NCBI GenBank assembly: GCA_019752115.1
Contig: JAIEMN010000019.1
Location: forward strand, 124,001 to 188,000
Reading direction: 5' to 3'
Length of the DNA: 64,000 nt
Origin: Gemmatimonadaceae bacterium
Lineage (GTDB): Bacteria > Gemmatimonadota > Gemmatimonadetes > Gemmatimonadales > Gemmatimonadaceae
Part shown: positions 1 to 64,000 of the stretch, piece by piece
How the letters are laid out: each line of letters begins with the position of its first letter
Position numbering within the stretch: position 1 is the stretch's first letter
The notes under the pieces: model-generated
Told to the model about the DNA's origin: nothing
The model's input: the letters and a program-made list of their open reading frames with translations, nothing else
Databases searched by the model: none
Position numbers and translations under genes: made by a program

Positions 1-770
1 TTGTATTCAGCGTGGCCTTCGGGATTGCGGTGACGCGCCTCGAGCCCACGCGACGCGCGGCGCTCGTGCCCGTACTCGAGGCCATTCAGGACGCGTCGCT
101 CACGCTCGTGCGCTGGGTGCTGGGCTTTGCGCCCCTGGGCGTCTTTGGCCTCGCGGTGCCGCTGGCCGCGAAGCTGGGCGTGAGTGCGGTGGGCGCCTTG
201 GCCACGTACGTGGGCGTGGTCTCGGTGCTGTCGATCGTCCTGATTCTCCTGCTCTACCCGGTGGCGGCGGCGCTCGGGCGCGTGTCGCTCGCCACGTTCG
301 CGCGTGCCGCCCTGCCCCCGCAGGCGATGGCGTTCAGCGGCCGCTCGTCACTCGCTGCGATGCCGGCGATGATCACCGCCACGCGCGATACGCTCGCGCT
401 GCCGGCGCAGATTCCGGGATTTCTGGTGCCGCTCCTCACCTCCACCTTTCGCGTCGGTGCCGGCATCGGACAGACGGTGGCGGTGGTCTTCGTCGCGCAC
501 CTCTACGGCGTCGCGCTCACGCCCGCGCAGCTGGCCACGGTGGCGGTGACGACGGTGATCAGTTCCTTCTCGGTGCCCGGCATTCCCGGCGGCACGATCG
601 TGGGGATGATCCCGGTGCTGATGGCCGCCGGCGTACCGGTCGAAGGCGCCGGCATTCTGCTCGGCGTGGACACGATCCCCGACATGTTCCGGACGACGGC
701 GAACGTGACGGGGGATATGGCGGCGGCGGTGGTGCTCGGCGGACGCGAGGTCGCTTCGCGGGACAACTGA
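1..770 (+). CDS. dicarboxylate/amino acid:cation symporter, C-terminal part (5' end outside window)
   Basis: The frame is already open at base 3, so the gene enters from the left and the GTG at 12 is internal. About 255 residues remain, mostly hydrophobic. Family signatures of the DAACS (GltP/DctA, SDF) sodium- or proton-coupled carboxylate transporters are visible in order: a serine-rich re-entrant loop (SGRSSLAAMPA), GAGIGQTV, the proline/glycine hairpin loop SVPGIPGGT, and the substrate and cation site DTIPDMFRTTANVTGD near the C-terminus, where the family has D-x-x-x-D-x-x-R-T-x-x-N. It should sit in the inner membrane as part of a trimer and import glutamate, aspartate or C4-dicarboxylates; the exact substrate cannot be told. 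The stop codon lies in the left arm of an imperfect inverted repeat shared with the convergent polymerase gene. Confidence 0.9.
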   Translation, partial: VFSVAFGIAVTRLEPTRRAALVPVLEAIQDASLTLVRWVLGFAPLGVFGLAVPLAAKLGVSAVGALATYVGVVSVLSIVLILLLYPVAAALGRVSLATFARAALPPQAMAFSGRSSLAAMPAMITATRDTLALPAQIPGFLVPLLTSTFRVGAGIGQTVAVVFVAHLYGVALTPAQLATVAVTTVISSFSVPGIPGGTIVGMIPVLMAAGVPVEGAGILLGVDTIPDMFRTTANVTGDMAAAVVLGGREVASRDN

Positions 771-879
771 ACTGGGGGACAACGAGCGAGGGGCGGGACG
801 ACGCACGAGGATTGGGGTGGGGGCTGACCCTTCGCTCGCGACGCCTCTCGTCAGTGGTCCCTTGCCTCGTCAGTTGTCC
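761..879. repeat. imperfect inverted repeat with GGGACAAC-type repeat units between convergent genes
   Basis: GGACAACTGA at 761-770 is matched by its reverse complement at 870-879. Between them lie 16-bp direct repeats GGGACAACGAGCGAGG (776-791) and GGGACGACGCACGAGG (795-810). On the minus strand two related units occur, one starting GGACAACTGACGAGG from 879 and one starting GGGACCACTGACGAG from 861. A further exact-type unit, GGGACAACGAACGAGG, is at 35337-35352. The region covers the stop codons of both convergent genes and could act as a two-way terminator, though no T tract is seen. Confidence 0.5.
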
Positions 880-3238
880 TCAGAAGAAGCCAGGATTCGG
901 GGACGCGGCTCGCGACGGCCCGCACCGATTCCAGCCCCGCGGCAAACAGCGGCAACTGCTCGGCGTCGGCGAAGACACGCTCGAAGTCGTCGGGGGTGAA
1001 GGCGCGCGCGAGCCGCGTGGCGAAGGTACGGCGCAGCAGCGCGGCGTAGTAGGCGCGGTCGTAGTCGCGCGGGTCGTGCTCAACGTGCGCTTCCCCGTCG
1101 AACTCGTCGATCACGCGACCGCCGGTGGGCGTGCGATAGACGCGCACGCGTTCGTTCACCGCCCAGTGGGTACGCCCGCTCTGCAGCATGGCCTCGTAGG
1201 CAAACTCACGACGGCTGTCGCGCGACTCGGCGTAGGCGCGCGGTGACTTTCGCAAACGCACGCGTGACGCGACCTCGAGCGTAGGGATCGCGGCGCGATG
1301 CAGCGCGCCGAGCGTCTCCAGATACGCGGCGCGGACCCCGGGGATGTCGCCGGCCAGCAGGCGCGCGATGGCGACGCGCAGAAACTGCTCCCCGAACGGT
1401 TCGGCGCGACTGGAGCGGAACGCGACGCCCTTGAGCAGCAGGCGGCCGTCGAACGTGAGAAGCGCGTAGTTCTTGGGCTCGTGCGACAGCATGGCGGCGT
1501 AGCGCCCTTCGAACTCGAGCTTCACCATGGGCGGCAGCATCGCCGCGACTTCATCGACCACGCGCCGTTCGTCGGCTTCGGACCACGTATCCGGGACGGC
1601 GAAGTAGATGCCGTCGGTGTCGGCTTCGAGCAGTTCGGCGCCGCGATCGGCGAGTGCGCGGCACATCTGCATGAGCGTGGCGCGGCCGCGGCGTGTGACC
1701 TCGTTGGCGGCGTGCACATCGGCGAAGCGGGTGAGCCCCTCGCCGGCGGCGAGATATCCATAGGCGGAGTTCACGACAAGCTTCATGGCCGCCGAGAGCG
1801 CATCGTTCTCATGACGCGCATCGGTGCCGGCTGGGGCAGCCTTTCCGCGTTGCTTCGCGGCGAGTCGTTGTTCGACCAGGCGATCGACCAGAAACAGCAG
1901 CGCCTGCAGATGATCGCGCTTCGGGCCGATAGCAAAGGCGCGCATCAGCGACGGGTACAGACTCGCGACGTCCACCTTCACCACGCGATGGGCCACGCCG
2001 GCGGTGAAGAGGAGCAATGCGGCGCCGCTGTGGACGGTGCCATCGCTTTCAGCATAGACCGGGAGCGCTTCCCCGGCGCGCAGGTAGGCACGCACCAGTA
2101 GCGGGTCGATCACGCCGGTGGCCGGGCCCGCGTCGGCGAGCCGTTCGTAGCGGCGCGGCGCCATGCGAGCGAGGGCGAACGCGGCGCCGCCGAGCAGGCG
2201 GGCGAGGCCTTCCACTTCGGTGACGTCGGCGCTGGCGTATCGCTTCACGCGATCGGGATCGACCTGGTACACCGCGTGAATGCGGTCGCCGGGGATCAGT
2301 TCACGATCGGGGCCGGCGAGGCCAAAGTGGCGCGCCACGGCCTTGAGGCCATGGCCCGGCAGGTCACGACTCGCGAAGTCATACCGTCGCACGGCATCGA
2401 GCGTGTCGATGCATTCGCGCCCTGGCGCCACATAGCGAATCCGCCGGCTCGGATCACGCGGGCTGCGCGCCCCGCGCATCGCGGCGCGCTCCTGCAGCGG
2501 TACGCCCTCGAAGCGCCCCAACACCAGCGGCAGGCGGAGCCGCTGCGCGCGCGCCTGCAGAAAGGGGAGATCGAAGCCATGCAGGTTGTGGTTCTCGAGC
2601 ACGTCCGGGTCGTGCCGCGCGATGCACGCCATGAACGCTGTGAGCAACGCCCGTTCGTCGTCGTCGCTGGGGCCCGGCGCTTCGAGCAGCTCCACGGCGC
2701 CGTCAGGCGTGTGCACGGCGATGAGGAAGACGCGATCACGGGCCGGATCGAGTCCGGTGGTCTCGAGGTCGAACTGCACCCGGCGCAGCTGCGTGAACGC
2801 GAGATCACGGAAGTACGTGCGCCCGGTGGCGACGAGGTATTGCTCGTCGGGGGGGAGGACGTGCCGGGCGAGGCGATCGAGTTCGTGCAACCGCGTGATC
2901 CGGCGCCCGAGCCGTTTGGACGCGCCGCGGGTGATCGCCTGCTCGATGTCGCGCTGGCGATCCGCCGAGACGAGCCAGCGGAGGGCGCCCGGGCCGTGGA
3001 GCTCACGGGCGTGGAGGCCGCGCGCCGGCTCGTCGCCCCGGGCCACGGCCACCCCGGCCGCCTCGAGATCCTCGAGGGAGTCGAGCAGCATCCACGGCCG
3101 AAAGCGGGCGGTCTCGCGCACGAGCGCGCCACCATCGGGACGCCGCCACACCACCGCCTCACCCCGGTCGTTGGCCCACACCGAGACGATCGCCGGCGTA
3201 GGGTCCCACCCCCAAAGCCACTCGTCGTTGCCGGTCAC
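851..3238 (-). CDS. polB: family B DNA polymerase with 3'-5' exonuclease domain
   Basis: A 795-residue protein with the complete motif set of family B polymerases. Exonuclease motifs: Exo I FDLETTG (D157/E159), Exo II ENHNLHGFDLPF (about 215-226) and Exo III Y334-x3-D338. Polymerase motifs: A DVASLYPSLM (D423), B KLVVNSAYGY (K486-Y495) and C EADTDGIYF (D540, D542). Length is close to E. coli Pol II (783 residues), so a role in repair or damage-tolerant synthesis with proofreading is the best guess; the symbol is by analogy. The start used is GTG at 3238, the first that keeps the N-terminal region; no clear Shine-Dalgarno is seen. The C-terminus ends inside a repeat region shared with the convergent symporter gene. 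All catalytic acids are present, so the enzyme should be active. Confidence 0.9.
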   Translation of the reverse strand: MTGNDEWLWGWDPTPAIVSVWANDRGEAVVWRRPDGGALVRETARFRPWMLLDSLEDLEAAGVAVARGDEPARGLHARELHGPGALRWLVSADRQRDIEQAITRGASKRLGRRITRLHELDRLARHVLPPDEQYLVATGRTYFRDLAFTQLRRVQFDLETTGLDPARDRVFLIAVHTPDGAVELLEAPGPSDDDERALLTAFMACIARHDPDVLENHNLHGFDLPFLQARAQRLRLPLVLGRFEGVPLQERAAMRGARSPRDPSRRIRYVAPGRECIDTLDAVRRYDFASRDLPGHGLKAVARHFGLAGPDRELIPGDRIHAVYQVDPDRVKRYASADVTEVEGLARLLGGAAFALARMAPRRYERLADAGPATGVIDPLLVRAYLRAGEALPVYAESDGTVHSGAALLLFTAGVAHRVVKVDVASLYPSLMRAFAIGPKRDHLQALLFLVDRLVEQRLAAKQRGKAAPAGTDARHENDALSAAMKLVVNSAYGYLAAGEGLTRFADVHAANEVTRRGRATLMQMCRALADRGAELLEADTDGIYFAVPDTWSEADERRVVDEVAAMLPPMVKLEFEGRYAAMLSHEPKNYALLTFDGRLLLKGVAFRSSRAEPFGEQFLRVAIARLLAGDIPGVRAAYLETLGALHRAAIPTLEVASRVRLRKSPRAYAESRDSRREFAYEAMLQSGRTHWAVNERVRVYRTPTGGRVIDEFDGEAHVEHDPRDYDRAYYAALLRRTFATRLARAFTPDDFERVFADAEQLPLFAAGLESVRAVASRVPESWLLLRTTDEARDH

Positions 3239-3365
3239 ACCCGGAAATGCGGATTCACAGCAGGAACTTCACGGTCCGTACCACCAAGTCCTAGACCACC
3301 TCGTCTTATTGCCTCCACCCGGTCCGGCCCCATTTGTAGAGGGATTCAGTTTTCCCGTTCCCGAG

Positions 3366-3734
3366 GTGCCGGTGGACCAGCAACGCGATGCCACCAGCCT
3401 GTTCTTCCGTTCCGGCGAGTATACCCTGCTGCTGGCGTCCCACGATACCGCGGAACGCATCGGCCGGCAGTGTGTGCGCGTGGAACCCGCGGCCGTGCAG
3501 GAGCACCAGGACTGGGTCCTGGAGGTGGCGCCCGATGGGCGCGTGCTGCTGGCGCAGTTCCGCGCGCCGTACCACGACGACCACGAGGTCGAGGCGCTGG
3601 GCGATGGCGTCCGGGTGACGTTCCTGCAGGTGTCCCAGCCGCGCACGGAAGAGGTCTACCCGGGGGTTCGGCTCTACCGCCACCCGGATACGGGCACCCT
3701 GGTGGGGGCGGACCTGACGCGGGTCTGTCGCTGA
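3366..3734 (+). CDS. hypothetical protein, about 122 residues
   Basis: I do not recognise a family. The frame gives an acidic, soluble, protein-like sequence without signal peptide or membrane segment; SLFFRSGEYTLLLAS near the start and QVSQPRTEEVYPGVRLY near the end look like beta strands. The start is uncertain: GTG at 3366 or 3372 (a GAGG lies at 3363-3366) or TTG at 3309. The frame remains open upstream through the polymerase gene, where it is only a shadow. The region 3245-3350 just upstream is noticeably poorer in GC than its surroundings, as expected for a promoter between this gene and the divergent polymerase gene. It is followed 61 bases later by a lipoprotein gene. Opposite-strand frames across it look like shadows. 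Confidence 0.55.
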   Translation: MPVDQQRDATSLFFRSGEYTLLLASHDTAERIGRQCVRVEPAAVQEHQDWVLEVAPDGRVLLAQFRAPYHDDHEVEALGDGVRVTFLQVSQPRTEEVYPGVRLYRHPDTGTLVGADLTRVCR

Positions 3735-3759
3735 GTCGATTCTCCTGCGTCGCGTGACG

Positions 3760-3765
3760 TATAGT
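3760..3765 (+). promoter_or_regulatory. possible -10 box for the lipoprotein gene at 3796
   Basis: TATAGT lies 30 bases before the ATG at 3796 in a GC-rich setting, followed by a GGAGGG stretch. No convincing -35 is visible 17 bases upstream. Confidence 0.35.
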
Positions 3766-3795
3766 CGAGGAGGGCGGCGCGTCGCAATTTGGCGC

Positions 3796-4278
3796 ATGCG
3801 CTCATCCCCCGGCTCCCTCTGCCGCGCCATCGCCGTCGCCATCGCCGGCGCTTCACTCGCCGCCTGCCACACCTACCAGCCGGCCGCGCTCGCGTCGCTC
3901 CGAAGCGGCCAGCAGGTGCGTTTCGAATCGCGCGCGGCTGGATCGGCACTGCGCTTCGGGCCGATTCCGACCGACGCGATCGACGACCACTGCCAGGCCA
4001 CGCGCGTGAGCGGCGTCGTCGCGACCCCACACAGTTCAACCGTGATCAGCCTGCGCGCGCTTGGAAAGACGCGTGGCGGTGACCGCGCGGACAGCAGCTG
4101 CGCGCAGTTGGCCGGTCAGGCCGTCAATGTGGTGATACGCGACACCGCGGCGGTTCGCGTAAAGCGGCAGCGCATCGCGTGGGGACGCAGCATCCTGCTG
4201 GTCCTCGGTGGCGTGATCATGCTTCAGGGCGCACTCCTGGGGGCGTCGACCGGCTCGCTGCTCGCCGGTCCAGGTTGA
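3796..4278 (+). CDS. predicted lipoprotein with C-terminal membrane helix, unknown function
   Basis: The ATG at 3796 gives a typical lipoprotein leader: short basic N-region, hydrophobic core and the lipobox LAAC, so Cys at about residue 24 would be lipid-modified. The frame is open 14 codons further upstream, but that would spoil the signal. The mature part (about 137 residues) has no motif I recognise. Near the C-terminus a hydrophobic run (SILLVLGGVIMLQGALLG) could be a second membrane segment, preceded by a basic stretch. Closest resemblance is to small lipoproteins of unknown role common in this type of genome. It ends 9 bases before the convergent aminotransferase-like gene. Confidence 0.7.
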   Translation: MRSSPGSLCRAIAVAIAGASLAACHTYQPAALASLRSGQQVRFESRAAGSALRFGPIPTDAIDDHCQATRVSGVVATPHSSTVISLRALGKTRGGDRADSSCAQLAGQAVNVVIRDTAAVRVKRQRIAWGRSILLVLGGVIMLQGALLGASTGSLLAGPG

Positions 4279-4287
4279 GCCCTCGCG

Positions 4288-5529
4288 TTACCGCACCGCC
4301 TCCAGCAACCGCTCCACGTCCGCCATCTCGTTGTACACACTCGGCGACATCCGAATCCACGTCGGCGCCACGCGCACATTCACCTTGGCGGCGGTGAGCT
4401 TCGCGCCCACCGCGGCGGTATCCTTGAGCGCAAACGTGACGATGGGCGAGCGTGAATCCCGCGGCGTCTGCGGCGTCCAACCGAGGGTGCGCAGCTCCGT
4501 TTGCAATCGCGCGAGCAACGGTTGCCGATGGGCCTCGATATTGGCGACCCCGAGCTGCTGCAGATACGGGATCGATGCGCTCAGCGCTTCGCCTACGCCG
4601 ATCGCGTAGGTCCCGAGCTGTACGTGATGCGCCGCCGCGCTGCCCGGGGTGTACGTCACACTGCGCGGATATTGCGGATCGAAGGGCGAGAGATGCAGAT
4701 CGGTGTCGGGCGCCGATTCGTAGCTCCAGTGTGGGCGCTGCACGACGCGCCCAAGCAGGTCGTGGCGCACGTACAGAAAGCCGAGGCCGAAGTCACCCAT
4801 GAGCCACTTGTAGCTCGACGTGGCGGCGAAGTCCACGCCGGTGGCTTTCACGTCGACTGGCACGGCGCCTACCGCCTGCGTGAGATCGGCATAGACGTAC
4901 GCGCCGTGCGCATGGGAGAGATCGCACACGGCCTTGAGATCGTGCTGAAAGCCGTTGTACATCGAGACCAGCGACACTTCCACCAGCCGCGTGTGGCGGT
5001 CGATGCGCTGCTCGAGATCGGCCAGCAGGATCCGCCCGTCGCGCACCGGTGCCGTGCGCACGTCGAGCCCCTGCTTGGCCAGTTCGGCGAGGTGTACCAG
5101 CGCGCCTTCGAAGTGGAGCGCATCGGTCACCACGTTACCGCCGCGGCGCGGGAGCCCCAGCGCCTCGGTCACCCAGTTCTCGCCTGCGCTCGTATTTGGG
5201 ATATACGCGATCTCATCGGGGCGGGCGTTGATGAGCGCTGCGTAGAGCGGCCGCGGATCGACCCGCGGTGGCGGCGGTGGGCCACCGACCGTGCCGCGCC
5301 GCGTGGCCCATGCCGCCTGCGCGGTACTGGCCACGCGGGGCATGGGATGCGTATACGCGCCGTTGATGTACGTGTAGCCGGGCGCGATCTCAAAATCCGC
5401 TCGGCGCGCGACGCCGGGCTGCCACGCGCCGGGCGGCGCAACCGGCTCATCGAACCAGGCACGCGGCACACGGCGCGCCGCGCCCGCCGCGAGCGCACCA
5501 GCGAGAACATCACGTCGAGTGGGGGCCAT
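4288..5529 (-). CDS. exported class V aminotransferase-fold PLP enzyme
   Basis: About 413 residues of aminotransferase class V fold, the group containing cysteine desulfurases and isopenicillin N epimerase. The PLP lysine is in SSYKWLMGDFG (about K241); upstream are an SAGENW phosphate-binding-type segment, an Asp near YADLTQAVG and VSMYNGFQHDL in the cofactor region. The N-terminus reads TRRDVLAGALAAGAA, a twin-arginine signal, so the folded holoenzyme is probably exported by Tat, which is unusual for a PLP enzyme. ATG at 5529 is chosen; an in-frame GTG at 5538 is possible. It lies directly behind the PhoD-like gene, whose stop is at 5540, so the two are probably cotranscribed. Substrate unknown. 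Confidence 0.8.
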   Translation of the reverse strand: MAPTRRDVLAGALAAGAARRVPRAWFDEPVAPPGAWQPGVARRADFEIAPGYTYINGAYTHPMPRVASTAQAAWATRRGTVGGPPPPPRVDPRPLYAALINARPDEIAYIPNTSAGENWVTEALGLPRRGGNVVTDALHFEGALVHLAELAKQGLDVRTAPVRDGRILLADLEQRIDRHTRLVEVSLVSMYNGFQHDLKAVCDLSHAHGAYVYADLTQAVGAVPVDVKATGVDFAATSSYKWLMGDFGLGFLYVRHDLLGRVVQRPHWSYESAPDTDLHLSPFDPQYPRSVTYTPGSAAAHHVQLGTYAIGVGEALSASIPYLQQLGVANIEAHRQPLLARLQTELRTLGWTPQTPRDSRSPIVTFALKDTAAVGAKLTAAKVNVRVAPTWIRMSPSVYNEMADVERLLEAVR

Positions 5530-5539
5530 GCGGCCCACG

Positions 5540-7135
5540 CTACCGCGCGCTCGGCTCCGGCGCCAGTTCCGTGCTCCAGAGGCGCTTGCCGGTCACATCC
5601 CAGAGACCAGCGGTGAGTGCCCGTGAGGTGGGGTCGATGTCGAGCGTCCCGTAGAACTGGTAGTTGTCGCTCGGCGGTCGGTTCGGCTTGGGCGGCGTGC
5701 TGGCAAAACGCACCTCCGGGCCGAAGGTCGCGTCGAGCTCGTTCGGACCGAATGTGCCGGCATGCATCGGCCCCGCCACGAATTCCCAGAACGGATCGAA
5801 GCCCGTGAAGCGCGCGCGTTCAGGCGTGTAGTAATGCGCGGCGCAGTAGTGCACATCAGCGGTGACCCACACCACGTTCCTGACCCGCGCCTGCTTGAGG
5901 CGTTGCAGCAGCTGCGCGAGTTCGCGCTCGCGCCCGCTCGGTGCGCCGGGATCGCCGTTGGCCACGGCCTCGTACGTGCGCGGCCCACCGTTCGGGGGGT
6001 CCATCACCACGAGCCCCAACGGCATGTCACTGGCAACCACCTTCCACTGCGCGCGGCTCGTGGTCAGCCCGCGCTCGAGCCAGGCGAGCTGCGCATCGCC
6101 CAAGATATGCGCGCCGGATGCTTCCCGGTTCGGCGAATTGGCGGAGCGATAGCTCCGCATATCGAGGACGAACACCTCGAGCAGCGGCCCGTATGAGAAC
6201 GAGCGGTACACGCGGCCAGCCTCGGTTGGGTTGCGTCGGATCGGGAGATAGTCGAAGAGCGCCTGCTTGGCCCGCTGCGCCAGCACGTGGACGCGCTTCT
6301 CGGAGTAGCGTGCGTCGTTGGCCAGCACGAGCTCGTCGTACCAGTTGTTGCAGACTTCGTGGTCGTCCCACTGCGCGATGATCGGCACGCTGGCGCCAAA
6401 GCGCTGGGCGTTTGCGTCAAGCAGGTTATACGCGAAGCAGCCGCGAAACTCGTCGAGCGTTTCGGCCACTTTGGCCTTGGCGGGGGTGACGAGATTGCGC
6501 CACACGGTGCCATCGTCGAGCGCGACCTCGGCCTGCAGCGGGTTGTCGGCGTAGATGTTATCGCCCGAGTGGATGAACACATCCGGCTCGGCACGGCGCA
6601 GCGCCTCGTACATGCGAATGCCGCCACGCGCGTCGTCGATACCCCACCCCTGCCCCACCATGTCGCCCGAGAAGGCCACGCGCAGCGGGCGATCGGCGCG
6701 CACGGGGGCCGTACGGAACGAACCGGCGAGGGGTTCGCTGAACGCGCCCGGGCTGTCATCGCTTTCGAAGCGCACGCGGTAGTGGATGGTCTGCCCCGGC
6801 GGGAGACCGGCGAGATCCACATGTGCGATGTGATCATCAACTGCGCGCACCGGGGCGGTCACCAGGCGCCGCACGTGGCGGAACGCGTCGGTGGTGTCCC
6901 ATTCGATGTGCAGGCGGGCCGGGCGATCGGCGCGGCTCCAGAGCATGGCCCGGGTACTCAGCACATCCCCCACCTGCACGCCGCTGGGGAGGAGCGGGCG
7001 GAGACGCTCCGCCGTGATGATCGCCGGGGCGCCGTGGGCGGGGAGCCACCCCGATCGCGGGCGGATGACGGAGGCGACCCCCGCGGCCAGCGAGGCGCCC
7101 AGGAAGGATCGGCGAGTCAGATGCGGATCGACCAT
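5540..7135 (-). CDS. PhoD-like alkaline phosphatase/phosphodiesterase, Tat-exported
   Basis: A 531-residue protein beginning with a twin-arginine signal (LTRRSFLGASLAAGVAS), followed by the N-terminal beta-sandwich domain of the PhoD family (residues about 50-145) and a metallophosphatase domain. Metal-binding segments are visible in order: AFSGDMVGQG, HSGDNIYAD, QWDDHEVCNNWYD and VWVTADVHYCAAHYY. PhoD enzymes are calcium- and iron-dependent phosphodiester or monoester hydrolases acting outside the cytoplasm, releasing phosphate from teichoic acids, phospholipids or nucleotides. The start is ATG 7135, placed six bases after TAGCTT. The class V aminotransferase gene follows in the same direction with almost no gap. 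The divergent neighbour is a large secreted metalloprotease. Confidence 0.9.
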   Translation of the reverse strand: MVDPHLTRRSFLGASLAAGVASVIRPRSGWLPAHGAPAIITAERLRPLLPSGVQVGDVLSTRAMLWSRADRPARLHIEWDTTDAFRHVRRLVTAPVRAVDDHIAHVDLAGLPPGQTIHYRVRFESDDSPGAFSEPLAGSFRTAPVRADRPLRVAFSGDMVGQGWGIDDARGGIRMYEALRRAEPDVFIHSGDNIYADNPLQAEVALDDGTVWRNLVTPAKAKVAETLDEFRGCFAYNLLDANAQRFGASVPIIAQWDDHEVCNNWYDELVLANDARYSEKRVHVLAQRAKQALFDYLPIRRNPTEAGRVYRSFSYGPLLEVFVLDMRSYRSANSPNREASGAHILGDAQLAWLERGLTTSRAQWKVVASDMPLGLVVMDPPNGGPRTYEAVANGDPGAPSGRERELAQLLQRLKQARVRNVVWVTADVHYCAAHYYTPERARFTGFDPFWEFVAGPMHAGTFGPNELDATFGPEVRFASTPPKPNRPPSDNYQFYGTLDIDPTSRALTAGLWDVTGKRLWSTELAPEPSAR

Positions 7136-7141
7136 GCGGGA

Positions 7142-7147
7142 AAGCTA
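7142..7147 (-). promoter_or_regulatory. possible -10 box of a leaderless transcript (PhoD-like gene)
   Basis: On the minus strand TAGCTT is followed by TCCCGC and then the ATG at 7135. The same arrangement, TATCTT plus TCCCGC plus ATG, precedes the gene at 31674. The spacing suggests transcription may begin at or near the start codon. Confidence 0.4.
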
Positions 7148-7152
7148 CTGAC

Positions 7153-7217
7153 GCGCCCAGCAGGTGCGCCCATCGCGTGCGCCCAGCGGATGCGCCCAGC
7201 GGATGCGCCCCGGTGGT
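7153..7217. repeat. five tandem copies of a 13-bp unit, GCGCCCAGCGGAT type
   Basis: Units start at 7153, 7166, 7179, 7192 and 7205. Copies three and four are identical; the others keep GCGCCC and vary in the second half. The array fills most of the space between the divergent PhoD-like and metalloprotease genes. A second short duplication, AGCGTCCCTCA, follows at about 7229-7256 next to the metalloprotease start. Confidence 0.75.
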
Positions 7218-7253
7218 CGTACGTTCTAGCGTCCCTCACCCCGAGCGTCCCTC

Positions 7254-9791
7254 ATGTCGTTCCGTCGTTCTCGCGTGCCCGCCCTGGTGCTGCTGGGCAC
7301 GCTGTCCACTCCGGCTGCCTCCGCGGTGGCGCAGCAGCCGCCGGCCGGTGGCGCCGCCCAACCCCCTGCCGCCACGCAGCCGCCCGCCGGTGGAGCACCG
7401 GGCGGCGGGAATGCGCCCGCGCGCGGCCCGCGCCCGTACGCGCAGGTGATCCCTGCCCGTGCGCATACCGAGCGGGGCGGCATCACGGTGCATCGGGTGG
7501 ATGAACGCTGGTTCTTCGAAGTCCCCGACTCGCTCAAGGGGCGCGACTTTCTGATGGTAACGCGCGTGGCCGGCGTGCCCGGCGGCTCGGGCGGCTTTCA
7601 GAGCGCGGGCAGCTCGCTCACGGAACGCCTGGTGCGCTGGGATCGCGTGGGGGACCGCGTGCTGCTCAAGAGCATCAACACCGGGGCGGTGGCCGATGAC
7701 TCACTCCCCATCGCCAAGAGCGTGGCGCAGAACAACTATCCGGCGATCATCGGCGCGTTTCCCATTGCCGCCTACGGCAAGGACAGTGCGTCGTACGTGA
7801 TCGACGTGACCGACTTCTTCGCCACCGACAATCCGGCGACGTCCGGCCTCGACGCGGCAAGCCGCCGTCAGTTCGGTGTGCGTCGCTTTGATGCCGCGCG
7901 CAGCTACATCGCGGGGATCCGCGGGTTCCCGATCAACATCGAAGTGCGGCAGGTGCAGACGTTCGATGCCGCCACGCCCCCGAGCGATCCCGATGGGGCT
8001 ACGGTCACGATGGAGACGCGGCAGTCGATCGTGCTCCTCCCCAAGGTGCCGATGCGCCCGCGCTACGCCGACGCGCGCGTGGGCTTCTTCTCGGTGGAGC
8101 GCGTGAACTACGGCCTCGATGTGCAGAAGGCCGAAAGTCAGGAGTTCATCACCCGGTGGCGCCTCGAGCCCAAGGATCCCGCCGCGTATGCGCGCGGAGA
8201 ACTCGTGGAGCCGGTCAAGCCCATCGTGTACTACCTCGACCCGGCGACGCCCACCCGCTGGAAGCGCTACGTGAAGGAAGGCGTGGAGAACTGGCAGAAG
8301 GTCTTTGAGAAGGCCGGCTTCAAGAACGCCATCCTGGCGAAGGATGCGCCGAGCAAGGCGGAAGATCCCGACTTCGACATGGACGATGCGCGCTACAGCA
8401 TTGTGCGCTGGGCCGCGAGCCTGGTGCGCAATGCGACCGGACCGCACACGCACGATCCGCGCTCGGGGGAAATCATCAACAGCGAGATCACGTGGTACCA
8501 CAACCACATGCGTTCATATCGCAACTGGCTCATCATGGAGACCGGGGCCGCCAATCCGATGGCGCGCTCGCTCAACATCCCGGATGAGCTGATGGGCGAG
8601 ACGATGCGGCAGGTGATCACGCACGAGATCGGCCACGCGCTGGGGCTGCAGCACAACATGATCGCGTCGGCGAGCTTCCCGGTGGATTCGCTGCGGAAGC
8701 CGTCGTTCACGCGGAAGTACGGCGTGAGTGCGACGATCATGGACTACGCGCGCCAAAACTATGTGGCGCAGCCGGGCGATGGGCTCGAGCCGAAGGACTT
8801 CATCCGTCGCGCCGGCCCGTTCGACGACTTTGCCATCAACTGGGGCTACCGCGTGATCAACGCCCCGACGCCCGAGGCGGAGCGCAGCACGCTCAACACG
8901 TGGCTCACCAAGCAGAGCGGGCCGTTCCCCTATCGTTTTGCGTCGCAGGGTGTGGCCGCGGGTGATCCGCGCAACCAGACCGAGGATCTGGGCGACGATC
9001 CGGTGAAGGCGAGCCGCTACAGCACGATGAACTACAAGCGGATGATTCCGCAGCTGGCCACCTGGACCACGACGCCGGGCGATGATTTCACGGAGTTGCG
9101 CGAGGTCTACGAGGAGTCGGTGGGGCGCTGGTTCGGCAACATGCAGCATGTGACCACGGTGGTGGGCGGCGTCGAGGTGGATCTGAAGAGCGCCGATCAG
9201 CCGGGGGCCGTGTATCGGGTTGTACCCAAGGCGCGGCAGAAGGAGGCGCTCGCGTTCCTCGCCGAGCAGGTGTTTGCCACGCCCACGTGGTTGAGCCCCG
9301 CGAACATCACGTCGCGCATCGGGCCCACGAACGTGATTGCGCAGCGGCAGGCGGCGATCGTGACGACGCTGCTGACGCCGGCGCGCCTTGGGCGTCTGGC
9401 GGAGTCGGAGGCGTACGACGCCGCCAATGCGTATCCGCTTGCGGAGTACATGACCGACCTGCGGCGTGCCCTCTTTGCCGGCACGCCGGACGCGGGGCGG
9501 CGGCAGTTGCAGCGCGTGTACCTGCAGCGGCTCGAGGCGCTCATCAAGCCGCCCACCGCGCCGGCGGCCGGTGGACCGGGCGGCGGCTTTGGTGGCGGAC
9601 CGGCGCGCTACACGCCGTTCGTTACGGCGCCGACGGTGCCGCTGAGCGACCTGCCGGCGCTGGCGCGCCAGCAGTTGCGCGACGTGCAGCGGGAGGCGAC
9701 GGCCAACGCGGCCACTGCCACCGGCACCACGAAGGCACACTGGCAGGATCTGGCCGATCGCGCGCGCGCGATTCTCGATCCGCGCAGCTGA
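7254..9791 (+). CDS. secreted zinc metalloprotease, DUF5117/DUF4953 type
   Basis: An 845-residue protein with a signal peptide (hydrophobic core LVLLGTLSTPAASA, cleavage near AVAQQ) and a proline/alanine/glycine-rich spacer (residues about 27-65). The zinc motif HEIGHALGLQHN starts at about residue 457; a SATIMDYAR segment follows 28 residues later, as in metzincin-like proteases with a Met-turn (IMDYA). The overall layout matches the large DUF5117/DUF4953 zinc-dependent metalloproteases, often secreted or outer-membrane proteins of Bacteroidota and Gemmatimonadota. A C-terminal GGPGGGFGGG low-complexity stretch lies about 45 residues before the end. Start ATG 7254 has no evident Shine-Dalgarno. 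Likely role: degradation of external protein; specificity unknown. Confidence 0.85.
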   Translation: MSFRRSRVPALVLLGTLSTPAASAVAQQPPAGGAAQPPAATQPPAGGAPGGGNAPARGPRPYAQVIPARAHTERGGITVHRVDERWFFEVPDSLKGRDFLMVTRVAGVPGGSGGFQSAGSSLTERLVRWDRVGDRVLLKSINTGAVADDSLPIAKSVAQNNYPAIIGAFPIAAYGKDSASYVIDVTDFFATDNPATSGLDAASRRQFGVRRFDAARSYIAGIRGFPINIEVRQVQTFDAATPPSDPDGATVTMETRQSIVLLPKVPMRPRYADARVGFFSVERVNYGLDVQKAESQEFITRWRLEPKDPAAYARGELVEPVKPIVYYLDPATPTRWKRYVKEGVENWQKVFEKAGFKNAILAKDAPSKAEDPDFDMDDARYSIVRWAASLVRNATGPHTHDPRSGEIINSEITWYHNHMRSYRNWLIMETGAANPMARSLNIPDELMGETMRQVITHEIGHALGLQHNMIASASFPVDSLRKPSFTRKYGVSATIMDYARQNYVAQPGDGLEPKDFIRRAGPFDDFAINWGYRVINAPTPEAERSTLNTWLTKQSGPFPYRFASQGVAAGDPRNQTEDLGDDPVKASRYSTMNYKRMIPQLATWTTTPGDDFTELREVYEESVGRWFGNMQHVTTVVGGVEVDLKSADQPGAVYRVVPKARQKEALAFLAEQVFATPTWLSPANITSRIGPTNVIAQRQAAIVTTLLTPARLGRLAESEAYDAANAYPLAEYMTDLRRALFAGTPDAGRRQLQRVYLQRLEALIKPPTAPAAGGPGGGFGGGPARYTPFVTAPTVPLSDLPALARQQLRDVQREATANAATATGTTKAHWQDLADRARAILDPRS

Positions 9792-9803
9792 TCGCGCGCG
9801 GCG

Positions 9804-11033
9804 CTAGTACAGCAGCAGCGGTGCAACGCGCGCGGCCCATCCGGTCGCGCGCGTTGTCGTTTGGTCGGGGAGCGGCGCGTGCGGATCGGCCAGCGCCGCC
9901 GCGAGATCGCGCCGCCCCACCAGCCGGGCGAGATGATCAGCGCCGCTGGGATTGGCGGCGGTCGGATACGTCGCCCAGGCAAAGTCGCGCGGGTGCTGCC
10001 GCGCCACGTGCGCGAGCAGGCGAAGGCCGAGCGCCACCGGACGAAGCGACTGCGCCACAAATGTCGCGGGATCCGCCGCCGCCACGGTCAGGTGGATGCC
10101 CTCACAGCGCACACCGGCGTGCGGACCCGTCGTCGGCGTGAAGTGTAGCGGCTCCGCCGCCACGCCAGGCTCACGCACCGCCGACGCGAGTGCGGCCGCG
10201 TCGAGCCACGGTGCGCCGACGGTGGCAAACGGCGCGCTGGTGCCGCGCGCCACGCTGACGTTGGTGGCTTCGAAGAGACAGGTGCCGGGGTACCAGGCGG
10301 CGCAGTGTGCGTGGGGCATCGCCGGCGACGTGGGAATCCACGGGAGCCCGGTGGCCTGCCAGTCGCGCGTCCGATCCCATCCCGTGCAGCGGACCACCTC
10401 GAGCCGCGCCGTCGGTACGGCCTCGCATTGCCAGACGCGCGCCAACTCCCCCAACGTGAGACTGTGGCGAACGGGGATGTCGCTCTCCCCGATGAACGAC
10501 CGGCAATCCGCCGAGAGCATCGGCCCTTCGGCGGACGCGAGCACACCGCCGAGCGGATTGGGGCGATCGAGGACCACCAACGGCACGCCGGCCTCGGCAC
10601 AGGCGTGCAGCGCGTGCCACAGCGTCCACGCGTAGGTGTAGAACCGGGCGCCCACGTCGGGGATGTCGAAGAGCACGGCGTCGAGATCCATGAGGTGCGC
10701 CCGCGTGGGACGCATGCGCTCGCCATAGAGCGACACCACGGGGAGCCCGGTGACGGCGTCATGACCATCCGTGACGGGGGCGCCGTCAGCCGCCGACGCA
10801 CCGAGGCCATGCTCGGGCCCAAATAGCCGCACGAGCGGCACACCGGCCTGCTGCAGGGCGACCCGCACTCGCACATCGGGATCGCCCGCACGGCGCGCCG
10901 CGTCATTCGTGATCAGTCCGACGCGCCGCCACGATGCCCACCACGCGGGGGTGTCGATGAACACATCCACACCGAATCGCACCACGGCGGGGGAGTGCGG
11001 TCCGGCAGGCGGGAGTCGCGGGGGCGAGTGCAT
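9804..11033 (-). CDS. DUF1343 protein, exo-beta-N-acetylmuramidase (NamZ-like), no clear signal peptide
   Basis: About 409 residues of the DUF1343 family; characterised members (NamZ, glycoside hydrolase family GH171) remove terminal MurNAc from peptidoglycan fragments. Typical segments are visible: RRVGLITNDAARR, RLFGPEHGLGA, VVSLYGERMRPT, LFDIPDVGARFYTYAWTL, LDRPNPLGG, PGTCLFEATNVSVARGT. The start ATG 11033 is chosen because the family similarity begins soon after; the open frame upstream (to 11126) is low-complexity and overlaps the divergent promoter. Unlike its divergent partner at 11113, this copy lacks an obvious signal peptide and may act on imported muropeptides in the cytoplasm, though a weak N-terminal signal cannot be excluded. 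Confidence 0.85.
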   Translation of the reverse strand: MHSPPRLPPAGPHSPAVVRFGVDVFIDTPAWWASWRRVGLITNDAARRAGDPDVRVRVALQQAGVPLVRLFGPEHGLGASAADGAPVTDGHDAVTGLPVVSLYGERMRPTRAHLMDLDAVLFDIPDVGARFYTYAWTLWHALHACAEAGVPLVVLDRPNPLGGVLASAEGPMLSADCRSFIGESDIPVRHSLTLGELARVWQCEAVPTARLEVVRCTGWDRTRDWQATGLPWIPTSPAMPHAHCAAWYPGTCLFEATNVSVARGTSAPFATVGAPWLDAAALASAVREPGVAAEPLHFTPTTGPHAGVRCEGIHLTVAAADPATFVAQSLRPVALGLRLLAHVARQHPRDFAWATYPTAANPSGADHLARLVGRRDLAAALADPHAPLPDQTTTRATGWAARVAPLLLY

Positions 11034-11038
11034 GGGGT

Positions 11039-11044
11039 AGTATA
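11039..11044 (-). promoter_or_regulatory. possible -10 box of a leaderless transcript (DUF1343 gene at 11033)
   Basis: TATACT on the minus strand is followed by ACCCC and then ATG 11033, a five-base spacing. No Shine-Dalgarno is present. Confidence 0.4.
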
Positions 11045-11112
11045 CGGGTGGATCGATATCGGCGGTCTCCCCGCGCCGGATCGACCGCTGCCCCACCCTC
11101 TCCCCACCGCCC

Positions 11113-12360
11113 ATGTCCCGCCCCATCGTTCGCGCGGCCCTTGCCGCCGGCGTGCTGCTCCTCGCGCCCCTTGCCGATGCCCTCGCTCAAGCCAAGGGGA
11201 ACGTCATCCCCGGCATTGAAGTGCTGCTCACCGACTCGCTGCACCTGATCAAGGGCAAGCGCGTGGGGCTGCTCACCAACCATTCGGGGCGAGATCGGAA
11301 AGGCACCAGCACCATCGATCTGCTGTTCAACGCGCCTGGCGTGAAGCTCACCGCGCTCTATGGCCCCGAGCATGGCATTCGCGGCGAGGCGAAGGCCGGC
11401 GAAAAGGTATCGAGTGGGACCGACGCGAAAACCGGGGTGAAGGTGTACTCGCTGTACGGCGATGTCGAGTCGCCCACGCCGGACATGATGAAGGACATCG
11501 ACGTGCTGCTCTACGACATCCAGGATGTCGGCGCGCGCGTCTATACCTACCAGTGGACGCTCGCGCTGACTGCGGCGAGCGCCAAGAAGCCGATCATCAT
11601 TCTCGATCGACCGGATCCAATTCGCGCCGACCGCATCGAGGGGAACATCCTCGATCTCAAGTTCCGCTCACTCGTGGGGCAGCATGCCGTCGCGCTGCGC
11701 TATGGGCTCACCGTCGGTGAGCTCATGAAATACCTCGTGGGCACCAAGGCGATCGATGCCCAGGTGACGGTGGTCCCCATGAAGAACTACCGCCGGGCGA
11801 TGTGGTACGATGAGACCGGCATGCCGCGCGTGAATCCGAGCCCCAATCTGCGCACGCTCGACGCCGAGCTCCTCTACCCGGGCACGGTGTTTTTCGAGGG
11901 GACGAACGCCACCGAAGGACGTGGCACCGATGCCCCCTTCCAGCTGATCGGCGCCGACTACCTCACCGACCACGTCGCGGTGGCGAAGGGACTCAACGAT
12001 CTCAAGCTCCCCGGTGTGCGTTTCGATACGGCGACGCGCACCATCGAAGCGGGCTACAAGTTCGGCGGCAAGACGATTCCCATGATCAAGGTGTCGGTCA
12101 CCGACCGCAATGCGGTGCGCTCGGTGGAGCTGGGCATTCGCATGCTGCGCGCCTTCCGCGCCGCGCATCCGAAGGAGTTCGCCTGGCGTGAGCCGAGCGT
12201 GAATGCCGCCGGCCGCATCAAGGGGATCGATCGCCTGGCGGGGACCGATGCCCTCACCAAGGCGGTCGATGAGGGCACCGTCGATGCGCTCATCAAGCAG
12301 TGGGACGCCGATGCGGCCAGGTTCGCGCAGCTTGTGAAGCCATACCTGCTGTATCGGTGA
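11113..12360 (+). CDS. secreted DUF1343 protein, exo-beta-N-acetylmuramidase (NamZ-like)
   Basis: A 415-residue DUF1343/GH171-type protein with a clear signal peptide (AALAAGVLLLAPLADALAQA, cleavage after about residue 25). Family segments: KRVGLLTNHSGRD, ALYGPEHGIRGE, VYSLYGDVESPT, LLYDIQDVGARVYTYQW, ILDRPDPIRADRIEG, YPGTVFFEGTNATEGRGTD. It is the divergent paralogue of the gene at 9804-11033, with the same motif order, so the pair probably arose by inverted duplication or was selected as a secreted/intracellular pair for muropeptide use. The gene ends before a strong bidirectional hairpin at 12464-12496. Exported location follows from the signal peptide; activity is by family. Confidence 0.88.
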   Translation: MSRPIVRAALAAGVLLLAPLADALAQAKGNVIPGIEVLLTDSLHLIKGKRVGLLTNHSGRDRKGTSTIDLLFNAPGVKLTALYGPEHGIRGEAKAGEKVSSGTDAKTGVKVYSLYGDVESPTPDMMKDIDVLLYDIQDVGARVYTYQWTLALTAASAKKPIIILDRPDPIRADRIEGNILDLKFRSLVGQHAVALRYGLTVGELMKYLVGTKAIDAQVTVVPMKNYRRAMWYDETGMPRVNPSPNLRTLDAELLYPGTVFFEGTNATEGRGTDAPFQLIGADYLTDHVAVAKGLNDLKLPGVRFDTATRTIEAGYKFGGKTIPMIKVSVTDRNAVRSVELGIRMLRAFRAAHPKEFAWREPSVNAAGRIKGIDRLAGTDALTKAVDEGTVDALIKQWDADAARFAQLVKPYLLYR

Positions 12361-12463
12361 GCGCTCGACCGGCCCTCGAGCGGCACTCGCACGGGGGTGC
12401 GTGTCACTGATATGGCATATCAGGGGCCAGGTGGGAGGGTTGAGGGGGAAGTGGGATGCGGAA

Positions 12464-12496
12464 AGGGGGCGACGGCGCTTTGCGCCGTCGCCCCCT
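12464..12496. terminator. bidirectional hairpin terminator between convergent genes
   Basis: A perfect 15-bp stem (12464-12478 with 12482-12496) closes a TTT loop. It is very GC-rich, flanked by an A-rich start and a short T-containing tail, and stands between the DUF1343 gene and the convergent TonB receptor gene. The 100 bases before it (12361-12463) hold no gene I can support. Confidence 0.75.
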
Positions 12497-12595
12497 CGCC
12501 GTTTCACCTCCCCCTGACTGCTCCCCCCTGGCTCCTCAACTGCGGGAGCCGTGACGGGCAGCTGCCGGCGGTGTGCTGGATCGCTGGTCGAGCGA

Positions 12596-15391
12596 TCAGA
12601 AGTCGAACCTCAAACCCACCTGCCCCATGCGGGCGCCGAAGACGGCGGTCGGCTTGCCGAACGTGGCCACCGGCGCACCGGCCGTCGTGAACTGCGTGCC
12701 GCCGTACGACAGGTTGTTGCGCCAGTTGAACACGTTGAACGCTTCGGCCGAGAGGCTGACCGTGCGGCCGCTCACCTTGTACAGCGGGCGCGCGATGCGC
12801 ATGTCCACCGTGCGGTACCAGAACGGCCACGAGTTCGGCGGCAGCGTCGTGCGGTTGCCGGTCGACGTGGGCGTGCTCCCCGGGAAGTCATCGTTGAACA
12901 CGTTGTTCAGGTTGAGATCGCGCCCGTCGACCGTCACGAAGGGACGCGGGCTCGCAATCGTCGCCACCGAGGAGAACGTGAAGCCGAACGGGATCTGCAC
13001 GATGTCCGAAAGCACGAAGCGGTGCCGTTCGTCGCCGGTGGTCCGCTGGCGATTGAAGAGGAAGTTGTACGTGAAGGTCGGCAGGGCCGCCGTGTCGAAG
13101 TCGCCCTGATACCAGCCGAGCGTATAGGCAAAGTTCACCCGGTTGCGCTTGCGCTGGTACGTCGCCTGGACGAGCACCGAGGAGTAGTCCGACTGGCCGA
13201 TGTCATCCCAGATCAGGATGTCGCCATAGTTGGCCGTCAGCTTGCGACGGGACGGCGTCACAGTGCGATCGACGTAGTTCGGATTGCGCTGCACATAGAG
13301 GTTGTCCATGTGCTGGCGGACGTAGTCGATATTGAAGCCGAACGACTCGGTGAGCTGATGACCGACACCGATCGACATCTGCTTCGAGTGCGGCGTCTTC
13401 ATGTCGAGGTTCATCAGGATCGGCGCCGGCGAGCCCGACGCGCCGGAGATGACCCGCTGGCGCAGGACGGCCGGATCGGTCGTACCCGGGTTCACGAAGT
13501 TGTAGGTACGCCAGGTCGAATTGCGACGCTCCTGGAAGCCCATGAAGCTCGTGACGCGGTCGTAGATGATACCGAAGCCACCACGCACGAACGTCTTGTT
13601 GTCCTTGAACGGATCCCACGAGAAGGACACCCGCGGCGAGAAGTTGCCGAGCTGGTTCTTGCGGTTGCCGGCGTTCAGGTAGCCCTGGAGCTCCGGAATC
13701 CCCTGCAACACCGGATCCTTCGACCACGGCGTCACGTAGTCGTTGTTCATGGTGTTGAGCTCGGCATCGTGCCGCAGACCGAGCGACAGCGTGAAGTTCG
13801 GCTTGATGCGCCACTCGTCATTGATGTAGATGCCGGTGGTATAGCCGGTCGCGCTGGCGATCGCGTCGCTGGTGCCGTTCGGATCATTGAAGCCCACGGC
13901 GATCGAGGCCGAGTTGGGCAGCGTGGACGTGTCGGAGGGGAAGTTGAAGGTGCCGTTCGTGTTGTTCGGCTGGTTCTGCTGCGCGGCGATCGTCGACAGC
14001 TCGACGCCGGCCTTCACGATGTGCGACCCGGCCTTCTCCACGTTCCACGTCGCCCGGTTGACGAAGCGGAAGTGGTTCTCCTTGAGGATGAGCGGGAAGC
14101 CCGCGGTCCCGAAGATGACGCCGGGATAGCTGCGCTGCGGACCCGGCAACAGCGGCGCTTCGTTGTGATTCCAGCTCACCAGCTGCAGGCTCGCTTCGTT
14201 CACGAAGTTGCCGCTCTTGGCGAGATACCGCTGACGAAGCTGCGCCGTGTAGATCTCGTACTTCTGCGAGATGCCGCCATCCTGCGTGACGCGGCCACCG
14301 AAGTTGCCTTCGCCGCGCAGGAAGCGCGCGGACCCCATGAAGTCGTACGTGATCGTGGGGCTCGCCACATACGTCAGGCGCGAGAACGCCGTGTGATTCT
14401 TGTTCGGCGCCAGGAACGACCCGCGAAGCGAGGCCCAGTTGGCGCCGCTGGTGGGATTCACATCGAGATAGAAGTCGGTGTCCGTCAACTCATAACTGGT
14501 CGCCAGGAACAGCTTATCCTTCTTGAGCGGACCGGCAATGTTGAAGCCGAGCTGCGACCGACCGAAGTTCGGCACGGTGGTCTGAAAGGCATTCTGCGCC
14601 AGCATGCTCTTGTTCTGGTAGAAGCCGAAGCCCGACCCCTTCCACTGGTTCGTGCCGCGCTTCGATTCCGCGCTGATCACGTACGAGCCCGCTCGCGTGA
14701 ACTCCGCATCGTACGGATTCAGGTACACGCGGAAGTTCTCCAGCCCCTCCTGCGGCAGCGGTGAGCCGGTCTGCCCGAGGCCCACAATGTTGCCGTTGAA
14801 GAGGCTCTTCATTTCGACACCGTCCATGTAGACGTTGAAGAAACGGAGATCCGGTGCCGCACCGCCCGAGGGGAGGGTGCGCCCCGACTGCGGCTGGTAC
14901 GTTTTGATGCCGGGCGCGATACCGGCCAGATTCATGATGCCGCGCGAGTTGAACGGAAGATTCTCGATTTCTTCCTTCACGACCGGCGCGGACACGGACA
15001 TGCGCTGCACTTCCACCTGCTTCACGCGATCGGCGGTGACCGTCTGCGCATCGAGCTCGGCGGCGCCCTTCTCGAGTTCAAACTCGAGACGCGCCCGCTG
15101 GCCCAGCACGAGTTGCACGGTATCTGTGCGCTGCCGGTAGCCGAGCGCCTTCACATTGACGGTGAACTGCCCGGAGTAGAGGCCGAGCACCCGGAATTCA
15201 CCGGTCGGGCGCGTCAGCACCCGATGGACTTCGTCGGTCGCCACGTTGCGAACCGTGATCTGCGCGCCGGCAACCGGGCTGCCATCGGCGCGAACCGCGC
15301 CTTCAAGTGTGATGGAGTTCTGGGCGAGCGCCGAACTGGCGGCGAGCACCGAGGCGGACGCCGCGAGGAGCAACCGTGTTACCGGTCGCAT
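12596..15391 (-). CDS. TonB-dependent outer membrane receptor with carboxypeptidase regulatory-like domain (Oar-like)
   Basis: About 931 residues. The leader MRPVTRLLLAASASVLAASSALAQ is a clear signal peptide. Residues about 26-110 form a carboxypeptidase-regulatory-like beta-sandwich (VRADGSPVAGAQITVRN), followed by a plug domain and a long beta-barrel ending in the aromatic outer-membrane signature VGLRFDF. This architecture is the Oar-like/SusC-like family that imports large ligands with TonB-ExbBD energy. ATG 15391 is chosen from two adjacent ATGs because AGGAAGG lies six bases upstream; the open frame further upstream is a shadow. A -10-like TATACT lies about 60 bases before the start. 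The ligand is not evident; the neighbouring amino-acid and peptide genes make peptides a reasonable guess only. Confidence 0.88.
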   Translation of the reverse strand: MRPVTRLLLAASASVLAASSALAQNSITLEGAVRADGSPVAGAQITVRNVATDEVHRVLTRPTGEFRVLGLYSGQFTVNVKALGYRQRTDTVQLVLGQRARLEFELEKGAAELDAQTVTADRVKQVEVQRMSVSAPVVKEEIENLPFNSRGIMNLAGIAPGIKTYQPQSGRTLPSGGAAPDLRFFNVYMDGVEMKSLFNGNIVGLGQTGSPLPQEGLENFRVYLNPYDAEFTRAGSYVISAESKRGTNQWKGSGFGFYQNKSMLAQNAFQTTVPNFGRSQLGFNIAGPLKKDKLFLATSYELTDTDFYLDVNPTSGANWASLRGSFLAPNKNHTAFSRLTYVASPTITYDFMGSARFLRGEGNFGGRVTQDGGISQKYEIYTAQLRQRYLAKSGNFVNEASLQLVSWNHNEAPLLPGPQRSYPGVIFGTAGFPLILKENHFRFVNRATWNVEKAGSHIVKAGVELSTIAAQQNQPNNTNGTFNFPSDTSTLPNSASIAVGFNDPNGTSDAIASATGYTTGIYINDEWRIKPNFTLSLGLRHDAELNTMNNDYVTPWSKDPVLQGIPELQGYLNAGNRKNQLGNFSPRVSFSWDPFKDNKTFVRGGFGIIYDRVTSFMGFQERRNSTWRTYNFVNPGTTDPAVLRQRVISGASGSPAPILMNLDMKTPHSKQMSIGVGHQLTESFGFNIDYVRQHMDNLYVQRNPNYVDRTVTPSRRKLTANYGDILIWDDIGQSDYSSVLVQATYQRKRNRVNFAYTLGWYQGDFDTAALPTFTYNFLFNRQRTTGDERHRFVLSDIVQIPFGFTFSSVATIASPRPFVTVDGRDLNLNNVFNDDFPGSTPTSTGNRTTLPPNSWPFWYRTVDMRIARPLYKVSGRTVSLSAEAFNVFNWRNNLSYGGTQFTTAGAPVATFGKPTAVFGARMGQVGLRFDF

Positions 15392-15450
15392 CATGGGCCT
15401 TCCTGGCGTTGGGGAGGGAGGAGGGAAACTGCGGTGGGGCAAGTGGCACG

Positions 15451-15456
15451 AGTATA
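15451..15456 (-). promoter_or_regulatory. possible -10 box of the TonB receptor gene
   Basis: TATACT on the minus strand, 60 bases upstream of ATG 15391, in a locally AT-rich patch. No clear -35 element is seen. Confidence 0.35.
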
Positions 15457-15588
15457 GGAAACCGTTTACCGATCGGCTAGCCGGGGATTCCCGCACGGTG
15501 CCCCAGATCGCCGCCCCACGGTGGCCGATCGGCGTCGAGGCTCCCATGTTCTTCTGGTCCCGTGTTTCCCTCCTGCCAGCCGTGTGCC

Positions 15589-16914
15589 ATGACTGCCTCG
15601 ACCTTGCCGTCGCTCGACGCCCTCTGGATGCCGTTCACCGCCAACCGTGCCTTCAAGGCGGCGCCGCGGCTGCTCGCCCGCGCTGAGGGGGTGCACTACT
15701 GGGATGTGGATGGCCACCGCGTCCTCGACGGCACGTCGGGGCTCTGGTGTGTGAACGCCGGCCATGCCCGCCCGCGCATCGTGGAGGCGATTGCCAAGGC
15801 GGCGGCATCGCTCGACTACGCGCCCGGCTTCAACATGGGCCATCCGGCACCGTTCGAGCTGGCCGATCGGCTGGCGGCGCTCACGCCGGCGGGTCTCGAT
15901 CGCATCTTCTTCACCAACTCGGGCTCCGAGTCGGTGGACACGGCCATGAAAATCATCATGGCGTACTTCGGGACCCGCGGCGAGACACAGCGCGTGCGCT
16001 TCGTCGGGCGCGAAAAGGGCTACCACGGCGTCGGATTCGGCGGCATCTCGGTGGGCGGGCTCGAGAACAACCGCCGGGCGTATGCACGCTATCTGCTGCC
16101 GCACACCGACGCGCATCTCCCCACCACACACGGCCTCGAGTCCAATCGGTTTGCGCGCAGCCAGCCGGCCAACGGGGTCGAGCTCGCCGACGCGCTCGAA
16201 GCGCTCTGCGCCACCCATGGCGGCGACACCATCGCGGCCGTGTTCGTGGAGCCGATGGCCGGGTCCGCCGGCGTGCTCGTGCCGCCGGTCGGCTACCTGG
16301 AGCGGCTGCGCGCGATCTGCGACCGCCACGGCATCCTGCTCGTGTTCGATGAAGTCATCACCGGCTTCGGTCGGCTGGGCGCCGCCTTCGGCGCGCAGCG
16401 CTTTGGCGTGACGCCCGATCTGATGACCCTCGCCAAGGGCATCACCAACGGCGCCGTCCCCATGGGGGCGGTGTTTGCGCGGCGGGAGATCTACGACACG
16501 GTCGTGGACGGCGCGCCCAACGGCATCGAGTTCTTTCACGGCTACACGTATTCCGGCCATCCGCTCGCCTGTGCCGCCGGTCTTGCCACGCTCGATACGT
16601 ACGCCGAAGAAGGGCTCTTCGAACGGGCCGCCGAACTGGCGCCCTACTGGGAAGACGCGGTGCACTCGCTGCGCGGTGAACCACACGTCATCGACATCCG
16701 CAACCTGGGGCTCGTGGCCGGCGTGGAACTCGCCACCCGCGATGGTCAGGTCGGCGCACGCGGCATGGAGGCGCACATCGACTGCTTCCAGCACGGACAG
16801 CTGGTGCGCTTCACCGGCGACACCATCGCCATGAGCCCGCCGCTCATCATTGAACGCGCGCAGATCGACGAACTCATCGACGGCGTGCGCGCCACCCTGC
16901 GCCGCCTGCGGTAA
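15589..16914 (+). CDS. class III aminotransferase, omega-amino acid--pyruvate type
   Basis: A 441-residue fold-type I PLP enzyme. Key segments: WMPFTANRAFK near the N-terminus, FTNSGSESVDTAMKI (phosphate-binding SGSE), YHGVGFGG, VFDEVITGFGRLG with the cofactor aspartate, and the PLP lysine in TLAKGITNGAVPMG (about K283). The WMPF start and overall motifs are those of beta-alanine or omega-amino-acid:pyruvate aminotransferases, which move the amino group from beta-alanine, GABA or similar amines to pyruvate. ATG 15589 fits the family N-terminus; the frame is open to a GTG at 15562. It stands alone on the plus strand, divergent from the TonB receptor gene. Confidence 0.88.
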   Translation: MTASTLPSLDALWMPFTANRAFKAAPRLLARAEGVHYWDVDGHRVLDGTSGLWCVNAGHARPRIVEAIAKAAASLDYAPGFNMGHPAPFELADRLAALTPAGLDRIFFTNSGSESVDTAMKIIMAYFGTRGETQRVRFVGREKGYHGVGFGGISVGGLENNRRAYARYLLPHTDAHLPTTHGLESNRFARSQPANGVELADALEALCATHGGDTIAAVFVEPMAGSAGVLVPPVGYLERLRAICDRHGILLVFDEVITGFGRLGAAFGAQRFGVTPDLMTLAKGITNGAVPMGAVFARREIYDTVVDGAPNGIEFFHGYTYSGHPLACAAGLATLDTYAEEGLFERAAELAPYWEDAVHSLRGEPHVIDIRNLGLVAGVELATRDGQVGARGMEAHIDCFQHGQLVRFTGDTIAMSPPLIIERAQIDELIDGVRATLRRLR

Positions 16915-16932
16915 GGTGCCCGGGCGACGAGC

Positions 16933-17766
16933 CTAGCGCTCGTCGCCCTCGCCGTGCTCGCGGCCACCCGCGTGGCAGGCAATACAGTTGTCCAGATTCG
17001 ACGTTCGCACTTCGCCGCGGTGCTGCCGTGCCACGCGCGCCGGATCGTGCGCATGACAGCCGTAGCAGGTATAGGACTTGTAGTTGGACGGGTTCGTGTG
17101 GCACGTCGCGCACGGCACCGGCCGGCGGCTTCCGTGATCGAGCGGGAAGACGTCGTGCCGGATCTGCGCCCCCTGCCAGCTCGACGTGGTATGGCAGGCG
17201 GCGCAGTCAGTGCCCAGTGAGCCCTTGTGCGTATCATCCCGTTCGTGACAGCCGACGCAGGTGGTCGGTGTGCGCGCGAATGACAGTCGCCCACCGGTGC
17301 TCGTGTGGCAGCCGGCACACCGCACCGTGGCATGGGCGCCGTCCAGCGCGAACCCGAAGCGATCATGCTGACGCGCGAGCCCCTCGAGCGAGGCCCGCGT
17401 GGTGGTGCCGCCGCGATGCTCGTCGTGGCAGGCCAGACAGGGCGTGCGCGCCGCGAAGGCGGCATGCAGCGCGCTGCTGTCACGCTCCTCCGCCTGAATA
17501 TCGGTGTGGCACGTGCGGCACTGCGCGCTCATCGTGGTCGGCGACCACGGCGCCACGTGACAGGCGCCACATCGGGTCTCGAGCGCCGCGTGCGACGTCA
17601 CGCCACCGAACAGTTCGGGAGTGGAATCAACCGGCATCAGCGGCCCGGGCGAGACGATGGACGCGCCCCGCTGCTGCCAGACCGCGGCCAGAAGCACCAC
17701 ACACACGAAGATGGCGAACCAGCTGCTGCGGGGGACACGCGGACCAAAGGGAGCCGACGAGGACAT
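16933..17766 (-). CDS. periplasmic nonahaem cytochrome c, N-terminally anchored
   Basis: A 277-residue protein with nine CxxCH haem-attachment motifs: CGACH, CRTCH, CLACH, CAGCH, CVGCH, CAACH, CATCH, CYGCH and CIACH. The N-terminus has one hydrophobic segment (WFAIFVCVVLLAAVW), so it is an uncleaved anchor or signal with the haem domain in the periplasm. The motif pattern with many extra histidines recalls the cytochrome c3/c7-like and NapC-partner multihaem proteins, in which bis-His haems form a wire. It is the last gene of a minus-strand operon with a di-haem cytochrome b (7-base gap), an FAD reductase and a dicluster ferredoxin. ATG 17766 is chosen over an upstream in-frame start because the latter would precede the anchor with an arginine- and cysteine-rich shadow. 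Confidence 0.88.
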   Translation of the reverse strand: MSSSAPFGPRVPRSSWFAIFVCVVLLAAVWQQRGASIVSPGPLMPVDSTPELFGGVTSHAALETRCGACHVAPWSPTTMSAQCRTCHTDIQAEERDSSALHAAFAARTPCLACHDEHRGGTTTRASLEGLARQHDRFGFALDGAHATVRCAGCHTSTGGRLSFARTPTTCVGCHERDDTHKGSLGTDCAACHTTSSWQGAQIRHDVFPLDHGSRRPVPCATCHTNPSNYKSYTCYGCHAHDPARVARQHRGEVRTSNLDNCIACHAGGREHGEGDER

Positions 17767-17773
17767 GGTCACC

Positions 17774-18469
17774 TCAGCGCGTGAAGAGCGTGAAGTACAC
17801 CGACGCCACGATATGGGCGGCGGCAAGCACCCACAGCGCCGCCGACATCGGCACGTGGAGCATCCACCACACACTCAGCACAGCACGAACGGCGGCGATC
17901 GGGGCCGGCTGCGCAATGTCACGTCGTACCCCTTCCTGTTCGTGTCGCAGGGCCATCAGCTCGGCGTGCAAGACAGCTTCGCGCGCCGCATCGGGCGGCT
18001 CGCGTCGCGCGACTTCGGCCAATGCGGCCTCCACGCGGGCGAGTTCGGAGTCGAGCATGGCCAACTGCACGGGATGCGCCGTCGTCACGGCGCGCGGCAG
18101 CGACGCCAGCACGGCCCGCCCCACAACGCCGCTGGCCACCACCAGCACCATCGCGAGGGTGAGCACCCCCGCGAGGCCACGAAAGACGAAGCCGGAGTGC
18201 AGGAGCACGAGATAGGGACCGAGCAGACCAGCCGCCATGTGCCAGACCATCGCGGTCGCCATGGAGACACTGCCGCCCGCCTCCTGATGCTTGCGCCACG
18301 TGTAGCCAAAGCCGGCCCAGAGCATCAGCAGGACACCGACGATCCCCAGGCCGTGGCCGAGCGGCGAGGAAGCCCACGAGGTGGCCGCATCGTGCCGCAG
18401 TGCGTAGAGCAGCGTGGCCAACACGGCGACGCCCAGCCCCATGATGATCTCACCGAGTCGCGTCGCCAT
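17774..18469 (-). CDS. di-haem cytochrome b-like integral membrane protein
   Basis: A 231-residue membrane protein with five hydrophobic segments (about residues 9-25, 40-58, 72-92, 98-120, 200-225). Two helices carry histidine pairs spaced exactly 14 residues apart, H77/H91 and H205/H219, the spacing by which cytochrome b helices ligate two haems. Between helices four and five lies a charged, alanine- and glutamate-rich segment (about 138-185) likely to be a cytoplasmic or periplasmic coiled coil. It is not clearly a member of a named family. The start ATG 18469 follows the FAD reductase stop by one base, so translation is coupled. It most likely passes electrons from the cytoplasmic flavoprotein to the nonahaem cytochrome encoded next. 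Confidence 0.75.
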   Translation of the reverse strand: MATRLGEIIMGLGVAVLATLLYALRHDAATSWASSPLGHGLGIVGVLLMLWAGFGYTWRKHQEAGGSVSMATAMVWHMAAGLLGPYLVLLHSGFVFRGLAGVLTLAMVLVVASGVVGRAVLASLPRAVTTAHPVQLAMLDSELARVEAALAEVARREPPDAAREAVLHAELMALRHEQEGVRRDIAQPAPIAAVRAVLSVWWMLHVPMSAALWVLAAAHIVASVYFTLFTR

Positions 18470-18470
18470 A

Positions 18471-19856
18471 TCACCGCCCGGACCGAGGATCGGTGACCCG
18501 ATGTCCATCCGGGTCATGCACATGCGACTCGCAGAACGCCAGCAGGCGATCGAGGGCGTCATCAGGCGCGGCATCGAGGAGCGGACGCAGTGCGGAGATA
18601 TCGACCTGCTCACCGATCAGATGCGCGAGCGGAACCGAGACCCGCTGATCGCCCATCACCACGGCGCCCACGATGCGTTGCCCGCTTACCACGACCCGCA
18701 GCCGGTCCTCATGGCGCGTGCCGCCGACGCTCCATGCGTCGGGATCGAGCTGCCACCGCTCGCTTTGGCCGCGCGTGAGCGTCAGCAGATCCGGATCGGC
18801 GGCACCACCCACGGCGCCGATGATCGTCGTGGTCACGCCTGCCACGCGGGTCACGTTGAGCGGGGGGTGCTGACGAAGCACGAGGCCGAGCCCCGCCATG
18901 TTGTAGCCGGCGGTGCGCCCCTGCGCGAGCGCGCTGCTCCAGAGCGTGTCGAGCTGCGCGGTGCGCGTGATCGGGTCGTACACCTGGGCACAGTCGCCGG
19001 CCGCGTAGATGCCGTCGTGGCTCGTTTCGAGCCGCTCGTTCGTGCGGATGCCGCGCTCCACCACCAGCCCGGCCTGCCGCGCCAACTCGGTGCGCGGCCG
19101 GACACCAATGGCCACCGCGAGCAGATCGGCGGGAATCGTGCGCCCTTCGTTCGTGCGCACGCCGACGAGCCGCCCGTTCACGCCGAGCGCCTCGCGAATG
19201 CTCGTGTTGCGATGCAGGGTCACGCCGCGCGCCGTGAGGCGAGACTCGACGATCGCCGATTCCACGCGGTCGAACACTTTGCTCCAATAGCGTTCCCCAC
19301 GCAGCAGGTAGTGCGTCGGCACCCCGCGAGCGTGCAACCCGTCCACCAGCTCGAGCGCGGTGGAGCCACCGCCCACCACCACGGCGGCCTTGGCCGTTCG
19401 GGCCCGGGCAATGAGCGCTTCGGTATCCGACAGCCCATCGAGACGCATCACACCATCGAGCGACCCGCCGGCGAAATCGGGCGCCGTGGACGCCGCCCCA
19501 GTGGCGAGGAGCAGTGTGTCGTAGGTCAGGGTGTGCCCATCGGTCAGCTGCAGCTTGTGCGCTTCGGGGAGCAGTGCGTTCACCCGCGCCACGCGGCGCT
19601 CGAGGCGCAGCAGCTCGATCTGTGCGTCGGTGCGGATCAGCAGCCGCTCGGCCGGCAGTTCGCCGGTCAGGCGATAGGCGAGTGCCGGACGCGAGTAGAA
19701 CCCCGCATCCTCATCGCCAATCATGGTGATCCGGGCACGATCATCGACGTCGCGGATCGCCTCGGCGGCGCTCAGCGCCGCGATGCCGGTGCCGATGATG
19801 ACGTGATGGCGCACGCGTTCACGCGCGCCGTCTGGTGTGGAGGGCGCGGCGATCAT
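18471..19856 (-). CDS. FAD/NAD(P)-dependent pyridine nucleotide-disulfide-type oxidoreductase
   Basis: A 461-residue flavoprotein with two dinucleotide-binding folds: FAD site HHVIIGTGIAALSAAEAI near the N-terminus, NAD(P) site AVVVGGGSTALELVDGL in the middle, and the second FAD contact GIYAAGDCAQVYD. The layout is that of the NirB/rubredoxin-reductase group of NAD(P)H-dependent reductases; no redox-active CxxC is present, so it is not a disulfide reductase. ATG 19856 overlaps the stop of the upstream ferredoxin (ATGA), and the downstream cytochrome b starts one base after this stop. I infer a soluble or membrane-associated electron entry point between NAD(P)H, the ferredoxin and the cytochrome b. 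Confidence 0.85.
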   Translation of the reverse strand: MIAAPSTPDGARERVRHHVIIGTGIAALSAAEAIRDVDDRARITMIGDEDAGFYSRPALAYRLTGELPAERLLIRTDAQIELLRLERRVARVNALLPEAHKLQLTDGHTLTYDTLLLATGAASTAPDFAGGSLDGVMRLDGLSDTEALIARARTAKAAVVVGGGSTALELVDGLHARGVPTHYLLRGERYWSKVFDRVESAIVESRLTARGVTLHRNTSIREALGVNGRLVGVRTNEGRTIPADLLAVAIGVRPRTELARQAGLVVERGIRTNERLETSHDGIYAAGDCAQVYDPITRTAQLDTLWSSALAQGRTAGYNMAGLGLVLRQHPPLNVTRVAGVTTTIIGAVGGAADPDLLTLTRGQSERWQLDPDAWSVGGTRHEDRLRVVVSGQRIVGAVVMGDQRVSVPLAHLIGEQVDISALRPLLDAAPDDALDRLLAFCESHVHDPDGHRVTDPRSGR

Positions 19857-20161
19857 GGGCGCGCCTCCAGGTCGCGAAACGCCAACGTGCCGCGCGGGCA
19901 GCGGGCGACGCAGCTCCCGCAGAGCACACAGCGGGCGTCGGTGACCGCGCGGCCATCGCGTGCATACGCGCGCACATCGATCCCGCTTGGGCAATTGTGC
20001 GAGCAGAGGCCACACTGCACGCAGCGCCCCGACTCGGCCATCACGATGCCACGTGCGAGCAAACGGACGCGCGTGGCATCGGTTGGGAGGCCAACGAGGG
20101 CCGTAGTGTGGGCATTCCGACGAATCGAACGCATGACATGATCCTGTGCTGGATGCTGCAT
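19853..20161 (-). CDS. dicluster 4Fe-4S ferredoxin
   Basis: About 102 residues. Two complete cluster motifs are visible, CVQCGLCSHNCPSG and CVLCGSCVARCPRG, i.e. CxxCxxCxxxCP twice, typical of 2[4Fe-4S] ferredoxin domains. The N-terminal 50 residues before the clusters are basic and may contact a partner. ATG 20161 is used; ATG 20134 (MRSIRRNAHTT) is an alternative. It is the first gene of the redox operon and its stop overlaps the FAD reductase start by ATGA, giving tight stoichiometric coupling. Role: low-potential one-electron carrier for the FAD subunit; direction of electron flow unknown. Confidence 0.85.
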   Translation of the reverse strand: MQHPAQDHVMRSIRRNAHTTALVGLPTDATRVRLLARGIVMAESGRCVQCGLCSHNCPSGIDVRAYARDGRAVTDARCVLCGSCVARCPRGTLAFRDLEARP

Positions 20162-20298
20162 GGTACGACCCACCGATGAACCCACCGTGAAGGGTGTGTG
20201 AATCAGGGATGAACGGCATGGCGAGGTCCGAGTGTGGCAGTGACGCCACTCGTCACAGTCCGGGCCCGCTTGCGCACGCATCGCCCGATCGCGAGGCT

Positions 20299-20327
20299 AC
20301 AGGTGTCGTGAAGTCCCCTTCACCTGT
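20299..20327 (+). promoter_or_regulatory. hairpin in the leader of the cyanophycinase-like gene
   Basis: ACAGGTG (20299-20305) can pair with CACCTGT (20321-20327); an alternative inner stem GTGAAG/CTTCAC is mutually exclusive with it. CTTTTC follows directly, so it resembles a weak terminator or attenuator 17 bases before the ATG at 20344. Confidence 0.35.
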
Positions 20328-20343
20328 CTTTTCGGAGCCCCTG

Positions 20344-21396
20344 ATGTCCTCCCGCCTCCTGCCTGCGGCGAGCGCCGCACTCGTGCTCGCGCTCGTCGGT
20401 GCCTGTGCTGCTCCCGCCGACGTCGCGGCGCCTGAGGCGCGGCTCGCCAAGGCCCCCGCGCCAGACGTGGAGACGTATGTCACGGGGATCCCGAACGCGT
20501 CGAGCACGCCGCTCGGTGGCGTCTACCTCGCCGGTGGCGGCGTCGATGATGATGGCGGCATGGGCTGGCTCGTGCGCCAGGGCGGCGTGGCGGGCACCAA
20601 CCGGAAAGGCGTCTCGTATTACGGCGATGTGGTCGTGCTGCGCACCAGCGGCAGCAAGGGCTACAACAGCTGGATCGACCGGCTCGGCGCCAACTCGGTG
20701 ACGACGCTCGTGATCAACACGATCGCCGGCGCGAACAGCGACAGCGTGGAAGCCGCGATCAATCGCGCCGAAGTGATCTTTCTCGCCGGCGGCGATCAGT
20801 CCACGTATGTGAATCTCTGGACGGGCACGAAGCTCCAGCGTGCCGTCAATGCCCGGGTCGCCCTCGGGTACCCGATCGGCGGCACGAGCGCCGGCCTCGC
20901 CGCCCTCCCGCAGTACATCTACTCGGCGCAGTTCGCGTCCACCACGTCGGCGATGGCACTCGCCAATCCCTACGACGGTTCGATCACGTTCGCGCAGCGC
21001 CTGTTCACGGTGCCCCTCCTTTCGGGGCTCATCACCGACTCGCACTTCGTCACCCGTGATCGCATGGGGCGCTTCTACACCTTCCTCGCGCGCCTGCAGG
21101 CCGATGGCCTGACCAGCACGCCCCGCGGCCTCGGCGTCGACGAAGGCTCCGGCGTCGGCATCGCCGCAAATGGCCAGGCCACGGTGTACGGGACCGGCAA
21201 CGGCGCGTATCTCGTCACCCCGACGGCGCGCGCGACCAGCACGCTCGTGGTACCGCTGACGTACGACCCGATGACGGTGGTGAGGGTGCCGGTAGGGGCG
21301 ACGTTCAATGCGGCGACGTTCAGCGCGAGTGGTCCGACATATTCGATTTGGGCGAATGGCGGTGTGCTGAATTCGTCGACGGGAGTGATCTACTGA
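20344..21396 (+). CDS. secreted lipoprotein of the cyanophycinase-like peptidase S51 family
   Basis: A 350-residue protein. The leader ends in the lipobox LVGAC (Cys about residue 21), so it is probably lipid-anchored. The catalytic fold of the S51 peptidases (cyanophycinase, dipeptidase E) is marked by the strand FLAGGDQSTYV and the nucleophile elbow GGTSAGLAA with the serine at about residue 182; ITDSHFVTRDRMGR supplies the conserved DxHF-type segment. Cyanophycinases cleave beta-Asp-Arg dipeptides from cyanophycin; since no cyanophycin synthetase is seen, it may serve other beta-linked or dipeptide substrates outside the cell. ATG 20344 is preceded by GGAG. The frame upstream to 20194 is shadow. 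Confidence 0.85.
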   Translation: MSSRLLPAASAALVLALVGACAAPADVAAPEARLAKAPAPDVETYVTGIPNASSTPLGGVYLAGGGVDDDGGMGWLVRQGGVAGTNRKGVSYYGDVVVLRTSGSKGYNSWIDRLGANSVTTLVINTIAGANSDSVEAAINRAEVIFLAGGDQSTYVNLWTGTKLQRAVNARVALGYPIGGTSAGLAALPQYIYSAQFASTTSAMALANPYDGSITFAQRLFTVPLLSGLITDSHFVTRDRMGRFYTFLARLQADGLTSTPRGLGVDEGSGVGIAANGQATVYGTGNGAYLVTPTARATSTLVVPLTYDPMTVVRVPVGATFNAATFSASGPTYSIWANGGVLNSSTGVIY

Positions 21397-21412
21397 GCGA
21401 CTGAGACGTGAG

Positions 21413-21528
21413 GAACCCCTCAGGCATCAGGAGGGGGGACGAAAGGGAGTGGGCGTCAGGACTGCGGTAAGCTCCGCCGTCCTGACGCCCACTCCCTTTC
21501 GTCCTACCCCCTGATATCTGAGGGGTTC
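21413..21528. repeat. long imperfect hairpin (50-base arms) between convergent genes
   Basis: Arms 21413-21462 and 21479-21528 pair at about 45 of 50 positions, including 26 consecutive perfect pairs next to the loop; the 16-base loop can itself fold (GCGG with CCGC). It starts 16 bases after the cyanophycinase-like stop and ends 31 bases before the convergent FAH gene stop, so it can act as a bidirectional terminator, but it is far longer than a usual intrinsic terminator and has no T tract. Confidence 0.85.
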
Positions 21529-21559
21529 AACTCACCACTCACATCTCAGATCTGAGTGG

Positions 21560-22378
21560 TCACTTCCGCTGCGCCACCGGATTCCTCAGCACTCCCACCT
21601 GCTCCAACTCCACTTCCACCACATCGCCGCTCTTCATCTGCCGCGTCGTGCCCGGGGTGCCGCTGTAGATCACATCGCCCGGTTCCAGCGTCACATAGCG
21701 GCTGATGTAGCTCACGATCTCGGCGACGTTGAAAATCAGATCCTTCGTGCGCTGCGACTGGACGATCTGACCGTTCAACCGCGTCTGCAGCAGCAGGTCA
21801 TCGTAGTTCACGCCGCGTACGATCACGGGGCCCAACGGGCCGAAGGTATCGGCGGCCTTGGCGCGGAACCACTGCAGGTCGTTTTTCTGCCAGTCGCGCT
21901 CCGACACGTCGTTGCCGGTCGTCACGCCAAAGACATACTCCTTGGCCTTGTCCATCGGCACGTTCTGCGCGCGCTTGCCGATGACGAGGACCATCTCGCC
22001 TTCGTAGTGCACGTTGTTCGCATCGGGCGGAATGATGACCGTGTCGTTGTGCGCGATGATCGACGTCGGCAACTTGGCGAAGAGCCCCGGATAGGCGGCC
22101 GCCGGGCGCTCCCCCAGATGCGTCTGATAGTTGAGCCCCACGGCGATCACCTTCGACGGGACGGCCGGCGCGAGGAGCTTCACCTTGGCGCGCGCGACCT
22201 TCACCCCGGTCGGCGTGGCGTTCACCCACGGTGCGCCGCGCAGCTGCACGATCTGATCACCGTCCAGGCGGCCGTACGAGATCGTCGCCCCTTGCTGATA
22301 GCGCACAAACTCCTGCTTCTGCGCCAGCACCAGAGAAGGCACGGCGAGCAATGCCGCCAGCAGAACACCACGGGTCAT
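21560..22378 (-). CDS. fumarylacetoacetate hydrolase-fold protein with signal peptide
   Basis: A 272-residue protein of the FAH family (FAHD1, HpaG, HpcE relatives), which use a divalent metal to cleave carbon-carbon bonds or decarboxylate 2-oxo acids. Metal ligands are visible in VHYEGEMVLVIGKRA (the ExE pair), TTGNDVSERDWQ (Asp), and the catalytic His within HNDTV; VIYSGTPGTT near the C-terminus is the conserved GTP segment. The odd feature is a textbook signal peptide (GVLLAALLAVPSLVLAQ), since the family is normally cytoplasmic. Start ATG 22378 has GAGG eight bases upstream. A small membrane protein gene follows upstream on the same strand with a 10-base gap. Confidence 0.85.
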   Translation of the reverse strand: MTRGVLLAALLAVPSLVLAQKQEFVRYQQGATISYGRLDGDQIVQLRGAPWVNATPTGVKVARAKVKLLAPAVPSKVIAVGLNYQTHLGERPAAAYPGLFAKLPTSIIAHNDTVIIPPDANNVHYEGEMVLVIGKRAQNVPMDKAKEYVFGVTTGNDVSERDWQKNDLQWFRAKAADTFGPLGPVIVRGVNYDDLLLQTRLNGQIVQSQRTKDLIFNVAEIVSYISRYVTLEPGDVIYSGTPGTTRQMKSGDVVEVELEQVGVLRNPVAQRK

Positions 22379-22388
22379 GGAGAAAGCC

Positions 22389-22811
22389 TCAGGGTTCGAA
22401 GGTGATGACGGCCAGCACGACGGCCGTCAGCGCGCACAACAGATTGAATCTGCCCAGCAGCTGGATGCGCGCGATGGCCGCGGCGTCGCCCTGCATGGCC
22501 TTGCGGCGATGCATGTGAATGACGCCCACGGAGAGCGTGAGCAAGAGCACCGCGGCGAGCTTGGCGTGAAAGGTGCCCGGCAGTGGCGCAAAGCCGCCGT
22601 GCTTGGTGAACACCATGGTCAGCCCGGTGACCCACAGCAACGGCAGGCCGATATCGCCCAGCCGCCCCATCGCAAAGGCCGCCCGCCCCAGCGGCGGCCG
22701 TTCGGCCGGCGCCGCCGCGGCGATGACACGGGCGAGAATGAGATTCGCAAACGGGACCGCGAGCCCCAGCGCGAGGCCCAGCAGGTGCAGGATCAGCAGC
22801 AGCTTGTTCAT
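22389..22811 (-). CDS. four-helix membrane protein, unknown function
   Basis: A 140-residue protein made of four hydrophobic segments (about 2-28, 52-68, 84-104, 118-136). Histidines in LLILHLLGLALG, MVFTKHGG, TFHAKLAAV and VIHMHRR suggest possible haem or metal binding, as in CopD-like and DUF2269-type membrane proteins, but I cannot assign it firmly. Its start overlaps the stop of the upstream serine hydrolase gene by ATGA, and the exported FAH-fold gene follows 10 bases after its stop, so the genes from 25568 down to 21560 look like one transcription unit. Confidence 0.65.
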   Translation of the reverse strand: MNKLLLILHLLGLALGLAVPFANLILARVIAAAAPAERPPLGRAAFAMGRLGDIGLPLLWVTGLTMVFTKHGGFAPLPGTFHAKLAAVLLLTLSVGVIHMHRRKAMQGDAAAIARIQLLGRFNLLCALTAVVLAVITFEP

Positions 22812-24070
22812 CGCCGCCGGCTCTTGGTCAGGGCCGCATAGGTGAGGAACTGCACCCGAGCGACGATGTCACTCGCGATGGGGAGCTGGTTGATCATCAC
22901 GACCATCGTGAGGCCTTCGACCGGATCGACCTTGTAGTTGGACCCGTAGGCACCGCCCCACCCCCAGGTGCCGGCCGACGAGGCATTCGAGGCCCCATAG
23001 CTCTCGATCGTTTCGAAGCCGAAGCCGAAGCCGACGCCCGCGCCGTGCAGCGCGCCCACCTGATTGCTAGTCATCAGACCGACGGTATGGGGCGCCAGAT
23101 ACTGTCGGCCAGCCCAGGTACCGCCATGGGCGAGCATCTGCAGGAAGCGAGCATAGTCGCGTGCGGTGCTGAGCAGCCCCGCGCCGCCCGCAAAGCTCAC
23201 GCGTGGACCGTCGAGATAGTGCCCCTGCCCCGTGATCGGATCGTCCGAGCGCACAGCCTTGCCGTCACGACTCATGTACACGGTCACGAGGCGATCGCGT
23301 TCGGCGGGCGGCAGATAGAAGTACGTGTTCTTCATGCCCAGCGGCCTGGTGATGCGCTCGGCGATGAACTGGTCGAGCGGCATACCACTCGCACGCTCCA
23401 CCACGCAGCCGAGAACATCGGTGTTGTAGCCGTACACCCACGCCTCACCGGGCTGCGCTACAAACGGCAGCGTGCCGAGGGTGTCCATCGTCGCGCAGAT
23501 CGGCTCGGTCTTGTTGGCGGTGTACCACCCGGGTCCCTGCGCCGGCCCCAAGCCCTTCGCGCGATAGCGTTCCGCGACGATGGCATCGGTGCCATACGAG
23601 ATACCGGCGGTGTGCGTGAGCAGATCCCGGATGGTGATCGCGCGCCGCGCGGGCACGATGGCGATGCCGGTGTCGCGCTTCACGGCGACCGAGGTGCGCG
23701 CAAACGTCGGCATGAAGCGACTCACCGGCGTCGTCGGAAGAAACTTCCCTTCCTCCATGAGCATCAGCGTGGCGACGCTCGTGAGCGCCTTGCTCTGCGA
23801 GGCAATCCGGAAGATCGCATCGGTCGTCATCGGACGCTTTGCGTCTCGATCCCGCCACCCCGCCGCACGCTCGTAGACCACCTGATCGTCACGCAGGACG
23901 AGCACCACCGCACCGGCGATCTCCTCCCGGGCCACGGCCGCATCGAGGGCGCTGTCGATGCGAGCGAGGCGGGCGGTGGAGAAGCCGAGCGTCGCGGCGG
24001 CGGGCTTGGGCTGCGCATGCGCCGTGGTCACGCCAAGCAGCGCGACCGCGACCGCGCGCCCCGATGACAT
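22808..24070 (-). CDS. secreted serine hydrolase of the beta-lactamase (class C/PBP4*) family
   Basis: About 420 residues with a signal peptide (AVAVALLGVTTAHAQ). The serine nucleophile and lysine are in RIASQSKALTSVA (SxxK), the second motif is YGYNTDVLG (YxN), and a histidine-glycine segment near the C-terminus supplies the third. This family includes D-aminopeptidases, esterases and penicillin-binding-like hydrolases; a true beta-lactamase role is not implied. ATG 24070 is preferred because GGAG lies four bases before it; GTG 24085, overlapping the upstream stop, is an alternative. It sits between the PEBP-like gene upstream and the small membrane protein gene downstream, both coupled. Confidence 0.85.
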   Translation of the reverse strand: MSSGRAVAVALLGVTTAHAQPKPAAATLGFSTARLARIDSALDAAVAREEIAGAVVLVLRDDQVVYERAAGWRDRDAKRPMTTDAIFRIASQSKALTSVATLMLMEEGKFLPTTPVSRFMPTFARTSVAVKRDTGIAIVPARRAITIRDLLTHTAGISYGTDAIVAERYRAKGLGPAQGPGWYTANKTEPICATMDTLGTLPFVAQPGEAWVYGYNTDVLGCVVERASGMPLDQFIAERITRPLGMKNTYFYLPPAERDRLVTVYMSRDGKAVRSDDPITGQGHYLDGPRVSFAGGAGLLSTARDYARFLQMLAHGGTWAGRQYLAPHTVGLMTSNQVGALHGAGVGFGFGFETIESYGASNASSAGTWGWGGAYGSNYKVDPVEGLTMVVMINQLPIASDIVARVQFLTYAALTKSRRR

Positions 24071-24081
24071 CACACTCCGCC

Positions 24082-24696
24082 TCACGGCGCCGGCCGCCGA
24101 TAGAGCCCCACCAGCACGCCCTTCCCGCGCACATGACCCGCGATCTGCTTCATCACCTCCGAACGCGTGAGCGGCGGGCTCATGGTCGTCGGCACCACAT
24201 TCACCACATTGTCGAGCGCATAGAGCTCGAAGACGTAGTGATGCGCGGGCCCCGTGCTCGGCGCCGCCGGGCCACGATAGCGCGGGCCGCTCGCGCTGAT
24301 CTGCCGAGCACCGTCTTCGAGAATTGCGCCACTCGGCACCCCCGCCGGCAGCGACGTGGCGGTGCCGGGGATGTTCCAGACCAGCCAGTGGAGCAGATCA
24401 TCCGTGCCGTCGCCCAACGCGGCGTCGGCGTCGTGCACCAGCAGCACGAAACTGCGCGTGGAATCGGGCGCCCCACTCCAGCTGAGTGGCGGCGACACAT
24501 CACGCCCGGGCTGGGCATTGGCCTCGGGGATCATCCCGCCGTCGGTGAAGGCGCTCGAGGTCAGGGTGATGACCCGCATCGCCGCCCGCGGCGGATTGGC
24601 CGGCTGCGCGGGGCGGGCGGGTTGGGCGGGCGTCTGCGCCTGGGCCGTGGGCCACGCCACGCACAGCGCGAGGGCAAGGAGCGCGAATCGGTGCAT
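24082..24696 (-). CDS. secreted YbhB/YbcL-type phosphatidylethanolamine-binding protein (PEBP)
   Basis: About 204 residues with signal peptide (LLALALCVAWPTAQAQ) and a proline/alanine linker, then the PEBP fold: SSAFTDGGMIP, DVSPPLSWSG (family DxSPxLxW), FVLLVHDADA, LLHWLVWNIPG and GPAHHYVFELYAL. Bacterial members bind phosphorylated ligands or inhibit proteases, but no precise role is established for most. ATG 24696 gives the proper signal peptide; the frame is open to 24741 only as overlap with the upstream DUF1028 gene, whose stop is at 24708. The downstream serine hydrolase starts within a few bases of this stop. Confidence 0.85.
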   Translation of the reverse strand: MHRFALLALALCVAWPTAQAQTPAQPARPAQPANPPRAAMRVITLTSSAFTDGGMIPEANAQPGRDVSPPLSWSGAPDSTRSFVLLVHDADAALGDGTDDLLHWLVWNIPGTATSLPAGVPSGAILEDGARQISASGPRYRGPAAPSTGPAHHYVFELYALDNVVNVVPTTMSPPLTRSEVMKQIAGHVRGKGVLVGLYRRPAP

Positions 24697-24707
24697 GATC
24701 GGCGCCC

Positions 24708-25568
24708 TCACTTGTACGAGGCCGGCTGCGTCTTCCGCCACGCGTCGTAGCGTGTGCGGAGCGTCTTGACCGGATTGAGGTTCTCACCGGGCTTGATGGC
24801 GTTCGGCCCCGGCTGATTGGGCTGCGCGACGGTGAGGTACATGCTGTACTTGCCGTTGTTGTGCGAGTCGCCGTTGGTATCGGCCTTGTTCGCCATGAGG
24901 ATGTACGCCACGTAGGCCGTGCGCTCTTCGCAGGGGATCGCCGGCTTGCTGTTGTCCGCCGGCAGCGGCGGGCACGTGCAGCGGCTGTCGCCACCGAACC
25001 TGTCGGCGGTTTCGAGCGCGGCCATGACGCGATCGGTGAGGGCGCCCTGCGTGTGGAGGAACGCCCGCACCGCGTTGGGGATCACGTCGCCGGTGCGCAG
25101 GATGTTCCCCTGGATGGAGTAGTAGATCTGCGTTCCGGGCACCTGCCCCTGGATGTCCTGCGTCACGTAGCCGTTGCTGAGCCCTGAATGCCCGGCGGTG
25201 CGACCGGTCAGATCCACGATGCCGAACTGTCGCGTTTGAAACGCCGGATCGGCCGACAGCATCTCGATGATGCGCTTGGGATCGGTCCCTTTCTGCAGCT
25301 CGCGATAGACAAGCATCTGATTGGCGTGCGTGCCGTCAACGCCGGCCTGGCAGGCCGCAACGCCCTTGCCGGGCACCACGACGGCCTGGATGCCCATGAG
25401 AAAGGCGTCGTCACGATCGACACAGGTGGCCGAGGCGATCACGACCCGGCCGGTGGCCATGTCCACCGCGATGACCGACCACGTGGCATGCGCGGCCCGC
25501 GGCAGGACGAACAGGAGAAGCGCCGCGAGGAACGTCCACACGCGGGGCCCACGGAGGGAGAGGGGCAT
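24708..25568 (-). CDS. secreted DUF1028 family protein
   Basis: A 286-residue protein with signal peptide (FLAALLLFVLPRAAHA). The mature protein begins ATWSVIAVDMATGRVVIASATCVD, the conserved N-terminal strand of the DUF1028 family, which has an Ntn-hydrolase-like fold; the residue after cleavage would be Ala or Thr, so an N-terminal Thr nucleophile exposed by signal cleavage is conceivable. Conserved GVAACQAGVDGTHANQ and GHSGLSNGYVTQDIQG segments follow, and a cluster of cysteines (CTCPP, CEERT) may form disulfides. First gene of the minus-strand hydrolase cluster. Function of the family is not established. Confidence 0.8.
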   Translation of the reverse strand: MPLSLRGPRVWTFLAALLLFVLPRAAHATWSVIAVDMATGRVVIASATCVDRDDAFLMGIQAVVVPGKGVAACQAGVDGTHANQMLVYRELQKGTDPKRIIEMLSADPAFQTRQFGIVDLTGRTAGHSGLSNGYVTQDIQGQVPGTQIYYSIQGNILRTGDVIPNAVRAFLHTQGALTDRVMAALETADRFGGDSRCTCPPLPADNSKPAIPCEERTAYVAYILMANKADTNGDSHNNGKYSMYLTVAQPNQPGPNAIKPGENLNPVKTLRTRYDAWRKTQPASYK

Positions 25569-25714
25569 AAAGAAGAGGGATGGGGGCGTCTACCAACTCG
25601 CTACCAAAAGGCAGCGTGAGGCGCACCGCGTCCAGAGTGCCGCGGCAGCCGGGTCCGTCCCCCGGCGCTACAATAGAGCCGACCCTCCAATCTGGTCCCG
25701 AACCGGCCCTGACC

Positions 25715-27970
25715 ATGCTTCCGTTCGCCCGCCGCCTCCGCGCCGCCGCCCTTGTCCTGCTCGCCCCGGTGGCGGCCGTGGCCCAGCCCGCCCCGCGCGC
25801 CTTCAATCTCGACGACCTCCTCGACACGCGGACCACCGCGCTCGGGGCCATGTCTGCCGACGGGCAGTTCGTCGTGGCGCTGATGTCGCGGGCGCGGACC
25901 AGCATGGGCGTCGATTACAACCGCTCGTTTGGCGACCCGACCTACGCTGCGCCCACCCGGCGCGAGGGCTGGGTCATCGACACGCGCAGCGGCGAGAAGA
26001 CGGCGCTCTTCGCCGAACCGCAGGTCGTGGGCGCACAGGCCTGGTCGCCCGATGGCAAGACACTCGCTGTGGCGGTACAGCGCGACGACGATCGCTTTGA
26101 CCTGCTGCTCTGGGACCGCGCCACGCGCAAAGCCGCGCCACTCAAGGTGCCCGCCGGCCGCTATGTCTTTGCGAACTCGCGCCTGCGCTGGAGCCCCGAT
26201 GGCGCGAGCCTGTTCGTCTCGTTGCGCAGCGACAGCTGGCGCACGGCGGCGGCCGCCGAGTTTGCGCGCCTGACCACCGGGCCGCGCATCGTGCAGTCGA
26301 GCAGCGAGCCGTTTCTGGCGTGGAATGCCATCCAGCGCCGCGGCACCGTGGAGTCCGTGGTGCGCGTCGATCGAAAGACGGGCGCCGCGACCGATGTCCT
26401 GCCCGAAGGGATGCGCCAGTCCTGGCAGCTCACGCAGGACGGGCAGATGGTGGTGTACACCGAGGACATCACCACCAAGACCGACTACGATGTGATCGGC
26501 GGCAGCGAGCACAAGCTCCTCGCCCGTGCCGTCAGCGGCGGCACGCCCAGCGTGCTCTTCCCGTCGCTCAAGAATGTGCGGCTGGTGTGGGACAAGAGTG
26601 GCCGCCGCTACAGCTGGCTGCAGGGCGATCAGCTGCTCGTCGCGCAACTGGGCGACAGCGCGCGCACCCGTCTCGCCGGCGATAGCGCGGCGTCGCGCGA
26701 TACCACCGCCGCGGCGCGCACGCGACGGGCGAAGGAGCGCTTCACACCGGTGAGCTTCGTGGATGGTGCCAGCACCCCGCAGCTGGTGGCGACCAACCCC
26801 GATGGCATCTGGCTAATCGACGCCTCCTCCAAGCAGCGGCGGCTGGTGGCCGCGACCAGCGATTCGGTCCCGACGTCGCCGCGCGTCCGCTTCGTGGGCG
26901 CGGTGAACAACGGCGGACAGCTGCTGCTGGCCATGGAGTCGCGCACGACCTGGCGGCGTGGACTCCTGCGCTATGACATCGCCAGCGGCCGCACCGATAC
27001 CCTCTTTCAGGGCACGCGCCTCTACGGCGGCTTTGCGGTAAGCGACAATGGCAGCACCGTGGTCCTCTCCGGTGGCGACGGCAACCGCCCGGGTGACTTG
27101 TGGGCCATGACGGCGCCCTTCGGGGAGCCGCGTCGCCTCACCGAGGCCAACCCGATGCTCGCCGACCGCAACCTCGGCCCCACCGAACTGCTCACCTATC
27201 TCGACGCCGACGGCACCCGCGAGTTCGGTGTGGTGCACTACCCCACGAATTATCAGAAGGGGCGCGCCTACCCCACGGTCTTTCTCATCTACGAAGACTT
27301 CTTCGCCGACAGCTGGGATGGCCTCGCCAACCTGCTCAACGCGAACGGGTATGTGGTCGTGAAGCCGAGTGTGCGCTTCGACATTGGCTATCCGGGCGAA
27401 GCGTGGATCAAGGGCGTCACCGCGGCCGCCAACAAGCTGATCGAGATGGGCGTGACCGACAGCACCAAGCTCGGCGTGCAGGGCACCAGCTACGGCGGCT
27501 ATGCGACCAACCTGCTCATCACGCAGACCACGCGCTTCAAGGCGGCGATCAACGTCAGCGGCAAGGTCGATGTGATCAGCTTCTACACCGATTCCCCGCG
27601 CCTCGGCGTGCGCAACGTGCACGCCGCCGAGAAGAGCCAGGACCGCCTCGGCGCCACCTTGTGGGAGGCGCCACAGAAGTACGCGGCGCAGTCGGCCATT
27701 CTCTACGCCGATCGCATCAAGACGCCGCTGCTGCTCATGACCGGCGAGATGGACGGCAACGTGCCGGCGATCAACACGCGCGAGATGTTCTATGCGCTGC
27801 GCCGCCTGGGCAAGGAGGTGACGTGGGTGAGTTACGCCAAGGGTGGGCACGGGACGCCGCTGTCGTCGCTCGACGACTGGATGGACTTCTACACGCGCAC
27901 CCTCGAGTGGTGGGGCAAGTACCTCAAGGGCGAGAAGCCGGCCAGCAAGGCCACGGAGATGCAGCCGTGA
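25715..27970 (+). CDS. secreted S9 family prolyl oligopeptidase-like peptidase
   Basis: A 751-residue protein with signal peptide (AALVLLAPVAAVAQ), an N-terminal beta-propeller domain (residues about 30-490, with WSPDGKTLAVAV-type blades) and a C-terminal alpha/beta-hydrolase domain. The catalytic triad is visible: Ser about 592 in GTSYGGYATNLL, Asp in TGEMDGNVP and His in KGGHGTPLS. This is the S9C acylaminoacyl-peptidase/dipeptidyl-peptidase layout; it should trim short peptides in the periplasm. ATG 25715 is chosen for the signal peptide; a TACAAT box at about 25670 may be the -10. Its stop overlaps the GTG of the following lipoprotein gene (GTGA). Confidence 0.9.
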   Translation: MLPFARRLRAAALVLLAPVAAVAQPAPRAFNLDDLLDTRTTALGAMSADGQFVVALMSRARTSMGVDYNRSFGDPTYAAPTRREGWVIDTRSGEKTALFAEPQVVGAQAWSPDGKTLAVAVQRDDDRFDLLLWDRATRKAAPLKVPAGRYVFANSRLRWSPDGASLFVSLRSDSWRTAAAAEFARLTTGPRIVQSSSEPFLAWNAIQRRGTVESVVRVDRKTGAATDVLPEGMRQSWQLTQDGQMVVYTEDITTKTDYDVIGGSEHKLLARAVSGGTPSVLFPSLKNVRLVWDKSGRRYSWLQGDQLLVAQLGDSARTRLAGDSAASRDTTAAARTRRAKERFTPVSFVDGASTPQLVATNPDGIWLIDASSKQRRLVAATSDSVPTSPRVRFVGAVNNGGQLLLAMESRTTWRRGLLRYDIASGRTDTLFQGTRLYGGFAVSDNGSTVVLSGGDGNRPGDLWAMTAPFGEPRRLTEANPMLADRNLGPTELLTYLDADGTREFGVVHYPTNYQKGRAYPTVFLIYEDFFADSWDGLANLLNANGYVVVKPSVRFDIGYPGEAWIKGVTAAANKLIEMGVTDSTKLGVQGTSYGGYATNLLITQTTRFKAAINVSGKVDVISFYTDSPRLGVRNVHAAEKSQDRLGATLWEAPQKYAAQSAILYADRIKTPLLLMTGEMDGNVPAINTREMFYALRRLGKEVTWVSYAKGGHGTPLSSLDDWMDFYTRTLEWWGKYLKGEKPASKATEMQP

Positions 27971-30519
27971 TCGTTCGCGCGTCCTTCGTTCGCGCGTCCT
28001 TCGTTCGCGCGTCCTTCGTTCGCCGGTACGCGGCGGGCCTGCTGGCTGCGGCGGCGCTGGCGGCGTGCGGCCACGAGGGCCCACCCAAGGTGGCCGCGGT
28101 GACCGTCTCCCCCGCCTCGTCGACCATGATGGTGGGGCAGTCGCTCACCTATCTCGCTACGCCACAGTCGGCGAAGGGTGCGGCGATCACAGGGCGTACC
28201 GTGCTCTGGAGCAGCAGCAACACCGCCGCCGCGACCATCTCCACCGGCGGGCTGGTCACGATGGTCGCGCCCGGATCTTCGATCATTTCCGCCAGTAGCG
28301 ACGGGGTGACCGGCACCGCGCAGCTGACGGTGATCCCGGTGCCGGTCGCGCGTGTCACGGTGTCGCAGACCTCGGCGACGCTGCTGGTGACCCAGACGCT
28401 GCAGCTCACCGCCGGCACGGTGGATTCGATCGGCGGCGTCTTGTCCGGCCGACCGATCACCTGGACGAGCAGCGCACCGGCCGTGGCGACGGTCTCCGTG
28501 AGCGGCTTCGTTGTGGGGGTCGCCCCCGGCACGGCCTCCATCGTGGCGAGCAGCGAGGGCAAGACCACCGCGGTCGAAATCACCGTGCGCGCCCTGAGCG
28601 GCCCGCCGGTGCTCACGGGGCTGTCGGCAACCACGCTGGTCCCCGGGCAGCTGGTGGCGCTCCGCGGCGTCGGCTTTGGTGCGTCGGCCGCAGCCAACAC
28701 GCTCACGATTCGCGGCATCCCGGTCCCGCTGGTCGCCGCCAAGCTCGACACGCTCACGTTTGTCGCGCCCTGCCAGAATGCCGGCACCGCGGCGTTGCAG
28801 GTCACCACGTCGGGCGGCACCAGCAGCGCGCTCACGGTGACGTTCGCGCCCATCACGCGCACGCTCGCCAAGGGGCAGGCGGTGATCATCACCGCCGCCG
28901 ACTCGAGCCAGTGCAACCAGCTGCAGGGCACCGGCACCGCGGCGCGCTACGTCGCCGTGGTCTCGAGCAATCTGACGAGCCAGAACTCCGTCACCGACTT
29001 CGAGCTCGCCGGCAACACCACCAACGCGATCGCGCTGCGCACCGTGCAGGCCCCGGCCGCTCATCTCAGACAGCCGCTCGACGCCGACGAAGCGCGCTTC
29101 AACGAGGCGCACGCCGCGCATCTCGAGTATGAGCGCGCGCTCTACCCGCAAACGCTCGCGCTGGCCCGCCTCGCGGCCACGCGCCCACGGCGCGCGCGCG
29201 TGGTGTCACCGCCCGTGGCGGGGGACATGCGCAGCTTCTACTACAACTTCAACAGCTGCAACGACTCCACCCAGATCATCCGCGGCCGCGTGGTCTACAG
29301 CGGGACGCGCACCATCGTCTGGGAAGACTCGGCCAATGCCGTGAACTCGGCGGCGAACCCCGATGTGCTCTCCTACTACCAGAAGATCGGGCAGATCTTC
29401 GACCTGGATCAGTACGACGTGGTGAAGAACACCTTCGGCGACCCACTGCGGCGCGATGCGCTCACCGATTTCGACGAACGCGTGCACATGGTGTTCACGC
29501 AGCGCCTGAACGGCTCCGGCGCCGCCGCCTATGTGACCAGCTGTGACGCCACGGCCCGCGGCACGAGCCGCTGGGGGAGCAACTTCGGCGAGTTCTTCTA
29601 CGGCATGGCGCCGACCGCGACCGGTACGAGCGTGACCAACACCGCGCAGCCGCCCGGGTGGTTTGCCTTCATGGTGCGCACCGTGGTGCACGAGGTGAAG
29701 CACATCGCCTCGCTCACCGCGCGCCTCTCGAACGGCGCCTCGGCGTTCGAGGCGAGCTGGCTCGAGGAAGGCACGGCGCGACAAGCCGAGGAAGTCTGGG
29801 CGCGCGAGAAGCTGCACAAGGTGGCCTTCAAGGGAAACACCGGCTACGGCACGGCCGCGAGCAACGGCGTGTTCTGCGACTTCAATCTCGCCAACGCGAC
29901 CTGCGCCGCGAACGACGCCCTGCGCCGCCCCAGCTGGGGGATGCGCCGCCAGTTCAACGAGATCAAACCCAAGCTCGACGAACCGTGGAACTGGTCGCCG
30001 TACGGCGATGCCAACGGCCAGAGCGGCGCGATCTTCTACAACACCACCTGGAGCCTCGTGCGCTACACGCTCGACCGCTTCGGCTCGAGCGACGCGGCGT
30101 TCTTCACGGCCCTGACCAACGGCACCACCACCGGCATCAATACCCTGACCGCTCTGACCGGGGTGTCGATGGAACGCCTGCTCGGCGGATGGGGGCTCGC
30201 GCTGTACGCCGATGACTATCCCGGGCTCGGCACGGTGAACCCCGACGCCAGCTTCCTCACCTGGAACCTGCGCGACATCTACGGCGGGCTGAACGCCGAT
30301 CCGCTCTGGACGGGCACCTACTCCAAGGCCTACCCGATCACGCCGGTGGCGCTCACCTTCGGCAGCTTCGTGGCGCAGCGCACCGGGATTCGCGGTGGGG
30401 CCCACGCCTATTTCGAGATTTCGGGGACGCCCACCGCGCCGCAGCTGCTCGATCTGCGCGGCGTGGGCGGCACCACGATGCCGGCCAACCTGCGACTGGC
30501 GATCATGCGGCTGCAATGA
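27967..30519 (+). CDS. lipoprotein with Ig-like (Big2) and IPT domains and a C-terminal HExxH domain
   Basis: An 850-residue protein starting at GTG 27967, which overlaps the S9 peptidase stop. The first residues are three repeats of VRASF encoded by a 15-bp tandem repeat, then a hydrophobic stretch and the lipobox LAAC (Cys about residue 37). Two bacterial Ig-like group 2 domains (VSPASSTMMVGQSLTY; VSQTSATLLVTQTLQL) and an IPT/TIG-like domain follow. The C-terminal half contains HEVKHIASL followed by WLEEGTARQAEE, a zinc-peptidase HExxH with a downstream glutamate, gluzincin-like. I infer a surface-anchored metallopeptidase; the family is not one I can name. The long open frame upstream in this register is shadow of the S9 gene. 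Confidence 0.75.
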   Translation: MIVRASFVRASFVRASFVRRYAAGLLAAAALAACGHEGPPKVAAVTVSPASSTMMVGQSLTYLATPQSAKGAAITGRTVLWSSSNTAAATISTGGLVTMVAPGSSIISASSDGVTGTAQLTVIPVPVARVTVSQTSATLLVTQTLQLTAGTVDSIGGVLSGRPITWTSSAPAVATVSVSGFVVGVAPGTASIVASSEGKTTAVEITVRALSGPPVLTGLSATTLVPGQLVALRGVGFGASAAANTLTIRGIPVPLVAAKLDTLTFVAPCQNAGTAALQVTTSGGTSSALTVTFAPITRTLAKGQAVIITAADSSQCNQLQGTGTAARYVAVVSSNLTSQNSVTDFELAGNTTNAIALRTVQAPAAHLRQPLDADEARFNEAHAAHLEYERALYPQTLALARLAATRPRRARVVSPPVAGDMRSFYYNFNSCNDSTQIIRGRVVYSGTRTIVWEDSANAVNSAANPDVLSYYQKIGQIFDLDQYDVVKNTFGDPLRRDALTDFDERVHMVFTQRLNGSGAAAYVTSCDATARGTSRWGSNFGEFFYGMAPTATGTSVTNTAQPPGWFAFMVRTVVHEVKHIASLTARLSNGASAFEASWLEEGTARQAEEVWAREKLHKVAFKGNTGYGTAASNGVFCDFNLANATCAANDALRRPSWGMRRQFNEIKPKLDEPWNWSPYGDANGQSGAIFYNTTWSLVRYTLDRFGSSDAAFFTALTNGTTTGINTLTALTGVSMERLLGGWGLALYADDYPGLGTVNPDASFLTWNLRDIYGGLNADPLWTGTYSKAYPITPVALTFGSFVAQRTGIRGGAHAYFEISGTPTAPQLLDLRGVGGTTMPANLRLAIMRLQ
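27971..28015 (+). repeat. three tandem 15-bp repeats at the lipoprotein gene start
   Basis: Three identical copies of TCGTTCGCGCGTCCT plus a partial fourth. In frame they encode VRASF three times in the N-terminal part of the lipoprotein signal. Copy-number change would keep the frame and lengthen the signal's N-region. Confidence 0.85.
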
Positions 30520-30558
30520 CAAAGCGGGACCGCGCCCGAACAGCGCGGTCCCGCTTTG
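30520..30558. terminator. hairpin terminator between convergent genes
   Basis: A perfect 16-bp stem (30520-30535 with 30543-30558) around a seven-base loop, immediately after the lipoprotein stop. The left arm begins CAAAG and the right arm ends CTTTG, so it can work in both directions. Confidence 0.85.
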
Positions 30559-30578
30559 GAGGTTGGGCGATCCGCCGC

Positions 30579-30761
30579 TTACGGGCGGGCGGGTCCCATC
30601 ACGTTGCGCGAGAAGAGCGCGATGACGATCGCGATGATCGCGATCTGCCCGATCGGCCCCACCGCCAGGATGATCTTGAAGATCGTCGAGATCAGCAGCA
30701 GCGGCAGCTTGATGATCGGCAGCAGGAAATCGGCGTCAGCCGGATGATCGAAAAACGGCAT
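30579..30761 (-). CDS. 60-residue membrane protein
   Basis: A small, highly hydrophobic protein: an N-terminal polar stretch (MPFFDHPADADF), then two adjacent hydrophobic segments (LPIIKLPLLLISTIFKIILAV and IGQIAIIAIVIALF) separated by a short GP turn, ending in a basic tail. It looks like a two-helix hairpin in the inner membrane. I do not recognise a family. Support: codon use and hydrophobic pattern are consistent, a strong terminator lies just after its stop, and it would be the second gene behind the dehydrogenase-like gene, 61 bases away. Shine-Dalgarno is weak. Confidence 0.55.
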   Translation of the reverse strand: MPFFDHPADADFLLPIIKLPLLLISTIFKIILAVGPIGQIAIIAIVIALFSRNVMGPARP

Positions 30762-30822
30762 CGAGGATTCTCGGTCAGGGGTCAGGCCGGAATTGTAAGC
30801 GGTCCCGGCGGCGGCTCAAAGG

Positions 30823-31674
30823 TCAGCGACCCAGGGCGTCCTTGGCGATAACGCCAAAATCCGCCTGTCCGTGCCCCTGGGCGATCATTTCGTCCATCCG
30901 GGCGGCGATCGCCGGCAGGGTCGCCATGGGGCGGGCGCCGACGGTCTCGAGCATCAGCCGGACGTCCTTCCGGGCCATGTCCAGCTCAAAACTGGCCGCG
31001 AAGTTCCCCTCGGCCATGTTCTTTCCCCGGAGCTGGAGCATGCTCCCGGGGTTGAAGAAGCCGAGCAGCTTGAGGGCGTCGGGGGCCGAGACCCCCTCCT
31101 GGGCGCCGATGGTGAAGACGTCGGCGAGCATCGCTCCCATGCCAATAATGAAGCAGTTTCCCATCAGCTTGTAGACAGCAGCCAGATCCGGGCGCTCCCC
31201 CCAGTACTCCACCCGGGCGGCCTGCTGTTCGAGAGCCGGCTTGACCGCCTCGAAGAGCGCCTGCGGGCCGGCGGCCATGATGATCCCCTGCCCCTGGCGG
31301 GCCGCGGCGGGTCCGATGAACACCGGGCAGTGGAGGTACTTCACCCCCTCGGCGTTGAGCCGGGTGGCCCGTTCGGCGGTGAGGTCCGGGCGGGTCGTCG
31401 TGTGGTCCACGATGACGGTGTTCGGCGCGAGGCCGGCCCGGAGATCGGAAATAACCGCCTCCACGACCGCGTCATCCTTGAGCACCAGATGCACCCGCTC
31501 GGCGCCGCGCACGGCGTCGGCCGGGGTATCGGCGACCTTTGCCCCAAACTGAACGAGCGCCTCCGCCTTGCTGCGGGTGCGGTTCCAGACGGTCACCGAG
31601 TCGCCGCGCCCGAGGGCGGCTTCCACGAAGCCGCTGCCGAGCAGCCCCGTGCCGAGGTATGCGATGTTGGCCAT
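30823..31674 (-). CDS. NAD(P)-dependent dehydrogenase of the 3-hydroxyisobutyrate dehydrogenase family
   Basis: A 283-residue beta-hydroxyacid dehydrogenase. The N-terminal Rossmann motif is IAYLGTGLLGSGFVEAAL, followed by VTVWNRTRSKAEAL (the NR-T pattern often linked to NADPH preference). The catalytic lysine region is KLMGNCFIIG, and HCPVFIGPAAARQG matches the family substrate-binding segment DAPVSGG...A. Glyoxylate/succinic-semialdehyde reductases and imine reductases share the same fold, so the substrate is open. ATG 31674 starts right at the Rossmann strand; the upstream open frame is not needed. TATCTT lies six bases before the ATG, so the mRNA may be leaderless. Confidence 0.85.
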   Translation of the reverse strand: MANIAYLGTGLLGSGFVEAALGRGDSVTVWNRTRSKAEALVQFGAKVADTPADAVRGAERVHLVLKDDAVVEAVISDLRAGLAPNTVIVDHTTTRPDLTAERATRLNAEGVKYLHCPVFIGPAAARQGQGIIMAAGPQALFEAVKPALEQQAARVEYWGERPDLAAVYKLMGNCFIIGMGAMLADVFTIGAQEGVSAPDALKLLGFFNPGSMLQLRGKNMAEGNFAASFELDMARKDVRLMLETVGARPMATLPAIAARMDEMIAQGHGQADFGVIAKDALGR

Positions 31675-31680
31675 GCGGGA

Positions 31681-31686
31681 AAGATA
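31681..31686 (-). promoter_or_regulatory. possible -10 box of a leaderless transcript (dehydrogenase gene)
   Basis: TATCTT followed by TCCCGC and ATG 31674 on the minus strand. The 12 bases differ at one position from those before the PhoD-like gene at 7135. Confidence 0.4.
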
Positions 31687-31791
31687 GCCAGCCACGCATT
31701 TTGGCCGCACATTCTGACGTGGACCTCAGCTTTCTCACGGCCTCACGTCGTCCCGCCGACGCCACCCCTCTCCTCGAGCCCCACACCACCC

Positions 31792-32235
31792 ATGCGTCGT
31801 CTCCTCGCCCTGTCCCTCGCTGCTGTCGCGCTCGCCGCCTGTCACAAGGGTGCCGCCGGCGCCGGTTCGGCCCCCGCCGCCAAGGCATCGGCCGCGCCCA
31901 AGGTCCCCGCTGAAGTGACGCTCGCGAACGTCACGCTCGGCGACTCGCTCTTCAATAACGGCGGCTGCATGCGCTGCCATGGCAAGGGTGGCATCGGCGG
32001 CAACAACGGCCCCGTGCTCACCGACAAGGCGTGGGATCAGCTCACGACCGGCAGCTTCGAGGAGATCAAGGGGATCATCACGACCGGTGTCCCGAAGGAA
32101 AAGATCAAGGTCACCACGCGCCCGAACCCGATGGGTGCCCGCGGTGGTCGCATGGCGCTGACCGACGCGCAGATCGTGGCCGTGGCGGCGTATGTGTACA
32201 CGCTGAGCCATCCGGAAGCGGCGCCGAAGAAGTAA
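31792..32235 (+). CDS. monohaem cytochrome c lipoprotein
   Basis: A 147-residue protein with lipobox LAAC (Cys about residue 17) and an alanine-rich spacer, then a class I cytochrome c domain: haem site CMRCH, a glycine-rich loop (GKGGIGGNNGP) and a methionine-containing segment (NPMGARGGRMALT) that can supply the sixth ligand; the C-terminal helix VAVAAYVYTLSH is typical. It should be anchored at the periplasmic face and carry single electrons to a terminal oxidase or reductase. ATG 31792 fits the signal. It converges with the RND permease gene and diverges from the dehydrogenase gene. Confidence 0.88.
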   Translation: MRRLLALSLAAVALAACHKGAAGAGSAPAAKASAAPKVPAEVTLANVTLGDSLFNNGGCMRCHGKGGIGGNNGPVLTDKAWDQLTTGSFEEIKGIITTGVPKEKIKVTTRPNPMGARGGRMALTDAQIVAVAAYVYTLSHPEAAPKK

Positions 32236-32256
32236 GCGGCGCGCCGAAGCACGTGA

Positions 32257-35200
32257 TCAGGGGGCGGAGGCGCGCAGGCGCTTCCGCCCCTTGAACGTTC
32301 GCAGGATCATCGCGGGCATCACGAAGAGCACGCCGAGCGTGGCCGCGACGGTGCCGCCGGCCGTGGCCAGCGCGATCGCGCCGAACATGGTCTTGGTGCT
32401 CGTTCCCACACTGAGCGGAATGAGGCTCGCCAACGCCGAGAGCGTGATGATCACGATCATGGGCGCCCGATCGAGCACCGCGCGCAGGACGAGTCCGGCG
32501 TCGAGGCGACCGAGCGCGCGCCGTTTTTCGAGTGCGGCGTCGATGAACAGAATGCCCTGATGCACCGCGAGTCCCACCACGAGAATCACCCCGACCGCGG
32601 CTTCGCGCGTGAACGCGGCGTCGGCCGCCCAGAACGCCACCACCACGCCGGCGAGGGCAAGCGGCAGTGAGAGAAAGACCATCGCGGCGCCCCACACGCT
32701 GTCGAAGACCAGCGCCACCGTGAGGATCACCAGCGCCAGGCCAATCGCGAACACGAGCCAGAGCCCCTTCGCGCTCTCGTCTTCCTGATAGAAGCCCCCG
32801 TCGGACAAATCCTTGATGCCGTACCCCGCCGGTGCGCTCAGCGACGTGACGAAGGCCTGGTGCGTGCGCCGCGCGAGCTTGGCGGGCCCGCGGAAGTCGT
32901 AGCTCACCTGGCGGACGTACTGCTGATCTTCGCGCACGACGGTGCTCAGCGCCTCGCGCGCATCCACGGCGGCCACATCGCGAATGCGGACCGGCGCGCC
33001 GATGAGGTTGGGGACCAGTGCATCCTGCAGCTCCTCGAGGCTGCGCTCACGCGCGCCGCTCGCCTTGACGGTAACGGGGAGCTCCTCGCCGCCGATCTCG
33101 AGCCGCTGCCCACCCACCGGCCCGCGCACCTCGCGCGCGACCGCCTGCGCGAACATCGCCGCGTTGAGCCCATAGCGGGTGAGCGCCGCCCGGTTGGGGT
33201 CGAGCACGACCTGATAGCCTCGCTCGCCGCCGCCCCACGAATTGCCGCTCGTGATGCGCACCTCCTGCACGCGCGGAATGCGCTCGAGCCGCCGCTTCAG
33301 GTCCTCAGCCACGCGCGAAACGCCGTCATACGAGAACCCTTTCACCTGCATCCGGAACGTGGCGAAGCTTCCCCCGCCGCCCCCGCTCGAGAACCCCGGA
33401 CCATCGCCATACACGCCGACCTGCGCGCCGCCGATGAGCACGGCGCGCTGCGTGAGCAGTTCCTGCAGCTCCATCGGCGCCGCCGTGAACGCGCCCTCGC
33501 GCGTGAACACCACGCTCATCTGCGCACTCGTGCGCCCACTCGACTGCGTGCGCACCTGCTCCACCTCCGGGCGCCCGACCACGAGACGTTCGAAATCGCG
33601 CATGGCGCGATCGAGCGTGGCCGGATCGGAGCCGCGCGGAAAGCTCAACGACGCGGTCAGCGTGGTGCGGCGCTCCCCCCATCCGCCCCAGCTGGACCGC
33701 GGCACCTTCACGATGAACACCCACGTGAGCCCCGCTAACGTTCCCACCGTGAGCAGCAGCGTGGCCCATCGCCAGCGGAGTGTGCGCGCGACGACCGCGG
33801 TGTACACGTGCCTGACGCGCGGCCACGGCGCTTCGCGCGCGGCGACGCCCTTCCCGAGCGCGGGGACCACGAGCAGCGCCGTGATCACACTCCACACAAG
33901 CGCGATGACGAACGCCAGCGCAAAGGGCACGAAGGCCGCGCGCGCGTTCCCCTGCAGATAGAGAAACGGAAAGAGCACCACCGCGGTGGTGAGCGTACTG
34001 CCAATGACCGCCGGTGCGATGCGTCGCGTGGCCGCCGCACGCCCATCCGGCGTGTCCGGTGCCCGCGCCAATCGATCCACCACCACGATCGCGTTCTGCA
34101 CCAGAATGCCCACCCCCATCCCCAAGCCAGCCAGCGTCAGCAGGTTGGCCGGAATATTGGCCACATAGAGCGTGAGTGCCGTGGCCGCGAGGGCGACGGC
34201 CGCTGACCCCATCACCACCGCCACGGCGCGCCAGCGGCGCAGCAACAGCGCGAGCACGAGCAACACCGCCCCAAGGGCAATCGCGCCGCGCGTGGTGAGG
34301 TCGCGGAGCTCCTTCGCCAGCGCCACGCTTTCGTCGTTGACGATGCGCAGGCGAATCCCGGGGGGCATCACGCGCGTGAGCTCCGCAATCACCGCCCGCA
34401 GCGCCGCCGCCGTCTGGATGGCATCGGCGCCCGGATGGCGTGTGACATCCACACTCACCGCCGGAATGCCATCGATCCGATAGAACCGCCCCCGCTCGTC
34501 TTCCTCGGCGCGAATGGTGGCCAATTCGCCCAGCCGGAACACACGCCCACCCGCGCCCATCACGGGCAGCGCCGCGAGGCTGTCCAGCGCCGCCGGCTGA
34601 TCGCGCAGCACCACACTCCGCACCTGCGCCCCGGCGGTGAGATCACCCAGCGCCTCCACCACCCGCGCCCCCTGAATGGCCTGCGTGAGCCGCTCCGGCG
34701 GGAGCCCCATCTGCCGCAGACGCGTCGCGTCGTAGCTCACCGACACCCCGAGATCGGCACCACCGCGCAGCTGCACACCCGCCACCCCGGCCACACTCGC
34801 CAGCCGTGGCGTCACGCGTTCGTCGAGCAGCCGCTGCAACGCCCCACTGGTGTAGGGGCCCGACACGGTGAGGGAGAGCAGGGGCGATTCCTCGAGCCCC
34901 TCCGGTACGTAGTTCGACACATTCGGCGGGCTCACGCCCGGCGGCAGCTCGCTCCGCAACAGCTCGAGCCGCTCCAGCATCGCCAGCCGCGCCATCTGCA
35001 CATCCGCGCGCTCCTCGAGCTCCACCGTGAGCAGCGCATAGTCGTCGTAGCTGGTGCTGTTCACCTGCTTCACACCCCGCACGCCCAGCACCGCACTTTC
35101 GATGGGCGACGTGAGGTAGGTCTCGATCACCTCGGGCGAGGAGCCCGGCCACGCGGCGGCGATACTGAGCCGCGGCAGCTCGACGGTGGTCTTGGTGGCG

Positions 35201-35295
35201 AGCGGCAGGCGCGTGAACGCGATGGCCCCGGCGAGCAGCAGCGCGAGACAGCTGGCCCACACCACGGCGGGTCGGTGTGCGGCGGCGCGGATCAT
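32257..35295 (-). CDS. RND efflux permease (AcrB/MdtC-like), second of two
   Basis: A 1012-residue resistance-nodulation-division permease with twelve hydrophobic segments in the 1+5/1+5 layout and two large periplasmic loops. Early residues MIRAAAHRPAVVWASC and IAAAWPGSSPEVIETYLTSPIE match the family start and porter domain; TLAGLGMGVGILVQNAIVVVDRL is the TM4 region. In that TM4 segment the usual Asp-Asp pair of proton relay appears to be replaced (VGILVQNAIV), so coupling may depend on the partner permease. The TTG at 35343 is rejected for ATG 35295, which overlaps the truncated toxin frame by ATGA. Together with the permease at 35714 and the adaptor at 38842 it may form an MdtBC-like heteromeric pump. 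Confidence 0.88.
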   Translation of the reverse strand: MIRAAAHRPAVVWASCLALLLAGAIAFTRLPLATKTTVELPRLSIAAAWPGSSPEVIETYLTSPIESAVLGVRGVKQVNSTSYDDYALLTVELEERADVQMARLAMLERLELLRSELPPGVSPPNVSNYVPEGLEESPLLSLTVSGPYTSGALQRLLDERVTPRLASVAGVAGVQLRGGADLGVSVSYDATRLRQMGLPPERLTQAIQGARVVEALGDLTAGAQVRSVVLRDQPAALDSLAALPVMGAGGRVFRLGELATIRAEEDERGRFYRIDGIPAVSVDVTRHPGADAIQTAAALRAVIAELTRVMPPGIRLRIVNDESVALAKELRDLTTRGAIALGAVLLVLALLLRRWRAVAVVMGSAAVALAATALTLYVANIPANLLTLAGLGMGVGILVQNAIVVVDRLARAPDTPDGRAAATRRIAPAVIGSTLTTAVVLFPFLYLQGNARAAFVPFALAFVIALVWSVITALLVVPALGKGVAAREAPWPRVRHVYTAVVARTLRWRWATLLLTVGTLAGLTWVFIVKVPRSSWGGWGERRTTLTASLSFPRGSDPATLDRAMRDFERLVVGRPEVEQVRTQSSGRTSAQMSVVFTREGAFTAAPMELQELLTQRAVLIGGAQVGVYGDGPGFSSGGGGGSFATFRMQVKGFSYDGVSRVAEDLKRRLERIPRVQEVRITSGNSWGGGERGYQVVLDPNRAALTRYGLNAAMFAQAVAREVRGPVGGQRLEIGGEELPVTVKASGARERSLEELQDALVPNLIGAPVRIRDVAAVDAREALSTVVREDQQYVRQVSYDFRGPAKLARRTHQAFVTSLSAPAGYGIKDLSDGGFYQEDESAKGLWLVFAIGLALVILTVALVFDSVWGAAMVFLSLPLALAGVVVAFWAADAAFTREAAVGVILVVGLAVHQGILFIDAALEKRRALGRLDAGLVLRAVLDRAPMIVIITLSALASLIPLSVGTSTKTMFGAIALATAGGTVAATLGVLFVMPAMILRTFKGRKRLRASAP

Positions 35296-35450
35296 GTCGG
35301 CACCCGCGTGGCGGTGCTGACAACGACGAGGCCCGAGGGACAACGAACGAGGATCTCCGCGCTACGTGGATCACGCGCCGCGATCCCTCCGCATGTGATC
35401 AGCGCCAGCGCCAGGCGCGCCGGCATGCACTCGTCAAGCAGTATGCGCAC
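35292..35450 (-). pseudogene. remnant of a DUF5615 (PIN-like) toxin gene
   Basis: A 52-codon frame from GTG 35450, 18 bases after the DUF433 antitoxin stop, in the usual antitoxin-toxin order. It begins with RILLDECMPARLALAL, the N-terminal signature of DUF5615 PIN-like toxins (which start with LLDENLP-type acid motif), then deviates; AEILVRCPSGLVVVSTATR faintly recalls the family strand before the second acidic pair but lacks it. Normal members are about 110 residues. The frame ends by ATGA overlap with the RND permease start. I infer a toxin gene shortened by internal deletion and loss of its 3' part. Confidence 0.55.
35317..35352 (+). repeat. GGGACAACGA-ACGAGG repeat units, second locus
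   Basis: GGGACAACGAACGAGG at 35337-35352 matches the units at 776-791 and 795-810 at 15 and 13 of 16 positions respectively, and a shorter related unit (TGACAACGACGAGG) lies at 35318-35331. It falls inside the degraded toxin frame. Confidence 0.45.
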
Positions 35451-35468
35451 GCATTGATCAGGGCGCGG

Positions 35469-35690
35469 CTAGGCCGCCGGCGCTCGGACAAGCGCTTGGC
35501 GTGCAATCTCGAGGGCCGCGATCACCTGCTCGCGCCGCACACTCGGAAAGTCGCCAAGGAACTCGTCGAGCGAATGCCCCGCCTCCAAATAGTCGATCAA
35601 GCTCTGCGCCGGGACACGCGTGCCGACAAACACGGGCGTCCCGCCCAGAACCTCAGGGTCGCAATGGATCACTGCAGCAGACTCAGCCAT
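35469..35690 (-). CDS. DUF433 family antitoxin-like protein
   Basis: A 73-residue DUF433 protein: CDPEVLGGTPVFVGTRVPAQSLIDYLEAG is the family signature (GTPVF.GTRVP), followed by SLDEFLGDFPSVRREQVIAALEIA, the small winged-helix part. These proteins are usually paired with a DUF5615 PIN-like toxin encoded immediately downstream. ATG 35690 has GGAG six bases upstream; the frame is open to 35717. It sits between two RND permease genes on the same strand (23-base gap to the upstream one), a strange place for a toxin-antitoxin pair, and its toxin partner is reduced to a remnant. Confidence 0.85.
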   Translation of the reverse strand: MAESAAVIHCDPEVLGGTPVFVGTRVPAQSLIDYLEAGHSLDEFLGDFPSVRREQVIAALEIARQALVRAPAA

Positions 35691-35713
35691 CGCGCTCTCC
35701 GGAAAGGGGCTCC

Positions 35714-38700
35714 TCACAAGTTAGCCCTCCCGAGTCGTTCGTGCCGCCCCTCCAGCGCCGCATACGCCACCGGCAGCAGGAAGAACGTCACCAGCAGCGC
35801 ACTGATCGACCCGCCGATGATCCCCGCCGCCAGCGGCTGATAGAGCGCGCCACCACTGCCCCAGCCGAACACCAGCGGCAGCACGCCGGTCACCGTGGTG
35901 ATGCTCGTCATCGCAATCGCGCGGAGCCGCTGCTCGCCGCCGCGCAGAATGGCCTCGTGCAGCGGCAGCCCCTGCTCGCGAAACTGGCGGATGGCATCGA
36001 GCTTCACCACCGCTTCGTTGTCGGCCATACCGATCATCACCACGATGCCGATGAGGCTCACCGCATTGAGGCTCTGCCCGGTGAGCCACAGGAAGATCAC
36101 CGCACCCGCGCCCGCGAGTGGCACCGTGAGCATCACGACCAGCGGAATCGTGAAGCTCGCAAATTCGCCGGCAAGCACCAGGAACATCAGCGCTGCCGCG
36201 AGCACCGCGACCAGCGTGAGCTCATTGCTTGTGCGCTGTCGCTCGGTGTCGGCGCCGGCCACCTGCCAGGTCACATTCGGCGGCAGCGAGACGCGCGTGA
36301 GCGCCTCCTGCACGGCCTCCGTGGCCCGCGCCGTGCCGCCCGCTTCCACCAGGCCTTCCACGATCGTGACCGGCCGCTGCCCCACGCGCACCACTTCCAC
36401 CGGCGCGCGCACCTCCTTCACCGTGACCAGCTGCTCCACCGGTACCCCGCGAATGGTGGTGCGCAGCGCCGTGGCCAGATCTTCGTTACTCGCGCCAGCA
36501 TAGCGCACGGCGATGGGCGTGCGCTTGTCGGTCTCCCGCAGGTCACTCGCGACCACGCCCCCCAGCGCGCCCGCCAGCGCGCTCGCCACCTGCTGCGGCA
36601 CGATGCCGCGCTGCGCAAGGCGTTCGCGTTCGAGCCCGATCTCGATGAGCGGCTGCGTCGCCGCATACGCATCGCGCACATCGGCCAGCTCGCGCACCGC
36701 GCCCAGCCGCCGCCGCACCGTATCCGCCCACTGCTGCGCCACCACCGGCGTGGGCGCCGACAGCTCCACGCGGACCAGCCGCCCTTCGCGCCCAATGAGC
36801 GACCCGAACTCACTCTGCCCCGCGAGATCGATCGCCAGCGCCCCGTTCGCCAGGTCCGGCACCTTGGCCCGCAGCTGTTGCGCCAACACCGCCGCATCCG
36901 CGCCCGCCGGCACCGGCACAATGAGCTGCGCCGACGCCGAAGACCCCGGATCCGCCCCCGCGAGAATCTCCTCATCGGTGGCTTTGCCCACGCGCGCATA
37001 GATATCCCGCGCACCCAGCTGCTTCGCCGCCGTCTCAAGTCTCGCCACCTGTACGGTAGTCGCCTCGAGCGAAGTCCCCTGCGGCAACCCCAGCTGCGCC
37101 ACCAGAACCCCTTCATCGACGCGCGGCAAGATCTCCTTTGGCAACCGCACAATCAGCACCACGGTCAGCGCGAGCGAAGCCAGCGCGCCTCCAAACACCG
37201 TACGCGGATGTGCCAGCGACCACACCACTCCGCGCTCATATCCATGCGCCAACCGCGAGCCAACGCGAGAGAGCAAGGACGCCGTTCCCGCAGTTTGTCT
37301 TCCCGCAGTACGTCTTCCCGCAGTACGTCTTTCCGAAGTTTCGCTGTTCTCTCTTCTCCGACGCCTCCCCACCAAGAGCACCGGCATCAACGTCAACGCC
37401 AACAAAAGCGACGCCGCCACCGTCGTAACCACCGACAGCGAAAGGTCTCTGAACAGCGCCGCCGCCAACCCTCGCACAAACACGATCGGCCCAAACACCA
37501 ACACCGTCGTCAGCGTCCCCGCAAACAACGGCGCCGCCACATCGTCCGTCCCCACCACCGCCGCCTCCCGCAGCGGCATCCCCTCGTCTCGCCGTCTCGA
37601 AACCGCTTCCGCCACCACAATCGCCGTATCCACCAGCAAGCCCGTGCCGAGGGCCAGACCGCCGAGCGACAGCACGTTGATGGTGACGCCAAGCGCCTGC
37701 AGCGCGACGAGCGCCATCAGCACCGACAGCGGCACCGTGAGCCCAATCGCCAGCGACAACCGCCAGTCGCGCAGGAAGAGCAGAATCACCAGCAGCGACA
37801 GCACGCCACCCGCCACGATCTCCTGCCCCAGATTCGACAGCGCATCCACCACGAAGTCCGCCTGCGCCGCCACCACCGTCACCGCGAGCCCGGGAAACTC
37901 CTTCTCCAGCGCCCCAAGCGTTTCGCGCAAGCGCTGCGTCACCGCCACCGTGTTCGCGCCCGCATCCTTGTACACCACCAGCCCCACCGCCTCGGCGCCG
38001 TCCAGCCGCGTCAGCGTGGTGGGCTCGGCGAGCCCCAGCTGCACGGTGCCCACATCGCGCAGCGTGAGCCCGCGCCCCGGTACCCCAATGGGCGCGTCGA
38101 GAATCTCCGCCGGTGCGCGAAACTCGGTCAGCGCCCGCACTGAAAAGCGGAACTGCCCGCGCCGAATGGTGCCACCCGCACCGGCCACGTTCTGCGCGCG
38201 AATACTCGCCGCCACATCCTCCGGCGTGAGATCGAGCGCCCGCAGCTTGTCGGCATCAAGCGACACCCGCACTTCGTCGTTCGGCGCGCCAACCACCGCC
38301 ACGCTCGCCACCCCTTCGATCTGCTCGAGCCGCCGCGCGTGCACCTCGCTCGCGGTGCGTGCCAACGCCCGCAGATCCGCCGCCTGCCGGTTCGCCGTGG
38401 CATTCGCTGCCGGCTTCACCGCCAGCACCGCAATCGGCCGCTCACCCGGATCACTCGTAAGCAGCGTCGGCCGCTCGGCGCGCTCCGGTAACCGCCCGCG
38501 CGCCGCATCGAGCCGCTCACGCACCGCGAGCACGGTGCCGCGCATGTCGGTGCCCCACGCAAACCGCGCCGTGGTGGTCACCTCCCCATTGCGACTCACG
38601 CTGCGCAGCTCCACCAGCCCCGGTGTCGCCGCAATGGCCTCCTCGATGGGTTCAGCCACAAAGCGCGACACTTCCGTGGCCGCCGCCCCCGCGTACGCCG

Positions 38701-38845
38701 TGCGAATGGTCAGCACCGGCAACGACACATCGGGCAACAGCGATACCGGCAGCCGCGTGAGCGACACCGAGCCCAGCAACAGCACCGCCAGAATGGCCGC
38801 CACCGTGGCGACCGGGCGGCGCACGGCATACGCGGCGATACTCAC
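35714..38845 (-). CDS. RND efflux permease (AcrB/MdtB-like), first of two
   Basis: A 1043-residue RND permease. The start MSIAAYAVRRPVATVAAILAVLLLG and SRFVAEPIEEAIAATPGLVELRSVSRNG match the family; the TM4 segment reads GLALGTGLLVDTAIVVAEAVSRRRDEG, keeping one of the usual acidic residues, and NDEVRVSLDADKL and SLIGIVVMIGMADNEAVVKLDAIRQFREQG cover the second half. The central inter-half loop contains an unusual TAGRR repeat (about residues 505-520) encoded by a 15-bp tandem repeat. Its start overlaps the adaptor stop by ATGA, so adaptor and permease are coupled. No outer-membrane factor gene is in the window. Substrate unknown. Confidence 0.9.
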   Translation of the reverse strand: MSIAAYAVRRPVATVAAILAVLLLGSVSLTRLPVSLLPDVSLPVLTIRTAYAGAAATEVSRFVAEPIEEAIAATPGLVELRSVSRNGEVTTTARFAWGTDMRGTVLAVRERLDAARGRLPERAERPTLLTSDPGERPIAVLAVKPAANATANRQAADLRALARTASEVHARRLEQIEGVASVAVVGAPNDEVRVSLDADKLRALDLTPEDVAASIRAQNVAGAGGTIRRGQFRFSVRALTEFRAPAEILDAPIGVPGRGLTLRDVGTVQLGLAEPTTLTRLDGAEAVGLVVYKDAGANTVAVTQRLRETLGALEKEFPGLAVTVVAAQADFVVDALSNLGQEIVAGGVLSLLVILLFLRDWRLSLAIGLTVPLSVLMALVALQALGVTINVLSLGGLALGTGLLVDTAIVVAEAVSRRRDEGMPLREAAVVGTDDVAAPLFAGTLTTVLVFGPIVFVRGLAAALFRDLSLSVVTTVAASLLLALTLMPVLLVGRRRRRENSETSERRTAGRRTAGRQTAGTASLLSRVGSRLAHGYERGVVWSLAHPRTVFGGALASLALTVVLIVRLPKEILPRVDEGVLVAQLGLPQGTSLEATTVQVARLETAAKQLGARDIYARVGKATDEEILAGADPGSSASAQLIVPVPAGADAAVLAQQLRAKVPDLANGALAIDLAGQSEFGSLIGREGRLVRVELSAPTPVVAQQWADTVRRRLGAVRELADVRDAYAATQPLIEIGLERERLAQRGIVPQQVASALAGALGGVVASDLRETDKRTPIAVRYAGASNEDLATALRTTIRGVPVEQLVTVKEVRAPVEVVRVGQRPVTIVEGLVEAGGTARATEAVQEALTRVSLPPNVTWQVAGADTERQRTSNELTLVAVLAAALMFLVLAGEFASFTIPLVVMLTVPLAGAGAVIFLWLTGQSLNAVSLIGIVVMIGMADNEAVVKLDAIRQFREQGLPLHEAILRGGEQRLRAIAMTSITTVTGVLPLVFGWGSGGALYQPLAAGIIGGSISALLVTFFLLPVAYAALEGRHERLGRANL
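37285..37329. repeat. three tandem 15-bp repeats inside the RND permease gene
   Basis: Three copies of TTCCCGCAGTACGTC type (first copy differs at two bases), with a degenerate fourth. In the protein they encode RTAGR-type repeats in the loop joining the two halves of the permease. Flanking bases are richer in T and A than the rest of the gene. Confidence 0.8.
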
Positions 38846-40008
38846 CCGCGGGGCTTCGCGTCGAGGACTTTCGCTGGCGCCACCTTTACCGGCGCATCGT
38901 GCGTGAGCGTGAGATGCCCCTCCACGATCACCGGGTCACCGGCTTTCACCGGAATCTCCCCAGTCGCCGAATCCGGCAGCACCTCCGTCTCGCGTCCGTT
39001 CGACCGCCCAGGGACGATGTACGTCCACTGCGCGCGCCCATCGCGCACGACAAACACGAGCGGCCGTCCATCACGCTCGATCACCGCACGACTCGGTACG
39101 AGCCGCCGCCCGCGCAAGCGCGTCGCTTCGAGCTCCACATCGGCATACATGCCCGGGCGCAGCACGCCGTCGCCGGCCACGCGCACCACAGCGCGCCCCG
39201 CTCGGCTGGTGCTGTCCACCAGCGGCAGCAGCGCATCCACCCGCCCACGCAACACCCGTCCCGGCGCGCCGGCACTGGTGACTTCGGCCTCGCCGCCCAC
39301 CTTCACCAGCGGCAAGTCGTGCTCCAGCACCTGCGCCTCGATGCGCAGATTGCGCGTATCGACCACCGTCAGCAGCGGCTGCCCCGCGCCGATCTTCTCG
39401 CCCACGGCGATATCAATGCCGTCCACCATGCCAGCCACCGGCGCGCGAACGACGGCGCGGTCCTGCTCGTACTTGGCCCGCTCGAGGCGAAGCCGTGCGC
39501 CGGTCAGCCCCGCCTTATTCATCAGTGCCTTGCGCTGCTCCGCCGTGGGGGAGCGCCCGGTGACCAGCGACTCCGGCACAAAACTCTCGAGAAAGCGCTG
39601 TTCCGCTTCGTCCGCCGATGCCTGCGCCTCGCGGACCGCCAAGTCGAACGGATAGCTGTCGAAGCGCAGCAGCACCTGCCCCTGCGTCACCGCCTGCCCC
39701 GGCTTCACCAACAGCTGCGCCACCGTGCCCCCCACCTCACTGCGCAGCTTCACCACCGCATCCGACCGGACCTGTCCGGTCGTGCGCACATGCAGCACGA
39801 GGTCACCCTCGCGTGCCTCCTCGGCGGCCACTGGTAATGCCAGTGCCGGCCGGCCGGAGTCGTTCGCCATGGCCGCGAGCGAGTCGCCGGCGGCAGAGCG
39901 CGATGAGTCGCCGGTGGCCGCGCCGACTTTGCTGCAGGCAGCGGCGAACATGGGCACCAGAATCAGCGCCAGCGCGGCGTACGAATGGGGACGAACGGCA
40001 TTCAGCAT
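38842..40008 (-). CDS. RND efflux periplasmic adaptor (membrane fusion) lipoprotein
   Basis: A 388-residue adaptor. The leader ends in FAAAC, a lipobox, so it is probably inner-membrane anchored. Domains in order: beta-barrel/lipoyl start (HVRTTGQVRSDAVVKLRSEVGGTVAQLLVKPGQ), alpha-helical hairpin (about 130-185), second lipoyl half (VVRAPVAGMVDGI..VGEKIGAGQPLL), beta-barrel and membrane-proximal domain (RLVPSRAVIERDGRPLVFVV). It links the permease to an outer-membrane channel. ATG 40008 is used; upstream in-frame starts would lie before the signal. A TATCCT about 26 bases before the ATG may be the -10. First gene of the efflux operon; regulation is not evident. Confidence 0.88.
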   Translation of the reverse strand: MLNAVRPHSYAALALILVPMFAAACSKVGAATGDSSRSAAGDSLAAMANDSGRPALALPVAAEEAREGDLVLHVRTTGQVRSDAVVKLRSEVGGTVAQLLVKPGQAVTQGQVLLRFDSYPFDLAVREAQASADEAEQRFLESFVPESLVTGRSPTAEQRKALMNKAGLTGARLRLERAKYEQDRAVVRAPVAGMVDGIDIAVGEKIGAGQPLLTVVDTRNLRIEAQVLEHDLPLVKVGGEAEVTSAGAPGRVLRGRVDALLPLVDSTSRAGRAVVRVAGDGVLRPGMYADVELEATRLRGRRLVPSRAVIERDGRPLVFVVRDGRAQWTYIVPGRSNGRETEVLPDSATGEIPVKAGDPVIVEGHLTLTHDAPVKVAPAKVLDAKPRG

Positions 40009-40064
40009 TGAGGCGGGGTGGGTCGTCTGCGCTAGGATAGCACGGCGTGGGCGGCCATGCGACA

Positions 40065-41141
40065 TCATTTCGACGCAGCGGTCTCGAATCCGGGAATCAC
40101 GTACACCTCCAGCTGCTGCAGGTCATCCTCGGTCCGTCGCGCGACCACCACCCGGTTCCCCGTGTACCCCACGATCCGGGAGCGACCGGGAAATCGAATG
40201 CGCCGCGAAGTGCCCGACGGGGCCAGCTCGAGATACTCCGTGAACGGCTCGCCCGGCGCTCGGGTTCGGCGGAGCCAGGCTGTGCCTGGGCGCGGCACGC
40301 GCAGCCCATTCTCAGTCCACAGGGGTTGCCACCGTGGGATCTTCTCGCGGACCGCGGCGCGCGTCTCCACTGAGCGCGCACTGTCGCTCACTGGGAAGCG
40401 CGCGACCGCCGGCAGACGGGTCGTGGCGGTGATGCGACCATTCGCATCGCGCCATTCTAGCCGTTCGCTTTCGGCGCGCGCCACCACCAGACTGCCATCG
40501 GGGCCAACCGCCCACGCATCCTGTGGAGCGAACGGGACGAAGAAATACGCCACGCCCGCTGGACGGCCGCTCGGGCCGGCGGGCATTGGCGAAGCCACCA
40601 TATCGGCGCCCGCAACGACGGCGAGCGTATCCAGGCGCCCCGTGGCTGCCGTCCAGCGCATCAACGCGCGCTCTGGTTTCGCCGGCGGCGGCGCCGGAAA
40701 GCCAAGCCCGTACGCGTTGCCGCGCGCATCCGCATACTCGGCGTACCTGAGCACATGTTCGCTTGGACCAAAGACGCGCGTGCGTTGAAAGGCCCCGGTG
40801 GAATCGAACAGCATCCACCGATTCTGCGGCGGGTCGATGAGCGCGGTGAGTCCATTCGGCATCGCGATGAGGTGCTGCGCCGACTCGTATTCCCCCGGCC
40901 CGCTCCCGTGACGCCCAAGCACGGTCCGCTCGCGCCCGCGCCCCGTCACCCGCACGAATTCCCGCGCCCCCGGGTCCGCCACCAGCATCGACCCGTCACC
41001 AAACAAACGGACCGTACTCACATCGGTGAACTCGGCGGCCGTCTGATACAGCGGCGCGCCCACCGTCACGATCGGCTGCGCCGCCGCCGTCCCGCCGATC
41101 GCGAGGCCACCGACCAGCGCCCCCCACCATCTCATGCGCAT
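40065..41141 (-). CDS. exported 6-bladed beta-propeller (NHL-like) protein
   Basis: About 358 residues with a signal peptide (WWGALVGGLAIGGTAAAQ). The mature part has repeated propeller strands: LFGDGSMLVADPGAREFVRV, GRHGSGPGEYESAQHLIAM (the GSGPGEF-type hallmark of secreted 6-bladed propellers), LIDPPQNRWMLFDSTG, WAVGPDGSLVVA, and RIVGYTGNRVVV. A paralogue with the same layout is at 59292. No enzyme motif is visible; such proteins may bind ligands or partners at the cell surface. ATG 41141 has GGGAG five bases upstream. A composite operator (41169-41201), identical in its fixed positions to the one before the AraC gene, stands 27 bases before the ATG, so control by that regulator is likely. 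Confidence 0.75.
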   Translation of the reverse strand: MRMRWWGALVGGLAIGGTAAAQPIVTVGAPLYQTAAEFTDVSTVRLFGDGSMLVADPGAREFVRVTGRGRERTVLGRHGSGPGEYESAQHLIAMPNGLTALIDPPQNRWMLFDSTGAFQRTRVFGPSEHVLRYAEYADARGNAYGLGFPAPPPAKPERALMRWTAATGRLDTLAVVAGADMVASPMPAGPSGRPAGVAYFFVPFAPQDAWAVGPDGSLVVARAESERLEWRDANGRITATTRLPAVARFPVSDSARSVETRAAVREKIPRWQPLWTENGLRVPRPGTAWLRRTRAPGEPFTEYLELAPSGTSRRIRFPGRSRIVGYTGNRVVVARRTEDDLQQLEVYVIPGFETAASK

Positions 41142-41168
41142 CCTTACTCCCGATTGCTGGGACAACCC

Positions 41169-41201
41169 GTTGCCCACCATGACCACCTTTTGCCCATGGT
41201 G
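41169..41201 (-). promoter_or_regulatory. composite operator, copy A (upstream of the beta-propeller gene)
   Basis: Plus strand: GTTGCCCACCATGA, seven variable bases, TTGCCCATGGTG. The same two elements with the same seven-base gap occur in opposite orientation at 42765-42797. TTGCCC recurs as a direct repeat 20 bases apart, and CACCATG/CATGGTG forms a nested inverted repeat. In copy A the element lies 27 bases before the ATG of the minus-strand propeller gene. Confidence 0.8.
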
Positions 41202-41281
41202 ACTAGGCACTTTTTCAGTTTCCACCACACGATGGACCCGTCCCGTCCGGCCGCCATTGGCCGGCGGGTTCTGGGATGACT

Positions 41282-41307
41282 GCAATCATGCCCCCTTCAA
41301 TGATTGC
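41282..41307. promoter_or_regulatory. inverted repeat upstream of the TPR gene
   Basis: GCAATCAT (41282-41289) and ATGATTGC (41300-41307) form a perfect 8-bp inverted repeat with a 10-base spacer, 31 bases before ATG 41339. With CTG/CAG outside it may extend with a one-base bulge. It looks like an operator for a dimeric regulator or a small leader hairpin. Confidence 0.45.
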
Positions 41308-41338
41308 GCAGTAATGCTCTCCTGAACTCTTTCCTTAC

Positions 41339-42547
41339 ATGCGGAAACCACTCGCACCGCTCGACGCGCTGCAGGCCGACGCGACCAGTGCGCAGGGGCG
41401 CCGGGTCGATCTCGACGCGACCCTCGCCACCTGGGTCGCGGCCGCGCAGCTGTCGTGTGAACTCGCCGCCCGGTACGGCGCGCTCACCGACGTGCCGGCC
41501 ACCCTGGATGGGCTCCTCGAGCGGGACGCCCTGCTGCGCGCCGTACACACCCGCCCCACCATGGTGCACGATGGCGCCGCGCCTCCCGACACCGCGCTCG
41601 GCATGACCGCCGAGCGCCTGCGCGTGCTCGCCGAGGAGATGGAGCAGCACGGCTGCTTCGAGCTGGCGCTCACCACCGTATCAGCAGTCTGTCGGCTCAC
41701 CGCACGCACCGATGCCACCGGGCACGCGCTGGCCACGCTCCACCTCGGGCGCATCGCCCGGCAGATGAATGCCCTCGAGGCGGCCGAGGACGCGTACGCG
41801 GCGGCCATTGCGAGGGCCCTTCATCTAAGGGAACCGCCGATCGCCGCGCGTGGCCATATCGGGCTCGCGCTCGTGGCCGACATGCGCGGCAACCTGCCCG
41901 CCGCCGCCGAGCAGTATCGCGAAGCCTTGCGGCTGGCGGTGCCGGGCGGCGGCGCATATCGACAGGCGCTGCAGGGGCTCATGTCGCTCGCCGTGACCCG
42001 CAATGACCTGGGCGAAGCGCTCGTGCTAGGGTGGACGATCTACGATGCCAGCACCGATGACGCCGACGCGCGAGCGGGCGCCCTGAGCGAACTCAGTCTG
42101 GTCGCACTCAAGGCCGGGTTTCCCTCCCAGGCACGGGCGGGGTTCCGCATCGTGCTCGACAGCCGCGTGCACACAAGCCAGCGACTCGCCACCCTGGGGG
42201 GCGATGTGCGCGCCGCCGCCGCGCTCGGCCAGCGCCGCGACGTGGCGCAACGTGCGGCGGAGATCGAACAGGAGGTGGCCCGCGGCGATGCGCTATACAC
42301 CGCGACCATGACGTATCTGCATCTCGCCGAAGCACAGCAGCTGATCGGCGAGCAGGCGCAGGCCGAGGCGGCGCTAACCCGCGCCCGCGAACTCGCGGCC
42401 CGCTTTGGGTACCACGAGTACACCTTTGCGGCCGATGCGCTCGCAGCGCGGTGGCGCGAGGCGCGTCCGCTCGAGGCCGTGGCGCCGCTTTCCGTCAGCT
42501 CGACGGAAGTCTCCGAGGCCATCGAGCGGTTCGCCATGCTCGCGTAG
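41339..42547 (+). CDS. TPR-repeat protein, probable regulator or scaffold
   Basis: A 402-residue, alanine- and leucine-rich soluble protein. Several 34-residue TPR-like helices are visible, for example LATLHLGRIARQMNALEAAEDAYAAAI and HIGLALVADMRGNLPAAAEQYREALRL, followed by a similar series to the C-terminus. There is no signal peptide, membrane segment or DNA-binding motif. ATG 41339 is the first start of the frame; no strong Shine-Dalgarno. It lies between two copies of the composite operator and next to the AraC gene, so it may be part of the same response, for example sensing or relaying a signal. Function not known. Confidence 0.7.
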   Translation: MRKPLAPLDALQADATSAQGRRVDLDATLATWVAAAQLSCELAARYGALTDVPATLDGLLERDALLRAVHTRPTMVHDGAAPPDTALGMTAERLRVLAEEMEQHGCFELALTTVSAVCRLTARTDATGHALATLHLGRIARQMNALEAAEDAYAAAIARALHLREPPIAARGHIGLALVADMRGNLPAAAEQYREALRLAVPGGGAYRQALQGLMSLAVTRNDLGEALVLGWTIYDASTDDADARAGALSELSLVALKAGFPSQARAGFRIVLDSRVHTSQRLATLGGDVRAAAALGQRRDVAQRAAEIEQEVARGDALYTATMTYLHLAEAQQLIGEQAQAEAALTRARELAARFGYHEYTFAADALAARWREARPLEAVAPLSVSSTEVSEAIERFAMLA

Positions 42548-42556
42548 CGCCGACTG

Positions 42557-42703
42557 TCAGCCCCACGGCTTACTATCACGATGCGTCGTATCGCTGGCGG
42601 TGCCACCGCTGTTCGGATCATCGGCGGCGGTGGGCATGTAGCAGGCGGCAACGAGAGGCGCAGTAACGACGAGGGCCAGCAGCAGCAGACGGCGACGCAG
42701 CAT
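42557..42703 (-). CDS. 48-residue lipoprotein
   Basis: A short frame from ATG 42703 to TGA 42557. The N-terminus RRRLLLLALVVTAPLVAAC is a textbook lipoprotein signal with lipobox VAAC (Cys 21), leaving a 28-residue polar tail (TAADDPNSGGTASDTTHRDS). GGAG lies nine bases before the ATG. It is antisense to no other gene, convergent with the TPR gene and divergent from the AraC gene, with the composite operator copy B 61 bases upstream. I do not recognise a family; entericidin-like small lipoproteins are comparable in size only. Confidence 0.6.
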   Translation of the reverse strand: MLRRRLLLLALVVTAPLVAACYMPTAADDPNSGGTASDTTHRDSKPWG

Positions 42704-42764
42704 CGTGAGAGACTCCGGTGAGGGGTTGGCTCACGATGCCGCTCACCGGCTGCCGATACCGCAT

Positions 42765-42797
42765 CACCATGGGCAAACGCTATTCATGGTGGGCAAC
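42765..42797 (+). promoter_or_regulatory. composite operator, copy B (between lipoprotein and AraC genes)
   Basis: Plus strand: CACCATGGGCAA, seven variable bases, TCATGGTGGGCAAC, the exact reverse complement of copy A outside the seven-base spacer. It lies 45 bases before the GTG of the AraC gene in the same orientation that copy A has toward the propeller gene. GGGCAA direct repeats 20 bases apart suit an AraC-type regulator that binds two half-sites on one face of the helix. Confidence 0.8.
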
Positions 42798-42842
42798 GAG
42801 TTTTTTCTTGGGGCGACGCCGCCCGTTTCCTGAGTCTTCTGC

Positions 42843-43682
42843 GTGCACGCTGCGTTCACGATCGGGTTGCTTGCTTCGTCGGCCGATGCCGCCCCGCGCT
42901 TGCGCGAGGCGGCGCGTGGGCGAGCACAGGTGGCCGAGTGTGCATCGATCGAGCAGCTCGTGGCTCTCGTGGCCGACGGCGCGGTGTCGCTGGCCGTGGT
43001 GGAAGTCCGGCGCGCGACCGCGGCCGATCAGTGCCGCGCCATTCGGCAGCTGCAGGCACACTTTCCCGCGCACCCCGTGGTCGCGTGGGCCGATCTGCGC
43101 GAGCTGCCCACCGCCCTGCTCCTCGAGCTGGCGGCCTTGCGCGTCATCGATGTCCTGCGCGGCGACGCCGAGCACCTGCCGAGCGCCCTGGTCCGCGCGA
43201 TTGGCGCGGCGCTGCAGCGCACCGTGGCGGTGGCCATCGCGCAGGCGGTGGGCGATCTCATCCCGCCCCGCCTCACGCCCGTCTTCGAGTACGTCCTGGA
43301 GCACGTGAACGACCGGCTCGATCGCGACCAGCTCGCGGCGACGTTCGGCATTTCGCGGCGCACCCTGCACAATCGCCTCGTTGAAGCCGGGCTCCCACCC
43401 ACCCGGGCCTTCCTCACCTGGTGCCGGGTCTTCGTGGCGGTCGCGCTGCTCGAGCAACCCGGGCACACCCTCGATTCGGTGGCCGGCCAACTCGACTTCG
43501 GCGACGGCGGCGTGCTCGCCAACACCGTCCGCCGCTACGCCGGCGCCGGCATTGCGGAGCTCCGGGCGCAAGGCGCGCTGGCCGCGGCCGCCCGGGCCTT
43601 CCGTGAGCAGGTTCGGGCCGCGCGCGCGGCACCCGGTGCGGCGGCGCGCGACGCCGCAGCTGAGCCCGTGTTGGGCGACTAG
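42843..43682 (+). CDS. AraC-type HTH transcription regulator with receiver-like N-terminal domain
   Basis: A 279-residue protein. The C-terminal part (about 145-245) is an AraC-type double helix-turn-helix: LDRDQLAATFGISRRTLHNRLVEAGLPPTRAFLTWCRV for the first, TLDSVAGQLDFGDGGVLANTVRRYAG for the second. The N-terminal part (about 1-130) alternates strands and helices in the manner of a response-regulator receiver (SLAVVEVRRATA, VVAWADLRELP) but I see no clear acidic pocket, so phosphorylation is doubtful. An alanine/arginine-rich tail follows the HTH. GTG 42843 is the first usable start. The composite operator 45 bases upstream implies self-regulation, and copy A implies control of the propeller gene at 41141. 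Confidence 0.75.
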   Translation: MHAAFTIGLLASSADAAPRLREAARGRAQVAECASIEQLVALVADGAVSLAVVEVRRATAADQCRAIRQLQAHFPAHPVVAWADLRELPTALLLELAALRVIDVLRGDAEHLPSALVRAIGAALQRTVAVAIAQAVGDLIPPRLTPVFEYVLEHVNDRLDRDQLAATFGISRRTLHNRLVEAGLPPTRAFLTWCRVFVAVALLEQPGHTLDSVAGQLDFGDGGVLANTVRRYAGAGIAELRAQGALAAAARAFREQVRAARAAPGAAARDAAAEPVLGD

Positions 43683-43685
43683 CCG

Positions 43686-44000
43686 CTAGGCGGCGGCGAT
43701 CGGCTTGATCCGGGCCAGGTCGTCCTTGATGGCCTGCTGGGCATCCCAGAGGTCCACGGCCCGCTGGGCATTCAGCCAGAAATCCGCCGAATTGCCGAAG
43801 AACCGCGATAGCCGGAGCGCCATCTCCGCCGAGCAGGCGCGCCGCTCGCGGAGCAGCTCAGTGGTGGACTGGCGCGAGACCCCCAGCGCTGCGGCGAGCT
43901 GAGCGGCGCTCAAGCCATAGTCGGGGAGGAACAACTCGCGGAGGAACTCACCGGGATGCGTCGGTCGCCGCTTGAGCGGGCGGTTGTTGGGAAAGCTCAT
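43686..44000 (-). CDS. higA: HigA-type antitoxin (XRE helix-turn-helix)
   Basis: A 104-residue protein: RPTHPGEFLRELFLPDYGLSAAQLAAALGVSRQSTTELLRERRACSAEMALRLSRFFG is the canonical HigA/VapI signature (HPGE.L..EFL followed by an XRE HTH), with NSADFWLNAQRAVDLWDA after it. HigA binds and silences the HigB mRNA interferase and represses its own operon. Its ATG overlaps the stop of the upstream toxin frame by ATGA, the standard higB-higA order. Its stop is only four bases from the stop of the convergent AraC gene. Antitoxin looks intact although the toxin frame is short. Confidence 0.9.
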   Translation of the reverse strand: MSFPNNRPLKRRPTHPGEFLRELFLPDYGLSAAQLAAALGVSRQSTTELLRERRACSAEMALRLSRFFGNSADFWLNAQRAVDLWDAQQAIKDDLARIKPIAAA

Positions 44001-44194
44001 CTCAGGTTCCGCCCACGGTCTTGATAGTGGTAGTCACACAGCTCGACGTCATGAGCCTGGCCGTCCTGCCAGCAGAGGCAGATAGGCCGCCGAGAGTATG
44101 TCACGCCACACGTGACACTGGCAAGATCGGTAACGGCCCACCATAGGCGCCCTTGCAGCCCGATGTGTCGCCATTTCACCGAGCCTCGGATCAT
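43997..44194 (-). pseudogene. higB: truncated HigB/RelE-type toxin
   Basis: A 65-residue frame from ATG 44194 upstream of higA. The end ICLCWQDGQAHDVELCDYHYQ matches the C-terminus of HigB toxins (R-I-x-F-x-W-x-D-G-x-A-x-D-V-E-x-x-D-Y-H), and GLQGRLWWAV may correspond to the LKGx..G.W.V strand. Complete HigB is about 90-95 residues; the N-terminal helices are missing and the segment between the two strands looks scrambled, and I find no matching residues in the other two frames upstream. I infer a decayed toxin; a short active variant is less likely. Confidence 0.55.
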
Positions 44195-44316
44195 TTCCTT
44201 GCCGCCCGCCCCCCCGCCCGGTTAGCTTGCCCCGTCTGACGTTGGTGGCGCCCCCCGGGGCGTTGTGCCCGTCAGGCGGATCGCCGCGGCAGCTTCTGCC
44301 CCGGACTGGCCGCATT

Positions 44317-44390
44317 GCGCGCGTAGCTCAGTTGGATAGAGCGTCTGCCTCCGGAGCAGAAGGTCGCAGGTTCGAGTCCTGCCGCGCGCA
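44317..44390 (+). tRNA. tRNA-Arg (anticodon CCG)
   Basis: 74 bases fold as a full cloverleaf: acceptor GCGCGCG (44317-44323) with CGCGCGC (44383-44389), D stem GCTC/GAGC, anticodon stem TCTGC/GCAGA with loop CTCCGGA (anticodon CCG at 44351-44353), T stem GCAGG/CCTGC with loop TTCGAGT, discriminator A. CCA is not encoded. It decodes CGG, a common codon here. It stands 77 bases before the rho start used here. Confidence 0.95.
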
Positions 44391-44467
44391 TGGCTGTGCC
44401 ATTACAGCCAGGCCCCACGGTTGAGCCATCATGGCCCGGCCGCATTGGCCCCTCGCAAATTCGCCTA

Positions 44468-45721
44468 GTGCACGTCGCCGAGCTCAAGCGGAAAACTGTT
44501 CCTGAACTGCTGGCCCTGGCCGAGTCGTTGCAACTCACCAGCGTCAACGGCCTCAAGAAACAGGAGCTCATCTTCCGGATCGAGCAGGCCCTGCTCGACG
44601 CCGAAACGACGCTCTACGGCGAAGGCGTCCTCGAAGTCCTCCCCGAAGGCTACGGCTTTCTGCGGGCGCAGGACTTCAACTACCTGCACGGCCCCGACGA
44701 CATCTACGTCTCCCCCTCCCAGGTGAAGCGCTTCGACCTCCGCACCGGCGACACGGTGATGGGCGAAGTCCGCCCCCCCAAGGAATGGGAACGGTACCTC
44801 GCGCTCCTCAAGGTGGAGCGCATCAACGGTGGTGACCCCGAGCAGTCCAAATTGCGTAGCGCCTTCGACAACCTGACCGCCAAGTACCCCGACGAGCGCC
44901 TCCACCTCGAACGGAAGAATGGCGAAGTCGCCACCCGCGTGTGCGACATCATCGCGCCCCTCGGCAAGGGCCAGCGCGCCCTCATCGTCGCGCCGCCCAA
45001 GGGGGGCAAGACGATCCTGCTCCAGCAGCTCGCCAACGCGATCCTCGAGAACCACCCCGAGGTGACCGTCATCGTGCTGCTCATCGACGAGCGCCCCGAA
45101 GAAGTCACCGACATGCAGGCCAACTGCCCGGGCGCCGAGGTGATCTGCTCGACGTTCGACGAAAAGGCCGAGCGCCATGTGCAGGTGGCCGACATGGTCA
45201 TCGAAAAGGCCAAGCGCATGGTCGAGTCGGGCAAGGACGTCGTGATTCTGCTCGACTCCATTACGCGCCTCGCGCGCGCCCACAACGCCGTGGCCCCGCA
45301 GGGCGGCAAGCTCATGTCGGGCGGTATGGAAGCCACCGCCATGCAGAAGCCCAAGGCGTTCTTCGGCGCCGCGCGCAATCTGGTCGAAGGCGGCTCCCTC
45401 ACGATCGTGGCCACCGCGCTCATCGAGACCAACTCGCGCATGGACGAGCTGATCTTCGAGGAGTTCAAGGGCACCGGCAACATGGAGCTGGTCCTCGATC
45501 GCAAGCTCGCCGAAAAGCGCATCTTCCCCGCCATCGACATCAACAAGTCGGGAACGCGCCGCGAAGAGCTGTTGCTGACGCAGAAGGAACAGCAGCGGGT
45601 CTTCCTGCTGCGCACCTTCCTGGCCGACATGCCGAGCGATGAAGCAATGCTCTTCCTGCTCAAGCGCATGGAGCGCGCGAAGAACAACGTCGAGTTCTTC
45701 GAACAGATGACGGAAGCGTGA
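44468..45721 (+). CDS. rho: transcription termination factor Rho
   Basis: A 417-residue hexameric RNA-dependent ATPase. N-terminal helix bundle [20 protein letters not shown], then the cold-shock-like primary RNA site with GYGFLR, Walker A APPKGGKT, Walker B region [17 protein letters not shown]-loop and R-loop region around [13 protein letters not shown] and [27 protein letters not shown] 44468 is chosen because family similarity starts right there; the frame is open back to ATG 44390, which is the last base of the tRNA, and those extra residues (proline-rich) do not look like Rho. Stop overlaps the ruvX start (GTGA). Confidence 0.95.
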
Positions 45722-46212
45722 CCACGACGGCAGGGCGCCTGCTCGCCGTGGACTGGGGCGACAAGCGCATTGGCCTCGCCGTGAGCGACGAACTGGGCAT
45801 GCTCGCCTCGCCGGTGGGGATCATCGCCCGCCGCGCCGGGAAGCGTCCGCCCCTCGCCGAGCTGATGCGGCAGGCCGACGCCCTCGGCGCCACCGGCTAC
45901 ATCTTCGGTCTCCCCCTCGACCCCGCCGGCGCCGAAACCGACCGCACCCGCGAGGTCCGCGAGGTCGCCGCCAAGCTTGCCGAACGCCAACCCCTCCCGG
46001 TGCGTTTGGTGGACGAACGCTTCACGACCTCCTCGGCCCTCCGCAGCATCCGCGAACAAGGCGGCAGCACCCGCGGCCGCAAAGGCGACGTCGACGCCAT
46101 GGCGGCGTGCGTGTTGCTCGAGAGCGTGTTGCGGGCGTCCTCGCAGGGCGTGGTGCTCGGGGAGCCGGTGTTACCGCCTTCGGACAGGCCAGTGCCAGAC
46201 ACGAGTTTGTAG
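45718..46212 (+). CDS. ruvX: RuvX/YqgF Holliday junction resolvase-like nuclease
   Basis: A 164-residue RNase H-fold protein. Active-site segments: [16 protein letters not shown] (first Asp), [22 protein letters not shown] (Glu) and [14 protein letters not shown] (last Asp in a helix). RuvX/YqgF is linked to 16S rRNA 5' end processing and may resolve recombination intermediates. GTG 45718 overlaps the rho stop, implying coupled translation. A long imperfect hairpin begins five bases after the stop and may end the rho-ruvX transcript before mltG. Confidence 0.92.
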
Positions 46213-46216
46213 TACC

Positions 46217-46309
46217 TGCCATGCGGAGAGGCGGAGCAACGGGGCAACAGAGAACTACACATTGAAGAACTCCGTTGCCCCGGCGCTCCGCCCCTCCGCA
46301 GAGCTGGCA
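46217..46309 (+). repeat. long imperfect hairpin after ruvX
   Basis: Arms 46217-46252 and 46270-46309 pair at about 31 of 36 positions (including GCGGAG and CGGGGCAAC with their complements), with a 17-base AT-rich loop. It follows ruvX directly and precedes mltG on the same strand. No T tract. Its sequence is unrelated to the hairpins at 21413 and 56113. Confidence 0.8.
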
Positions 46310-46340
46310 CGGTCTCATCATCTCACCCGCTCTTCACCGC

Positions 46341-47363
46341 ATGCCCCGCAAACGCTCCAACACCCGCCTCTTCACTCTGGCCGCCACCGCAGCGGCGGTG
46401 GTGCTGGGCGCGTGGGCGTTTCGCGAGATCGGCGGCAGCGCCAACCCCACCGATACGCCCGCCCGGGTGATCATCCCCAAGGGCGCGAGCATGAAGGCCG
46501 CCGCGGATTCGCTCAAGGCGCACGAGGTGATCGGCTCCACGCGCCTCTTCCGCTGGTACGCGTCCTTCAGTGGCAGTGCGACCGCCATCAAGCCCGGCAC
46601 GTATCAGTTCGCGGCCGGGGCCGGCTATCGCGATGTGCTCGACGCGCTCGTCACCGGGCGTGGCATCATGCGCACCGTGGTCATTCCCGAAGGCTTCGAC
46701 CTGCGCGACATCGTGCCGGCGCTCGCCAAGGCACTCGATGTCCCCGAAGACTCGGTCGAAGCCGCGGTCGCCGACAGCGCCTGGCGCAAGGAACTCGAGA
46801 TCCCCACGCCCACGCTCGAAGGGTATCTCTTCCCCGCGACGTACAGCTTCACCGACGGCACGACCGCGCGCGACGCGATCAATGCCATGGTCGAACGGTT
46901 CATCGACGTGTGGAAGCCCGAGTGGGATGCGCGCCTCAAGGCGCTGAACATCTCGCGGCACACCGCGATGACGATGGCGGCGATCGTCGAGAAGGAAGCG
47001 CGCAAGCCCGAAGAGCGCCCCATCATTGCCGCGGTGTACTGGAACCGGGTGAAGAAGGGGATGCGGCTGCAGGCCGATCCCACGGTGCAGTACGCGCTCC
47101 CCAAGCACGTCGCGCGCGTGTTGTACAAGGATCTTGAGGTCGATTCCAAGTACAACACCTACAAGAACGCGGGCCTCCCGCCGGGCCCGATCGCCTCGCC
47201 GGGAGAAGCGAGCATCGCGGCCGCGCTCACGCCGGCCGAGGTGCCGTATCTGTACTTCGTGGCCAAGGGCGACGGCGGCCACGAATTCACCACCACCTTC
47301 GACGCGCACACCAAGGCCATTCGCGCCATCAAGGCCGACGCGCGCAAGAAGTCGACGCCGTGA
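46341..47363 (+). CDS. mltG: endolytic murein transglycosylase MltG
   Basis: A 340-residue YceG-like protein with an N-terminal membrane anchor (LFTLAATAAAVVLGAWAF). LysM-like domain with VIIPKGASMKAAADSL precedes the catalytic YceG domain: LEGYLFPATYSF, MAAIVEKEARKPEERPIIAAVYWNRVKKGMRLQADPTVQYAL with the catalytic Glu in IVEKEA, and NTYKNAGLPPGPIASPGEASI. MltG cleaves nascent glycan strands at the inner membrane to set their length. ATG 46341 puts the anchor at the N-terminus. Followed 10 bases later by a glycosyltransferase gene. Confidence 0.95.
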   Translation: MPRKRSNTRLFTLAATAAAVVLGAWAFREIGGSANPTDTPARVIIPKGASMKAAADSLKAHEVIGSTRLFRWYASFSGSATAIKPGTYQFAAGAGYRDVLDALVTGRGIMRTVVIPEGFDLRDIVPALAKALDVPEDSVEAAVADSAWRKELEIPTPTLEGYLFPATYSFTDGTTARDAINAMVERFIDVWKPEWDARLKALNISRHTAMTMAAIVEKEARKPEERPIIAAVYWNRVKKGMRLQADPTVQYALPKHVARVLYKDLEVDSKYNTYKNAGLPPGPIASPGEASIAAALTPAEVPYLYFVAKGDGGHEFTTTFDAHTKAIRAIKADARKKSTP

Positions 47364-47373
47364 GCCCGCGCGC

Positions 47374-48183
47374 ATGACGCCGAGCCTCTCCGTGCTCGTG
47401 GCCACCTACAACTGGCCCGAAGCACTGGCGCTGGTGCTCCAGCACCTGCGCGCGCAAACGGTGCGGCCGCTCGAAGTGCTCATCGCCGATGACGGCTCGG
47501 GGCCGGCCACCGCCGGCCTCATCGCCCGCGAGGCGGCGTCGTTTCCCGTGCCGCTCGTCCACTGCTGGCACGAAGACCGTGGCTTTCGCGCCGGCGCGAT
47601 CCGCAATCAGGCCATCGCCCGCGCGCGCGGCGAGTACATCCTGCAGATCGACGGCGACATTCTGCTTCACCCGGCCACGGTCGCCGCCCATCTCGCCTAC
47701 GCCCGACGGGGCACCTTCGTGCAGGGATCGCGCGCCCTCTGCGATGCCGCCCTCACGGCGCGGCTCCTGCGCGGCGACCACGTGGCACTCTCGCCGCTGA
47801 CCCGCGGCGTGGAGCGACGCGTGAATGCACTGCACCTGCCGTGGCTCGCGCCCTTGAGCGGCGGCACCCGCGATACCGTCGAGCGCATTCGTGGCTGTCA
47901 CATCGCCTTCTGGCGCGACGATCTCGTGCGCGTGAACGGCTACGACGAAGCCTACGAAGGCTGGGGTCGCGAAGACAGCGATCTCACCCTGCGACTCGGT
48001 CATGCCGGCGTGATACGCCGCAATCTCAAGTTCGCCGCGGTGGCGTATCACCTGTGGCACCAGCCCGCCTCACGGCACGCGTGGGACCGCAATGACGCGC
48101 GGCTCGCCGAGGCGCGACGCACCCGCGTCGTGCGCGCCGAGCGTGGGCTCGATCAGTATCTCGAACCGGCACGACATGTCTGA
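47374..48183 (+). CDS. glycosyltransferase family 2 (GT-A fold)
   Basis: A 269-residue GT-A enzyme: SVLVATYNWPEALALVLQHL at the N-terminus, nucleotide-binding IADDGS, GFRAGAIRNQAIARARGEYILQIDGDI with the metal-binding DxD, and GYDEAYEGWGREDSDLTLRL, the ED acceptor-domain motif. Soluble, no membrane segment; probably transfers a sugar to a cell-envelope glycan. The last eight bases overlap the start of the methyltransferase gene, so translation is likely coupled. Placement between mltG and an RlmI-like gene does not reveal the acceptor. Confidence 0.88.
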   Translation: MTPSLSVLVATYNWPEALALVLQHLRAQTVRPLEVLIADDGSGPATAGLIAREAASFPVPLVHCWHEDRGFRAGAIRNQAIARARGEYILQIDGDILLHPATVAAHLAYARRGTFVQGSRALCDAALTARLLRGDHVALSPLTRGVERRVNALHLPWLAPLSGGTRDTVERIRGCHIAFWRDDLVRVNGYDEAYEGWGREDSDLTLRLGHAGVIRRNLKFAAVAYHLWHQPASRHAWDRNDARLAEARRTRVVRAERGLDQYLEPARHV

Positions 48184-49354
48184 CACCTCCGTGGGCACCG
48201 CCATCGTGTCACGACGCGGCGCCCAGCGTCTGCGTCGTGGCCATCCCTGGATCTTCAAGAGCGATGTGGAACGCCGCCCCAGCGGGCCGGCTGGCGTCGT
48301 GCGGGTGGAAGACCCGGCCGGCGCGCCACTCGGCTGGGCCCTGTGGAGCCCCCGCTCCGAGATCTCCCTGCGCCACATTGAACGCGACGCGGCGCGCACG
48401 ATCGACGCCGGGTGGTGGCGCGAACGCCTGCAGACCGCGATCACACGCCGGGCCCCGCTCGCCGCCGAGGCCAACGCGTATCGCCTCGTGCATGGCGAAG
48501 GCGACGGGCTACCCTCGCTGGTGGTGGACCGCTATGGCGATGCGTTGGTCGTGCAGCTGCTGTCGGCGGGCCTCGATGCGCACACCGACGTGATTGTCTC
48601 AGCGCTGCGCGACCTGACCGGCTGCACGGGCATCCTGGCGCGCAACGATCCGGCCGCGCGGGCCCGCGAGGGGCTGCCGCGCGAAGTCACGCTGCTCTAC
48701 GGCGATGTCCCGAAGGTGGTGGAAGTGCTCGAGCACGGCGTGCGCTATCTCGCGGCCCCGTGGGAGGGCCAGAAGACGGGGGCCTTTCTGGATCAGCGGG
48801 AGAACCGCGTCCTGATCGGCAGCATGGCCCGCGGGCAGGCGCTGGATTGCTTCGCGTATCACGGCTCGTTCGCGCTGCATCTGGCTCGACACGCCGAGCA
48901 TGTCTACGCGCTCGATGTGAGTGCCCCGGCGCTGGCGCGCGTGGATGAACACGCCAAAATGAACGGGCTTTCCAATATCGAGCCTGTGGAAGGTGATGCC
49001 TTCGACATCCTCCGCGCGTGGTACAAAGCCGGGCGGCGCTTCGACACGATCGTGGTGGATCCCCCCGCGTTCGCCAAGACGAAAGCCGCCCTCGACGGGG
49101 CGCTGCGCGGCTACAAGGACATCAACCTCCAGGCGATGAAACTCTTAACGCCCGGCGGGCTTTTGTTCTCAGCCTCGTGCAGTTTCCATTTGTCGCGCGG
49201 GCACTTCTTCGATGTGCTGCAGGAAGCCGCGGCCGACAGTGGCCGCCGCCTGGCGTTGCGGGCATTCACCGGCCAGCCCCTCGATCATCCAGAAATCATC
49301 GGCATCCCCGAGACCGGGTATCTCAAGGGCGCCGTGCTGGAGGCGATGGACTGA
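48176..49354 (+). CDS. RlmI/RlmK-like class I SAM-dependent rRNA (cytosine-C5) methyltransferase
   Basis: A 392-residue methyltransferase. N-terminal PUA domain (GAQRLRRGHPWIFKSDV, VEDPAGAPLGWALWSP) followed by an EEHEE-like linker and a Rossmann methyltransferase domain: TGAFLDQRENRVLI, ALDCFAYHGSFALHLARHAEHVYALDVS (SAM site), NIEPVEGDAFDIL, and DTIVVDPPAFAKTKAAL, the DPPAF active-site motif. Length and layout are as in 23S rRNA m5C1962 methyltransferase RlmI; the specific base is by analogy. ATG 48176 overlaps the GT2 stop by eight bases. No catalytic Cys pair is evident from motif reading, so target remains open. Confidence 0.9.
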   Translation: MSDTSVGTAIVSRRGAQRLRRGHPWIFKSDVERRPSGPAGVVRVEDPAGAPLGWALWSPRSEISLRHIERDAARTIDAGWWRERLQTAITRRAPLAAEANAYRLVHGEGDGLPSLVVDRYGDALVVQLLSAGLDAHTDVIVSALRDLTGCTGILARNDPAARAREGLPREVTLLYGDVPKVVEVLEHGVRYLAAPWEGQKTGAFLDQRENRVLIGSMARGQALDCFAYHGSFALHLARHAEHVYALDVSAPALARVDEHAKMNGLSNIEPVEGDAFDILRAWYKAGRRFDTIVVDPPAFAKTKAALDGALRGYKDINLQAMKLLTPGGLLFSASCSFHLSRGHFFDVLQEAAADSGRRLALRAFTGQPLDHPEIIGIPETGYLKGAVLEAMD

Positions 49355-49454
49355 CGTGAGTGTGATGCGGCGCACGGTGCGCGCGTAGGGTGGTGCTTCT
49401 GTGACGGTGTCGTCAGATCACCACGTGTCATGCGTCCCTTCTCCGGAGACCGCC

Positions 49455-50690
49455 GTGTATTCAGGCTCGACAACAACGGCTGTGCGTCATCTCGCCATTG
49501 AGGCGACGCGTCTCGTGCAGGAGAAGCGGGGCATTGCCCGCTATGTGCGCAACGTGGTGCGCGAACTCGCCACGCAGCACCCGTCGCTGCGCTTCACGTT
49601 CTACACCGGCAGCCTGGCCGATGAGGCGCCCCTGCGTGCCCTCCTGCGCACGCTGCATCCCACGCTCGATGCGCGCGCCGAGGTGGCCCCCATCGATGAA
49701 CTCCGCGACACGCGCGCCGATGTGGCGTGGTATGCCTGGAACTTCATCACCGAGCCCGCCGAGCACGCCGCACGCGTCGTGACCATTCACGACCTCGCCC
49801 CCATGCTCCAGGTGGACGGGCGCTGGTGGAAGTTCTACAAGCGCGCCAAGTATCGCCGCCGCTACGAGCGCACCGTGGCCATGGCCGATGCCATCGTCAC
49901 CGACTCCGCGTTCAGCCGCCGCGAGATGATGCATCATCTGGGCGTCGACCCGTTTCACATCACCGTGACGCTGCTGGCGGCCGATGATCTGCCGCTCGCC
50001 AGCGCCGACGATACGACACCGCTCGACGACGCCGGTGTGCACGGCGCGTACTTTCTGTACGTGGGGGCCCAGGACGGCCGCAAGAATCTGTGCACGCTGT
50101 ATCGCGCGATGGAGCAGCTGTGGGCGAATGGCCATCGCGTGCCGCTCGTGCAGTGCGGCCCGTCGCTCTCGCGCGAAACCAAGGCGCTTCTCGGCAAGGT
50201 CCCGTGGCTCCGCCATGTGGGCTTCGTGAGCGAGACGCAGCTGGCGACACTCTATCGACGGGCGACCGCGCTGGTCTTTCCGTCGTGCTACGAAGGCTTC
50301 GGCCTGCCCGTCGTGGAAGCGATGCGCGTGGGCACGCCCGTGATCTGCGCCGCGGGCAGTTCGCTCGCCGAGGTGGTGGGCGGCGCGGCGCTGCAGGTGA
50401 CATGGAACGACGCCACCGGTTTCACCACCGAGATGCAGCGGTTGCTCGTGCATGCCGCACTGCGCGACGAGTTGCGCACGCGTAGCATCACGCAGGCCGC
50501 GCAGTACTCGTGGTCGCGCACCGCGAGCGAGACGTACGCGCTGTTCACGCGCGTCGTGCGTCGCCGCGTGGAGCGCGAGGTCACGCCACCACGCGTCCTC
50601 GTGCCGGTGGATGTGCTGCGCTCACCGGCGCTGGCACCGAGCGCACCAGTAGCTGCGTCGGCCCGCCTGCAGAACATCGCGAACGGCTGA
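49455..50690 (+). CDS. glycosyltransferase family 4-like (GT-B fold)
   Basis: About 411 residues with the GT-B layout: N-terminal acceptor half (EATRLVQEKRGIARYVRNVVREL, VVTIHDLAPML), a hinge, and a donor half with YFLYVGAQDGRKNLCTLY, LVQCGPSLS and the EX7E-type motif in ALVFPSCYEGFGLPVVEAMRVGTPVI. These enzymes build exopolysaccharide or lipopolysaccharide; the acceptor is unknown. GTG 49455 is preferred because GGAG lies six bases upstream; GTG 49401 is possible. The last 69 bases overlap the 3' end of the convergent mutM gene, so the C-terminal tail is encoded antisense to the MutM zinc finger. Confidence 0.85.
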   Translation: MYSGSTTTAVRHLAIEATRLVQEKRGIARYVRNVVRELATQHPSLRFTFYTGSLADEAPLRALLRTLHPTLDARAEVAPIDELRDTRADVAWYAWNFITEPAEHAARVVTIHDLAPMLQVDGRWWKFYKRAKYRRRYERTVAMADAIVTDSAFSRREMMHHLGVDPFHITVTLLAADDLPLASADDTTPLDDAGVHGAYFLYVGAQDGRKNLCTLYRAMEQLWANGHRVPLVQCGPSLSRETKALLGKVPWLRHVGFVSETQLATLYRRATALVFPSCYEGFGLPVVEAMRVGTPVICAAGSSLAEVVGGAALQVTWNDATGFTTEMQRLLVHAALRDELRTRSITQAAQYSWSRTASETYALFTRVVRRRVEREVTPPRVLVPVDVLRSPALAPSAPVAASARLQNIANG

Positions 50691-51425
50691 TCCGCAGCGC
50701 CGGCACGGGTCGCCCGTGCGGCCATACACGCGCCAGATCTCGCTCTCCCGCACCGGCGTGCCATCGGCGGTCGTCCGCTCCCAGTAGCGCCCCGTTGGCG
50801 CGGTGCGCAGGACCTCCACGATCGCATCGCGCAGGCGTGCCACCCGCGCCGCCGACAGCGTGTTGGCTGGCGTCGCCGGATGGATCCGCGCTTCCCACAG
50901 CGCTTCCGACGCGTAGATGTTGCCGACGCCCGCGACCACATGCTGATCGAGCAGCACGGGCTTGATGGGCGCACGCCGCGTGCGCAGCGCCGCGCGCAGC
51001 ACCTCGGCGGTGAACGTGTCAGCGAGGGGCTCGGGCCCGGCCTCCACACCGGCGAACGTGCCCGGTGCATGGCGCGTGAGCACGCAGAGGGCGCGCGAAT
51101 CCACGAGGCTCACTCGCACCCCTTCCCGGGTGGTCAGACGGACCCGTTCATGCCGCGGAGGTGGCTCGTCGAGAGTCGTGAACTCCCAGTCGCCGTTGAG
51201 CCGGAAGTGCACTTCCAGCACGCTGCCGTCGGTCAGGTGAATGAGCTGCACCTTGGCCCGGCGGTCCACCCGCTCGATCCGCTGGCCGGCGAGCGCCCGC
51301 GCCGCCGCCGGGGGCAGGTGTCGCCGCTGCGAGGGGTGCAGCGCCTCGGCGCGGTCGATGGTGTGCCCCAGCACCGCTTGGCGGAGCCGACCGGCAGCGA
51401 ATTCGACTTCGGGAAGTTCCGGCAT
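50622..51425 (-). CDS. mutM: formamidopyrimidine-DNA glycosylase (Fpg/MutM)
   Basis: A 267-residue base-excision repair enzyme. It begins MPELPEVE, with the catalytic N-terminal proline and Glu3 after Met removal. Further family marks: lysine of the H2TH region (KPVLLDQHVVAGVGNIYASEALW) and a C-terminal zinc finger DPCRRCGSA...WCARCQRR (CxxC-x16-CxxC). It excises 8-oxoguanine and ring-opened purines and nicks the abasic site. ATG 51425 is fixed by the obligatory MPELPE; the in-frame extension to 51470 is not used. Its 3' end overlaps the glycosyltransferase gene. Confidence 0.95.
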   Translation of the reverse strand: MPELPEVEFAAGRLRQAVLGHTIDRAEALHPSQRRHLPPAAARALAGQRIERVDRRAKVQLIHLTDGSVLEVHFRLNGDWEFTTLDEPPPRHERVRLTTREGVRVSLVDSRALCVLTRHAPGTFAGVEAGPEPLADTFTAEVLRAALRTRRAPIKPVLLDQHVVAGVGNIYASEALWEARIHPATPANTLSAARVARLRDAIVEVLRTAPTGRYWERTTADGTPVRESEIWRVYGRTGDPCRRCGSAVRDVLQAGRRSYWCARCQRR

Positions 51426-51546
51426 GCCGATCGGAACCCCACCGGGCGGCTCGCGGTGCCGATGCGCCAAACATGGTCCAATCCGTCACTTAGTGGTCCG
51501 TGAATCACAAAAGTGGGGTCTTGCGCGAATCGCCGGTGGGCGTAAG

Positions 51547-52374
51547 TTGTCCACAATCTTCCACAAGGCCTCGAGGGCTATTCCTATCAGTTCGCCCCGG
51601 TCCCTCAAGTACGAATACGAGCTCTACGTCGAGAGCGAGATCGAGCACTACAAAGACTCGGTGTCGCGCGGCGCGCTCCTGAAAATCGGTGACGAGGCGG
51701 TCGCGGCGCTCATGGCGTCCGACCAGATCGGGCTCACCGAGCTCCTCGTGTGCGACGAGGTGGACCGGATTATCGCGAAGCGCCTCCGGCTGCCCACGTT
51801 CGCGACCTGGAAGCGGCGCCGCCTCAAGGCGCTCGAGGAATACCGCAAGCCGGAGCACTGGGGGATCGACCCGAACGCCGCCTTTGTTCGCGCGCTCGCC
51901 GATTCTGATGGGCACGTGCTGGTGGCCGGTGCGGAGCAGGAGGGGCCGGCGCTCTATCTGGCGGCGCGTGGGGCTGCCGTGACCGCCGTGGAGCCCGAGG
52001 AAGACGCCGTGGAGCGCGTTGTCCGGGCGGCCCATGCCGCAGGCCTGACCGAGCGGGTGCGGGGCTACTGCAGCGATCTGGGCGCCTGGGCGCCCGACGT
52101 GGCGCTGCATGCGGTGGTGTGCACGCCGGCGGCCTTCGCCGGGCTCGATGCCCAGGACCGCGCCCGGGTCATCGAGGTGCTCCAGAGTGCCACGGTTGAC
52201 GGGGGCGTGCACCTCGTGGAGACGATCGTCGCCGGGACCGAGCCGCGGCAGGGCGATGCGCCGGCGATGATGGAGGAGCTCCAGACCCGCTATCGCGGCT
52301 GGACGATCTCGATCGACCGGAGCTCGCCGTTCAAGGAAACCTTCCTCGCGCGGAAGGCCGCGGCGGTCGCCTAG
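51547..52374 (+). CDS. SAM methyltransferase-like protein of unknown function
   Basis: About 275 residues. The N-terminal 100 residues are charged and helical (YEYELYVESEIEHYKDSVSRGALLKIGDEAVAAL) and match nothing I know. The C-terminal part is a Rossmann-type methyltransferase-like fold: GHVLVAGAEQEGPALYLAARGAAVTAVEPEEDAVERV, VVCTPAAFAGLDA and GGVHLVETIVAG, though the usual GxGxG is degenerate (AGAEQEG), so SAM binding is uncertain. The start is unclear: no ATG precedes the conserved-looking region; TTG 51547 is used, GTG 51493 is possible. An intrinsic terminator at 52413-52447 follows. Divergent from mutM. Confidence 0.65.
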   Translation: MSTIFHKASRAIPISSPRSLKYEYELYVESEIEHYKDSVSRGALLKIGDEAVAALMASDQIGLTELLVCDEVDRIIAKRLRLPTFATWKRRRLKALEEYRKPEHWGIDPNAAFVRALADSDGHVLVAGAEQEGPALYLAARGAAVTAVEPEEDAVERVVRAAHAAGLTERVRGYCSDLGAWAPDVALHAVVCTPAAFAGLDAQDRARVIEVLQSATVDGGVHLVETIVAGTEPRQGDAPAMMEELQTRYRGWTISIDRSSPFKETFLARKAAAVA

Positions 52375-52412
52375 CCGCTGGCGGTCGATCACAAAGTTCG
52401 CGGAACCGGGCC

Positions 52413-52447
52413 AAGCGCGTGTCACACCGACACGCGCTTTTGCTTTT
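52413..52447 (+). terminator. intrinsic terminator of the methyltransferase-like gene
   Basis: An 11-bp perfect stem (52413-52423 with 52429-52439), five-base loop, followed by TTTGCTTTT. It starts 39 bases after the stop at 52374. Confidence 0.88.
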
Positions 52448-52552
52448 GTGACGTGTCGGCGGGACACAGCAAAGGCCGCGAGACGCGCCGGCAATCCTGC
52501 AAGTCCTTGATAAGCAATCGGTTGGAACGATTCCGCCGACTGGCATCCACCC

Positions 52553-52561
52553 TGCTATATA
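52553..52561 (+). promoter_or_regulatory. extended -10 promoter for the 58-residue protein gene
   Basis: TGCTATATA (extended TGn plus TATATA) in otherwise GC-rich DNA. No -35 at the usual distance, as is common with extended -10 elements. Predicted start about seven bases downstream leaves a leader of roughly 55 bases. Confidence 0.45.
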
Positions 52562-52622
52562 CGGGAGTGAATGCCGACTTCGCGTGACGTCGGCCGACTC
52601 TTTTTCGGGTGGAGGGCCACCC

Positions 52623-52799
52623 ATGCGAACCAAGACGATGCTCATCAAGCCCGAGTCCAAGGAACCCCTCGGGATCGTTGTCGCCGATGGCGGCCAGGGG
52701 GATGTGGCGCCGCGCTTTTCCGCCTTTGTCTGGGGCCCTGTGCCCGACGATCTCGAGGCGGAAGCCCAGCACCCTGCCCTGGTCGGGTCAGCGGCCTGA
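52623..52799 (+). CDS. 58-residue conserved-looking small protein
   Basis: ATG 52623 follows an ideal Shine-Dalgarno (GGAGG seven bases before). The product starts MRTKTMLIKPESKEPLGIVV and continues with ADGGQGDVAPRFSAFVWGPV and a short acidic tail; no membrane segment, cysteine or known motif. The gene is framed by terminators (52413-52447 before, 52836-52867 after) and has its own promoter-like element, so it is an independent, possibly well-expressed unit. An overlapping frame from ATG 52571 looks like a shadow. Function unknown. Confidence 0.65.
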   Translation: MRTKTMLIKPESKEPLGIVVADGGQGDVAPRFSAFVWGPVPDDLEAEAQHPALVGSAA

Positions 52800-52835
52800 C
52801 GGGCCATTTCCGGCCAACGGCCGGGCAGAAAACGT

Positions 52836-52867
52836 GAAAGGCGCCGGCTGACATGCCGGCGCCTTTC
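52836..52867. terminator. hairpin terminator between the 58-residue gene and the H1-like gene
   Basis: A perfect 13-bp stem (52836-52848 with 52855-52867) around a six-base loop. Left arm begins GAAAG, right arm ends CTTTC, so it may end transcription from both sides. Confidence 0.85.
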
Positions 52868-52923
52868 GCGTATGGTCCCCGAACGGGGGTACTGCGACTG
52901 CGTCTTCGCTGACGAGCGAAGGA

Positions 52924-53193
52924 TTACGCAGCAGCCGGGGCCGGAGCCGCAGCCTTCTTGGCGCGCTTGGCCGGCTTCTTGGCCTTCTTCGCAGCCTTCT
53001 TCGCACCCTTCTTGGCGGCCTTCTTGGCCGTCTTCTTGGCGCCCTTCTTGGCGGCCTTCTTGGCCGTCTTCTTCGCGCCCTTCTTCGCGGCCTTCTTGGC
53101 GGCCTTCTTCACGGTCTTGCGGGCAGCCTTCTTGGCGGTCTTGCGAGCGCCCTTCTTCGCCGCCTTCTTGGCGGCCTTCTTGGCAGGAGCCAT
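52924..53193 (-). CDS. histone H1-like lysine/alanine-rich DNA-binding protein
   Basis: An 89-residue protein made almost wholly of AAKK, KGAKK and ARKT units, ending in an alanine-proline tail. It lacks aromatic residues and any folded domain and resembles the lysine-rich tails of AlgP, Hc1/Hc2 and bacterial histone-H1-like proteins that compact or coat DNA non-specifically. The same tail style ends the NYN-LOTUS protein at 60943. ATG 53193 is preceded by AGAGGG eight to nine bases upstream, in a leader containing the palindrome CTCTCACGAGAG. The gene is bordered by a terminator at 52836. Codon pattern is highly repetitive, so copy number may vary between strains. Confidence 0.8.
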   Translation of the reverse strand: MAPAKKAAKKAAKKGARKTAKKAARKTVKKAAKKAAKKGAKKTAKKAAKKGAKKTAKKAAKKGAKKAAKKAKKPAKRAKKAAAPAPAAA

Positions 53194-53879
53194 TTGAACA
53201 ACCCTCTCACGAGAGGTGGAAATGCTCACTTTCCCCCGGTGGAAAGGTGAGCGCGCACTTCGAGCGGCGCATGCACCGCGTCGGAATGCGCTACGCAGCC
53301 TCCAGGAGGACAGCGTAGCTGGGGGTCAGCGCCACAACGGCCGCCGACAACTGGGTGGGGGTCGCATCGGCGCGATCAGCGGCCACGGGGCGCGCGCTGC
53401 CGGACGCAGACTGGGGAGGGAGAGACGACGGCGCCGAGGTCTCGACCGCCGTGCGCTGAGCGCACCGGGAGACCTCCAGGCGGGGAGCCACGGGGCATGC
53501 TGCCACCGCAGCCATAGGCTTTCGAAGGAACTCGTGCCGTTTTATCGCCACGCGTTTCCGATGGGGCTTACACAGCGCATATCCGCGAACATCCGTGACG
53601 TTGGGTGCATCAGATGTGGACAGCGTGCGCAAGTCGTTGAATTACAGCGAATATAGGCGTGGATAATTGCATCGCGCAATAGTGCGTATAAAGAACGCGC
53701 GCGATTACATCATCCGGCGCTCGCGGAAGAGACGGACCACCCCCCGCCACCGTCACACATTCGGCACCATTTTCGTGCCCCTTTCTCCCGTCGGGCGTCC
53801 GTGCGAGTTTGCGGCTCTCCCCAGTGGGACTCGCCCAACCCCCCCTCGCCGGCCTCGCCGGCTTCTCGTGCGGAGCGTC
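53194..53879. other. 686-base region without a clearly supported gene
   Basis: Frames are open on both strands (plus 53216-53656, minus 53291-53632) but neither product looks like a real protein; the minus one would have an unsupported start. From 53560 the GC content falls. A -10-like TATAAA at 53687-53692 and a nearby ATTGC/GCAAT inverted repeat (about 53666-53680) probably belong to the tdh promoter region, giving a leader of about 180 bases for tdh. Confidence 0.5.
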
Positions 53880-54905
53880 ATGAAAGCGCTGGTGAAGGAG
53901 ACCGCGGGTCGCGGTCTCACCCTCAAGGACGTCCCGGAACCCACCATCCGCGACAACGAAGTCCTCGTCAAAGTCCGGAGCGCCGGGGTCTGTGGCACCG
54001 ACGTGCACATCTACGAGTGGGATGCCTGGGCCGCCGGTCGCTGCAAGCCGCCCTTCATCTGCGGCCATGAGTTCGCCGGCGATGTCGTCCAGGTCGGCGC
54101 CCTCGTCGACTCGGTGAAGGTCGGCGCCCGGGTCACCGCCGAAGGCCACATCGTCGACGAGCACTCGCTCTTTTCCCGAACGGGCAACGCCCACGTCGAT
54201 CCGGCCACCAAGATCATCGGCGTCGATCGCGATGGCTGCTTCGCCGAGTACATCGCGATGCCGGCCTCGAACATCTGGCCCCTCGACCCGGCGATCAGCT
54301 ATGACCTGGGCGGGATCCACGACCCGATGGGCAACGCCTTTCACACCGCCCTCACCGCCGATATCCCCGGCAGTGTCGTGCTCATCACCGGCTGTGGCCC
54401 GATCGGCGCGTTCGCCGTCGGCATCTGCAAGGCCGCCGGCGCCGCGCACATCATCGCGACCGATGTGAATCCGCGCCGCCTCGAACTCGCCCGGCGCATG
54501 GGCGCCCACGATGCGGTCACCCCCGACGAGGCGAAGGACGCCGTCATGCGCGCCTCCGATGGCCATGGGGCCGACGTCGTCCTCGAGATGTCCGGGGTGC
54601 CGAGCGCCGTCCATCAGGCCTTCGCGCTCGCCCGCCCCGCCGGCCGCGTGAACATGCTGGGCATCCCGTCGAAGACCATCGACATCGATTTCGCCACCGA
54701 AATCATCTTCAAGGGGCTCACCATCTATGGGGTCGTCGGCCGCCGCATGTACGACACCTGGCACCAGATGACCCGTTTCATCCGCTCGGGCGCCTTCGAC
54801 CCGACGCCGGTCATCACCCACCGCCTCCCGCTCGAAGCCGTCGACGACGCCATGCACCTCATCAAGAGCGGCGAAGCGGGCAAGATCATCTTCCAGATCG
54901 GCTGA
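53880..54905 (+). CDS. tdh: L-threonine 3-dehydrogenase without the structural zinc cysteines
   Basis: A 341-residue zinc-dependent alcohol dehydrogenase family enzyme, same length as E. coli Tdh. Catalytic zinc ligands Cys38 (GVCGTDVH), His63 and Glu64 (CGHEFAG) are present; NAD site is VVLITGCGPIGAFAVGI; substrate motifs HDPMGNAFHTAL and GLTIYGVVGRRMYDTWHQM match Tdh. It oxidises L-threonine to 2-amino-3-ketobutyrate, which Kbl, encoded 13 bases downstream, cleaves to glycine and acetyl-CoA. The structural-zinc positions 93, 96, 99 and 107, all Cys in E. coli, are Asp, Ser, Ser and Asp here, so that lobe has no zinc. ATG 53880. Confidence 0.93.
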   Translation: MKALVKETAGRGLTLKDVPEPTIRDNEVLVKVRSAGVCGTDVHIYEWDAWAAGRCKPPFICGHEFAGDVVQVGALVDSVKVGARVTAEGHIVDEHSLFSRTGNAHVDPATKIIGVDRDGCFAEYIAMPASNIWPLDPAISYDLGGIHDPMGNAFHTALTADIPGSVVLITGCGPIGAFAVGICKAAGAAHIIATDVNPRRLELARRMGAHDAVTPDEAKDAVMRASDGHGADVVLEMSGVPSAVHQAFALARPAGRVNMLGIPSKTIDIDFATEIIFKGLTIYGVVGRRMYDTWHQMTRFIRSGAFDPTPVITHRLPLEAVDDAMHLIKSGEAGKIIFQIG

Positions 54906-54918
54906 CGCCTTCCCGACC

Positions 54919-56112
54919 ATGAGTCTTTTCACCGACCTGCAGGACGAACTCGACGCGCTCAAGGCGGCCGGCACCTACAAGCGCCTCAACTATCTCGAAG
55001 GGCCGCAGGGGGCACGCGTCCGCATGGAAGGGCGCGGCGAGGTCATCGTCCTCTCCTCCAACAACTACCTCGGCCTGTCGAACGAGCCGAGTGTGGTGCA
55101 GGCGGGCATCGATGCTCTGCACCAGTTCGGCGCCGGGACGGCGAGTGTCCGGTTCATCTGCGGCACCTTCACCGTACACCGCGAGCTCGAGGCCGCGCTC
55201 GCGCGCTTCGTCGGCACCGAAGCCAGCATGAGTTATGTGTCGGCGTGGAACGCCAACGAAGCGCTGACTGCCACCATCGTGCGCGAAGGCGATTTCGCCA
55301 TTTCCGACGCACTCAACCACGCCTCGATCATCGATTCGATCCGCCTCGCCAAGGCGATCACCAAGTGCACGACGGCGGTCTACAAGCACGCCGACCTCGA
55401 CGATCTCCGCGAAAAGCTCCGGGCCAACAAAGACGCCAAGCGGAAGCTCATCTGGACCGATGGCGTCTTTTCGATGGAAGGGGCGATCGCCAAGCTCCCC
55501 GACATCGTGCAGATCGCCCGCGAGGAAGGGGCGATCGTGGTCATGGACGACTCCCACGCCACCGGCGTGCTGGGCAAGACGGGGCGCGGGACCGCCGAGC
55601 ATTTCAACATGATCGGCGAGGTGGACATCATCACCTCGACCCTCGGCAAGGCACTCGGCGGCGCCGCCGGTGGATTCATCGCCGGCCCGGCGTCGCTCTG
55701 CGACATCATGACGCAGCGCTCGCGCCCGCAGCTCTTTTCCAACGCCCTGCCGCCGACGGTCGCGGCGAGTGCGCTCCAGTCGGTGCGCTACACGGAAGCG
55801 CACCCGGAGCTGGTGACGCGGCTCCACGAGAACGCCCGCTATTTCCGCGCGGCGATCCAGGAGGCGGGGTTCCATCCGCTCCCGGGTGAAACGCCGATCG
55901 TCCCGATCATCGTCGGCGAGACGGCGCTGGCGATCCGTATGAGCGACCTGCTCCTCGAGCGCGGCGTGTTCGTGACGGGCTTCGGCTTCCCGGTCGTCCC
56001 GCAGGGCCAGGCGCGCGTGCGCTGTCAGGTCAGTGCGGCGCACACGAAGGAGGACTTGGACGCGGTGGTCTCCGCGTTCAAGTCGGCGGGCAAGGTCGCC
56101 GGGCTGCTGTAA
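54919..56112 (+). CDS. kbl: glycine C-acetyltransferase (2-amino-3-ketobutyrate CoA ligase)
   Basis: A 397-residue fold-type I PLP enzyme of the alpha-oxoamine synthase group. Family segments: NNYLGLSNEPSV, RFICGTFTVHRELE, LNHASIIDSIRLAKA, VFSMEGAIAKLPDIV, MDDSHATGVLGKTGRGT and the PLP lysine in TSTLGKALGGAAGGF (about K244). With Tdh it forms the threonine-to-glycine pathway: Kbl takes 2-amino-3-ketobutyrate plus CoA to glycine plus acetyl-CoA. Gap to tdh is 13 bases, so the two form an operon. A long hairpin begins on the base after the stop codon. Confidence 0.95.
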   Translation: MSLFTDLQDELDALKAAGTYKRLNYLEGPQGARVRMEGRGEVIVLSSNNYLGLSNEPSVVQAGIDALHQFGAGTASVRFICGTFTVHRELEAALARFVGTEASMSYVSAWNANEALTATIVREGDFAISDALNHASIIDSIRLAKAITKCTTAVYKHADLDDLREKLRANKDAKRKLIWTDGVFSMEGAIAKLPDIVQIAREEGAIVVMDDSHATGVLGKTGRGTAEHFNMIGEVDIITSTLGKALGGAAGGFIAGPASLCDIMTQRSRPQLFSNALPPTVAASALQSVRYTEAHPELVTRLHENARYFRAAIQEAGFHPLPGETPIVPIIVGETALAIRMSDLLLERGVFVTGFGFPVVPQGQARVRCQVSAAHTKEDLDAVVSAFKSAGKVAGLL

Positions 56113-56223
56113 ACAGCATACACAGAGCGCATGGAGACTGAGGGGCGCACGGGGATTCTGGAGATACGGACCGATACCGTCCTCCTTCCCCTCTTCAGTC
56201 ACCGTGACCTCTGTGTGTGCTGT
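56113..56223 (+). repeat. long imperfect hairpin after kbl
   Basis: Outer arms ACAGCATACACAGAG (56113-56127) and CTCTGTGTGTGCTGT (56209-56223) pair fully but for one T-G. Inner stems GACTGA/TCAGTC, GGGG/CCCC, GGAG/CTCC and ACGG/CCGT continue it almost to the loop at about 56171. It starts one base after the kbl stop and separates it from the signalling operon. Confidence 0.75.
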
Positions 56224-56255
56224 GAGCGTTCGTCCAGATCGGCACCCAACACTAC

Positions 56256-56261
56256 TATATA
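56256..56261 (+). promoter_or_regulatory. possible -10 box of a leaderless transcript for the partner-switch operon
   Basis: TATATA is followed by GATGCA and then the ATG at 56268, six bases away, the same spacing seen at 7135 and 31674. The region between the hairpin at 56223 and this box would hold the promoter. Confidence 0.4.
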
Positions 56262-56267
56262 GATGCA

Positions 56268-56600
56268 ATGTCGTCGCTCCTCCTGCCGCTGATCCTGTTT
56301 TTGGGGTTCATCGGCTTCCGCATCGCCAGCATCATGGCGACGCGGAAGCGCGAGGCGCAGCTGCGCGCGGCATGGCGTGCGGAGGTCGAGGCGACGCGCG
56401 CGGCGTCCGCGCAGGCGGCACGCGCACTCCGTGAGCCGCTCGACGCGCTGCTCTCCGCCGCCGCGCGATTGCAGGCGAGCGGCGCGGAGCGGACGGCGGC
56501 GGAACGCGCCGAACTCGCGACGATCGCGGCGGCCGGGCAGCAGCTCACCACGCTCGTGGACGGGATGGTCGGCGCTCCCGCGACGGGTCCCACCGCGTGA
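56268..56600 (+). CDS. membrane-anchored DHp-like (HisKA-like) protein lacking the phospho-acceptor histidine
   Basis: A 110-residue protein with an N-terminal membrane helix (LLLPLILFLGFIGFRIA), a basic stretch and then two alanine-rich helices: ARALREPLDALLSAAARL (51-68) and ERAELATIAAAGQQLTTLVDGM (79-100). The pattern follows the HisKA dimerisation domain (S-H-E-L-R-T-P-L, then E..LxTIxxxGxxLxxLIDxxL) except that the histidine position is Arg52. The next gene, overlapping by GTGA, encodes a stand-alone HATPase, so the two together look like a split and catalytically altered sensor kinase. Family membership is my reading of the pattern, not certain. Confidence 0.6.
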   Translation: MSSLLLPLILFLGFIGFRIASIMATRKREAQLRAAWRAEVEATRAASAQAARALREPLDALLSAAARLQASGAERTAAERAELATIAAAGQQLTTLVDGMVGAPATGPTA

Positions 56601-57058
56601 GCGCGTCGGAGATGCACGTCTACGCCGCCGACCCGCTCACGCTCGAACAGCTGAGTGAGATCCGCACCTTTGTCCGGGATGCGTTGTCGGGATTGGGCTG
56701 CGACGCCGCCATCGAGCCCTGCACGCTCGCCGTGGACGAAGTCTGCGCCAATCTCGTGGAGCATACCGTCGGTCCATCGGCCGGACCCACCCGGGTGATG
56801 GTGCGTCGCGACGGTTTTGACGCCATAATCGTGGTGGAGGATCACGGCACGCCGTTCGATCCTGCCAACGCCCCGCCTCCCAACCTCTCCACCAACTGGG
56901 AAGAGCGCCCGATCGGCGGTCTCGGTTGGTTTTTCGTCAAGCAGCTGATGGACGGCGTGCACTACGCCTCCGCGCCAACGGCCACCGGTCAGGTCAATCG
57001 CCTGACGTTGACCAAGCGCGACGCGTGTCCGCCTCCCCCCGAATCGTCCCAAGCCTGA
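56597..57058 (+). CDS. RsbW/SpoIIAB-like HATPase, serine-kinase anti-sigma type
   Basis: A 153-residue GHKL ATPase. N box LAVDEVCANLVEHT (Glu and Asn for ATP-Mg), G1 box VVEDHGTPFDP and G2 region GGLGWFFVKQLMD are all present. Small stand-alone HATPases of this type (HATPase_c_2) phosphorylate a STAS antagonist on serine and bind a sigma factor or other partner. Start GTG 56597 overlaps the upstream stop; the STAS gene follows with a two-base gap. No sigma factor gene is nearby, so the controlled target may be another protein, possibly the patatin-like proteins encoded next. Confidence 0.82.
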   Translation: MSASEMHVYAADPLTLEQLSEIRTFVRDALSGLGCDAAIEPCTLAVDEVCANLVEHTVGPSAGPTRVMVRRDGFDAIIVVEDHGTPFDPANAPPPNLSTNWEERPIGGLGWFFVKQLMDGVHYASAPTATGQVNRLTLTKRDACPPPPESSQA

Positions 57059-57060
57059 CC

Positions 57061-57399
57061 ATGCAGATCGCCATCGACCAGCACGACCATGTCACGGTCG
57101 TCGCCGTGACCGGCAGTATTGACGCCCTGACCGCCGACACCCTCGTCACCGCCATGCGCGAGCAGCTCGAGTTGGGACGCACGCGCCTCATCGCCCACTT
57201 CGCCGGCGTGGAGTACACGAGTTCCGCCGGGCTGCGCGTCCTGCTCACCACGCTCAAGGACGCCCGCCAGCGAGGCGGCGACCTGCGACTCGCCGAAATT
57301 CGGCCGAACGTGAAGCAGGTGCTCGAGCTGTCGGGCTTCACCAGCATTCTCAAGTGCTTCGCCGACGTGCCGTCGGCGGTGGCGAGCTTCCCGGCGTGA
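57061..57399 (+). CDS. STAS-domain anti-sigma factor antagonist (SpoIIAA/RsbV-like)
   Basis: A 112-residue single-domain STAS protein. The core GSIDALTADTLVTAM and the conserved FAGVEYTSSAGLRVLLTTL are present; the serine in TSSAG is the residue normally phosphorylated by the HATPase partner. ATG 57061 follows the HATPase stop by two bases. In known partner switching the unphosphorylated STAS protein captures the kinase and frees its target. The patatin-like gene follows after seven bases. Confidence 0.85.
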   Translation: MQIAIDQHDHVTVVAVTGSIDALTADTLVTAMREQLELGRTRLIAHFAGVEYTSSAGLRVLLTTLKDARQRGGDLRLAEIRPNVKQVLELSGFTSILKCFADVPSAVASFPA

Positions 57400-57406
57400 G
57401 CCACCC

Positions 57407-58264
57407 GTGAGTCAGCCCGGCGTCGCGCTGGTGATCGGCTCAGGCGGTGTGAAGTGCGCCGCGTCGATCGGTCTGATGAAGTGCTTCCATGCCGAGGGCA
57501 TCCCCATCGAGCAGGTGGTGGGGTGCAGCGGCGGCGCCATCTACGCCGCCGCCATCGCGCTGGGCCATGATGCGGCCACCGTGCAGGCGCTCACGACGGA
57601 ATTGTGGACGCGCGAGGTCACCTCGCAACCCGACCGCCGGGCGCTGCTGAGCATGGTGTTCCCCAAGCTCTTCGGCTTCGACGGCCGCTTCGGCCTCAAG
57701 CAGGATCGCATCGTCAATGAACGGCTGGCCACGGCCTTCGGCGACGCGACCTTTGCCGACTGCAAGATCCCGCTGCACATCACCGCCACCGATTTCCGCA
57801 CCGGCGAGCAGGTCACGATTTCCGAGGGGCGCATTCGCGACGCCGTGCGAGCCAGTATCGCGATTCCCTTCGCCTTTGCGCCGTGGGAGATCGATGGCCG
57901 CCTGCTCGTTGACGGGTTCCTGTCGGATCCGCTGCCGGTGGGCGTCGCCATTCGGGAAGGGGGACACGTGATCGTGGCGATGGGCTTCGAAAGCCCTAAT
58001 CAGGAGCGGATCACGTCGGGCGGGCGCTTCGCGTTCCAGCTGAGCAGCATCATGACCAACAACCTGCTGCGTGCCTCCTTTGCCTTTCACGGCCTGGCGC
58101 ACCACAGCGAGGTCATCGCGGTCATTCCGCAGTTCTCCGAGCGGATTCGCCTGTTCGACACGGCCAAGATTCCGCTCCTCGTGCGCGAAGGCGAAGCGGC
58201 GATGCGCGAGCAGCTTCCGTATCTCCGCCGCTTGCTGGCGGCGGTTCCCGCCACCGGCGCGTAA
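57407..58264 (+). CDS. patatin-like phospholipase, copy 1
   Basis: A 285-residue patatin-fold lipid acyl hydrolase without signal peptide. Oxyanion-hole glycine run GSGGVKCAASIGLMK, nucleophile elbow GCSGGAIY (Ser41) and the catalytic Asp169 in LLVDGFLSD; the family usually has DGG or DGA here, so DGF is a small deviation. Start GTG 57407. The next gene is a close relative with the same motif spacing, so the pair arose by tandem duplication. Being in one operon with HATPase and STAS proteins suggests the lipase activity or partner is under phospho-control. Confidence 0.87.
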   Translation: MSQPGVALVIGSGGVKCAASIGLMKCFHAEGIPIEQVVGCSGGAIYAAAIALGHDAATVQALTTELWTREVTSQPDRRALLSMVFPKLFGFDGRFGLKQDRIVNERLATAFGDATFADCKIPLHITATDFRTGEQVTISEGRIRDAVRASIAIPFAFAPWEIDGRLLVDGFLSDPLPVGVAIREGGHVIVAMGFESPNQERITSGGRFAFQLSSIMTNNLLRASFAFHGLAHHSEVIAVIPQFSERIRLFDTAKIPLLVREGEAAMREQLPYLRRLLAAVPATGA

Positions 58265-58269
58265 TCCCT

Positions 58270-59184
58270 ATGGAACGGCGCGCCCGCATCGGCCTGGTGA
58301 TCGGCTCCGGCGGCATCAAGTGCGCCATGGCCATCGGCCTGCTCAAGGTGCTCGCGCGCGAAGGGATTCCGGTGGACGTCGCCGTGGGGTGCAGCGGCGG
58401 CTCGATCTACGCCGAGCTCTATGCCCTCGGCGACGATGTGGACGTGATGGAAGAGCAGTCGCAGTATCTCTGGCGCGACCTCTTCACCAAGCTCCACTAC
58501 CGCTCGATCGTGCGCACGGTGGCGCCGGCGCTCTTCGGCTATCACGAACAGGTCGGCATCATCGACGATCGTCGCGTCTGGAAGACGCTCGAAGCCGCCT
58601 TCGGCACCCGCACGTTCGCCGATTGCCGCTATCCGTTCTTCGTTGCGGCGACCGATTACCGGACCGGCGAGAAGGTGACCCTGAGTGAGGGGCGGCTGCT
58701 CGACGCCGTCCGCGCGAGTATCGCAATTCCGCTGCTGCTTCGCCCGTGGCCCGTGCAGGATCGACTGCTGGTGGACGGCGGTGCCTCGAACCCGCTGCCG
58801 GTGGACGTGGCGATCCGCGAAGGGTGCGATCTCATCCTGGCCATGGGCTTTGAAAGCCAGATGACCGCGGACGTTTCCAGCCTGACCGAAGCGGTGGGGC
58901 GTACCTCCACCATCGTCACCAATCACCTGCTCCGCGCCACCTTCGCGTTCTACAGCGCCGCGCATCACGCCGAAGTGCTCCCCATCGTGCCGCTGCTCGA
59001 TCGCGAGGTGGGGCTCACCGACTGGCAGGAGATTCCCTATCTCATCGCGCAGGGCGAGAAGGCGGCGTACGAGCATGTGCCGTACTTGCGACGGCTGCTC
59101 GAGTCGGAAGGGATCGAGCCGACCTTCGGGGGATCGACGCAGCATGCCATTCCGACGGATCTGCCGCGCATTCAGCCGGGGTGA
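58270..59184 (+). CDS. patatin-like phospholipase, copy 2
   Basis: A 304-residue patatin-like protein: GSGGIKCAMAIGLLK (oxyanion hole), GCSGGSIY (Ser42) and LLVDGGASN (Asp169). Length, motif spacing and surrounding residues (FADCRYPFFVAATDYRTGEKVTLSEGRLLDAVRASIAIP) are close to copy 1, so both are functional-looking paralogues; copy 2 has a longer C-terminal tail (about 25 residues) rich in Gly, Thr and Pro. Start ATG 58270 is five bases after copy 1's stop. Last gene of the operon. Confidence 0.88.
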   Translation: MERRARIGLVIGSGGIKCAMAIGLLKVLAREGIPVDVAVGCSGGSIYAELYALGDDVDVMEEQSQYLWRDLFTKLHYRSIVRTVAPALFGYHEQVGIIDDRRVWKTLEAAFGTRTFADCRYPFFVAATDYRTGEKVTLSEGRLLDAVRASIAIPLLLRPWPVQDRLLVDGGASNPLPVDVAIREGCDLILAMGFESQMTADVSSLTEAVGRTSTIVTNHLLRATFAFYSAAHHAEVLPIVPLLDREVGLTDWQEIPYLIAQGEKAAYEHVPYLRRLLESEGIEPTFGGSTQHAIPTDLPRIQPG

Positions 59185-59291
59185 GGTGGGCGCCTGCGGT
59201 TCTCGGTTCTTAGCCGCCTTTGCCGTAAGGTTTCCGCCCCCCCGCGCCATACAGAATGTCCGCCCTCCCCCGCTCTCGAATGGAGCCACCA

Positions 59292-60389
59292 ATGCGCCGC
59301 CTGTTCGTTTCGCTGCTCGCGCTGACCGTCGCCGCCCTGCCGGTGCGCGCGCAAACGCTTCGTGTTGCCGGCACGCCATCGCTGCGCCTCGGCGCCTCCG
59401 ACGAGCAGAGCGGCCTCTTCAACGCCATCGCCGGCGCCACGCGGTTGCCCACTGGGCAGATCGTGGTCGGCAACCGCGGCGACTACGCGCTGCTCGTGTT
59501 CGATGCGAAGGGCGCCCTCGTCAGGAAGGCCGCGCGCAAGGGCAAAGGCCCCGGGGAGATCGACTACCTGCTGTGGCTCAAGCGCTGCGGCACGCAGCTC
59601 TTTACCGGCGACATCGAAGCGAATCGCGTGCTCGTCTTCAACCCCGATTTCACAGTCGCGCGCAGCTTTCGCTTTGCCGACCAGACGTATCGCCTGGCGT
59701 GCAACGCCGCCGGGCAGTTCGTGCACATGGGGTGGGAGCCCAGCAGCGCCTTCAAGCAAGGCGTCTTTCGCGCCGACACGAAGTTCTGGATCACCGGTGC
59801 CAACGGCGACGCGGGGATCTCGCTGGGTATGCTACCGGGCTCCGAACGCTTCGGCACCACCACCGCCGACGGACGTCCCACGGGCACGGGGCCGCTGGTG
59901 CTGGGACGTGAGACGCGACTCGCGATCGGCAGTCAGGCCGCCTACGTCGCCACCGCCGACAGCCTGACGCTGCTGGCCTTCGCGCTCGATGGTGCGCGGC
60001 GACCCGCCCTGCGCGCGCCGTATGTGCCCGTGCCGAGCACCGAGGCCGACGTGGACGCCGAGGTCGAGCGGCAGGTCGCCGCCCTTGGCGAGGCCGCGCG
60101 CAAGCGCACGGCGGAGGGGCTGCGCGCGATGCCACGCCCCAAGACGCTCCCGGCCACGCGTGACGTACTGGTGGATGCCGCCGATCTGGTGTGGGTGCAG
60201 GCGTATCCCAGCGCGAAGCAGGCGATGGTCGCCTGGACGGTGTTCCGCCCGAACGGCACCGTGGCGGCGCGGCTTTCGCTGCCGACGGCACTCGAAGTGT
60301 TCGAGATCGGGCGCGACTATCTGCTGGGACAGGTGCTCAACGCCGACACGGGCGTGCCGGAGATTCACCTCTATACCGTCACGCGATAG
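59292..60389 (+). CDS. exported 6-bladed beta-propeller (NHL-like) protein
   Basis: A 365-residue protein with a signal peptide (LFVSLLALTVAALPVRAQ) and propeller-type repeats: ATRLPTGQIVVGNRGDYALLVFD, ARKGKGPGEIDYLLWL (the GxGPGE hallmark), LFTGDIEANRVLVF, LVLGRETRLAIGSQAA and VWVQAYPSAKQAMVAW. It is a paralogue in layout of the protein at 40065. ATG 59292 has GGAG seven bases upstream. Its last 19 bases overlap the 3' end of the convergent mpg gene. No catalytic motif; likely a ligand- or partner-binding periplasmic protein. Confidence 0.75.
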   Translation: MRRLFVSLLALTVAALPVRAQTLRVAGTPSLRLGASDEQSGLFNAIAGATRLPTGQIVVGNRGDYALLVFDAKGALVRKAARKGKGPGEIDYLLWLKRCGTQLFTGDIEANRVLVFNPDFTVARSFRFADQTYRLACNAAGQFVHMGWEPSSAFKQGVFRADTKFWITGANGDAGISLGMLPGSERFGTTTADGRPTGTGPLVLGRETRLAIGSQAAYVATADSLTLLAFALDGARRPALRAPYVPVPSTEADVDAEVERQVAALGEAARKRTAEGLRAMPRPKTLPATRDVLVDAADLVWVQAYPSAKQAMVAWTVFRPNGTVAARLSLPTALEVFEIGRDYLLGQVLNADTGVPEIHLYTVTR

Positions 60390-60946
60390 CGCAGCGGCCA
60401 GTCCACCGCCTTGGAGATGCCGATGCGCGGGCCGATGACCACGCGTGCATCGGGTACGGGCTCGCCAGCGCGGATCGACAGCGCGGACGCCCCGGTGAGG
60501 GGTGCGCCATCGAAGTCGCGCGTGATGCCAAGGGCCGCGCACACCTTGCCCGGCCCATTGCACAGCTCCGCTTCGCGTCGGGCCTTCGGGCGCCGCGCGC
60601 GCATGTGTTCGATCCCTTCGAGCGGCTCGAGCGCGCGGATGAGCACCGCACTGCCGTACCCCTCTTCGCGGGTGACGGCATTCACGCACCAGTGCATGCC
60701 GTAGATGAAGTACACGTAGGCCGTCCCCGGCGGGCCGAACATGTGCCACGTTCGGGCCGTCCGCCCCACGGCCGAATGCGAGGCGGGGTCATGCGGACCC
60801 AGGTAGGCCTCGGTCTCGATGATCCGCCCGCTGACGACGACGGGGCCGTCCTCCATGCGGAGAACGGCCCCGAGCAGGTCCCGGGCCACCCGGTCCGGCT
60901 CGCGATCGTAGAACGCGGCCGGCAGGGGGGCGCCGTACGTCGTCAC
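60371..60946 (-). CDS. 3-methyladenine DNA glycosylase, Mpg/AAG family
   Basis: A 191-residue enzyme of the methylpurine-DNA glycosylase family. Signature segments: RDLLGAVLR, GRIIETEAYLGPHDPASHS (general base Glu in ETEAY), AYVYFIYGMHWCVNAVT (DNA-intercalating Tyr/Met region), and ELCNGPGKVCAALGITRDFDG with the conserved GPGKL-type strand. It excises alkylated or deaminated purines such as 3-methyladenine and hypoxanthine. GTG 60946 overlaps the stop of the NYN-LOTUS gene (GTGA), so its translation depends on that of the upstream gene. Convergent with the propeller gene. Confidence 0.93.
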   Translation of the reverse strand: MTTYGAPLPAAFYDREPDRVARDLLGAVLRMEDGPVVVSGRIIETEAYLGPHDPASHSAVGRTARTWHMFGPPGTAYVYFIYGMHWCVNAVTREEGYGSAVLIRALEPLEGIEHMRARRPKARREAELCNGPGKVCAALGITRDFDGAPLTGASALSIRAGEPVPDARVVIGPRIGISKAVDWPLRYRVTV

Positions 60947-62880
60947 CGCTTCTTGGCCGCCTTCTTGGCTGGGGCCTTGGCGGCCTTCGCCGGGGCCTTG
61001 GCCGCCTTCTTGGCCGGCGCGGCAGGGGCAGCCTTGGCCGCCGGCTTCTCGGCCTTGGCCGGGGCCTTGGCGGCCTTCTTGGCGGGCGCCTTGGCCGGAG
61101 CCTTGGCCGCCTTCTTGGCCTTGGCCGGAGCCGCCGCCGGAGCCGGGGTCTCGGCGGCCGCCGGAGTCGCCGGAGCCACCGCCTGAGGCGCCGGGGCAGC
61201 CGGCGCGGCCGGAGCCGCCCCGTTGGTCGCCACCGGCTTCGCGGCGCCCACCACGCCCACCATCAGCAACTCCGGCGGCGGACCCGCCGGCTTGCCACGC
61301 CCACCGATCCCGCGGGCACCCATCCCACGCGGGGCGGCCGGCAGCAACGCCTGCGCCGCCTTCTTCTCGGCGGCCTGCTGCTCATCGACCGCCTTGAGCT
61401 GCTCCACGATGCTCGCCGCATCTGCCGCGCGCGCAACTTCCCAGTCGTGTCCACGACGACGCAAATCGATCATGTTCGCATCATGCGCGTCCTGCAGGAT
61501 GCGCTCGAACATGCGCGACGCGAGCGACTCGCTGTCGCGGCCGAGCAGATCGAACGCCTTCTGCCGCACGGCGCTGGCCGTAGTCGCGTCTTCACCCGTG
61601 ACCAGCGCTTCGACGGCGCGGCGCACGAGATCGAACGCGTCGTTGCGCGTCAGACGCTCGCCACTGCGGCCAATGTCATCGGCCAACGGCTTGATGCCTT
61701 CCGGCTCGAGCTTGAGCGGCACATCCACCGGCGGTGCCGCCGGCGTCCGCGCGAGCACGGGGATCTCGACGGTCTCGTCAAGCGCACCCTCCGCGCCCTC
61801 CGCGGGGGCCAGCGAAGCGTCGCCCCCCTCCGCGCCCTCCGCGCCCTCCGCGCCCTCCGCGCCCTCGGCGCGATCACGGAAGCGGTCGCGACCACGCCCG
61901 CGACGCCCACGGCGCCCACGCCGGTCGTCGCGATCGCGCTCCGCGCGGGCGGTCTCCGCAGGAGCCGCCCCCTCCGCGCCACCAACCGACGGCGCGGCGC
62001 CAGCCGCGCCTTCCTTCGCCTCCGCGACACTCGTCGGCGTGCCGTCCGGCACGTCGACCTCGAGCTGGCCGCTTTCGAGCTTCGTCACCTTGAGCAGGCC
62101 GCGCTGCTGCGCCTCCTGCACGAAGCGCGAGAACTTCGGATGGCCGAGGTTCTTTTCGTCGAACGACGCGTCGATCTCCTGCATCACCTGCTTCAGGCGA
62201 TCGGAGCGCATCACGTCGCCGTTGCGCTTCATGCGCGCCACCGACTCCGTCACGAGCTCCCACGGATCCCAGCGCGTGGTTTCGTCTTCGCCGTTCTTCA
62301 CGAGGCCGGCGAGCGCGTTGTACGAGTAGTACTCGTCGCAATTCATGACGAGCAGGTCGCTCGACGACTCGCGGATGCCGACGCCGATCACGTACTTGCC
62401 GTACTCCTTGAGCTTGATGACCATGCTCGAGAAGTCGGAGTCGCCCGAGAGGAGCACGAACGTGCCGATCTCGGGGCGCGTGAAGACGAGTTCGAGGGCG
62501 TCGATCGCGAGACGGATGTCCGTCGCGTTCTTCTTCGACGAGCCGTAGGCCGGCGCGAAGATGAGATCGATGGACGCTTCGGTGAGGGGGACGATGTACT
62601 GCGGATAGCGGCGCCAGTCGGCATAGGCGCGGCGCACCGCGACCTTGCCCTTCACGATGTCCGACGAGAGGAGGTTCTTCAGCTCCTCCTGCAGGTCGGA
62701 GCGGATGCCCATCGTGACGTTGTCGAAATCGATGAGCAGCGCGGCATTCGGCGCGTGCGCCGGCGGCGCGACATTCGGCTGGGACACCGGCACCATCGGC
62801 TGCGCCGAGGGGCCACGGTGAAACGGGGCCACGGAACGGGCCGGCGACGAACCGCCTGACCGGGACTGATGACTTCTCAT
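60943..62880 (-). CDS. NYN-domain nuclease-like protein with two LOTUS (OST-HTH) domains and an H1-like tail
   Basis: A 645-residue protein. N-terminal low-complexity region, then a LabA/DUF88-type NYN domain (about 45-190): ALLIDFDNVT, ATDIRLAIDALEL and LLSGDSDFSSMV carry the acidic residues of the active site. First LOTUS domain about 200-280 (SDRLKQVMQEIDASFDEKNLGHPKFSRFVQEA), then an arginine-glycine-rich stretch (RRGRRGRRGRGR), five EGA repeats, a second LOTUS domain (about 435-505), and a C-terminal tail of AKKAAKAPAK units. NYN-LOTUS proteins are RNA-binding or RNA-cleaving; the lysine tail suggests nucleic-acid coating. ATG 62880 is used because upstream residues in the frame look like shadow. 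Coupled to mpg by GTGA. Confidence 0.82.
   Translation of the reverse strand: MRSHQSRSGGSSPARSVAPFHRGPSAQPMVPVSQPNVAPPAHAPNAALLIDFDNVTMGIRSDLQEELKNLLSSDIVKGKVAVRRAYADWRRYPQYIVPLTEASIDLIFAPAYGSSKKNATDIRLAIDALELVFTRPEIGTFVLLSGDSDFSSMVIKLKEYGKYVIGVGIRESSSDLLVMNCDEYYSYNALAGLVKNGEDETTRWDPWELVTESVARMKRNGDVMRSDRLKQVMQEIDASFDEKNLGHPKFSRFVQEAQQRGLLKVTKLESGQLEVDVPDGTPTSVAEAKEGAAGAAPSVGGAEGAAPAETARAERDRDDRRGRRGRRGRGRDRFRDRAEGAEGAEGAEGAEGGDASLAPAEGAEGALDETVEIPVLARTPAAPPVDVPLKLEPEGIKPLADDIGRSGERLTRNDAFDLVRRAVEALVTGEDATTASAVRQKAFDLLGRDSESLASRMFERILQDAHDANMIDLRRRGHDWEVARAADAASIVEQLKAVDEQQAAEKKAAQALLPAAPRGMGARGIGGRGKPAGPPPELLMVGVVGAAKPVATNGAAPAAPAAPAPQAVAPATPAAAETPAPAAAPAKAKKAAKAPAKAPAKKAAKAPAKAEKPAAKAAPAAPAKKAAKAPAKAAKAPAKKAAKKR
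61826..61870. repeat. five tandem 9-bp repeats inside the NYN-LOTUS gene
   Basis: Five copies of CCCTCCGCG on the plus strand (last copy one base different), encoding EGA tripeptides. A shorter set of related units lies at 61786-61805. Confidence 0.85.
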
Positions 62881-62942
62881 GAGGTACTGACCTGAAAACG
62901 AATCGGGGTGATCGAGCGCGCGCGCGTCAGACGCCCCTGGCC

Positions 62943-64000
62943 TCAAGCCAGGACGTGCAGCGTGTTCGCACTCAGCGCGATCGCGCGCGCGAGCTCTCGC
63001 CGCCTCACCTTGCCGCTCCCCGTCATGGGGAACGCATCGAAGAAGCGCACGAGGTCGGGAACCTTGTCGGCCGTCATCGTGTCCCGCGCGAATCGCTTGA
63101 TATCGTCGCCGGTGATGACAGCGCCCTCCACCGCCACGATGCACGCGCACACCAGCTCCCCCAACACATCGTGGGGGACGCCGATGACGCACACATCGTC
63201 CACTGCCGGGTGCGCCCGCAGGCGGTCTTCGAGCTCGCGCGGGTAGAGCTGGATGCCCCCGCGGGAGATCGTTTCCTGCCGACGACCCAGAATCCTCACG
63301 GTGCCGTCCTCGTCGATGATCCCAAGATCACCCGTGAGGAAGAACCCGTCCGACGTGTGGACCTTGGCGGTCTCCGTCGGCATGCGGAGGTAGCCCCGCA
63401 TGAGGTTGGACCCGCGCACGGCGATTTCGCCGACCGCTTCGGGTCCGTGCAACTGCCCCGTCATGAGATCCGCCGCCATCACTTCGACGCCCGGGAGCGG
63501 ACCGCCCACCGTTTCGCGACGCACCGCGTCGGAATCGGTCGGGCGCGTGATCGTGACCACGGCGCCGGTTTCGGTGAGGCCATACGCCACCAGCACGTCG
63601 CACCAGCGACGCACCTTGCGGACGAGCGCCTCGGCCACTGAGCTGCCAGCCATCAGGCCGGTGCGCAGCGACGTGAGACGCGACGGGTCGAACGCCTCCT
63701 CGCGCATGAGGAGGTGGTACTGCGTGGGCACGCCATGGAGCACCGTGACCCGCTCGGCGGCCATGAGCGCGAGCGCGCCGGCCGGATCGAAGGCAGGTTG
63801 CAGTACCAGCGCCGCGCCGGTCGCCATCGCCCCCAGCATCGCGCTGAAGCCAAAGGCCGCCGAAAACGGCACCGCCGTCAGAACGCGATCCTCGGAGCTG
63901 AGCCCCAGGACCGTGGCCGTTCGGACGGCGTTTTCCACCAGCGCACGATGCGAGAGCTGCACCCCTTTGGGTTTGCCCATCGTGCCCGATGTGTAGACGA
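62943..64000 (-). CDS. acyl-CoA synthetase (AMP-forming), 5' end outside window
   Basis: The frame runs off the right edge; the in-window ATG at 63980 is internal. The last complete motif at the edge, [12 protein letters not shown], is the P-loop of the adenylate-forming superfamily, followed by the [14 protein letters not shown] region, [41 protein letters not shown] (the GD and hinge segments) and a C-terminal swivel domain ending in KVRRRELAR, where the catalytic lysine of the family normally lies in GK[VIL].R. It makes acyl-CoA from a carboxylic acid, ATP and CoA; substrate unknown. Upstream of the NYN-LOTUS gene by 62 bases. Confidence 0.9.

Follow-up and report, generated by a model that had tools for sequence, protein, structure and literature searches.

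Two copies of a composite sequence located 1.6 kb apart in the window (the whole stretch of DNA analysed, 64,000 nucleotides from a Gemmatimonadaceae bacterium) are predicted to be operators of the AraC-type regulator encoded at 42843-43682, a reading to which we assign a probability of about 0.78. They very probably constitute the autoregulatory operator and a target operator of this local AraC protein. The prediction relies on a motif that is conserved, tied to the regulator, and co-varying within genomes. The sites and the genes around them are the following:

40065-41141, minus strand: secreted beta-propeller-like protein, 358 aa, lineage-specific, whose start is 27 bases from site 1
41169-41201, plus strand (TTGCCC strand): predicted operator site 1, with half-site cores TTGCCCA at 41170-41176 and 41190-41196, and full 20-bp units at 41170-41209
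41339-42547, plus strand: TPR superhelix protein, 402 aa, conserved partner of the AraC gene, with site 1 located 137 bases upstream
42557-42703, minus strand: small lipoprotein-like gene, 48 aa (MLRRRLLLLALVVTAPLVAACYMPTAADDPNSGGTASDTTHRDSKPWG), divergent from the AraC gene and conserved in relatives
42765-42797, minus strand: predicted operator site 2, inverted, with half-site cores TGGGCAA (read on the plus strand) at 42770-42776 and 42790-42796, and full 20-bp units at 42757-42796
42843-43682, plus strand: AraC-type regulator, 279 aa, with an N-terminal CheY-like pseudo-receiver and a C-terminal HTH_18 domain

Site 1 thus sits between the propeller and TPR genes, and site 2 between the lipoprotein-like and AraC genes. 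An earlier note on this DNA had described both sites, and direct sequence checking confirmed its description: the pattern GTTGCCCACCATGA-N7-TTGCCCATGGTG is exact at these coordinates and on these strands, all 26 fixed positions agree, and the 7-bp spacers differ (CCACCTT versus AATAGCG). The distances that it gave are right (27 bases to the propeller start at 41141 on the minus strand, 45 bases to the GTG start of the AraC gene at 42843 on the plus strand), and the sites do share one orientation relative to these two genes. The match extends beyond the 33 bp, as the A at 41202 agrees with its counterpart at 42764. The 26-position pattern did not occur in 100 dinucleotide shuffles of the window. 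The regulon scan suggested by the note was run on the whole genome (5.17 Mb, 83 contigs) and returned only the two window sites, with no third match at up to three mismatches; the reversed pattern, used as a control, gave no match genome-wide. A broad regulon was also searched for in the same genome with relaxed patterns, which yielded one weak match with two mismatches and otherwise no further good sites. The widespread occurrence of the pattern, named beforehand as an outcome that would refute the proposal, was not seen. Chance, or a recent duplication of the site, was ruled out, since neither the spacers nor the flanks agree between the copies, and the motif is shared by distant relatives.

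No convincing -10/-35 pair could be placed by eye relative to the sites, and neither activation nor repression is, therefore, claimed. Immediately downstream of site 2 (e.g., window 42798-42806), a short CGACTTTT-like stretch is a possible promoter element; several relatives, those of another genus, g10, included, have a similar stretch after the proximal half-site.

The comparison within the genus was based on 30 genomes, seven of which (the window's own included) carry an ortholog of the regulator, defined by an E-value below 1e-46; the next group of homologs is a distinct 30% paralog. This paralog (e.g., G000:C38:17123-17848) is present in nearly all genomes of the genus, and has no adjoining TPR gene in the two loci examined (L149 and L151). 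The orthologs are 37-58% identical to the window's regulator, and each of the seven genomes contains two inverted sites flanking the TPR and lipoprotein genes; in G052, each site is on a short contig of its own, and the lipoprotein gene is cut by the end of its contig. Counting three extra ones (G044:C1:2739806, G052:C450:1416, and G060:C249:10682), the seven genomes contain 17 sites. Extra operator copies at L094:4807-4833 and L101:3682-3709 lie beside genes resembling further, shorter AraC-like or HTH regulators.

Aligned in gene orientation, the 17 sites define a tandem 20-bp direct repeat, nnACCGnnCAYSRTGGGMAA; every site has TGGG in both halves and an exact period of 20 bp. The earlier note had read the site as direct TTGCCC repeats 20 bases apart, fitting AraC-type binding; the period is retained, but the true repeat unit is larger. 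A weak inverted symmetry at positions -3 to -1 counts against the operator explanation. The direct repeat is found upstream of the AraC gene in 7/7 ortholog genomes, and again at a second place. The recurrence of this 20-bp-period repeat in relatives, together with the regulator, gives comparative support to the proposal that the sites are under selection.

The core is TGGGCAA in the window genome, G054, G044, and G052, and TGGGAAA or TGGGAAG in G043, G059, and G060. Half-sites drift in concert, with a mean identity of 0.75 within genomes versus 0.63 between genomes, an excess reached in none of 5000 label shuffles; same-genome sites are not independent of phylogeny, and the result is unchanged when the close relatives G059 and G060 are both excluded. 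The flanks have no such within-genome excess (0.29 versus 0.33).

The genes that respond to the sites are less firmly assigned than the sites themselves. The earlier note had retained the propeller and AraC genes as those flanking the operators; it missed the 48-aa gene and did not mention the TPR gene located between the sites. While its distances stand, the propeller is only lineage-specific, whereas the TPR and lipoprotein partners are conserved. Judged from gene order, the conserved partners of the regulator are the TPR gene and the 48-aa lipoprotein gene between the sites, and relatives keep the TPR/lipoprotein/AraC block in a syntenic position adjoining rho. From one species to another, site 1 faces different outward genes, which can be propeller-like, thioredoxin-like, or of other types, or there may be no cassette. 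The propeller was rejected as a universal target, as the relatives have no close ortholog of it, and it is a lineage-specific target of site 1 at most.

A serious contender, to which we give somewhat under even odds, is that the AraC-bound operator is real but acts through site 1 on the TPR gene and through site 2 on the lipoprotein gene, with the propeller as a bystander. The TPR and lipoprotein genes flank the sites in the genus, whereas the outward gene at site 1 differs, and the propeller homologs of other genomes, at 33% identity, are not among the sites found. Nevertheless, the boxes of the sites are ordered (ACCG then TGGGMAA) such that site 2 faces AraC and site 1 the outward gene, an orientation comparable to that of the XylS boxes relative to their promoter. 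In addition, the propeller start, 27 bases off, is at a distance similar to the 33-55 bases found at AraC genes, while the TPR start is at least 137 bases away; overall, the genes measured (window, G052, G044, and G054) have their start codons 27-55 bases from the site. As the 27-base gap leaves little promoter room downstream of site 1, activation of the propeller gene from this site would be awkward; repression, or a promoter lying inside the site, would agree with such a gap. The TPR and small lipoprotein genes may be the true targets, or additional ones.

Several features of the surroundings can be added. A small HTH gene (MSFPNNRPLKRRPTHPGEFLRELFLPDYGLSAAQLAAALGVSRQ...) between AraC and rho, at 43686-44000 on the minus strand of the window, resembles a HigA-type antitoxin, and is not at that place in the relatives' maps. 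Beyond the propeller, the window contains RND efflux genes and an adaptor (32257-40068, minus strand), and in G060 an RND efflux adaptor gene directly faces site 1. The cassette beyond site 1 in G052 (L095:2095-5153) consists of two propeller-like genes with a Cys-rich secreted small protein between them.

Outside the genus, homologs of the regulator (E-values of 1e-40 to 1e-61) are found in many other genera, and about 29 of the 33 TPR homologs of the family immediately precede a regulator homolog encoded on the same strand (coordinates compared by eye). In genus g10, the same genes are accompanied by two inverted sites, which are again 20-bp direct repeats but have a different half-site (CGCCACGGGCAA, GCGCCGCGTGCAA). 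Direct repeats of 20 bp also precede the regulator in some genera (e.g., G128, G014, G125, and G075), whereas in five genera an inverted repeat (ACACCGTATGGGCA..GCCCATACACGGTGT type) is found instead upstream of the homologous regulator, which counts against the operator explanation. The autoregulatory position is, therefore, general, while the arrangement is not fixed family-wide. Other families of the class possess the TPR/small lipoprotein/AraC unit too, the tails being different again (L173 in G223 and L174 in G332).

Several lines of evidence point to the AraC protein as the probable binder. The regulator carries a PF12833 HTH_18 domain (residues 164-242, 39.2 bits, above the gathering score), which was found in 7/7 orthologs, and the profile search found no other DNA-binding domain in the unit. 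A genus-wide motif search matched 6/7 ortholog genomes versus 1/23 genomes lacking the ortholog, a co-occurrence that supports the assignment but cannot alone designate the binder, because the sites are inherited together with the AraC, TPR, and lipoprotein genes, as one block. The sole match among the 23 ortholog-less genomes is a weak single one, and the unmatched ortholog genome is G043, whose copies have drifted beyond one mismatch. That another, unlinked regulator binds the sites, the AraC protein being a target and not the binder, appears improbable. The genome indeed encodes many regulators, including eight AraC-type matches, but the motif follows the presence of the AraC ortholog in the genus and has changed along with the regulator in genus g10, AraC-type direct repeats of 20-bp period suit the regulator's HTH_18 domain, and the regulon is confined to the AraC gene's own neighbourhood.

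A far less probable explanation is that the element acts as RNA, the 5' leader of the downstream genes folding into a CACCATG..CATGGTG hairpin. Both window copies can fold in this way (z of -1.25 and -1.78), and there is weak covariation, a level that 18/500 shuffles also reach. Nevertheless, the central pair is broken in 7/15 distinct sites, the invariant part is the direct TGGG repeat and not the stem, and folding is not clearly better than that of shuffles. On the aligned sequences, the CACCATG/CATGGTG palindrome is incidental, and not a conserved part of the operator. Finally, terminal repeats of a 1.6-kb mobile element, as could be suggested by inverted, composite copies flanking a segment of that size, can be dismissed: the synteny of the block, which adjoins rho in relatives, refutes transposon terminal inverted repeats, the flanks show no target-site duplication (ACAACCC on the left, GAGTTTT on the right), no transposase is present among the ORFs between the sites, and single extra sites occur away from the block.

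For the two sites as operators of the local AraC-type protein, we infer binding, dimer geometry, and the identity of the responding flanking genes as follows. Two regulator monomers would be positioned side by side on one DNA face, with one 20-bp unit each, and each monomer would place its two helix-turn-helices on the box ACCG..CA and then, after about one turn, on TGGGMAA. Located 45 bases before the regulator start codon, site 2 would serve autoregulation, and probably the divergent small lipoprotein gene, while site 1 would control the outward gene (here the secreted propeller), and possibly the TPR gene on its other side. Such a regulon would be tiny, with two sites in the window genome and two or three in relatives.

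The N-terminal half of the regulator offers an indication about the input. It is modelled as a five-stranded receiver-like fold (pLDDT 87.5), for which Foldseek returned matches to receiver domains (e.g., TadZ, 4lda), with TM-scores of up to 0.80 by target length. The phospho-acceptor Asp at the end of strand 3 is replaced by Glu in five orthologs and by Ala in two, so that the receiver fold is present but the conserved Asp of phosphorylated response regulators is absent from the seven orthologs. Contact with a protein or peptide is, therefore, the probable input, and the TPR protein may take part in it.

The product of the small gene is also informative. Its secretion signal and lipobox are apparent, as judged by eye, and it ends in PW[GHVN] in the window genus and several others (...KPWG in the window). 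Elsewhere in the family, the apparent signal and lipobox (by eye) are followed by repeats, and the encoded protein often terminates in tandem repeats of 7 aa, such as DFVNPNA x4 (G078), DYINPLG x4 (G081), NYVNPNV-type x4 (G154), DFVNPHI x3 (G158), or three GGSQPWY copies (G014). Repeat-tailed lipoprotein-like genes located by TPR and AraC genes (L128, L135, L138-L140, L147, and L171) are possible multi-copy peptide precursors. It is conceivable, if rather doubtful, that the operators belong to a Gemmatimonadota peptide-signalling unit made up of a secreted, lipoprotein-like precursor whose variable tail is in some cases tandemly repeated, a TPR reader, and a pseudo-receiver AraC switch. The AraC regulator would then switch its own unit and a few secreted proteins via the paired operators. 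The TPR/lipoprotein/AraC layout is a lead for peptide signalling, suggested by sequence, and not a demonstration of it.

Literature searches found no account of this operator or of the TPR/lipoprotein/AraC unit, and no comparable regulon for the phylum Gemmatimonadota. Searched against NCBIfam, the regulator, TPR, small lipoprotein, and propeller proteins matched no subfamily above cut-off. For an uncharacterised AraC subfamily whose input domain is receiver-like, the present analysis offers a concrete predicted operator and a small regulon. Half-site drift at a fixed 20-bp period constitutes a compact case for regulator-operator coevolution. If the peptide reading is true, TPR-based peptide communication would extend to a Gram-negative phylum.

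Compared with known systems, the unit first recalls the RRNPP peptide quorum-sensing pairs of Firmicutes. These are recognised by a receptor of 250-500 aa, a propeptide of 10-100 aa, and their adjacency, a lipoprotein signal counting only at the relaxed level (PMC10075063). In comparison, the window has a 402-aa TPR protein adjoining a 48-aa gene with an apparent secretion signal (judged by eye), in a neighbourhood predicted to be regulated. Unlike RRNPP pairs, the unit occurs in a Gram-negative phylum, its small protein bears a lipobox, its TPR protein is without HTH, and it includes a separate AraC-type regulator. The TPR protein has weak TPR profile matches and is modelled as a TPR superhelix (pLDDT 89) whose best structural matches are LGN, consensus TPR, and other TPR superhelices; as no known RRNPP receptor is present among its 50 best PDB structural matches, the unit is not filed under RRNPP.

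With response regulators and pseudo-receivers (TadZ, 4lda), the regulator shares the (beta-alpha)5 CheY-like fold, but it differs from response regulators by the lack of the phospho-acceptor Asp and by its AraC-type output domain. The regulator can also be compared with AraC/XylS activators. In the XylS/Pm system, two 15-bp direct repeats each consist of a box A (TGCA), 6 bp, and a box B (GGTA) (PMC5481539). The window boxes are different (ACCG..CA and TGGGMAA), the N-terminus is receiver-like, whereas that of AraC/XylS is sugar- or benzoate-binding, and the paired inverted operators around a TPR and a lipoprotein gene have no counterpart there. As in XylS, the operator comprises two direct repeats with a spacing of about 20 bp, and the two boxes of each repeat are separated by about one helical turn; as in AraC/XylS systems, the operator is predicted close upstream of the putatively controlled gene. 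The C-terminal two-HTH domain (HTH_18) and the direct-repeat operator geometry, found in 17/17 sites, are both shared with the AraC/XylS family.

Follow-up and report, generated by a model that had tools for sequence, protein, structure and literature searches.

A compact operon links the RsbW and STAS proteins of a partner switch to two tandem patatin-type lipases in the window, the 64,000-nucleotide stretch of Gemmatimonadaceae DNA analysed here. This linkage is more than chance, because 16 further genomes in Gemmatimonadota and Acidobacteriota carry patatin 1 relatives in the same setting, often with 4-base start/stop overlaps. With a probability of roughly 0.4, we read the system as a histidine kinase-driven partner switch of two phyla in which STAS itself acts as the on/off regulator of the patatin, providing post-translational control of membrane lipids and occurring naturally in minimal STAS–patatin forms. 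The window copy is a stripped module, with the kinase reduced to a membrane stub, the phosphatase lost, and RsbW, STAS, patatin 1 and patatin 2 kept.

Gene content of the operon

The operon occupies 56268–59184 on the plus strand, with every frame intact in the ORF calls and gaps of -4, +2, +7 and +5 between successive genes. The five plus-strand genes and their spacing, first described in a sequence-only reading of the window, are borne out by the ORF coordinates, and the start given there, 56256, is corrected to the gene 1 ATG at 56268. The genes and their flanks are as follows.

54919..56112, plus: kbl (glycine C-acetyltransferase), flanking the module site on the left
56113..56267, plus: intergenic stretch 3' of kbl at the left module edge, likely a leader or promoter by prediction
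56268..56600, plus: gene 1, 110 aa, ATG start; membrane-anchored stub, remnant of the module kinase
56597..57058, plus: RsbW, 153 aa, GTG start; RsbW/SpoIIAB-type serine kinase / anti-sigma-like HATPase
57061..57399, plus: STAS, 112 aa; antagonist with a putative phosphorylatable Ser in YTSSAGL
57407..58264, plus: patatin 1, 285 aa, GTG start; putative lipid acyl hydrolase, Ser41/Asp169
58270..59184, plus: patatin 2, 304 aa; putative lipid acyl hydrolase, Ser42 and the Asp of DGG
59256..60389, plus: predicted secreted beta-propeller protein, unrelated (PF17170 at 20.2 bits, under the cut-off)
60371..60946, minus: AAG-type DNA-3-methyladenine glycosylase, named from sequence; right flank of the module site
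60943..63192, minus: NYN-like protein, with an N-terminal part well kept across the genus and a long, variable Ala/Lys/Pro-rich C-terminal tail

The RsbW protein matches HATPase_c_2 (PF13581, 9.1e-21 in Pfam) and the RsbW of PDB 6m36 (4.3e-4), and its N (DEVCAN), G1 (EDHGTPFDP) and G2 (GGLGW) boxes are common to 10 module homologues. The adjoining STAS protein (STAS domain at 3e-20 in Pfam; TIGR00377 at 76 bits vs a cut-off of 53) shares 82–86% identity with its counterparts in sister genomes and carries the motif YTSSAG(L), with Ser54/Ser55, of which SSAG is unchanged in 12 homologues. Two defining components of partner switching, an RsbW-type HATPase with N, G1 and G2 boxes and a STAS protein with a predicted phospho-acceptor Ser, are both in place, and the PP2C and RsbW motifs look active.

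Both lipases belong to the patatin family (PF01734; 8.4e-31 for patatin 1 and 6.9e-30 for patatin 2 in Pfam), with the GxSxG nucleophile, catalytic Asp and patatin fold all represented. Specifically, the nucleophiles Ser41 (patatin 1) and Ser42 (patatin 2) lie within GCSGG and the Asp within VDGF/VDGG; Ser41 and Asp169 are invariant among the 19 sequences aligned, and patatin 1, whose oxyanion loop is GSGGVK, departs from DG[GA] by reading DGF. The HATPase boxes, the STAS TSSAG and the patatin Ser and Asp residues that had been described as intact are thus all present. The AF2 model of patatin 1 (pLDDT 87.4) finds its nearest solved folds in PlpD and CapE/CapV, and patatin 2 matches PlpD at 2.3e-25. 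Inspection of the patatins by eye revealed neither a signal peptide nor a membrane anchor, and cytosolic action is assumed for that reason. In the tree, one clade holds all module patatins, and the duplication into patatin 1 and patatin 2 appears old because their split, inside this clade, also includes an Acidobacteriota pair. A sister patatin group at 35% identity occurs in two Acidobacteriota genomes (L102:9485-10372, L103:9543-10427) with no module gene near, and may serve as an outgroup for tracing the recruitment of the patatin.

Gene 1 is the remnant of the module histidine kinase, consisting of a TM helix and a DHp stub. In alignment with the complete sister kinases of G074 and G351, it covers their N-terminal membrane anchor plus the DHp and ends ahead of the HATPase domain, and its HisKA match remains under threshold (16.3 bits vs a Pfam cut-off of 26.9). 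The features that define a two-component histidine kinase are missing, in that the phospho-acceptor His is replaced by Arg (HELRTPLNAI of the sister kinases reads RALREPLDAL) and the HATPase_c domain is absent. The DHp core shares 33% identity with the sisters, at pN 0.41 and pS 0.50–0.59; between sister genomes, the DHp pN is 0.04. Its earlier description as a DHp-like membrane protein accordingly holds for the anchor and the DHp resemblance, not for a working DHp.

The full module and its losses

Proteins closely related to patatin 1 (E < 1e-80; 52–81% identity) occur in 9/395 phylum genomes, the window's own counted, in 1 additional family genome and in 7 Acidobacteriota genomes. Across this set of 17 genomes, which includes the window's own and the near-identical G351 and G366, every locus contains the patatin as a consequence of how the search was set up. 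RsbW is present in 15/17 loci, a PP2C adjoins the patatin in 15/17 (G401 counted across a contig break), and RsbW, STAS, patatin and REC-PP2C occur together in 14/17 genomes, with a histidine kinase (HK) in view in 13 of these 14. Representative REC-PP2C proteins match SpoIIE at 142–157 bits and Response_reg at 97–101 bits in Pfam. The gene orders, with PAT for patatin, are as follows.

G074, G144: HK, RsbW, STAS, PAT1, PAT2, REC-PP2C
G351, G366, G805: HK, single receiver, RsbW, STAS, PAT1, PAT2, REC-PP2C
G071, G363: receiver, RsbW, STAS, PAT, REC-PP2C, hybrid HK
G679, G593, G919, G920, G921: HK, receiver (4/5), RsbW, STAS, PAT, REC-PP2C
G238, G284: PAT-REC-PP2C convergent with RsbW-STAS on opposite strands; the G238 contig ends upstream, hence its HK is out of view
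G401, reduced form without RsbW: HK, HK, receiver, STAS, PAT1, PAT2, with REC-PP2C right after PAT2 across the contig break
G498, reduced form: STAS-PAT alone

The conservation of gene order beyond this strain, which the sequence-only reading had proposed as a check, thus extends to two phyla. The 4-base overlaps lie at the STAS–PAT, PAT–REC-PP2C and REC-PP2C–HK joints, varying by genome. No sigma factor was found among the neighbours called or scanned at the annotated loci, which extends to the relatives what had been noted for the window locus. Because 14 genomes share the gene set and no sigma factor occurs in the annotated loci, the recurrent module would run from histidine kinase to REC-PP2C, to STAS/RsbW and on to the patatin. 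In two loci, G284 (L070:4119-4913) and G238 (L069:11438-12235), RsbW and STAS share a single unbroken frame, possibly a natural kinase–substrate fusion; the G284 frame modelled without an alignment reached pLDDT 43 and the model was set aside. In G144 (L068:12839-19499), the module is directly followed by genes for Ser/Thr protein kinases that carry PD40 or TPR repeats, and the first of these genes shares 4 bases with that of REC-PP2C.

Within the genus, the module behaves as a cassette of patchy presence and fixed site. It is present in 4/30 genomes, always between kbl and the AAG-type glycosylase gene, and kbl adjoins the glycosylase gene directly in 7/7 module-less members examined. The left flank is kbl in G074, G351 and G366 as well, and the AAG-type gene is the right flank in relatives. 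A virus-borne origin was rejected, with 0/52 pattern matches in viral contigs encoding a relative, as was plasmid spread, the plasmid matches being generic patatins at 27–33% among the matches listed, none of which reaches 60%.

At the window locus, no PP2C lies within the module and no trace of a REC-PP2C was found in the surrounding 12 kb; the beta-propeller gene sits where the sisters have REC-PP2C. An assembly artefact is an unlikely cause of the missing parts, since the locus is internal to a 324-kb contig, with gene 1 diverged rather than cut. Elsewhere in the window's genome, on contig C17, a PP2C with a degenerate receiver groups among the module PP2Cs (97/97 in the tree), and no such PP2C was found outside modules in G074, G351, G366, G019 or G039. 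This module-type PP2C may substitute in trans for the lost phosphatase, but its own RsbW–STAS pair, about 6 kb away, counts against such a role. At this C17 locus (G000, L074:4533-7300, 11389-12627), genes for an ECF-like sigma factor and a putative anti-sigma factor lie divergently to that second pair. A third switch set, with STAS, RsbW and a PP2C protein in a single run on contig C18 (L075:4489-6999), is not close to the module.

With its kinase gutted, its REC-PP2C lost and patatin 2 somewhat accelerated in the window lineage (dN ratio 1.62, 1.16–2.29), the window copy could be a decaying, functionless relic, a view that the absence of the module from 26/30 genus genomes also favours. We consider this very unlikely, in that four intact frames retain their catalytic residues and dN/dS for RsbW, STAS and both patatins is about 0.1–0.33, well under 1. 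Additionally, STAS and patatin 1 show no acceleration relative to sisters with full modules (dN ratios of 1.01 and 0.99) and are conserved as in those sisters, while the DHp core of gene 1 has diverged. RsbW has the lowest identity of the four kept genes (55–62% vs 71–86% for the other three). A strong RsbW acceleration, first estimated from identities, received no support from the codon-based bootstrap value of 1.44 (0.91–2.28), which is not significant.

Control of the patatins

The domain set implies a route from histidine kinase through REC-PP2C to STAS, countered by the kinase RsbW, as is established for these protein families. Beyond the observed gene content, conservation, motif integrity and losses, we infer the phosphotransfers, the STAS–patatin contact, the sign of its effect and the lipid substrate. 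In the full module, the membrane histidine kinase would phosphorylate REC-PP2C, directly or via the single-domain receiver, the PP2C domain would remove phosphate from STAS, and RsbW would phosphorylate STAS again. Unphosphorylated STAS would contact the patatin directly and alter its activity, on the model of SiaC with SiaD, and phosphorylation of STAS by RsbW would break this contact. In the window copy, STAS would be reset by a trans phosphatase, for which the C17 PP2C is the candidate, or would never be reset. As its output, the switch would control two patatin-type lipid hydrolases in the cytosol.

The view that the patatin is regulated directly by STAS and not by RsbW is tentative, and we give it slightly less than even odds, adjacency and co-inheritance being no proof of contact. 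STAS is favoured because STAS–patatin persists in the reduced variants G401, G498 and the window, because STAS and patatin 1 remain unaccelerated in the window lineage despite the loss of kinase and PP2C, and because antagonist–enzyme contact has precedents in SiaC–SiaD and HsbA–HsbD. Patatin distances also track STAS (r 0.756; partial correlation 0.60) more closely than RsbW (r 0.637; partial correlation 0.33), an argument weakened by the fact that the lower RsbW correlation may follow trivially from its faster evolution. In G238 and G284, STAS and RsbW lie on the strand opposite the patatin, which counts against a STAS–patatin pairing. An RsbW encoded elsewhere in the genome may serve the G401 and G498 modules, and G401 holds other HATPase_c_2 genes. 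As for the precedents, unphosphorylated SiaC directly activates the diguanylate cyclase SiaD, with a kinase and a phosphatase acting on SiaC (PMC8457831), and HsbA, an antagonist of the STAS type, when phosphorylated binds the cyclase HsbD, FlgM being a second HsbA target (PMC6482189), so that the sign differs even between precedents.

The classical topology could instead apply to a new target, with RsbW binding and inhibiting the patatin until unphosphorylated STAS removes RsbW and frees the lipase. Relief of target inhibition by STAS is the standard RsbW role, and the wide presence of RsbW with intact kinase boxes and the lack of a sigma factor in the annotated loci speak for this arrangement; we nevertheless judge it unlikely, given that G401 and G498 retain STAS–patatin without an adjoining RsbW, and that RsbW, which has the lowest identity among the four genes retained, follows the patatin less than STAS does. 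Alternatively, the switch may act on a target encoded elsewhere, such as a sigma factor, leaving the patatins as passengers under shared regulation or as a branch of lipid signalling. The genome has other RsbW–STAS pairs, one of them beside an ECF-like sigma gene, so that a sigma-directed reading would not be out of place in this organism, but it is improbable for this module, whose full switch accompanies the patatin in 14/17 genomes of two phyla with translational coupling and without a sigma gene among the called neighbours.

Regulation of the patatin by STAS remains the preferred reading, and lipid hydrolysis is the best reading of its probable output, because the switch–patatin linkage is conserved and no sigma factor occurs in the annotated loci. 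The initial proposal that the released target is a lipase, or that lipid hydrolysis is the output, is upheld by the same two observations as regards the output, whereas gene content favours STAS over RsbW as the partner.

Relation to known systems

Partner switches are known mostly as sigma-factor controls, and the only enzyme outputs that we know of are cyclases (SiaD, HsbD). The module has in common with SpoIIAB/SpoIIAA/SpoIIE, RsbW/RsbV/RsbU and Bordetella BtrW/V/U a HATPase_c_2 serine kinase and a STAS protein with a conserved Ser; their PP2C phosphatase is matched in the window's relatives, the window itself being without PP2C and kinase. Unlike these classical switches, it carries patatin genes in the operon, no sigma factor or secretion genes were seen, and its PP2C is a receiver fusion that pairs with a histidine kinase. 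The Pseudomonas SiaABCD system resembles it in having a kinase and a phosphatase act on a small protein with an enzyme output, SiaD there and a patatin here; to our knowledge, its phosphatase, unlike that of the module, has no REC fusion under a histidine kinase. The Pseudomonas HsbR–HsbA–HsbD system has in common a response regulator with PP2C, an anti-sigma-factor antagonist and an enzyme output (PMC6482189), but combines kinase, phosphatase and receiver in one protein and has no patatin.

In E. coli K-12, rssA–rssB (L105:1746-3756) resembles the module in that a patatin gene adjoins a receiver–PP2C gene; no STAS or RsbW occurs among the annotated neighbours. The PP2C of RssB is inactive, and RssB is an RpoS degradation adaptor (PMC10705548). 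Common descent with RssA–RssB is not supported, RssA lying far from the module patatins in the tree and the RssB PP2C branch being too long to place, and membership in the RssA equivalog was rejected (67.8 and 86.9 bits vs an NCBIfam cut-off of 272). PlpD and CapV/CapE have the fold and Ser–Asp dyad in common with the module patatins; PlpD is an exported fusion, and in CBASS cyclic nucleotides act as the switch for CapV/CapE. An assignment to anti-phage defence or CBASS was also rejected (PADLOC best 3.5e-8; CBASS_lipase 19.7 bits of 200 needed). The membrane-attack role once suggested for the operon finds no backing, as the PADLOC matches are weak and generic, no signal peptide was seen by eye, and neither a CD-NTase nor another defence partner was recognised among the neighbouring ORFs scanned.

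No paper that connects patatins with partner switching or with STAS domains was found in the open-access literature, most subscription journals lying outside it; the parts are known, and their combination and conserved linkage appear undescribed. The natural reduction series, from full phosphorelay to bare STAS–patatin, makes it testable which protein touches the target. If the lipase output is true, partner switches would also govern membrane lipid hydrolysis, STAS and patatin would form a tractable minimal system, and the operon would point to a little-known way of turning an enzyme on and off.
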